26,396 bases of DNA from a virus, in IMG/VR virus record IMGVR_UViG_3300036770_000244, positions 1 through 26,396 of that record; one strand, 5' to 3'. Each line of letters opens with the position of its first letter. Positions within the stretch are counted from its first letter, which is position 1. The position numbers were made by a program, and so were the translations under genes. The notes under the pieces were generated by a model. That model saw only the letters and a list, made by a program, of their open reading frames with translations. It made no database searches and was not told where the DNA came from. Positions 1 to 26,396 of the stretch are shown here, in pieces.

Positions 1-3000
1 ACACCAGCAGCAATGTGTCCAGTTGTTTGAACTGCACCTGCATCAACAACCATTACGTTAGCAGTACCATTTGTGCTTACGTTAACACTGCTATTTGCAT
101 TGACAACTACGTTAGAGTTACCATTTACCAATGATGTTGGTGAACCGCCTCCTGGGGCAGTAGCAAACACGCCATTACCATAAAGTACGTTTGCGCTATT
201 GCCATCGATGTTGATACTTGCAATGTTACCCAAGTTATTTGCAGCAATGTTACCATTGATGTTAACTGCACCGTTCGCATAGAAACTGTGTGCGATCTGC
301 GTGTTACTGCTGTTAACTACTGCGATCTCTACGCCAGTTGGTACAGTATTTCCTGCGCCACCATATCCACTGTCTACCTTTGCAGTGACATATGCGGGCT
401 TAGTGTTAAATGTACCAGTTGATGTGCCAGCACCTCTCCATTCGATGTTACCAAGATATGCATCAGCAGCAACGTTAGAGCGATTGTCACCATCACCACT
501 TCTTGTGTTGAATCGTAAGCCCTGATCACCATATTGGAATACGTTGATTACTGGAGTACCTGTTTGTGCTCCAACTGTTAATTGTACACTTGGATTACCT
601 ACTGAGAGAACTGTGCCAGTCGTTGTATTGACATCAGCAAGATTGCTTGATGAAGTATATGTAGAGATGGTATATGAAGCAGGAACTAATGGATCACTGC
701 TTGTGTTTCCAATTACATCGTTATAGTCAAATGATGTGTAACCTGCATATGCAGTATTGCTGTTATCATCTGCATAGAATCTATCTTCCCAAGTACCAAA
801 GCCCTGATATCCACGCAAGAATTTTGCAGTAGAAGTCTGACCTACTGGGCCATTACCATCATCGAATGCATCAACTTTGACAAAAACGTTGCCAAATCCA
901 CTATCGATCAAGTTACCACTTGCTTCAAGTGTTGTTGTGTTAGCAACATTAGAATCGATAATCAATGTGCCTACGTTACCTGATGTACCTTTGATATTGG
1001 TAGCAGATAAGTTGCTTGCTAGTGCTACTACACCATTTGCATAGAAATTATGTGTGACTTCAGTGTTGCTTGAATTGACAACAATAAGTTCCATACCAAC
1101 TGGAACTGTATTACCAGCACCACCGTATCCTGCGTCTACTCTTGGAGCGATCTTTGGAATAGCACTGTTGAATCCACCAGTTGATGTACCAGCAGCACGC
1201 CATTCTAGGTTTGCTACATAGTCACCTGCTGCTACGTTAGAACGGTTATCACCATCACCACGTCTGCGCTGTAAACGCATACCAACAGAACCACTGCCAC
1301 CATCACCGTAACCTATTGTAGTGAATACTGGGCTAGTTGTTTGTCCACCTACAGTCAAGAACAATCCAGGATTTCCTAGACCAAATGATGTACCAGTTTG
1401 AGTAGATGCATTTGCTAGGTTAGATAAGTTAGTGTACACTGACATGTTGATTGATGAGTGTACCAATGGATCGGTCTCGGTGTTACCAATTACATCAACA
1501 TAGTCGAATGATACGTATCCACCTTGTGCTAAGTTACCATTTGCTGTATTGGCATAATATGTTGTATCCCATGCACCAAATCCACCATAATTGTTTAGAA
1601 CATTAACTTTACTGGTTATGAATGTGCCATTGCCATCATCATATGCCTCTGTTTTGTCTAAGAATGTTCTGCCGTCAAACGTGATACCTACAGGATCAGT
1701 TTGTACTGTAGTTGAATTAGCAACGTTTGCGTTAATTGTTAGTGATGTTAAATTACCAACAGATGTGATGTTTGGTTGCGCTGCGGTTGTTACTGTACCT
1801 GCTGTTGTTGCAAATGTTGCATTTGCTACAGTACCAGTTACGTTAGCACCTGGAATGTTAGTTAATGATGAACCACTACCTTTGAATACACCTGTTTCTA
1901 ATGTTGCAGTTGCAGGATTATATTTAAATCCAGAAGGATCACCATCTACTTGAACTTGTAGATTTCCAGTATTTGCACTATAGAATGGTACAAAGAAAAG
2001 ACTATTTGCACTTGAATTTGCATTACTTACAGTTACATAAGTTGCAACGTTTGCACTTGATACAGTACCAACAACGTTTGCTGCATTGATATTGCTGATA
2101 TTGCCACCATCACCACTCAATGTAGCAGTGACTGGAGCAAATACACCATTGCCATATAGAACGTTTGATGTAGAACCATCTAGGTTTATAGTTGCAATAT
2201 TACCGATACCAGTTACATTTGCAACTGCTACACTATTTGCAGTATTTGCAACGTTTGCATAACTTGCAAAGTTTGCATTTGCAACTTCACCAGAAACATT
2301 AGCGCCGGCTACAGAATTTGCTGAGTTTGCTACTGTTGCACTGTTTGCAGTGTTAGCAGTATTTGCTGTGCTTGCTGTGTTAGCAAAAGGAACACTATTG
2401 CTTGGTGTCCACACATTGCTACTATTGTAAACAAGCACATCGCCTGTAGTTGCTGCTGTATTGCTTACATCATGCAACTGATCCATATAGTAACCAAAGT
2501 CTGGTCTTACTTGAATTCTACCATTTGTTGAACTTGGTGTACTTGATTGTGTCAAGCAAGCAGCCAATACAATCTTTGGATCGGGAGCAGTTGGCTCTGT
2601 TGCAGTCAATGCACCATTTGAATTTGCTTGTAGATATAAGATACTACCAGCAGTAAATGCGTTAGTTTGTAAGTTATAAACTTCACCAACTGTTTGTACA
2701 TAACCATTGCTACCATTAGCAATGTTTGCTGGAGCAATACCGATCACATAACGTGGAATAAATCCTGCGCTTGCTGTATTTGCAGGTGCACCTAAGATTG
2801 TGTCACCCTGCACGCCATTGAACATGACTACTTGACCAGCAGTGATTGTTGCGTTTGCTTGAATATAGATGTATTGATCTTCACCAACTTGCTGCGTGAT
2901 ATTGCCACCTGCATTCATGTCGATTGCAAGTGTATCTTTTGCATTGTCCCAATATACACGACCTGTTTGGAAACTTGGCGCACCGTTTGCTGTATCAAAG

Positions 3001-3866
3001 TCGATATAATCAACTTGAGTAAGAGCGATGTTACCAACTAGTGTATTTGCAGTGATAACGTTTGCAGTTATGTTACCTGAAACGTCTAATGATGTTAGTG
3101 TACCAACACTTGTGATATTTGGTTGAGCAGCAGTTGTTACTGTACCAGCAGTATTTGCTGATCCAGCACTTGTTGCATAAGTTGCATTGGCTACAGTACC
3201 AGAAACATTTGCGCCTGCTACTGCGTTGGCTGTTGCTGCAAAAGCAACTTCGCCAGATACGTTAGCACCTGCTACTGCATTTGCTGAGTTTGCTACTGTT
3301 GCGCTATTTGCTGTATTTGCGTTACCTGCATTGTCTGCATAAGTTGCATTAGCAACTGTGCCATTTACGTTTGCACCATCTACTGAGAATGCGTTGCCAG
3401 CAAAGTTTGCATAGTTCGCACTTATTGCAGTATTTGCTGTGACTGGTGCAAAAGTACCATTACCATATAGAACATTGCTGTTTGAACCATCTAGGTTAAC
3501 AGTTGCAATGTTGCCGATGCCTGTCACGTTTGCTACTGCTACTGCGTTAGCACTACCTGCTATACCAGCAAAGTTTGCATAGTTTGCACTGTTTGCAACT
3601 AAGTTACCAACTTGTAAGTTACCATTAACTACTAAATCTTGTGTAGTTGTAGTACCTGATACTGTTAGATTTCCTAATGTACCAACTGAAGTAATGTTGG
3701 GTTGGGCTGCTGTAGTAACTGTACCAGCAGTGTTTGCGATATTTGCTTCGCCTGCAAAGTTTGCATAGTTCGCACTTGCAACATTTGCTACAGTGCCGAT
3801 CACTGAGCGACTTGTGGTAACTGTGATGTTACCTGTACCTGAATTTACTGTAATTTGATTAGCCAT
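1..3866 (-). CDS. Large tail fibre / receptor-recognition protein, C-terminus beyond window
   Basis: The frame stays open from the ATG at 3866 to the left edge, giving at least 1288 residues with no stop, so the gene is partial. It starts MANQITVNSG, with GGAG about 9 nt before the ATG, and overlaps the upstream gene by 8 nt. The protein is low-complexity and rich in Asn, Ala, Thr, Gly and Val, typical of beta-structured phage fibres. Recurring motifs include AAQPNITSVGTL (three times), GIGNIATxNLDGSxSNVLYGNG (two close copies plus a third variant) and GANVSGTVANATYA. A tandem module of about 254 residues occurs twice in the distal half, each copy with GDGDNRSNVAA and GYGGAGNTVP. Its position last in the tail module suggests a distal fibre that contacts the host. 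An auto-cleaving chaperone domain (peptidase S74) often ends such proteins but would lie outside the window. Fibre role is inferred; no enzymatic domain is visible. Confidence 0.85.
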   Translation of the reverse strand, partial: MANQITVNSGTGNITVTTSRSVIGTVANVASANYANFAGEANIANTAGTVTTAAQPNITSVGTLGNLTVSGTTTTQDLVVNGNLQVGNLVANSANYANFAGIAGSANAVAVANVTGIGNIATVNLDGSNSNVLYGNGTFAPVTANTAISANYANFAGNAFSVDGANVNGTVANATYADNAGNANTANSATVANSANAVAGANVSGEVAFAATANAVAGANVSGTVANATYATSAGSANTAGTVTTAAQPNITSVGTLTSLDVSGNITANVITANTLVGNIALTQVDYIDFDTANGAPSFQTGRVYWDNAKDTLAIDMNAGGNITQQVGEDQYIYIQANATITAGQVVMFNGVQGDTILGAPANTASAGFIPRYVIGIAPANIANGSNGYVQTVGEVYNLQTNAFTAGSILYLQANSNGALTATEPTAPDPKIVLAACLTQSSTPSSTNGRIQVRPDFGYYMDQLHDVSNTAATTGDVLVYNSSNVWTPSNSVPFANTASTANTANTANSATVANSANSVAGANVSGEVANANFASYANVANTANSVAVANVTGIGNIATINLDGSTSNVLYGNGVFAPVTATLSGDGGNISNINAANVVGTVSSANVATYVTVSNANSSANSLFFVPFYSANTGNLQVQVDGDPSGFKYNPATATLETGVFKGSGSSLTNIPGANVTGTVANATFATTAGTVTTAAQPNITSVGNLTSLTINANVANSTTVQTDPVGITFDGRTFLDKTEAYDDGNGTFITSKVNVLNNYGGFGAWDTTYYANTANGNLAQGGYVSFDYVDVIGNTETDPLVHSSINMSVYTNLSNLANASTQTGTSFGLGNPGLFLTVGGQTTSPVFTTIGYGDGGSGSVGMRLQRRRGDGDNRSNVAAGDYVANLEWRAAGTSTGGFNSAIPKIAPRVDAGYGGAGNTVPVGMELIVVNSSNTEVTHNFYANGVVALASNLSATNIKGTSGNVGTLIIDSNVANTTTLEASGNLIDSGFGNVFVKVDAFDDGNGPVGQTSTAKFLRGYQGFGTWEDRFYADDNSNTAYAGYTSFDYNDVIGNTSSDPLVPASYTISTYTSSSNLADVNTTTGTVLSVGNPSVQLTVGAQTGTPVINVFQYGDQGLRFNTRSGDGDNRSNVAADAYLGNIEWRGAGTSTGTFNTKPAYVTAKVDSGYGGAGNTVPTGVEIAVVNSSNTQIAHSFYANGAVNINGNIAANNLGNIASINIDGNSANVLYGNGVFATAPGGGSPTSLVNGNSNVVVNANSSVNVSTNGTANVMVVDAGAVQTTGHIAAG
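240..960 (-). repeat. Fibre gene internal duplication, distal copy
   Basis: This is the second copy (in protein order) of an in-frame duplication inside the large fibre gene. Matched anchors lie exactly 762 nt from their counterparts: ccagttgatgt at 415 and 1177, cgttagagcg/cgttagaacg at 473 and 1235, gcatagaaa at 277 and 1039. Toward the protein N-terminal side the offset grows to 777 nt (aattacatc at 711 and 1488), which means a five-codon insertion or deletion. The copies have diverged in DNA but keep the same protein landmarks. Boundaries are approximate. Confidence 0.8.
1000..1740 (-). repeat. Fibre gene internal duplication, proximal copy
   Basis: This is the first copy (in protein order) of the roughly 254-codon duplication. 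It encodes, in order, a DDGNG motif, a FDYVDVIGNT segment, GDGDNRSNVAA, a NLEWRAAGTSTG segment, GYGGAGNTVP and a NFYANG end. The distal copy has DDGNG, FDYNDVIGNT, GDGDNRSNVAA, NIEWRGAGTSTG, GYGGAGNTVP and SFYANG in the same order. The retained spacing suggests a folded domain repeated along a fibre shaft, not slippage of a short repeat. Boundaries are approximate. Confidence 0.8.
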
Positions 3867-4623
3867 AATTGACAACTCCATCACTTGCTACTAAGAATAA
3901 TAAGAATACAACCTCATCGTATGCGGGTTGTGTGCCCACTGCTGGGAAACTGATTTTGAGTCTACCTGTAAAGCAAGCAGGGTCAGTTGCGTTGATATCT
4001 AAATCTGGATCACCTGCAATCAAGTCCCATGTATTGTCATCGATTGCCATTGTGAATGTACCATCTGCTGCAACAATGTTACTGATTGGTAAGTTGATTG
4101 GAGTAGGATCGATTGTGTTTGCTTCCATCGTACCACTCGCTGTGGTTAGTGTGAACACTGAACCACCTGATGTAGCACTGATTGAGAATGTAGTTGCTGT
4201 TGGTATCTCTTTGACATAGTAAGTTGTGTTGATTGCAACACCACCAAACACAGTTCCTGTGAACTGAATTGGTTTACCTACGTAAAGCAAATCTACACTA
4301 TCGCATGTGAAATAGTTTGTGACACTTGAACTTGCTGTAACTTCTGCTACTGCTGGAACTAGTGGATAGTCTGTGATGATGAAATCAAGACCTGTTCTGC
4401 TATCTCTGAAATTAGTGATCGCTCTGCGAACGATTTGGGCGCTGATTGTTGCGCCTGTAAGATCAACTGGAGTAGAACCTGTGACCCAACCACCTGTGTA
4501 TTGGATATCACTGGCCCAACTGAAGTTCCAGAAATCTTTCTGATTATATACAAGTTCTTGGGCGATGATCTGACCATCGAAACCCGCGACTTGATTGAGT
4601 GTGTTTTGACTAAACTTTGCCAT
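3859..4623 (-). CDS. Beta-sandwich tail protein with an inserted module (254 aa)
   Basis: The chosen start, MAKFSQNTLN at 4623, has GAGGG seven nt upstream; an earlier in-frame start at 4656 lies in the structured leader and lacks a good ribosome site. Residues 25-90 (FWNFSWASDI... VDLTGATISAQIV) and 175-254 (DGTFTMAIDD... VFLLFLVASDG) look like the two halves of an Ig-like or BppU-N-like baseplate/fibre-attachment sandwich. Residues 92-168, with GKPIQFTG and NTTYYVKEIPTATTFSIS, look like a separate beta module of a kind recurrent in marine phage structural proteins, here inserted between the halves. The 167-aa protein encoded at 6868-7371 appears to share the outer fold without the insert. 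A tail or fibre-adaptor role is inferred from context. The stop overlaps the next fibre gene by 8 nt. Confidence 0.6.
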   Translation of the reverse strand: MAKFSQNTLNQVAGFDGQIIAQELVYNQKDFWNFSWASDIQYTGGWVTGSTPVDLTGATISAQIVRRAITNFRDSRTGLDFIITDYPLVPAVAEVTASSSVTNYFTCDSVDLLYVGKPIQFTGTVFGGVAINTTYYVKEIPTATTFSISATSGGSVFTLTTASGTMEANTIDPTPINLPISNIVAADGTFTMAIDDNTWDLIAGDPDLDINATDPACFTGRLKISFPAVGTQPAYDEVVFLLFLVASDGVVNYG

Positions 4624-4645
4624 TATTGGCCCTCGCTTTCTCGCT

Positions 4646-4686
4646 GATAACCCCACCGTGCTGTCTCGCAGTTGCGGGGCGTTATA
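4646..4686 (-). promoter_or_regulatory. GC-rich structured leader before the 254-aa tail gene
   Basis: On the minus strand, ATAAC-G-CCC pairs with GGGGTTAT across a spacer of about 22 nt, with one bulged G. It lies between the late-promoter-like motif at 4690-4697 and the ATG at 4623. The patch is clearly richer in G and C than its surroundings. No T-run follows, so it is not a simple terminator. It could stabilise the transcript 5' end or pause polymerase. The fold is judged by eye. Confidence 0.35.
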
Positions 4687-4689
4687 ATG

Positions 4690-4697
4690 TATTTATG
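4690..4697 (-). promoter_or_regulatory. Late-promoter-like motif CATAAATA
   Basis: Minus strand reads CATAAATAC, one mismatch from the T4 late element TATAAATA, about 66 nt before the ATG of the 254-aa gene and overlapping the stop of the propeller gene. It matches the same extended motif found at 7391, 15935, 19666, 21388 and 26018. Confidence 0.4.
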
Positions 4698-5817
4698 ATT
4701 GTTTTGTATAAACGTAGATACGGCTACCTGCTACTCCAGGCGACGTTACAGCAATTATATTTGCATTTCTTGCTATTCCTACACCATAACCAAACGTTTG
4801 ACCAACTGCTGGTGTAGTAGGTTGTTGCAATAATTGAAATTGTTGATATGTTGTTTCTTTAGTAGTAATTAAAGCCCTATCGATTTCACTTATTCCTAAA
4901 ACTGTTATATCGCCGGCACCATTACATTTTATACAACCTTCACCTGTTGGACTAGCACTAGTAGTATAACCTCTTAAATCTAAAAATTGAGTTTCACTCC
5001 AACTATTACTGACTCTACTAAAATACCAAATACCACCTACATCACTCCAGTTATAATTAGTAAATGCCAAATCACCATTATCATCTAATGTTATTGCTCT
5101 ACCCACTTCTGCTAGTTCTGTACCACGTGCATTAGTAGGAGTAATATTATTTCTCAAGGTTAAAGTAGTACCACTTCTAGTATACGTGTGTACTCTACCA
5201 TTGTTAATCACACCACCTGTTCCAAAATCTTCATCTTGCGCACCCACAGCAATATAATTACTATCATTGCTTATTGCTACAGATATACCAAATAATCCGT
5301 TATTTTCTGGTAATGGTGAGATAAATTTACTTTGCTGTGTCCAAACAGTACCTGAACGTGTAAAGAAATATGCGGCGCCGTTATTAGTATAAGGAGAACT
5401 ATCAACATCAGATGCACCAACAATAAGATAATCTCCAGAACCATCTAATGAAACCGATCTGCCAAAACCTTGATTATTGCCAGGTATACCAGTACCAGTT
5501 AACGTTGCTTCAAGAGACCATGTAGTTCCACTGCGAGTAGCAATATAAACATTACTACCACTATAATTACCAATCGCTACAGTATCACCGTCATCATTTA
5601 TTGCTACACTATATCCTGAGTATCCTATTGTTTGCGTAGACCAGGAACTACCATCATAATAATATACGTTGCCATTACTACCTACAATGTAATTACCATT
5701 TGCTGATACAGCAACTTGTTGACTGCCATCAAGAAAATCTACTAATGGATACCAAAAATTACCTGCGGCTTGATAACCATTATAACTGCTAGAACTAAAT
5801 GTAGACCTAAATGTCAT
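4693..5817 (-). CDS. FG-GAP-type beta-propeller tail protein (374 aa)
   Basis: The protein has serial repeats of about 45-60 residues with the pattern FG.SVS.d..gdy..VGA followed by GAAYFFTRSGTVW. Examples are YSVAINDDGDTVAIG, FGRSVSLDGSGDYLIVGA, FGISVAISNDSNYIAVGA and FGYGVGIARNANIIAVTS. Each blade ends in an aromatic strand such as VYIATRSGTTW or VHTYTRSGTTL. This is the signature of FG-GAP/integrin-alpha-like propellers, and six or seven blades fit the length. There is no signal peptide. Its place between two fibre genes suggests a receptor-binding or carbohydrate-binding tip, which is inference. The ATG overlaps the preceding stop (TAATG), with GAGG about 8 nt upstream. Codon use and spacing match the neighbours, so nothing suggests recent insertion. 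Confidence 0.75.
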   Translation of the reverse strand: MTFRSTFSSSSYNGYQAAGNFWYPLVDFLDGSQQVAVSANGNYIVGSNGNVYYYDGSSWSTQTIGYSGYSVAINDDGDTVAIGNYSGSNVYIATRSGTTWSLEATLTGTGIPGNNQGFGRSVSLDGSGDYLIVGASDVDSSPYTNNGAAYFFTRSGTVWTQQSKFISPLPENNGLFGISVAISNDSNYIAVGAQDEDFGTGGVINNGRVHTYTRSGTTLTLRNNITPTNARGTELAEVGRAITLDDNGDLAFTNYNWSDVGGIWYFSRVSNSWSETQFLDLRGYTTSASPTGEGCIKCNGAGDITVLGISEIDRALITTKETTYQQFQLLQQPTTPAVGQTFGYGVGIARNANIIAVTSPGVAGSRIYVYTKQS

Positions 5818-6866
5818 TAACCGTACCTCGTATAACTTCCCAATACTGTGTATGATGGTGTTGTCGCAGTTTTAATTAATGTAAATGTATATGAACTTAT
5901 AGTATTAGGAACACTTAACGGTGTTATATTTGAAGCCCACTTGATCGTTTGTGCTGATCCATCGATTTGAACATTACTAATATTATATGCATTAGCGCCA
6001 GTAGTTACCAAATATGTAGCAACTACACTGTTTGAATTTGCAATGAAACTATTTGCAGTAGTTGATGAGTTGCCTCTGAAATTCAATGTTATATTGCCAG
6101 TTGCATTAGCAGTATTATAAACTATTGCTTGACTAATCAAATCAAAATTAATTGTACCTGTTGGAGCACTGTTTGATAATGTTACTTTTTCTTGAGAAAT
6201 AGAAATTGATGTTGTACCTGATACATTAAGTTCTGTTAATGTACCAAGACTAGTAATGTTTGATTGAACATTATTACTAACAATATTAGCAATATTTGCA
6301 TTACCTGCATCTAATGCAAATGTTGCATTAGCAACAGTGCCGGTTATATTAGCACCTGCAAGTGCTGATAATCCACTGCCATTACCTGTAAAGAAATTAC
6401 CAATAAAATAATTTGCAGTTGCATTGCCAGGAATATCTAGTACATTGTTTGATGGATCAAAGTTAAATCCAGTACCAACTTTAAAATTACCAGTACCATC
6501 ACTTAACTGAATGGCATTGTTTGCACCTGCGGCTGTACCATTACCTGTAACGTTTGCAGTACCTGCAGCCCATGTTAAATTGCCACTTCCATCTGTTTGT
6601 AAGTAATATGCAGTATTGCCACCTAAAATTTTGACATTAGCAATGTTACCTAATGATAGATTGCCACCACTGTATGTTACATTAGGAATACCTGCAAGTA
6701 TTCCTGCGTTATACTGTAGTTCTCCTAGATTACCACCTGGATTACTAAAGCCCGCACTATAAATGTTTAAGTTGATAGGTTCAACAGTGATACCAACTTC
6801 AGATTGTTCAACCTGAACGTTGATAGGATTTGTCTCAACAATGATGTTTGCGCTAATTTCTGACAT
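5817..6866 (-). CDS. Tail fibre protein, paralogue of the large fibre (349 aa)
   Basis: It begins MSEISANIIVETNPINVQVE, a short acidic/hydrophobic lead likely to attach the protein to the tail, then enters a low-complexity region. Shared landmarks with the large fibre encoded at 1-3866 include SNITSLGTLTELNVSGTT, GANITGTVANATFALDAGNA and a LQTDGSGNLTWAAG segment. The C-terminal 120 residues (from about 230) are less repetitive and end with a beta-rich SSYTFTLIKTATTPSYTVLG. It looks like a short fibre or shaft protein; host contact is inferred. The start has AAGG about 10 nt upstream, inside the end of the preceding gene. The stop shares one base with the next ATG. Confidence 0.7.
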   Translation of the reverse strand: MSEISANIIVETNPINVQVEQSEVGITVEPINLNIYSAGFSNPGGNLGELQYNAGILAGIPNVTYSGGNLSLGNIANVKILGGNTAYYLQTDGSGNLTWAAGTANVTGNGTAAGANNAIQLSDGTGNFKVGTGFNFDPSNNVLDIPGNATANYFIGNFFTGNGSGLSALAGANITGTVANATFALDAGNANIANIVSNNVQSNITSLGTLTELNVSGTTSISISQEKVTLSNSAPTGTINFDLISQAIVYNTANATGNITLNFRGNSSTTANSFIANSNSVVATYLVTTGANAYNISNVQIDGSAQTIKWASNITPLSVPNTISSYTFTLIKTATTPSYTVLGSYTRYG

Positions 6867-6867
6867 A

Positions 6868-7371
6868 TTATTGATACCTTACAATAAATCCAAGGGGCTC
6901 TCTGTTAATGTCGTCTAGGGATGCGTTTGCTGTGCTTTCTTTTGTAACTTCTAATGTAACGATAACCAATGTACTATTTGCTGCGCTGTTAGCAAGAGTC
7001 ACGTTTGGAGTATTGTTACCACTGTTTGTGATATCTGAACCAATGTACAAATATGCAGTACCTGCGGCTGCGTTTGTGAATGCAGTCTGTATTGTATATG
7101 CATTTGCGTTTGGTTGTGTAACGTTTAGATTGATATTACCCAATACAACTTCGTCAGGAGTAATAGTAGAATATGTAACGTCATCTACAGTATAGAACTT
7201 TGCACTTGCAGCCAGTGTCCATGCGTTTGGACTTAGTGCGTTTGCTGGTGCACCGTTCGCATATGTAAAGTTGATTGGTAAGGTATATGCCTCACCTGTG
7301 TAAATCTCAAGACACTGCATCTCAGTGCCTGCGATTGTCATTGTTTTAGCGCCGTTTAGTAATAGACTCAT
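6868..7371 (-). CDS. Small beta-sandwich tail/fibre-adaptor protein (167 aa)
   Basis: The pattern GEAYTLPINFTYANGAP then AWTLAASAKFY is like the Ig-like N-terminal domain of phage upper-baseplate and fibre-attachment proteins (BppU-N-like). It is followed by alternating strands up to LVIVTLEVTKES and a terminal GFIVRYQ. No enzymatic motif is seen. It is the first gene after the hub protein and is preceded by its own late-promoter-like motif, so it may start a fibre transcription unit. AAGGA lies about 9 nt before the ATG. It resembles the outer parts of the 254-aa protein encoded at 3859-4623. The specific role is inferred. Confidence 0.5.
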   Translation of the reverse strand: MSLLLNGAKTMTIAGTEMQCLEIYTGEAYTLPINFTYANGAPANALSPNAWTLAASAKFYTVDDVTYSTITPDEVVLGNINLNVTQPNANAYTIQTAFTNAAAGTAYLYIGSDITNSGNNTPNVTLANSAANSTLVIVTLEVTKESTANASLDDINREPLGFIVRYQ

Positions 7372-7390
7372 GTTCTTGTTTCCTTATTTG

Positions 7391-7398
7391 TATTTATT
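7391..7398 (-). promoter_or_regulatory. Late-promoter-like motif AATAAATA
   Basis: Minus strand reads GAATAAATACAAATA in the 38-nt gap between the hub gene and the 167-aa tail gene, about 19 nt before the ATG at 7371. The implied leader would be very short but would still include the AAGGA ribosome site. It has one mismatch from TATAAATA and shares the downstream ACAA with the copies at 19666 and 21388. Confidence 0.45.
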
Positions 7399-7409
7399 CA
7401 ATTAGTTAA

Positions 7410-10202
7410 TTACACACTGCGATATATCACTAATGCACCTTCTTCAAAAACGATGTTTGCATTGCTAGTGAAATTTCTAATTAATATTCCTGCACCATCT
7501 GATACTCCTGTAGATGTGAATACCCCATTCGCAGTCACTTTTATTGGCTGATTTTGTTTTAAATTGTAAACATTAAATCCACCATTAGTTTCTGATAATA
7601 TCTCTGTTAAATTACCAGTGACAGTGTTAAAAGGTATGGTTTGGATAGTTGCATCTACGTTTGATACAACACTTGCTACCCAATCATACCCAACATTTTG
7701 ACCTACTGGAATCAAAGTTCCAAAATATTGATAATCTACAGCGTGCCAATTTAGATTACCATTCTGTATAGCCAAAACTGCGGCATTAGCAGGTTGATAT
7801 GATGAAGTGCTATTTGCTAAGTATCCATCTGCTGTACTGCTGTTACCTGTATAGTATGGATAATATCCACCCCCACCAGAATACACATCATCAACATATT
7901 TTGGTGTTTCAAAATTACCATTAACTGACTCAAATTTAATATTTGCACCAATTGTAGTTACATTTACAGGCAAAGTAACAGTATTTGCTACTGGATTCGC
8001 AACACTATAACCATAACCAATAATTGCTTCACTTAAGTTAGTACCTGGTGTAATTTTATCGATATCGATAGAACCATCTTGTACGTTATTGCCACTAATA
8101 CCACCTGCACTGATACTGATACATGCATTGCTTAAAGCAACTGTAGGAACTAAGTTTACATTGAATTGTGTGTTACTTACCACATTAGCAACGATAGTGT
8201 TTGCTTGTAGAGTTCCAGTACCGCTTGTGATTGTTACAAGTCCACCAATCGCTAAGTTTGCAATCGCATCACTAGTAATTAATGTACCACTCGAACTTGC
8301 ATTACATGCAGTAAATGTGGTCGCACTAGTAACATTTTGTCCGTCCCAACTTACGCTATTGCTGGCGTCAGACGATATACCGGTAGTTTGATTACGTGCC
8401 AATACAGACCAGTAATATGTATTTGCGGCTAAATCACTTGCTTCAATCGTAAAGTTTGCACCATTTGTTAATGGGATGCCATTCGCATTGCTTACAGTTG
8501 TATAATATCTGTGATTAGATACGTTACTATCATTACCAACGTTAAAAGTTAAGTTAGTTACTAGACCAACGTTTGGCACACTACCACTAACTTGCATTGT
8601 TGCAATTGTGTTTGCTAACAATAATTCTACTGTAGGTGCATCTGGTTTAGTAATGATGTTTGGATCACTGATACCTAAGTTAGGATCGGGCTGAAAGTCA
8701 GTGATTGCTTGATCTGCATAAACAGTATCATTGTATTCAAAAGCAGCAATACTAACGCCCAATGATCCATCACTATATTTTTCTTCTGCAACGTTAGCAA
8801 CACGGAACAATTTACCTTTGCCACTATTCAATACATCCCAACCATATACTTCTTGCTTGATGCGAATAACATCACCCGCTTCAATCTGAATGCCTGAGTA
8901 ATCAAGTTTGAATGTTACAGTCAAATCCTCACGACTCTGTAGCAATCTGCGAATACCAAGATATTTTGCTTGAATTGCACCATTGACAACAGGAAAATCA
9001 AGATTTAATCTATTGACTGCCTCATTAGGACTCATGATACCTGGTTGATAATCTTCCAACAAGATAACCTGATAGTCAGTTTGGTCTTTGATGTATTGAT
9101 TTGGATATGCAACTTCCATTTCATTGAAAGTTTCATTCAAGTTGATTGGAGCAACATTGATACCACCAATCAAATTGCTGCTATCTACTAGGAACAAGTT
9201 GTCAATTGTAGTGTAATCAGTATAACTTTGGTTGATAATCACACGCCATTTAGCAGTTAATTCGCTATATTGCAACCAACTATCGCAACTATCTACTAAT
9301 ACTTGCAAGTTATTCAAACAATTATTTGACGTATTGATGGGGCCATTGATACGATAACGTACTTGCGAACCACCCGAATATGTGATTGTTTCATCACTAT
9401 ATGCGTTTAGGGCAGTCAAACTTGCAGTATCGATGCGTGATAATGGAATAGCACAGCCATAACGTGTGTTAACCATATAATCTAAGATTGCATCACCTGG
9501 TTTATTGATACTATTTGCCATTTTACACATCAATGCACCAAGATTGGTTGTGCCTGCATCAGTGTTATATTCAACACGAACGATAGCAAATGCACAGTTA
9601 GTCATTGTGTCTGTTGCAGTCCAACGATATCCTACTGGGATACCGCCACCAGTGCTGCTGTCGCTTAAGATTTGAATAGCAGTCTGTCCACCTGTGTTTA
9701 CACCAGAACTTGATCCATTTGTAAACAACCAAATATAAATTTTACCATTTACTTTGGTATCGATCTCTGTACCACCTGGACTGTTATTGATCAATCCAGT
9801 TACAACACCATTACTACCAAATTGTACCTTTTTACCTTCGTAATAAATGTTTGATGTGTCGAAAGTATATCCACTACCTACTGTAGTATCAGTATGTTCT
9901 GCTAGGGCAACAACATACCACATAAACTTTTGGTTCACACTAATTTTTGCATCGATGATCGGTCCACCAACGAATGCACTACCATAAATTACAGGAATCT
10001 TGTTGTCTGTTGCAGGTGGCAACTGCACACGACCGCCACCTGCAGTACCGCCGCTTCCTTGATCTGCCATTCTTTTTGCGACCAATGATGATACGCCAAC
10101 ACTTAATACAGTTGCACCAATGGCTGTAAAGATCGTTAACGCAGTACCAGTAAGACCAATCGCTGTACCGATTGCTGTTGCAATTGCTGTGAAAATTGCC
10201 AT
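7410..10202 (-). CDS. J-like central tail hub / tail tip protein (930 aa)
   Basis: Residues 1-43 are hydrophobic and Ala/Thr/Ile/Gly-rich. A Gly-rich linker follows, then VQLPPATDNKIPVIYGSAFVGGP, the usual N-terminal pattern of phage tail-tip attachment (J-like) proteins. The centre (about 240-500) has YGCAIPLSRID, NNLQVLVDSCDSWLQYSELTAKW, IGGINVAPINLNETFNEMEV and GDVIRIKQEVYGWD, matching the hub domains of that family. A fibronectin-III-like segment (roughly 510-620, KPDAPTVELL to YYWSVLARN) follows, then beta modules with ITSGTGTLQANTIVANVVSN. In siphoviruses such proteins cap the tail tube and carry or contact the fibres. Order after the tape measure and two tail-tip genes fits exactly. 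The ATG is preceded by GGGAG at 6 nt. Confidence 0.8.
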   Translation of the reverse strand: MAIFTAIATAIGTAIGLTGTALTIFTAIGATVLSVGVSSLVAKRMADQGSGGTAGGGRVQLPPATDNKIPVIYGSAFVGGPIIDAKISVNQKFMWYVVALAEHTDTTVGSGYTFDTSNIYYEGKKVQFGSNGVVTGLINNSPGGTEIDTKVNGKIYIWLFTNGSSSGVNTGGQTAIQILSDSSTGGGIPVGYRWTATDTMTNCAFAIVRVEYNTDAGTTNLGALMCKMANSINKPGDAILDYMVNTRYGCAIPLSRIDTASLTALNAYSDETITYSGGSQVRYRINGPINTSNNCLNNLQVLVDSCDSWLQYSELTAKWRVIINQSYTDYTTIDNLFLVDSSNLIGGINVAPINLNETFNEMEVAYPNQYIKDQTDYQVILLEDYQPGIMSPNEAVNRLNLDFPVVNGAIQAKYLGIRRLLQSREDLTVTFKLDYSGIQIEAGDVIRIKQEVYGWDVLNSGKGKLFRVANVAEEKYSDGSLGVSIAAFEYNDTVYADQAITDFQPDPNLGISDPNIITKPDAPTVELLLANTIATMQVSGSVPNVGLVTNLTFNVGNDSNVSNHRYYTTVSNANGIPLTNGANFTIEASDLAANTYYWSVLARNQTTGISSDASNSVSWDGQNVTSATTFTACNASSSGTLITSDAIANLAIGGLVTITSGTGTLQANTIVANVVSNTQFNVNLVPTVALSNACISISAGGISGNNVQDGSIDIDKITPGTNLSEAIIGYGYSVANPVANTVTLPVNVTTIGANIKFESVNGNFETPKYVDDVYSGGGGYYPYYTGNSSTADGYLANSTSSYQPANAAVLAIQNGNLNWHAVDYQYFGTLIPVGQNVGYDWVASVVSNVDATIQTIPFNTVTGNLTEILSETNGGFNVYNLKQNQPIKVTANGVFTSTGVSDGAGILIRNFTSNANIVFEEGALVIYRSV

Positions 10203-10203
10203 A

Positions 10204-10656
10204 TTAGACTCCCGCTACCCAGACTTCTTCAGTCTTTTTATAACCAAACTTAGTAAAATCTAAGTCTGGGCTATTAACCATTTTAGTCATGGTATACATG
10301 TTTATTTTTTGTTCATCAACTAGTTCTTGTGCTAGTTTGTTATATTGCAATAATAGTTTATATCCAGCAGTACTACCACGATATTGTGGTTCTACCCAAT
10401 ATACTAACTCACGCAATACTTTAACGTTTGGATCCCATATACTTTGATCTTTGACGCCAATAATCATACCAGCAATATCATTTTCTTCTGCAATCAATGC
10501 AATACCACCGCCTAAGATAATATGATGAAATAATTGGTTAATGTATTCCTCATTATCGCATTCACGCATCATTTCGATAGGTGTATGATTACGAAAATTA
10601 CGCAACATATCTGCGACAACAGGAAAGTCAAATTTATTTGCTAATCTAACTTTCAT
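10204..10656 (-). CDS. GNAT-family N-acetyltransferase (150 aa)
   Basis: The start MKVRLANKFDFPVVADML, the strand GGGIALIAEENDIAGMIIG, and ELVYWVEPQYRGSTAGYKLL (residues 83-102, the acetyl-CoA pyrophosphate-binding loop region) match the GNAT fold. The C-terminal FTKFGYKKTEEVWV is the usual last helix and strand. Length is typical of a single domain. It would transfer an acetyl group from acetyl-CoA to an amine; the substrate is unknown. It sits between a tail-tip gene and the hub gene with 1-nt gaps on both sides, so it is co-expressed with virion proteins. That suggests action on a virion or host protein late in infection, but this is inference. Confidence 0.75.
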   Translation of the reverse strand: MKVRLANKFDFPVVADMLRNFRNHTPIEMMRECDNEEYINQLFHHIILGGGIALIAEENDIAGMIIGVKDQSIWDPNVKVLRELVYWVEPQYRGSTAGYKLLLQYNKLAQELVDEQKINMYTMTKMVNSPDLDFTKFGYKKTEEVWVAGV

Positions 10657-10657
10657 A

Positions 10658-11320
10658 TTATCTTTCTCTCATATTAAAATCAAAGTTTTCACCTGGTCTG
10701 CCGCCACCGCCACCTGGGATGACTTGCTTACCTTTTGGCTCTTGACCAAAGTCAAAGTCTACACCTGCAATAGAATATACACGATCCATACTTGTATCAC
10801 TGCTATCAAAGAATTTCCAACTTTCTTCATTAGTTTTTCTACCAGCAATACGATTCTGTAAAACAGTTTTGTAACTGCTTGCACCAATCGCTACAGTAAA
10901 GTTATCTTCTTGTCCTTGTCTATCTTCAGTGATACCATAACTTGTGACAATACCGGTAAATCTTAGGTAAGTATTGCCAAGTACTTGATTGTCATTATAG
11001 AAACCACGATAGACTTCTACTTCACTACCACGTACTTTTGTGCCTAACACAATAGCAATGTTATTGCCACTCACGCCACTCAAACTGATCGATGTGTCGC
11101 CGGCAGTTACACGCAAATCACGATTTTGTGCACCAACTTGCAATAATCCACCAAGTGGTAGATATGTTGCACCATCAATCACTTCTGATTTGTAAGCACT
11201 ACTGAATGTATATGTTGAAGTATTTGCAGTGTTGCTAAAATCATTATAAACAGTCAACTTAACAAATTCTGCTGAGTTGATCTGCGAAGTATTTTGTACC
11301 TCTGGAATATTCTGACTCAT
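10658..11320 (-). CDS. Tail-tip protein, DUF2163/distal-tail-like (220 aa)
   Basis: The start MSQNIPEVQN at 11320 is chosen because GGGAG lies 7 nt upstream and the ATG forms a TAATG overlap with the preceding gene; a GTG six codons earlier is less likely. The protein is beta-rich: VKLTVYNDF, YTFSSAYKSEVIDGATYLPL, AIVLGTKVRGSEVEVYRG, YLRFTGIVTSYGITED. The order (N-terminal sandwich, then a 'height of jump' pattern with an FTGIV strand) resembles DUF2163 or distal-tail proteins that link the tube to the hub. The C-terminus has a flexible Gly-rich stretch, VIPGGGGGRPGENFDF. Assignment rests on pattern and on position between tape measure and hub. Confidence 0.5.
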   Translation of the reverse strand: MSQNIPEVQNTSQINSAEFVKLTVYNDFSNTANTSTYTFSSAYKSEVIDGATYLPLGGLLQVGAQNRDLRVTAGDTSISLSGVSGNNIAIVLGTKVRGSEVEVYRGFYNDNQVLGNTYLRFTGIVTSYGITEDRQGQEDNFTVAIGASSYKTVLQNRIAGRKTNEESWKFFDSSDTSMDRVYSIAGVDFDFGQEPKGKQVIPGGGGGRPGENFDFNMRER

Positions 11321-12006
11321 TACGCTGCTCCCACCCACTCATATAATTGGAAACTATCGCTGAACTCAATCAATGCATTACTGATTAATGTATTGTTGTT
11401 ATACAATGGTGCACCTGGAATTAATTTATATGTAGGCATATTAGGGCAAAACATATAAAATTCACATGCATTACCAACTGTAATATTATCACCAACAACG
11501 CTTGCTGTAATGATATTTGGTCTGTTAGTTGTGATTGTTATTGTTGATCCAGTACCACGTGTTATTTGAGTTTGACTTGTAAATGGAAATGTATTGTTGC
11601 CAATCTGAATCAAATCGTTTGGTTCAAATAGAACACGTGTACTTGCAATTGCAGGTAAGTTAGTCAATACTAATTGATTACCTACAAATGATTGTACAGT
11701 AATTGCATTGAGTTGAGCATTACTTAAAGATCCTTGATAGCGAAAAATCCAACTCAAGCAAGGATTGTTACTGAACGTAACTACTTCGGGCGTGTTTCTA
11801 TCTAATGTATCAAGTGCTTCCATTAAACTACGTGCAGCAGCATAACGAAAACTGCTTGGCATGTCTAATGTCATGCGCCATGGCTGGAACGTAGGAGTGA
11901 CACTAGTACGTGGCACTTCATTTCGTGTGATTTGAATACCTACGACTTTTCTACGGTCAATTTGCAAGCCATTGCAATTGTCAATAATAGTTTGTAATCC
12001 AGCCAT
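11320..12006 (-). CDS. Minor tail / distal tail protein (228 aa)
   Basis: The N-terminal MAGLQTIIDNCNGLQIDRRKVVG leads to TRNEVPRTSVTPTFQPWRMTL, then a helix SFRYAAARSLMEALDTLDR. Residues 95-185 (VQSFVGNQLVLTNLP... ITRGTGSTITITTNRP) are a beta module like those in phage tail structural proteins. The end, LISNALIEFSDSFQLYEWVG, resembles the closing strands of distal-tail proteins. It follows the tape measure and precedes the DUF2163-like gene, the usual place for the first tail-tip protein. No enzymatic motif is visible. AGGA lies about 8 nt before the ATG. Confidence 0.5.
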   Translation of the reverse strand: MAGLQTIIDNCNGLQIDRRKVVGIQITRNEVPRTSVTPTFQPWRMTLDMPSSFRYAAARSLMEALDTLDRNTPEVVTFSNNPCLSWIFRYQGSLSNAQLNAITVQSFVGNQLVLTNLPAIASTRVLFEPNDLIQIGNNTFPFTSQTQITRGTGSTITITTNRPNIITASVVGDNITVGNACEFYMFCPNMPTYKLIPGAPLYNNNTLISNALIEFSDSFQLYEWVGAA

Positions 12007-12019
12007 GTTTGTATCCTAA

Positions 12020-12214
12020 TTATTTGAATTCAATCTTAGGTTTCAACTCTGATCCATAAGCAATTGCATACATGAGTAGTGTTAATGGAATGAACCATAG
12101 CGAGATCAAACCTAAGAAATGTGCCCACGTAAACGAGATCGCTCCTAACGTGAACACGTTAAAGTTACCTGCATTAGGTAATGTTTGTGTTTGTGGTGTT
12201 TCTGATAATTTCAT
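12020..12214 (-). CDS. Small membrane protein in the tail module (64 aa)
   Basis: The ATG at 12214 (MKLSETPQTQ) has AAGG about 8 nt upstream and is preferred over an ATG at 12247 that lies in the end of the tape measure gene without a clear ribosome site. Residues 18-53 (FNVFTLGAISFTWAHFLGLI through LLMYAIAYG) form one long or two short membrane-spanning segments, and the tail KPKIEFK is basic. Family not recognised. A holin is conceivable by size and hydrophobicity, but the position between tape measure and tail tip and the lack of a lysin nearby give no support. A role in tail-tip assembly or in the infected-cell membrane is open. Confidence 0.55.
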   Translation of the reverse strand: MKLSETPQTQTLPNAGNFNVFTLGAISFTWAHFLGLISLWFIPLTLLMYAIAYGSELKPKIEFK

Positions 12215-12236
12215 TTGCTTTTCCTTTTCTAATTTA

Positions 12237-15047
12237 TTAAACGCCATATGGCATTTCTTTCTGTGCCATTTGCACTGTACCTAAAAGTGTTTTACGATTC
12301 TCAGCAAACAATTGTGCAACACTCTTTGCATCTAATGCACTGATATTGTTTGTAATATAATTGTTAGTTACAGGAGCATTTACCATACCTGTTGCAGTTC
12401 CCTTACCATTACCAAGTTTGTCATTTGGAATGACTGTGCCTGCACTTTTTGGTACGAACAATTCAGGACCTTTTTCACCAATGATATACGGTTGATTAGC
12501 ACCTACTGGTCCGCCTTTAGCACGAGTAGGAATACTCAATCCTAATGCACCCATGATAGGATTGAAAATATACTTGAACACAAGTGCTTGCGCAATCATC
12601 TTGGTCAAATCTGCTAAAATACTACGAGCAAAGTCTTTGAAACTAAACTTACCTGTGTCAATAAAGTTATTCAATGCATCGCTAACTTTCTGCCAGCCCA
12701 ATGCGACAGCATCTTGTGCCATCTTATATGGTTCAAATTGTTTTGCGATATCAGTTAATGCGGCTTTACCACCTGCACTCGCATCTTGACGCAACGCTTT
12801 TTGCTTTTCAAGAAGTGCTTGCTCGCCCTTCAATCTCTTTGCATAGTAATCTGTTGCTTGAGTGCGTAATGCAGTAATATGTGCCATTTCAGCAGCATAA
12901 CGTTCTTCGCCTAAACGAGTGCGCTCTTTTTCAAGATCCAATGCCATATTGTCTAGTTCAACCATTCTAGATTTCAATTCATTAGAATTTTGTTGAATCA
13001 ATGTTGCATTTTCTAGTTCGTCACCATACAATCCAATTAGATTGATTTGCTCTGATAATTGATCAAGTGCTGCTCTATTTGTATTGGCTTGCTGCTGTAA
13101 TTCGATTAAGCGATTACCTTTTTCAATTTCAAGATTTTTTGCTTGAATTGCTTTTAATGTAGATTCTGCACTCTTAAGTTCTTCTTGTGTTGCATTTCTA
13201 ATTGCTACACGTTGTTGCTCAACCAAAGCAAGCGCATTTTTACGTCCCGCAACAGTAAGTTCGTTGTTATCACGAATTTCTTGTTCTTTTTCTGCAAGTT
13301 CACGCAACGCATCTTTTTCTTCATTAAGAATGTCACGCTTTTGTTGTTCAAGCGCAACTGCATCTTCGCTCATGCCTAGCGATTTGAGTTGGAACTGCAA
13401 ATCTTCTAAGCGTGTTTGTACTTGCTCTTTGTATGCTCTTGTGACTTCAAGAATCGCTTTTTTGATATCCTTGAATGCTTTAATTTGAGCATCTGTATCT
13501 GGTGTTGGTCTAGGTTCGCCTGTTTCAGAGAATGGTGATGTACTACCACCTGGTGCTGGGGGAGGCGCAACTTTTGGTGGCGCTTCAGTTTTTACATCAC
13601 TAGATTTGCCAGTCAACCATGAATAAAATTCACCTAACTTGCCCCATAACCATTGAATCTGACTCCATGCCCAATCAATAATTCTTACACCTAAGAATCT
13701 TTGGAAGAAATCGTCAATTGCTTTTGCTGCAAGTTTTAAGTGATGGATCAAGCCATTGCCTGTCATCAATTTCAATAATGCGTCAACTGCTTCCCAGATA
13801 GTCCAAATCCATCCGGCAATAGGAATAAATTTCAAGAATCCCCTAGCAATTAATGGTATTATACTAGCAAGTTTGCCTAGCATTCCGAACAATCCACCAA
13901 AGATTGCTCTCAATCCATTAGCAATATTACCAGTTCGTAACATCAATGGAATAAGCATACCAATATTTTTAGCAAGATTTGCAAAAGTTGTCAGACTGCC
14001 TTTGATTGCAGTCAAACTAAATGCGCTTGCTAATTTTGTACCCATAGTAGTTGCGCCGCCTGCGATGCCACCAAATAATGTCTTTAAGATTGTACCATCT
14101 TTAATAATGGTACCTATCTTGCTACCTAATTTTGCAGCGCCTTCGCTTGCAGCAGTAAATTTAGGTGCTAATAAACCAACTGCTTTCATTGCACCAAATG
14201 CAATACCGGCAACAACTAATACATCTGCTAATTCTTTCAATACCATTGTTAATTTAGGTATGTCTTGCGATATCTTTAAAATTGCATTCTTAAAATCATC
14301 AAATTGCTTTACAGCAGCACCGCTTGGCCCTGCATCTGCACCCTGAGTTTTCAAATCATCATAAAGTTTTGCCGCAGCAGTTTTTAAGTTATTGATTGCT
14401 TGTTCAGCAGTTGGAATAGTGCGCTTAAATGCGTCATCAATCGCTTTTTCGTTACGTTGCATAGCACGAACGAATACGTCAGCAGTAATTTTACCCTGAC
14501 TACCAAGTTCTCTTAATTGTCCTACTGTTACGCCAAGTTCATCTGCCATTGCTTTTGCAACAACTGGCATATTTTCTAAAACAGAACGTAATTCATCACC
14601 CTGGAATCTGCCAGATTGTAGTGCTTGACCCAATTGCAATAATGCGCCGCTTGATTCTTGCGCACTCATGCCCGTCATACTCAATGATTTTGATAGACTT
14701 TCGGTAATTCGTGCTGTTTCGTCTTGAGTTAGACCTAAATCTCTTGCATTTCTAGCAATTCTGAAGTACAAATCACCCGTTTCACGTAAGGGTGTTCTGG
14801 CTGCAAGCGCAACTTTAGTGATATCATCAAACATTGACGCAACCATACGTTGGTCAGGCGTCAAAGAACGTAGTTTGTTTTGAAGATTAGTGATATTATC
14901 AGTAAAAGCAACAAGGCCTCCCACACCGGCTGCACCTGCTAATGCCTTAAAGCCAGTACCAATGCTGCCAATCTGTTTTTCAAGTGAAGCAAGCGATGCA
15001 CTCGCACCGCGTGTATCGATCCCAACTGTATATTTTAAGTCAGCCAT
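12237..15047 (-). CDS. Tail tape measure protein (936 aa)
   Basis: The N-terminal tape-measure domain is clear: LRSLTPDQRMVASMFDDI, LTQDETARITESLSKSLSMT and LGQALQSGRFQGDELRSVLE (residues 139-158), then the LGVTVGQLRELGSQGKITAD segment. Around 370-470 lie several hydrophobic helices (MLGKLASIIPLIARGFLKFI, IAGWIWTIWEAVDALLKLM) that may insert into the host membrane during ejection. A Pro-rich linker (PPKVAPPPAPGG) precedes a long coiled coil of roughly 520-770. The C-terminal GEKGPELFVPKSAGTVIPND is a hallmark of this family. The protein sets tail length; at about 0.15 nm per residue it predicts a tail near 140 nm, an estimate from the family rule. AAGG lies 8-9 nt upstream of the ATG. Confidence 0.95.
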   Translation of the reverse strand: MADLKYTVGIDTRGASASLASLEKQIGSIGTGFKALAGAAGVGGLVAFTDNITNLQNKLRSLTPDQRMVASMFDDITKVALAARTPLRETGDLYFRIARNARDLGLTQDETARITESLSKSLSMTGMSAQESSGALLQLGQALQSGRFQGDELRSVLENMPVVAKAMADELGVTVGQLRELGSQGKITADVFVRAMQRNEKAIDDAFKRTIPTAEQAINNLKTAAAKLYDDLKTQGADAGPSGAAVKQFDDFKNAILKISQDIPKLTMVLKELADVLVVAGIAFGAMKAVGLLAPKFTAASEGAAKLGSKIGTIIKDGTILKTLFGGIAGGATTMGTKLASAFSLTAIKGSLTTFANLAKNIGMLIPLMLRTGNIANGLRAIFGGLFGMLGKLASIIPLIARGFLKFIPIAGWIWTIWEAVDALLKLMTGNGLIHHLKLAAKAIDDFFQRFLGVRIIDWAWSQIQWLWGKLGEFYSWLTGKSSDVKTEAPPKVAPPPAPGGSTSPFSETGEPRPTPDTDAQIKAFKDIKKAILEVTRAYKEQVQTRLEDLQFQLKSLGMSEDAVALEQQKRDILNEEKDALRELAEKEQEIRDNNELTVAGRKNALALVEQQRVAIRNATQEELKSAESTLKAIQAKNLEIEKGNRLIELQQQANTNRAALDQLSEQINLIGLYGDELENATLIQQNSNELKSRMVELDNMALDLEKERTRLGEERYAAEMAHITALRTQATDYYAKRLKGEQALLEKQKALRQDASAGGKAALTDIAKQFEPYKMAQDAVALGWQKVSDALNNFIDTGKFSFKDFARSILADLTKMIAQALVFKYIFNPIMGALGLSIPTRAKGGPVGANQPYIIGEKGPELFVPKSAGTVIPNDKLGNGKGTATGMVNAPVTNNYITNNISALDAKSVAQLFAENRKTLLGTVQMAQKEMPYGV

Positions 15048-15057
15048 GTTTTTTACC

Positions 15058-15354
15058 TTATTTCTTACGCATTATTTGCTTAATGCGCTTATCTAAAAAT
15101 TTTGTTGTTGGTTCCACCATACCATTGGGTGCTTGTTTGCTTTTACCATCATTCAATTCAGTTGCATATGCATAATTTGCTGTGATAGTATCGCCTTTTA
15201 ACTTAGTTTTACTGCGAGCATTACCTGTTTTGACAGGGGTAGCGGATTTAAAAACATCGTATGCTTCTTTTGGCAAGTTATTCAATGCTTTTTCAATCCG
15301 CCTGAGATTTGGCGTAATGCTATTTTGCACTATTTTTACTTGTAGTCCCGCCAT
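15058..15354 (-). CDS. HK97 gp10-like neck/tail protein (98 aa)
   Basis: The pattern NLPKEAYDVFKSATPVKTGNARSKTKLKG (first part of the motif is TPVKTGNARS), then YAYATELNDGKSKQAPNGMV and a C-terminal helix TTKFLDKRIKQIM, is characteristic of HK97-gp10-like proteins. These normally sit at the head-tail neck or act as tail completion factors, and are usually encoded before the tail tube gene. Here the gene lies between the tail chaperones and the tape measure, overlapping the frameshift ORF by 35 nt. GGGG lies about 8 nt upstream of the ATG. Assignment of family is fairly sure, exact role less so. Confidence 0.6.
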   Translation of the reverse strand: MAGLQVKIVQNSITPNLRRIEKALNNLPKEAYDVFKSATPVKTGNARSKTKLKGDTITANYAYATELNDGKSKQAPNGMVEPTTKFLDKRIKQIMRKK

Positions 15355-15903
15355 TTCCTTTACCCCTGTTCATAATATTCAGTAATTGTTCAGTAGTGTA
15401 AACGTCTACTGGCTCTTGACCATTATTCATGGACTTTTTATGATGATATTGCTCATAACTTAGTGCAGCATCAATTATAAACAAATCAAAAGTATTTGCT
15501 CTTGACAAAACTTCGCTTGGTAACATTCCATATCTTTTACCAATTGCATCAATTTGCATAACTGATAGCATTTGTCGAGAGTTTACATCAATAGCATCAT
15601 TTGTTACTTTCCCAATTGTTCAGTGACTTTACCAATTACAGCCATCAAAACCTTCGAAGGTAATGTGCTTTCCTTAGTCAAGATAGGTTTGCCCTCTTCG
15701 TCAAGAATAAGAGTTCTAACGATTTCTAACAATCCACCTACGTCATTATTTTCGCTCAAGTTTGCAAGACGAGTAAAAACGTCCATAGGTTGACGATCCC
15801 ATGTATAAAATGTCAAGGGTTCGCTGTATTCTTCTAGAATGAAATCGTTATCGATTGATACTTCGATAAGTTTTGGTTGTGCTGCGATTTGTGAAAGTTT
15901 CAT
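15320..15903 (-). CDS. Tail assembly chaperone, -1 frameshift product (G-T-like, 194 aa)
   Basis: Slippage at GGGAAAG joins the 99-residue chaperone to a second open frame. After ...TEQLGK the -1 frame reads VTNDAIDVNSRQ and continues into MLSVMQIDAIGKRYGMLPSEVLSRA down to the stop at 15320, with no interruption. The segment GKRYGMLPSEVL and a long helix resemble the C-terminal extension of chaperones that recruit tail tube subunits to the tape measure. The extension has an internal ATG at 15571 but no convincing ribosome site before it, which favours the fusion. Two-product expression is typical before tape measure genes. The shift itself is predicted, not observed. Confidence 0.8.
15604..15903 (-). 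CDS. Tail assembly chaperone, unshifted product (G-like, 99 aa)
   Basis: The helical protein has ILEEYSEPLTFYTWDRQPMD in the middle, a motif I associate with siphovirus tail chaperones, followed by NLSENNDVGGLLEIVRTLIL and a C-terminal helix ending in LGK. The gene has a strong ribosome site, AAGGAG, about 8 nt before the ATG, and a late-promoter-like motif overlaps the end of the preceding gene. It stops immediately after a slippery heptamer, so it is the abundant short form while the longer form is the fusion. In lambda the equivalent proteins coat the tape measure and bring in tube protein, then leave the tail. Confidence 0.8.
   Translation of the reverse strand: MKLSQIAAQPKLIEVSIDNDFILEEYSEPLTFYTWDRQPMDVFTRLANLSENNDVGGLLEIVRTLILDEEGKPILTKESTLPSKVLMAVIGKVTEQLGK
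15607..15613 (-). other. Programmed -1 ribosomal frameshift site GGGAAAG
   Basis: In the chaperone reading frame the bases are TTG GGA AAG TAA, so the heptamer G_GGA_AAG fits the X_XXY_YYZ rule and is identical to the lambda G-T slippery site. The zero-frame stop follows at once (15604-15606). The -1 frame is open for 95 codons. I see no strong stem-loop directly downstream by eye. Confidence 0.85.
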
Positions 15904-15933
15904 TTGTTTTCTCCTTAAATTGTTTCACTTCTT

Positions 15934-16125
15934 TTATTTATTCTCTTTTTCAACTTCATTTTCTAGTAGTTGATTTAAGAGTGCAAGACGAAATGCTTGC
16001 TTTGCTTTTAATTGCTTAATAGTTGCTTGCATGTTATCTAACATGGGCATCATTTTTGCTTCATCTGCAACAAGACTGCGCAATTTTTCTTCATCAGTCT
16101 TGAGCCAAACATCTTTATCAGTCAT
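15934..16125 (-). CDS. Small helical protein between tail tube and chaperone genes (63 aa)
   Basis: MTDKDVWLKTDEEKLRSLVA leads into an almost continuous charged helix with heptad-like spacing (MLDNMQATIKQLKAKQAFRL and ALLNQLLENEVEKENK), suggesting a coiled coil. No membrane segment or catalytic motif is present. AAAGG lies about 7 nt before the ATG. It lies after the tail tube terminator and just ahead of the chaperones. Family not recognised; a tail assembly helper is a guess from position only. The last codons overlap a late-promoter-like motif. Confidence 0.6.
   Translation of the reverse strand: MTDKDVWLKTDEEKLRSLVADEAKMMPMLDNMQATIKQLKAKQAFRLALLNQLLENEVEKENK
15935..15942 (-). promoter_or_regulatory. 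Late-promoter-like motif AATAAATA
   Basis: Minus strand reads GAGAATAAATAAAAG, at the stop codon of the 63-aa gene and 31 nt before the chaperone ATG. It differs from the better copies in lacking the C after TAAATA, and the AAT AAA TAA codons could create it by chance. It would let the chaperone and tape measure genes be expressed despite the terminator at 16146-16174. Confidence 0.3.
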
Positions 16126-16145
16126 TTGTTCACCTTTAAATTATT

Positions 16146-16174
16146 AAAAAAGGGGAGCAGTTGCCCACTCCCCC
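16146..16174 (-). terminator. Rho-independent terminator after the tail tube gene
   Basis: On the minus strand GGGGAG (16173-16168) pairs with CTCCCC (16157-16152) across a 10-nt loop and is followed by six T residues (16151-16146). It begins about 27 nt after the tail tube stop. This is the clearest intrinsic terminator in the window and would limit read-through from the highly expressed tube gene into the chaperone and tape measure genes. Confidence 0.85.
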
Positions 16175-16200
16175 TCACTTTGTCGTTAATTCACAATGAA

Positions 16201-16734
16201 TCAACTAATTGCGCTGTACATGGTTCCATCAACAGCAATCGTAATTGGAGTTACGAATACTGGTGCTTCTGGGCTTGCTGTTGGAGCAAGTGAAGTGATG
16301 TAACCAACGCCGCTTGAGTAGTAGACGTTGCTTAGTGATGCAATGTTTCCATCAACAACTGCTGCTACGTTAGCGTCATAGTTCCATGCAACCAAGAATT
16401 GTACAGGAACTTTGTTCTGTGACAAATATGCTAGACCCTGATTGCTTGCACCTGATGCCAATACGTTAGCACCAAAATATGCAGTTGGATCGATAACGAT
16501 GTTCATAGAGATTTCGTTATCTGCTGGGGTTGGCAACTTATTCAAGTCGCTTGAGCAGAAATCTGCCCAAGAAAAGATGCCAGTGCTTGAAGTGATAGTG
16601 ATATCCTGCAAGCAAGTTACTGAAAGTACGTTTGCGCCTTCAATGTTACCAGTCTGAACGTTGCCGTTGGCTAGGTCAGTGCTGATTAACACTAATGGGT
16701 GAGTACCTGTTTCGTTTACGGTAATTCTTGCCAT
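16201..16734 (-). CDS. Major tail tube protein (177 aa)
   Basis: The protein is strand-rich and of tube-protein size: MARITVNETGTHPLVLISTD, NVLSVTCLQDITITSSTG, SMNIVIDPTAYFG, KVPVQFLVAWNYDAN and a terminal PVFVTPITIAVDGTMYSAIS. There is no signal or membrane segment. Three contextual points support the call: a strong ribosome site (AAGGAG about 8 nt before the ATG), a dedicated terminator directly after the gene, and its position between the connector/terminator genes and the frameshifted chaperones. Family recognition is from synteny more than from motif. Alternative: another abundant structural protein such as a head decoration protein, less likely in this position. Confidence 0.7.
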   Translation of the reverse strand: MARITVNETGTHPLVLISTDLANGNVQTGNIEGANVLSVTCLQDITITSSTGIFSWADFCSSDLNKLPTPADNEISMNIVIDPTAYFGANVLASGASNQGLAYLSQNKVPVQFLVAWNYDANVAAVVDGNIASLSNVYYSSGVGYITSLAPTASPEAPVFVTPITIAVDGTMYSAIS

Positions 16735-16760
16735 TTTATATTCTCCTTAAGGTAAGTGGC

Positions 16761-17213
16761 TTATGTATTAAATTCTGGTCTGGTCAATTCAAATGTCCAG
16801 GTATGAATTGCTGCTCTTGTTGGTCCATATGATAAGTCTTGTGTAAAACTGTTATTGACATAACTTCCAAATAGTGGTACACCATCTACTTGCAATGTTA
16901 CTAAATCGCTAACAATATTAGCAATGTCTTGCTCATATGGATCTTGTTGGAAACTAATATAAACTACAGTAAATGTATCAACTGCATTGTAGATTGCTCC
17001 ACAAAAAGTCAATCCTAATTGTACTGCATTTCTCTGCGCAACAATTACATCACTCACATACAAACCATAACGAACATTGTCAGTTACACTGGGAAATTCG
17101 TCATAGATCGGTACGTTCCAACGTTGTGGAATCACTGTTCGCAATGCAGTAATGATTTCGTCATTACTAACATATGGTGCGTTCAATGGAGTGTATGTAG
17201 CAACAGCAACCAT
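16761..17213 (-). CDS. Probable tail terminator / tail completion protein (150 aa)
   Basis: The pattern NDEIITALRTVIPQRWNVPI then FPSVTDNVRYGLYVSDVIVA, followed by DTFTVVYISFQQDPYEQDIA and a final strand AAIHTWTFELTRPEFNT, has the alpha/beta layout and size of gpU-like tail terminators. Such proteins cap the tail tube and join it to the neck. It lies directly before the tail tube gene, the usual place. The ATG overlaps the previous stop (TAATG) and has AGGAG about 9 nt upstream. No strict family motif can be quoted, so the call rests on size, fold pattern and position. Confidence 0.55.
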   Translation of the reverse strand: MVAVATYTPLNAPYVSNDEIITALRTVIPQRWNVPIYDEFPSVTDNVRYGLYVSDVIVAQRNAVQLGLTFCGAIYNAVDTFTVVYISFQQDPYEQDIANIVSDLVTLQVDGVPLFGSYVNNSFTQDLSYGPTRAAIHTWTFELTRPEFNT

Positions 17214-17740
17214 TAGAAATATCTCCTGTTGCCGTTAAAGTAATTTGGGTCTGCTGTCCAATTCTCTTCTAACTTCGTTGTTGGTCCGTCAGGAGCATCT
17301 TGGAATAGATCATACCAGTTACTTAACTCTTGCGCTTTAGTCCATTCTTCTTCACATCTTGTCTTAGCAAAATCATAGTTCTGTCTGTCAACTTCGTTTA
17401 AGTTGCTAACATCAGTGACTAATGATTCATAGAATACTAAGATTGCACCAAACGTATCAAGTCGTCTTAAGACTTGACTATTTTTGATGAGTAGATTTGG
17501 ATTGAACGAACTAACTAGTTGTCCATTAGGCAAATTCGCATAATAATAAGCGCCAATTACTGTATCACAGTAATTCTGCCACCAACCAAACTCCATCTTA
17601 TAAAGCCATTCTTGCGAACTAACTTGAAAGTATGGATCCCAATCAACGTTTAGTGCTGCCGCACGGCGTTCAGCCGCTGGGTCATAGAACTGAATAGTCT
17701 GCACTGTCGCATCTGAGATTCTTTGATATGGTACGCTCAT
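17213..17740 (-). CDS. Probable head-tail connector protein (175 aa)
   Basis: A mainly helical, aromatic-rich protein: FYDPAAERRAAALNVDWDPY, QEWLYKMEFGWWQNYCDTVI, a pair of long helices with VLRRLDTFGAILVFYESLVT, and NYDFAKTRCEEEWTKAQELS. It is the first gene after the major capsid gene. In most siphoviruses that slot encodes the adaptor that docks on the portal ring. No second connector is recognisable, so one protein may do more than one neck job, or the gp10-like protein at 15058-15354 may share it. AGGA lies about 8 nt before the ATG. Confidence 0.5.
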   Translation of the reverse strand: MSVPYQRISDATVQTIQFYDPAAERRAAALNVDWDPYFQVSSQEWLYKMEFGWWQNYCDTVIGAYYYANLPNGQLVSSFNPNLLIKNSQVLRRLDTFGAILVFYESLVTDVSNLNEVDRQNYDFAKTRCEEEWTKAQELSNWYDLFQDAPDGPTTKLEENWTADPNYFNGNRRYF

Positions 17741-17757
17741 ATTATTTTCCTAGACAT

Positions 17758-17783
17758 GAGAGAGGGCTTTAACACCCTCTCTC
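17758..17783 (-). terminator. Hairpin after the major capsid gene, probable attenuator
   Basis: A perfect 9-bp stem GAGAGAGGG / CCCTCTCTC with an 8-nt loop starts ten bases after the capsid stop. No T-run follows (ATGTCTAGG on the minus strand), so complete termination is unlikely. It may slow polymerase or protect the 3' end of the capsid message, letting only part of transcription reach the connector genes. Confidence 0.6.
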
Positions 17784-17792
17784 TTATTCAAA

Positions 17793-18815
17793 TCAGGCCT
17801 GCTGAATGTTAATAGCACCGCCCCTACGACCGTCGCCGACGCCAGCACCAAAGTAACCGACACCAGTCAACCACATCTGTAGACCCCCTGGAGTTTCACC
17901 AGTCTTGAGTTGTAGACCTTCCTTCATAACAGTGAAGATTGCACTGTCACCAAAGTATCCGCCAACTAAGCAACTTACGTTTGCTACGCCGTCGACAGTA
18001 CGTGTTGCGCTTGGCAAGAAGGTTGTTGCCATAACTTGGCAACCATAGATGTTTTCAATCTTACCTGTCTGTAGCAATTCGTTACCGAGTGCTGACAAGT
18101 TGCTTCCGCCAGTCTGTGAAACTGCACCGCCGGTTAGTTCTGACAATAGACGATTCAGAGTTGAACCGATAACACCGTCGTCACCGTTTGAATCGATAAC
18201 GATTACTGGTGAGCCAGGCATACGAGCAACTTTGAAGTTCTGCTTGACGTTACGAACGAGTTCAGTAACAGTAACTGAGGTGAAACCTGCAACTGCGTTA
18301 CCAGGAGTTGTGCCATCTGGTAATAGTTCCATAGCACCTAGTGCGCTTACACGGTCAAAGCCGTCAGCACTTTGTGCGTAGTATGTGTTGCTCTTTGTTG
18401 CCTTGAATGACAAGAAAGCAGCAGCGACACGCTGGTCAACTTTTTCAGCGAATGAATCACCAAGTTCTGCACCAAGAGTTGCTGCCAACTGGAATGAAGT
18501 AGTCCAGCCGTAGAAAATGTCGAATGCAGTTGTTGCAACTGCTGGAGTTGCAGTGATTGAACCCTGTCCGAGTGATGGGTTCTGTACGTTTGCGTCACCT
18601 GTACCCCATGTACCAGATGTAGCAGCAGCGTTGTAATCAGCATATGTGATTGGTGCGAACTGTGGTACTAGGAATTCGTTACCCTGTGTTGGGGTAACAA
18701 CGTTGGTCATGTTAACTAGACCGATTGATTCGTGCATTGCACGTAATGCGAATGATGCGATTGCAGTTGTGAAGCCATATGCTTCATCATTACCGCCGCC
18801 TAAGACGTATGCCAT
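17793..18815 (-). CDS. Major capsid protein (340 aa)
   Basis: Size, position after the scaffold-like gene, an optimal ribosome site (AAGGAG about 8 nt before the ATG) and the hairpin after the gene all point to the main capsid subunit. The sequence has the order expected of an HK97-fold protein: an N-terminal arm, a long acidic helix region (LGAELGDSFAEKVDQRVAAAFLSFKA, whose core is EKVDQRVAAAF), a loop-rich domain and a C-terminal strand region (DSAIFTVMKEGLQLKTGETP, GYFGAGVGDGRRGG). The N-terminus is not long enough to include a delta domain, consistent with a separate scaffold. The gene is visibly richer in G and C than most of the window, as is common for highly translated genes. Confidence 0.8.
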   Translation of the reverse strand: MAYVLGGGNDEAYGFTTAIASFALRAMHESIGLVNMTNVVTPTQGNEFLVPQFAPITYADYNAAATSGTWGTGDANVQNPSLGQGSITATPAVATTAFDIFYGWTTSFQLAATLGAELGDSFAEKVDQRVAAAFLSFKATKSNTYYAQSADGFDRVSALGAMELLPDGTTPGNAVAGFTSVTVTELVRNVKQNFKVARMPGSPVIVIDSNGDDGVIGSTLNRLLSELTGGAVSQTGGSNLSALGNELLQTGKIENIYGCQVMATTFLPSATRTVDGVANVSCLVGGYFGDSAIFTVMKEGLQLKTGETPGGLQMWLTGVGYFGAGVGDGRRGGAINIQQA

Positions 18816-18841
18816 GATATTATCTCCTTAATGTTGGCAAA

Positions 18842-19618
18842 TTATAAGATTTTGCGACTTGTATTTTGAGCAGTTGCAGACACTTTAACACCTTTAAGTC
18901 CGAGACCTTTACCTAATCCATTACGTGCAGCCCATGCGTTAAACGCGGCTGGGTCACGTGAATAGTCTGGGATAGCATCGTCAAAGCCACCTGCAAACTG
19001 ACCACCATTTGGTCGTAAGCCTGAACCAGAAGAACCATTTGCTTGACGTAGTAATTTAGGATTACCCTTTGCTACTTCGTCAACAAGACCCCTGATTGTT
19101 AGAGGAGAACCATCCATACCGTAACGTTCACGACCTTTACTATCTACGATTGCATAAGAACCGTCATCATTCCATTGAATATTGTTCTTAACTTTGTTTA
19201 ATGCGTAGTCTAGTAAATCACTGTCAAATCTGTCTCCCATTGCTCGCTGAATGTCTGAATCTAATTCCTTCTCACGAATCATTTGGTCTTTACGAGCCAA
19301 ATCATTTTGAAGTTTTTGAAACTGTTCTTGCAAGTCGTTGGTTGTGACACGATTTGAACGTTGCTGTACTGGTTGTTCTACTGGCTGTGCGTTGCCACCG
19401 TTGTTTTGTTGAGCCCCTACTCTTGCCATGAATCCAATAGCATCTTCGACACTTTCGAATTGCATACCACTTGCGTTTGATAACGCATTTAGTAATGACA
19501 TAGTTGTGCTTTTACGAATAGCACCTGGATTAACGTTCTGCTCATTGCTGATATCAGTTTCCTGACCCTGCGCAACACCAGTGGCTGTATCGTTGCCAAC
19601 GTTGTTTTTAATATCCAT
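18842..19618 (-). CDS. Scaffold-like protein (258 aa)
   Basis: The N-terminal 90 residues are polar and Gln/Asn-rich (QGQETDISNEQNVNPG, GNAQPVEQPVQQRSN). A coiled coil follows at 94-128 (LQEQFQKLQNDLARKDQMIR), then a region with RGLVDEVAKGNPKLLRQ, and a basic, Gly-rich C-terminus (GLGKGLGLKGVKVS). This layout, between portal and capsid genes, is that of an internal scaffold whose basic tail binds capsid subunits. No protease motif (Ser/His) is visible. The start has AAGGA about 12 nt upstream, and a perfect TATAAATAC lies 48 nt before the ATG. Confidence 0.7.
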   Translation of the reverse strand: MDIKNNVGNDTATGVAQGQETDISNEQNVNPGAIRKSTTMSLLNALSNASGMQFESVEDAIGFMARVGAQQNNGGNAQPVEQPVQQRSNRVTTNDLQEQFQKLQNDLARKDQMIREKELDSDIQRAMGDRFDSDLLDYALNKVKNNIQWNDDGSYAIVDSKGRERYGMDGSPLTIRGLVDEVAKGNPKLLRQANGSSGSGLRPNGGQFAGGFDDAIPDYSRDPAAFNAWAARNGLGKGLGLKGVKVSATAQNTSRKIL

Positions 19619-19665
19619 TGTTAATTTTTTCCTTAGTTATAACGTAACAAACGAGTTAGTACTTG

Positions 19666-19673
19666 TATTTATA
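19666..19673 (-). promoter_or_regulatory. Late promoter motif TATAAATA before scaffold and capsid genes
   Basis: Minus strand reads GAGTATAAATACAAG in the 77-nt gap between portal and scaffold genes, 48 nt before the scaffold ATG. It is a perfect match to the T4 late promoter core and is nearly identical over 12 bases to the copy at 21388. It likely drives the scaffold and capsid genes. Confidence 0.6.
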
Positions 19674-19695
19674 CTCTATGAATAGATATGTACTA

Positions 19696-21327
19696 TTACC
19701 TACCCACATTTAAACCTTGCAACTGTACTGCTACAGCCTGCTGAGGATAATATGTAACGCCCATATTAGTGACTGGAGTACCGGCGCCACCTAAGATACT
19801 GGTATTATCGCTGTCGCCACCTGCATCTTCTACGCCTTCATCATACTCACGTTCATCTTCGTCTTGTTTCCCATACATTTCATGTTCAGGAATCATGCTT
19901 GGGCCTAGATCACGACTTAACACTTGCTGATTTGTTTCAGTCATTAGTGTTTTTAGTTTAGGATCTTGAACTGTGTCAATGAATGTTTGCTCATATTCTG
20001 GAATCTGTTCAGAAGGAGCAAGCATACCAATAATCTGTTTTGCAATAAGACTGTTAATGATCTCATTGTCTGGTACCAAACCTTTCGCTTCTTTGATTAG
20101 TGCCATACGATAGTTTGTATCGTGTGCTTCGTAGTCTGTACTATAAACAACTTCACCTGCCCAACGCATGTCCATAAAACGTGCGGCATATGTAAAGATC
20201 ATTTCTTCTGTAACTTCCATTAATCGTGCTTTTGCTTTGGCTAATCTGTGCAATGTTTTGCGTTCTTCAATGATTGCGATACCGCTAGCGATTTGATTCT
20301 TAGTATTTCGCAATCCACCTAAGCCAGTTAGTGCTTCGATTTGTTCTAAAATATCTTGTTGCTTTTTGATAATCATATCAACATCGCCAGTGTCTACGCT
20401 GATAGATTCGACTTGACCTTCGCTTGCACGAACAATAGCACCTGCGTGTACAGGAATAGTGATACCTTTATCTGCACGAATCAATGTGTGTGCAAACTGT
20501 AACGCTGAATATGCTTCACATTCTAATTTATAGTGTTCACGTTGTGCATCGCTTGCTGCATCGATATCGCTTACTCCAATGTCAATACTGCGTGGATCTC
20601 TGCGACCATATGCGATAAAAACAGGAATGCTCATGCCAATTGGGAACACGCCCTCACCTGTAAGTTCTGCTGGCTTGTCAGGGTTTACGCCATTTGCGCC
20701 CTTCTCAACTTCATAACTACGCCAGTAACTTGGCTCAGTTGCACTGCCTAAATGATAGCACTTGATATAATAGCATTCCTCATCTTCCATTTCTTTGATC
20801 TTAACGTACTTAAGGATTGGTCTACCACCGTAATGGTCAAATTCCCAGTCCCAGACATCTAATGGACTAATTGCGCAAACATATGGTCTGCCTAAGTTAC
20901 CTTCATGCGCTTGAGGCATGTCAACTGCCACCCACGCATGACCAAAGATACTTGTTAGATCGCCTACACTTTCCATGAATGCAGTCATAGTTCTGTTGTT
21001 CAAGTCTGCATCTAGTGTGAATAAATCTACCCACTCAGTGTTTTTAGGGTCGATGTATGCGCCTGCTGGCGTACAAAATTGTAGATTGCGTTTAACACCT
21101 GGCTCGAATAAAACATCATTAATAGTGTCAACAATATAACGACAAATAGGTTGTGCTACAGTATTGCTGATTAAATCAGTCCATAGATTGCTATCTTCGC
21201 TAGGTCTTTTTTTACGAACATATTGTTTGAAAGTATAGCCGCCAAGATAGGCATATTGATATGCCAACATCTGATCATAAATGGCAGAATAGATTGGACT
21301 TCTTTTTAATAGTTCTGAGGTGTTCAT
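19696..21327 (-). CDS. Portal protein (543 aa)
   Basis: The N-terminal part (NTSELLKRSPIYSAIYDQML, YVRKKRPSEDSNLWTDLISN, PICRYIVDTINDVLFEPG) and the central VKIKEMEDEECYYIKCYHLG match portals of dodecameric type. The helical stem includes DMIIKKQQDILEQIEALTGL then GLRNTKNQIASGIAIIEERK, a typical portal clip/stem pattern. The C-terminal 60 residues are acidic and disordered (KQDEDEREYDEGVEDAGGDS). The protein forms the ring through which DNA enters and leaves the head. It is placed after the terminase genes and before the scaffold, as in most siphoviruses. GAGAG lies about 9 nt before the ATG. Confidence 0.85.
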   Translation of the reverse strand: MNTSELLKRSPIYSAIYDQMLAYQYAYLGGYTFKQYVRKKRPSEDSNLWTDLISNTVAQPICRYIVDTINDVLFEPGVKRNLQFCTPAGAYIDPKNTEWVDLFTLDADLNNRTMTAFMESVGDLTSIFGHAWVAVDMPQAHEGNLGRPYVCAISPLDVWDWEFDHYGGRPILKYVKIKEMEDEECYYIKCYHLGSATEPSYWRSYEVEKGANGVNPDKPAELTGEGVFPIGMSIPVFIAYGRRDPRSIDIGVSDIDAASDAQREHYKLECEAYSALQFAHTLIRADKGITIPVHAGAIVRASEGQVESISVDTGDVDMIIKKQQDILEQIEALTGLGGLRNTKNQIASGIAIIEERKTLHRLAKAKARLMEVTEEMIFTYAARFMDMRWAGEVVYSTDYEAHDTNYRMALIKEAKGLVPDNEIINSLIAKQIIGMLAPSEQIPEYEQTFIDTVQDPKLKTLMTETNQQVLSRDLGPSMIPEHEMYGKQDEDEREYDEGVEDAGGDSDNTSILGGAGTPVTNMGVTYYPQQAVAVQLQGLNVGR

Positions 21328-21352
21328 ATATTATTGTCTCTCACATTGCAAA

Positions 21353-21814
21353 TTACGCACATGCATTTGTCGATTTAGTAGATATTGTATTTATACTATT
21401 TGGTTTATGTTTGCACTTATCGTCATGCCAACGTGCAATCATTGCTGGACTACTTGTCAATCCGCAGTGTTTGCAAGTCATGGGCGTTTGATAACCTACA
21501 TAATTGTTTCTACCTTTACTGATCATATCTTGTGCGTTTTCTTTTTTAGTACCTAACCATAAATGATCAGGATTCACACATTTAGGATTATCGCAAGTAT
21601 GACAAACACACATACCATGGGGAATGTTACCTTTATGTAATTCATAACTCACACGATGCGTTGTACGCATACCGTGTTCGTCACGAATCATGCCATATCC
21701 TACATTGTTCTTACCACCTTGCCATTCCCAGCAATCAGTATCTTGGTTGATTTTAATTTTGCGCATCAATCTAATATCGATTGGTGTGCCATTTCCTTTA
21801 GGTCTTCCTGCCAT
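21353..21814 (-). CDS. HNH endonuclease with C-terminal zinc motif (153 aa)
   Basis: An AT-hook-like GRPKG (residues 3-7) precedes an HNH_3-type core: CWEWQGGKNNVGYG, THR (H53), CVCHTCDNPKCVNPDHLWLG (His72, Asn81, His84) and a KENAQDM end. The Cys residues of VCHTCDNPKC can bind zinc. A second cluster, CKHCG...HDDKC (C114, C117, H130, C134), forms a likely extra zinc finger. It is inserted between the large terminase and portal genes with short gaps. It could be a free-standing homing endonuclease, or it could assist packaging as HNH proteins near cos sites do in HK97-like phages. GGAG lies 7 nt before the ATG. Its 3' end contains the promoter motif used for the portal gene. Confidence 0.85.
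   Translation of the reverse strand: MAGRPKGNGTPIDIRLMRKIKINQDTDCWEWQGGKNNVGYGMIRDEHGMRTTHRVSYELHKGNIPHGMCVCHTCDNPKCVNPDHLWLGTKKENAQDMISKGRNNYVGYQTPMTCKHCGLTSSPAMIARWHDDKCKHKPNSINTISTKSTNACA
21388..21395 (-). promoter_or_regulatory. Late promoter motif TATAAATA inside the 3' end of the HNH gene
   Basis: Minus strand reads TAGTATAAATACAATAT, 60 nt before the portal ATG and within the last 15 codons of the HNH gene. It is a perfect TATAAATAC match. Its position makes portal expression independent of read-through from the terminase genes. Confidence 0.55.
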
Positions 21815-21826
21815 GTCATCGCTCCT

Positions 21827-23272
21827 TTACCATGTCATGTAATCTTTGTCAGTCTCACTCATGCCAATAATTTCTTCATACGTTGGACCACCTGGATAAA
21901 GGGGACTTGGTGGCATGTGTTCTACGCCTGGTCTAATTCTGTTGATTAATCGTTGATCACTGTTAACATACTCACCAATATTGCCAGGCAAACTGTCATG
22001 TTGAATTGGGAACAAGTGATGAATACCATAACGAATCGCATCGCCTAAGCCGTCAATGTGAGCATACTTTTGTTCGGTATACTTTACTAACTTCTTGCGT
22101 GATGCATCTTCATAGTGATATGTTTGCATTGCTTCGATCAATAGTTTCTCACTATGTGGCACAACTAAACCACCACGATTGATGAATGCATTACTTGTGT
22201 TGTCAGTGTCAGCAATTAATGGATTGCTCTTACGACTGTTTACGATTGTGAAGCCATACTTCTCAATAATCGTTTTGTCTGTTACGCCGAACGGACTTGT
22301 AGTGTCACGATTGGTTTGTGCACCTGACATGTCGATGATAGAATATATTCTACGATTAGGAAAGTCTAAACGAATTGCTTCTGCAATACCTTCACTTCCA
22401 CAATCTGGGATCGCATAACTCTTTAATACTTCTATCTTGCCATCACTCTGTCCTGCTCTAGTAACTTGCGCAACGACTGCACACATGACCCTTTTGTTCC
22501 AGTCATGAAACGTGTAAATGTCGCCACCTCTGTCAAACACATCGCCACAATGTTTATGTTTGTCCCATGTATAATAGAAGGCATCACTAACGCTTTCCCA
22601 TTGGCAAAGATAATCTTGTGCGAACTTGAGGGGTGATAATATCTTTTTCTGTTCTTCAATGAATTGACGATTACCACTACGCATCTGCTCATAATTGTAA
22701 TGACGAACAATATATTTGTCAGGCAACTGTAATGCCATCTCAAACAAATCATACAATGGGCCAGTACCATTGGGCGTCGATATCACAATCAGTTTACCTG
22801 CTGTATCTGGTTGACCCACTTTAGGTCTGAGACGGTTTGTAATCTCTTGCAGAGTATCAGCAGTATAGAGTGCGGCTTCGTCAGCGATCCATACACCCAC
22901 GTTCAGTCCTCGGAGATTTTCTCGCTGTTCTGCACTCTTGCAACGAATAAACACTCCATTGGGAAACTTAATTGTTAGTTCTGAATTGTTGATATCTTTA
23001 CCATCAATTAATCCAAAATGTTCTATACAACTACGTTTTAATGGCTCCCATATGAGAGATTTAATCATTGCCCCTGTGGGCGCACTGTAAATGATATCTT
23101 TTCCACGATGATATTTCACATCACTAGCGAATATAGGCAATGCAATAGCAGCAAGAAATGTCTTGCCACTGCCTACTGGTACGATGTCAATGCTGTGCTT
23201 ATCAGTTGTAAGCCAGTCTTTTAATATCGTACTCTGTTCGCCAAACAGTGGTATATCAATCTGATTTGGCAT
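21827..23272 (-). CDS. terL: Terminase large subunit (481 aa)
   Basis: An ATPase followed by a nuclease. Walker A is VPVGSGKT (31-38), Walker B VGVWIADEA with D131 and E132, and the coupling motif STPNG is at 165-169. The C-terminal RNase-H-like nuclease has acidic residues at D257 (TFHDWNK), D314 (SIIDMSG) and D407/D411 (HIDGLGDAIRYG). It packages DNA into proheads through the portal and cuts the concatemer. The gene overlaps the small subunit by 17 nt and lacks a clear ribosome site, which suggests translational coupling. All key residues are present. Whether it cuts at cos or uses headful packaging cannot be told from the sequence. Confidence 0.93.
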   Translation of the reverse strand: MPNQIDIPLFGEQSTILKDWLTTDKHSIDIVPVGSGKTFLAAIALPIFASDVKYHRGKDIIYSAPTGAMIKSLIWEPLKRSCIEHFGLIDGKDINNSELTIKFPNGVFIRCKSAEQRENLRGLNVGVWIADEAALYTADTLQEITNRLRPKVGQPDTAGKLIVISTPNGTGPLYDLFEMALQLPDKYIVRHYNYEQMRSGNRQFIEEQKKILSPLKFAQDYLCQWESVSDAFYYTWDKHKHCGDVFDRGGDIYTFHDWNKRVMCAVVAQVTRAGQSDGKIEVLKSYAIPDCGSEGIAEAIRLDFPNRRIYSIIDMSGAQTNRDTTSPFGVTDKTIIEKYGFTIVNSRKSNPLIADTDNTSNAFINRGGLVVPHSEKLLIEAMQTYHYEDASRKKLVKYTEQKYAHIDGLGDAIRYGIHHLFPIQHDSLPGNIGEYVNSDQRLINRIRPGVEHMPPSPLYPGGPTYEEIIGMSETDKDYMTW

Positions 23273-23636
23273 CTAATGTTATTGTTACTGGAATAGCATT
23301 AACTGTTGCTGGCTCAATAGTTTCGATAGAATCTACTGACCAATCTGGCAATTCTTTTGGTGGAAAGTTGAATGCAGCATGCAAACTCTGACCCAATGTT
23401 GTATGATCGATCTCATGTTTGTCTGCAACAACTTTGCTCAATATCATTTTTTCATAGTTCTGTCTTGCAGGCATGTCACCAGCAAGAATAGTCATATGAT
23501 AACCTTCTGCTAATAATTGTTCGAATGGCTTACCACATTCTTGTTGTACTGCATCAAGAATAGTTACGCCACTAATTTTATTCTTAGTGCCTTTGGGTCT
23601 GCCAGCACCTGGCTGTGCGCCTCCACGTTTACTCAT
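23256..23636 (-). CDS. terS: Terminase small subunit (126 aa)
   Basis: It starts MSKRGGAQPGAGRPKGTKNK, the basic AT-hook-like opening typical of many phage small terminase subunits. The helix TILDAVQQECGKPFEQLLAE and a central helix PARQNYEKMILSKVVADKHE would form the oligomerisation core. The C-terminal part (SIETIEPATVNAIPVTITLD) is beta-rich and may contact the large subunit. It recognises phage DNA and starts packaging. Its ATG overlaps the stop of the 42-aa gene upstream (ATGA), and its end overlaps the large subunit gene. Confidence 0.8.
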   Translation of the reverse strand: MSKRGGAQPGAGRPKGTKNKISGVTILDAVQQECGKPFEQLLAEGYHMTILAGDMPARQNYEKMILSKVVADKHEIDHTTLGQSLHAAFNFPPKELPDWSVDSIETIEPATVNAIPVTITLDAKSD

Positions 23637-23761
23637 GATAAAATTACTCCTAATAGAATACCTATCACAAAACCAGCAATAAGTTCTGGTATAGCAAAAC
23701 GTACTGCTTTGATCTGCTGCTTAACTTGATCAAAGTTTATCTTGTGTATCAGATGTTTCAT
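23633..23761 (-). CDS. 42-aa single-span membrane protein, easily missed
   Basis: The frame runs from the ATG at 23761 to TGA at 23633-23635, filling what otherwise looks like a 93-nt gap. The product starts MKHLIHKINFDQVKQQIKAV and ends in a hydrophobic span of about 20 residues (ELIAGFVIGILLGVILS), with Gly/Ala small-residue spacing. Evidence that it is real: AAGGA lies about 8 nt upstream, the start overlaps the end of the 83-aa gene, and the stop overlaps the small terminase start as ATGA. Function unknown; a short membrane protein beside terminase genes might be a lysis or superinfection-related protein, but nothing in it says so. Confidence 0.7.
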   Translation of the reverse strand: MKHLIHKINFDQVKQQIKAVRFAIPELIAGFVIGILLGVILS

Positions 23762-23981
23762 TCTTTACATCCTTCTCTTGCTTTAATTTCTGCAAATGAT
23801 TATCGAATGCTTTTTCTAAACTAAAATGCAATCTGTTCATTGCTGTGCGTGAACGCAATTGGTCACGCAATCTTGTTGTGCTTGCCATACTTGTTTTAGT
23901 TTCAATCACACTCTTGATGTAGTGAAACTTTTCTGCGCAACACAGATATGTTGCGAGAATATCTATCTCAGTTGCTGGCAT
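23730..23981 (-). CDS. Helical protein upstream of the terminase (83 aa)
   Basis: The start MPATEIDILATYLCCAEKFH at 23981 forms a TAATG overlap with the preceding stop and has AAGGA about 8 nt upstream; a longer frame from 24044 would overlap the previous gene by 64 nt and is not favoured. The sequence is helical with many charged residues: KFHYIKSVIETKTSMASTTR, LRDQLRSRTAMNRLHFSLEK and a KLKQEKDVKNE tail. Family not recognised. The helical, basic character and the place just before the packaging genes fit a DNA-binding or assembly factor, which is inference. Confidence 0.65.
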   Translation of the reverse strand: MPATEIDILATYLCCAEKFHYIKSVIETKTSMASTTRLRDQLRSRTAMNRLHFSLEKAFDNHLQKLKQEKDVKNETSDTQDKL

Positions 23982-24283
23982 TAAATTAATCCTTCTTTGC
24001 TTAGTATGTTGCGTGCCCATATCAAACCTGCAGGGCCGCCCCATAACAAATATGCTTGTGTGCCTGGTGTGTTCTTACCTGGCTCATAATAAACTTCTGC
24101 ACGACTCAAAAAACTATACGTGCGTTTAACAGTTTCTAAACTTACACTCTCACGTTTGGCAAACTGATTAGCACGTTGTAAGCCAACTAATGTGCCACCA
24201 CGATTGCTTGGTGAAACTTGTTCACGCATAAGCAATGCACGTTTTGCGTTTGCTGCCATCTCTTGTGTAGGTTTATAACTCAT
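23981..24283 (-). CDS. Conserved small protein, probable DNA-binding (100 aa)
   Basis: The layout is familiar from many phages: MSYKPTQEMAANAKRALLMR, then RGGTLVGLQRANQFAKRESV, SLETVKRTYSFLSRAEVYYE and AYLLWGGPAGLIWARNIL. The motif 'RGGT.VG..RA.Q...RE..S.ETVKR.YS...R..V' followed by 'LLWGG..G..WA' is a recurrent module of unknown function, sometimes fused to other phage proteins. The SLETVKRTYS helix may be a helix-turn-helix recognition element, though this is inference. Start and stop both overlap neighbours (ATGA at the 5' end, TAATG at the 3' end). Confidence 0.7.
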   Translation of the reverse strand: MSYKPTQEMAANAKRALLMREQVSPSNRGGTLVGLQRANQFAKRESVSLETVKRTYSFLSRAEVYYEPGKNTPGTQAYLLWGGPAGLIWARNILSKEGLI

Positions 24284-24657
24284 ATATAAATCTTCTCATA
24301 ATCTTCAGGATTATCTGTTGGATCTAAGCCATCGTATATGACACCATCTACTTTACCCTTATACTTTAACTGACCAAAACTAGTTAACCACTTTTGATTC
24401 TTTGCATTCCATTGCTTACAGATTTCTAAGAATCTATCACGTCCAAACATTAATTCGAACTGTGCTTTGCAATCGCTTGCGCTTGGATTGATATCGTTCT
24501 TGGTATCACTCAATGTACACATGAAACCAACACACTTGTCAATCTCATCTTCTGTCATGTAGGGTGATAGTTCAACAGTCATTCTGTCAAACGTTTTGAT
24601 GTGACCAGTAAAAGGTCTATCAAGTAGTGTGCGATAAGTTTTGTTAGTCTTTGACAT
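24280..24657 (-). CDS. Uncharacterised protein (125 aa)
   Basis: The ATG at 24657 (MSKTNKTYRTLLDRPFTGHI) is chosen over a TTG one codon earlier because GGAG lies 7 nt upstream and the TGATG overlap fits the operon style. A helix-rich middle (MTEDEIDKCVGFMCTLSDTK, CKAQFELMFGRDRFLEICKQ) contains three Cys residues in 50, without a clear zinc pattern. The acidic C-terminus reads DGLDPTDNPEDYEKIYI. Family not recognised and no function is proposed. It lies in the block of small genes between the control region and the terminase genes. Confidence 0.65.
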   Translation of the reverse strand: MSKTNKTYRTLLDRPFTGHIKTFDRMTVELSPYMTEDEIDKCVGFMCTLSDTKNDINPSASDCKAQFELMFGRDRFLEICKQWNAKNQKWLTSFGQLKYKGKVDGVIYDGLDPTDNPEDYEKIYI

Positions 24658-25016
24658 CAAGAAACTCCTGCTGCTTTGTAGCCATCATCAACATTTAGAT
24701 TAACTGTGCCTTTAATCTCTTCGGCTTTGTCTTTTAATTGTTGCTCAGTAACGAATGCACCCAAGAATTCATACACAGTCATGAGTCCTAATAACTTTAA
24801 TTCAAAGATGCGTTGCGTTTCTTCGTTCATGCCTGAAGTATCAATCTCTTGCATTTTGGCCATACTCTTAGCAACATCTTTCATTAATGGCTGAATACTT
24901 ACGTAAAGGTAGCCATCACCGCCTTTGATTAGTTTGTAACTATACTCAAGGTTCTTTAATTCGTCTGGAGTATCACTCTTATAATCAGGGTCTAATTTGT
25001 TCTTTGTAGTTTTCAT
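24657..25016 (-). CDS. Uncharacterised protein (119 aa)
   Basis: The charged start MKTTKNKLDPDYKSDTPDEL is followed by a short strand pair (YSYKLIKGGDGYLYVSIQPL) and a helical region with KDVAKSMAKMQEIDTSGMNE and FELKLLGLMTVYEFLGAFVT. No known domain is seen. The arrangement (small N-terminal sheet, then amphipathic helices) would suit a small oligomeric protein. AGGA precedes the ATG by about 7 nt, and the stop shares bases with the next start. A function cannot be proposed. Confidence 0.65.
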   Translation of the reverse strand: MKTTKNKLDPDYKSDTPDELKNLEYSYKLIKGGDGYLYVSIQPLMKDVAKSMAKMQEIDTSGMNEETQRIFELKLLGLMTVYEFLGAFVTEQQLKDKAEEIKGTVNLNVDDGYKAAGVS

Positions 25017-25027
25017 TTATTTTCCTA

Positions 25028-25219
25028 TTATCTTTTTACTTTAATACACTTGTCACTACCGTCAGGATTAGTGCCACCATAACGATAACCTTCCCAACAA
25101 ACTTTGTCATCACTGCCTTTTTTCTTGGTACTTTGCTTATCACGTGAGGTTCTCATTCTTTCGTCCTCACTGTCACGATACATCGTTCTGCCATTAACAG
25201 TCATACGTTGTGTAGCCAT
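25028..25219 (-). CDS. Small basic Cys-containing protein (63 aa)
   Basis: A polar, basic N-terminal half (MTVNGRTMYRDSEDERMRTS, then TKKKGS) precedes the motif CWEGYRYGGTNPDGSDKCIK. A similar CW.GY......C.K ending recurs in small marine phage proteins, where the role is unknown; here this is recognition of pattern only. It has too few Cys residues for a zinc site of its own. AAGGA lies about 7 nt before the ATG. It may bind nucleic acid, given its charge, but that is a guess. Confidence 0.6.
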   Translation of the reverse strand: MATQRMTVNGRTMYRDSEDERMRTSRDKQSTKKKGSDDKVCWEGYRYGGTNPDGSDKCIKVKR

Positions 25220-25228
25220 GATCTATCC

Positions 25229-25606
25229 TTAGGTCTTGTTGCCAGGTTTAAACTTTTCGATGCGGTCAATGTATCTGATCTGAATGCCATCCATTTCACT
25301 GGCTTTGCGTTCATTCTCTTTATAACCACTAGCGTAAGCAGCACGTGCTTGTGCTTCTGCATCTTCACGCTTCTCGTATAGTTTGCCAGTGTCACCCCAA
25401 CGATAATAGCGTTTTCCATTTCTCATAATTGCTTGAATAGGCATGTTTTTAAGTTCCTCTCTATCTAAACGTTTAATTGTATTTATTCTACATTGTTCAA
25501 TATGTTTTTGTGCATATTGAACAGTTTTATAATTCTTTTCACAATTAGGACAACCATATCTGACAACAGTCCATATATCGTTTACTTTACGATATATCTT
25601 TATCAC
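25229..25606 (-). CDS. Zinc-finger-like protein with a phage 'RWGDTGKLY' module (125 aa)
   Basis: Residues 19-39 hold C19-x2-C22-x12-H35-x3-C39 (CPNCEKNYKTVQYAQKHIEQ plus C39), a C2HC-type finger pattern. From residue 55 a second module reads IQAIMRNGKRYYRWGDTGKL, then EDAEAQARAAYASGYKENER, a short sheet-helix unit that recurs in phage proteins near packaging and head genes. Together they suggest a nucleic-acid-binding or adaptor protein, not an enzyme. The ATG overlaps the previous stop (ATGA at 25603-25606). A late-promoter-like string lies within the coding part at 25480-25487 and may be chance. Confidence 0.65.
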   Translation of the reverse strand: MIKIYRKVNDIWTVVRYGCPNCEKNYKTVQYAQKHIEQCRINTIKRLDREELKNMPIQAIMRNGKRYYRWGDTGKLYEKREDAEAQARAAYASGYKENERKASEMDGIQIRYIDRIEKFKPGNKT

Positions 25607-25974
25607 ACTGCCTCACGTTTCTGATTATTTTTATTCATATGTTGCATGATCTGTTGATACTTTTCTTGACGTTTCTTTTGCCAAGTCTTGCTCATGGCAT
25701 CTTTATGTGCTTGTGATTTTGGTTTGCCACGTTTTGCTTCTGCCATCTTTTGTCTTTGCTCTGGGCTTTTAGGTTTGCCTTTACACATCTCACGCAATGC
25801 ATTAGCAACGTTCTTATAATGTTCGGGAGCGAGTGGGCCCGTGCCCCTGCGCCATTCAGTGTATCCTGCGTCTTGGATAGGATCGGGTATCTGATCAATC
25901 TCAAATTTTTGAATGTATTTGTTGCCTTCGGTATCAAAACGATGCCAGCGACTCCATAAGCCTTTGTATTTCAT
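25603..25974 (-). CDS. NUMOD3-containing DNA-binding protein (123 aa)
   Basis: The N-terminal half (KYKGLWSRWHRFDTEGNKYI, GYTEWRRGTGPLAPEHYKN) has no recognised domain. The C-terminal half holds two NUMOD3-like repeats, KGKPKSPEQRQKMAEAKRGK and PKSQAHKDAMSKTWQKKRQE, a DNA-binding motif usually attached to GIY-YIG or HNH homing nucleases. No nuclease core is present here, so it is either a truncated homing endonuclease or a free-standing DNA-binding factor. It is the first gene of the visible minus-strand operon, 43 nt after a perfect late promoter motif. GAGAG lies about 6 nt before the ATG. Confidence 0.7.
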   Translation of the reverse strand: MKYKGLWSRWHRFDTEGNKYIQKFEIDQIPDPIQDAGYTEWRRGTGPLAPEHYKNVANALREMCKGKPKSPEQRQKMAEAKRGKPKSQAHKDAMSKTWQKKRQEKYQQIMQHMNKNNQKREAV

Positions 25975-26016
25975 TTTACTCTCACGTTTAAATTTATGGT
26001 ATATCGTATTACAAGT

Positions 26017-26032
26017 GTATTTATATAAATAC
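26017..26032. promoter_or_regulatory. Palindromic pair of late promoter motifs
   Basis: The 16-nt sequence GTATTTATATAAATAC is a perfect palindrome. On the minus strand it gives TATAAATAC at 26025-26017, 43 nt before the NUMOD3 gene. On the plus strand it gives TATAAATAC at 26024-26032, pointing into the repeat region, where no plus-strand gene is visible. It may fire in both directions. Confidence 0.55.
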
Positions 26033-26054
26033 GTATTAGGGTTGATATTTTTAG

Positions 26055-26076
26055 AATGTTGTATTAATACAACATT
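26055..26076. promoter_or_regulatory. 22-bp perfect palindrome, probable operator
   Basis: The half-site AATGTTGTATT is followed directly by its reverse complement, with no spacer. It lies 22 nt from the palindromic promoter motif and 47 nt from the first 9-bp repeat. A dimeric regulator is the simplest explanation. No T-run follows on either strand, so a terminator is unlikely. Confidence 0.5.
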
Positions 26077-26123
26077 TAACTATCCTAAATCTATCTAGCC
26101 ATATCCTATATCGTAATTATTGT

Positions 26124-26159
26124 GTTGACGATGTTGACGATGTTGAAGGTTTTGACGTT
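26124..26159 (+). repeat. Left array of 9-bp repeats (iteron-like)
   Basis: Four units follow one another with no spacers: GTTGACGAT at 26124 and 26133, GTTGAAGGT at 26142 and the degenerate TTTGACGTT at 26151. A TTTTTCAG end (26160-26167) follows. The first 17 bases (26123-26139) are exactly inverted at 26222-26238. Confidence 0.85.
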
Positions 26160-26220
26160 TTTTTCAGGTGCTAGAATAAAAAGTTATAAAAAATTTCATA
26201 GGTTCTAAATTTCTGAAAAA

Positions 26221-26246
26221 CCGTCAACATCGTCAACATCTTCAAC
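26221..26246 (-). repeat. Right array of 9-bp repeats, inverted
   Basis: Read on the minus strand this is GTTGAAGAT, GTTGACGAT, GTTGACGG, again with 9-nt spacing, followed by TTTTTCAG (26220-26213). It is the mirror of the left array, and the two arrays face each other across an AT-rich core of 45 nt. Confidence 0.85.
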
Positions 26247-26286
26247 AGACCCTCTCGAAACCCGCATGTTTATTGACTTTTTTCAT

Positions 26287-26318
26287 GTTGAAGGTTGTGT
26301 TGAAGGTCTGTTGAAGGT
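26287..26318 (+). repeat. Third cluster of GTTGAAGGT repeats
   Basis: Three identical copies of GTTGAAGGT lie at 26287, 26299 and 26310, spaced 12 and 11 nt. The spacing differs from the 9-nt period of the other two arrays. The copies match the third unit of the left array, so one protein probably binds all three clusters. Confidence 0.8.
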
Positions 26319-26396
26319 TGCTATTTTACCCATTAAATCTGTATTGTAAAGTCACTTTGAGTAAGTTTGTCACTCTTATTTGGTATCTTGCTAGTA

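Follow-up and report, generated by a model that had tools for sequence, protein, structure and literature searches.

Two facing arrays of short repeats near one end of a viral contig very probably form the replication origin of an environmental tailed phage, laid out like the origins of SaPI/PICI satellites and recognized by the helicase encoded beside them. The window is the whole 26,396-base contig, and counts given for it refer to all of that length. The reading is drawn from sequence comparison: the array stays with the helicase gene, lies 3′ of it, is unrelated to the terminases and consists of facing iterons around an AT-rich core, which together make an origin the best explanation. A preliminary description had suggested that iterons beside an AT-rich unwinding region could mark a replication origin. 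The design of the array, where it lies, its link to the helicase and its exchange together with that gene have made this the best-supported reading. The layout, which the preliminary description did not recognize from any described phage, is not new, for it matches SaPI/PICI origins.

Iteron arrays and neighboring genes

The left inner set (26124–26159, plus strand) opens with three 9-mers, GTTGACGAT at 26124–26132 and 26133–26141 and GTTGAAGGT at 26142–26150; the next position, 26151–26159, is occupied by TTTGACGTT, so that of the four tandem 9-mers first described, three stand and the fourth is a degenerate copy. The box TTTTTCAG (26160–26167, plus strand), which occupies the same place in contig L060, forms the inner edge of this set. 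It is followed by a core of 45 nt (26168–26212) with exactly 80% A+T, which we propose as the DNA-unwinding element. A second box, CTGAAAAA (26213–26220, plus strand), has a similar CTGAAA counterpart in L060 and borders the right inner set, which is inverted (26220–26246, minus strand) and comprises 9-mers at 26220–26228, 26229–26237 and 26238–26246. Beyond these lies an outer, helicase-proximal set (26287–26318, plus strand) with GTTGAAGGT at 26287, 26299 and 26310; such outer copies are present also in L048, L060, L067 and L082. The boxes, the composition and length of the core, the three inverted 9-mers, the 17 bp exactly common to both arms (GATGTTGACGATGTTGA) and the three copies outside the facing sets are all as the preliminary description had them.

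Each arm measures 31 nt, and the two are 94% complementary and 63 nt apart. This inverted pair scores 25 (shuffle maximum, 11) and is the strongest in the window, the next-best pair anywhere in the 26.4 kb scoring 12. The pattern GTTGAMGRT would be expected 0.79 times in the window and occurs 10 times, a count that none of 100 shuffles reached.

The contig stops 78 nt past the last iteron copy, inside a gene for a D5/SF3-type (DUF5906) helicase. The part retained (26333–26395, minus strand) is its last 63 coding bases, that is, 20 codons and the stop, translated as TSKIPNKSDKLTQSDFTIQI-stop and cut by the contig end. These codons match the C terminus of the L048-type helicase, and the close relative L009/L047 preserves their reading frame. 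A hidden Markov model (HMM) made from the C-terminal 32 residues of five related helicases matches the tail with an E value of 3.9e-6, the best among 24,631 six-frame segments, a family test that on the window itself is limited to the 20 helicase residues it contains; in relatives of the window helicase, DUF5906 was assigned by HMM. Because the minus-strand tail encodes the helicase C terminus, the arrays are intergenic: they directly follow the 3′ end of the helicase gene and precede the packaging operon.

That operon, which carries packaging and structural genes, runs leftwards on the minus strand. Its leader (25975–26099) is largely conserved in L009 and was excluded from the origin; two palindromes within it, AATGTTGTATTAATACAACATT (26055–26076) and GTATTTATATAAATAC (26017–26032), likewise largely conserved there, are possible regulator sites of the late operon. 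The first gene (25603–25974) encodes a NUMOD3-motif protein that matches PHROG homing endonucleases weakly and Pfam NUMOD3 below threshold. Further along come a probable small terminase (TerS, 23256–23636), assigned by position with no HMM match, and the large terminase subunit (TerL, 21827–23272; PHROG 2, E 5.3e-37), part of a siphophage structural module on the same strand. The genes that lie beyond the tail genes in the downstream direction include one (4693–5817, minus strand) for an FG-GAP repeat (beta-propeller) protein. Near the array, cumulative GC skew has a minimum in the window and a maximum in L048, and it carries no information, since almost all genes share one direction.

Distribution and exchange among relatives

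In the close relative L009/L047 (TerL 96%), the facing sets are kept and the core sequence has diverged. Facing repeat sets also lie directly 3′ of an initiator-type helicase gene (DUF5906, VapE, DUF3987 or DUF927) in 12 other distinct contigs and 3 cultured phages, a tally into which helicase adjacency is partly built because most comparison loci were collected via primase or helicase. The exception is L114, found by DNA pattern alone, in which a near-window iteron lies 3′ of a DUF927 helicase carrying a Cch-type HTH domain. Inverted sets directly follow the stop codon of a DUF5906 helicase in L048, L060, L063/L064, L067, L068, L025, L065/L066, L074 and L082; besides L114, the same placement is found with a VapE-like helicase in L083 and with DUF3987 in L062, and the cultured phages S-LBS1, MJing1 and Mcat7 have it 3′ of a helicase or primase-helicase gene. 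Among these are phages with the gene order Prim-Pol, helicase, the gap with the facing repeats, a NUMOD3-type gene and the terminase genes, and we infer that the window phage likewise has a Prim-Pol gene, located beyond the contig end.

Array geometry is similar between groups and the repeat sequence varies: GTGAACGAT in L060, L063/L064, L067 and L068, AATAACTGCGTAA in L025, TAAGCAA and GGGGTCACACAAA in L062, AAGTGAGAA in L065/L066, AAAGCAGAGTA in L074, TGTTAGTAGT in L082 and TAGTAGCAGA in L083. Nearly the same iteron, of the GTTGACGGT type, goes with a DUF5906 initiator in the window and L048 and with one of the unrelated DUF927 family in L114. L114 has, in addition, a second, inverted repeat set of the GTGGCA type (8374–8504) between the helicase stop and its GTTGACGGT array. 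Arms are 20–33 nt long and mostly 50–73 nt apart, with extremes of 35 and 105. In all nine contigs scanned (10–40 kb), no inverted pair elsewhere on the contig is as strong as the array. On an ungapped inverted-repeat score, 13 of 16 array gaps beat every shuffle, and the gaps of L063, L065 and L068 fall within the shuffle range. Exact iterons lie without exception inside the array in the 34.8-kb L048 contig and are clustered at the array in the 39.5-kb L082 contig. The A+T content of the core is high in the window and ordinary in L083, L065 and S-LBS1, and L065/L066 have a GC-rich hairpin in place of an AT-rich core.

The layout is not universal, since NrS-1 and the Chi-like phage YSD1, which have related primase-helicases, show no array 3′ of the gene. 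A DNA-level search in named phages gave no match, and no Prim-Pol relatives were found in bacterial genomes, so no host is assigned. When contigs were scanned for the direct-repeat pattern, most matches besides L047/L048 were same-direction tandem runs lacking an inverted partner and possibly coding (GTT GAC GAT, Val-Asp-Asp), as may be the long GTTGACGAT runs of L045, L055 and L044, a warning for searches with this 9-mer. The arm-pattern scan returned L107, L110 and L113, which we rejected as chance matches in coding sequence lacking inverted partners. At the end of the S-LBS1 record (L103:6120–6544), a 127-nt direct repeat, its copies 254 nt apart, lies inside the iteron region and may be an artifact of assembly that duplicated sequence where the circle closes. 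L025 has a sub-threshold match to a TET-associated glycosyltransferase (PF20691; 335–1168, minus strand; E 2.3e-5), a possible sign that these phages have modified DNA.

Natural swaps among these phages tie the array to the helicase. L025 and L060 share Prim-Pol proteins at 92% amino acid identity, TerS at 97.5% and TerL at 96.9%; their helicases are only 26% identical and their arrays are unrelated, with DNA identity collapsing at the start of the helicase gene and resuming immediately after the array. L065 and L068 show the same pattern, as do L062 and L068. In a comparison of 11 loci, the more alike the helicases are, the more alike are the iterons once the primase is controlled for (partial Mantel r 0.59, p 0.0016, a value that is indicative given the small sample and the crude k-mer measure of iteron similarity), and the reverse test against the primase in the same loci is not significant (r 0.12, p 0.20). 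Helicases that are about 70% identical carry related but different iterons (GTTGACGAT versus GTGAACGAT). Joint exchange and the Mantel test together indicate, at the level of sequence, that initiator and iterons form a cognate pair.

Five TerL relatives (L014, L018, L031, L034 and L040) keep the NUMOD3 gene and have no array. The preliminary description had held that a core function would be doubtful if some relatives had the flanking genes but no arrays; such relatives do exist, but the adjacent helicase is missing from them too, which places the arrays on the helicase side rather than the packaging side. The chances are about even, in our judgment, that initiator helicase and origin make up a plug-in cassette, with at least three families (DUF5906, VapE-like and DUF3987), each with its own 3′ iteron array, interchanged beside a related Prim-Pol. 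Replacement of the cassette perhaps serves escape from competition or from antagonists that target the origin.

Competing readings of the array

The preliminary description had also allowed for a small-terminase (cos/pac) site or a regulator site. A packaging start bound by the small terminase would suit the window and most array-bearing TerL relatives, where the array lies about 2.5–3 kb upstream of TerS/TerL. The array does not stay with the terminase genes, however: it is unrelated between the near-identical terminases of L025 and L060, it lies about 19–21 kb from TerL in the L048, L082 and L083 contigs, and it is absent from the five TerL relatives above. In S-LBS1, moreover, it sits at about 34.4–34.6 kb, and the published PhageTerm terminus is at 25,643 (PMC6157547). 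Replacement of helicase and array together, with the terminases kept, argues against a packaging site, which we consider very unlikely, and for an origin recognized by the helicase. The suggested site for the NUMOD3 protein is rejected for the reason that relatives without the array keep its gene. It is quite unlikely that the array is instead a transcriptional operator, where a regulator bound to the repeats (perhaps the helicase) would govern the neighboring operons. It does lie between the helicase gene and the packaging and structural operon, and an autoregulatory site of the initiator would likewise travel with the helicase gene; against this, it is 3′ of the gene to which it is linked rather than at a promoter, promoter-like matches are no more frequent than chance, two facing sets across a spacer of mostly 50–73 nt exceed what an operator needs, and the layout recurs ahead of downstream genes that are unrelated, L048 and L114 being examples.

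Instead of serving as iterons, the arms might extrude a hairpin, which would make the site a pRN1-type stem-loop origin, or might function as an RNA element. The pRN1 origin is about 100 nt long (21-nt stem, 58-nt loop), lies 3′ of a Prim-Pol/SF3 gene and is not conserved in sequence (PMC4234260), and the window array folds well as single-stranded DNA (z −7.2). Yet tandem 9-mers in inverted sets account for the hairpin energy by themselves, direct-orientation copies lie outside the hairpin, and in L063 and L068 the spacing of the right-hand copies prevents a long hairpin (score 9, within shuffles) while the iterons are kept. With iterons present and the hairpin not conserved, a stem-loop origin is unlikely; an RNA family was rejected because an Rfam search of the window array found no family above the gathering score. 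Iteron clusters can also serve as partition sites, and centromere-like iterons for plasmid-like maintenance would have an example in a ParM phage (PMC6669507). The array is linked to an initiator helicase, however, and there is no partition gene among the ORFs examined beside it, which leaves a partition site extremely unlikely.

Proposed initiation and known origins

At the proposed origin, the D5/SF3-type helicase, a putative self-loading initiator, would use a DNA-binding domain of its own to contact both inner sets, with one ring assembled per side. The facing rings would melt the AT-rich core and then move apart, and the neighboring Prim-Pol, a separate gene in relatives, would prime the strands thus opened, so that replication proceeds in both directions. 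The role of the outer copies may be to help recruitment, control copy number or mediate autoregulation. In SaPI Rep and Cch2, the C-terminal domain binds iterons just downstream of the protein's own gene (PMC7581432). The predicted fold of the L067 helicase homologue matches the C-terminal region of NrS-1 polymerase and the SaPI5 primase-helicase structures, in a model of low confidence (pLDDT 58.8) built from a 10-sequence alignment, with a usable core and a poor C-terminal domain; AlphaFold run from five near-identical helicases reached a pLDDT of 36.6, and a PDB sequence search with the helicase gave no match.

The closest known systems are the SaPI/PICI origins, followed by pRN1. As in SaPIs and PICIs (Ubeda 2007; Fillol-Salom 2018, PMC6092414), the origin would directly follow the initiator helicase gene on its 3′ side, an AT-rich region is flanked by two sets of iterons and a primase gene is nearby (here in relatives). 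The initiator families found here include SaPI Rep types, which are DUF927 in SaPIbov1 and D5-like in SaPI5 (PMC7581432), and the window shares both the position 3′ of an initiator helicase gene and a helicase of a SaPI Rep family. Unlike those satellites, the phages considered here are tailed and have their own capsid, tail and terminase genes; the window has 9-bp iterons and an extra helicase-proximal set, and helicase and array are exchanged while the Prim-Pol stays. The window is not itself a PICI, for it encodes TerL, portal, scaffold, major head protein and tape measure; being a phage, it would have a PICI-like origin outside a PICI.

The origin of the crenarchaeal plasmid pRN1, like that proposed for Bordetella phage BIP-1/BPP-1, is directly 3′ of a Prim-Pol/SF3 helicase gene, and its inverted arms of about 21 nt around a 58-nt loop are close to the dimensions seen here (PMC4234260). 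Geometry rather than sequence is conserved in both cases, but the pRN1 origin is a stem-loop that lacks iterons, and the replication functions of pRN1 are fused in one protein. The alpha protein of phage P4, a helicase, primase and winged-helix initiator, binds repeats at its own origin (ori/crr; PMC4234260, PMC6092414), although its primase is of the bacterial (Toprim) type. Cch2 of SCCmec is a D5-type helicase with a separate primase whose C-terminal domain binds direct repeats (AAGTG iterons) in the downstream intergenic region, three short direct repeats being sufficient there (PMC7581432). PLE satellites swap the DNA-binding domain of the initiator RepA as one module together with its cognate iterons; their initiator is of a different family and the iterons measure about 30 bp (PMC8263062).

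We envision that this origin, if correctly identified, would extend to ordinary tailed phages a layout previously described mainly for SaPI/PICI satellites. A short origin-like element in Streptococcus thermophilus phages, reportedly described by Foley in 1998 (cited in PMC6157547), may be an earlier phage example. The interesting part is the putative exchangeable cassette of helicase and origin. Natural matched helicase–iteron pairs, which range from helicases about 70% identical to fully replaced cassettes, make the code of initiator–origin recognition directly testable, and a simple rule for finding origins in uncultured phages would be to look 3′ of the DUF5906, VapE or DUF927 helicase gene. 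Two independent contigs of this phage type break within the last helicase codons, the window at 26396 and L009 at nt 1 (L047 nt 5868); perhaps an exchanged helicase cassette makes the assembly branch at this shared point.
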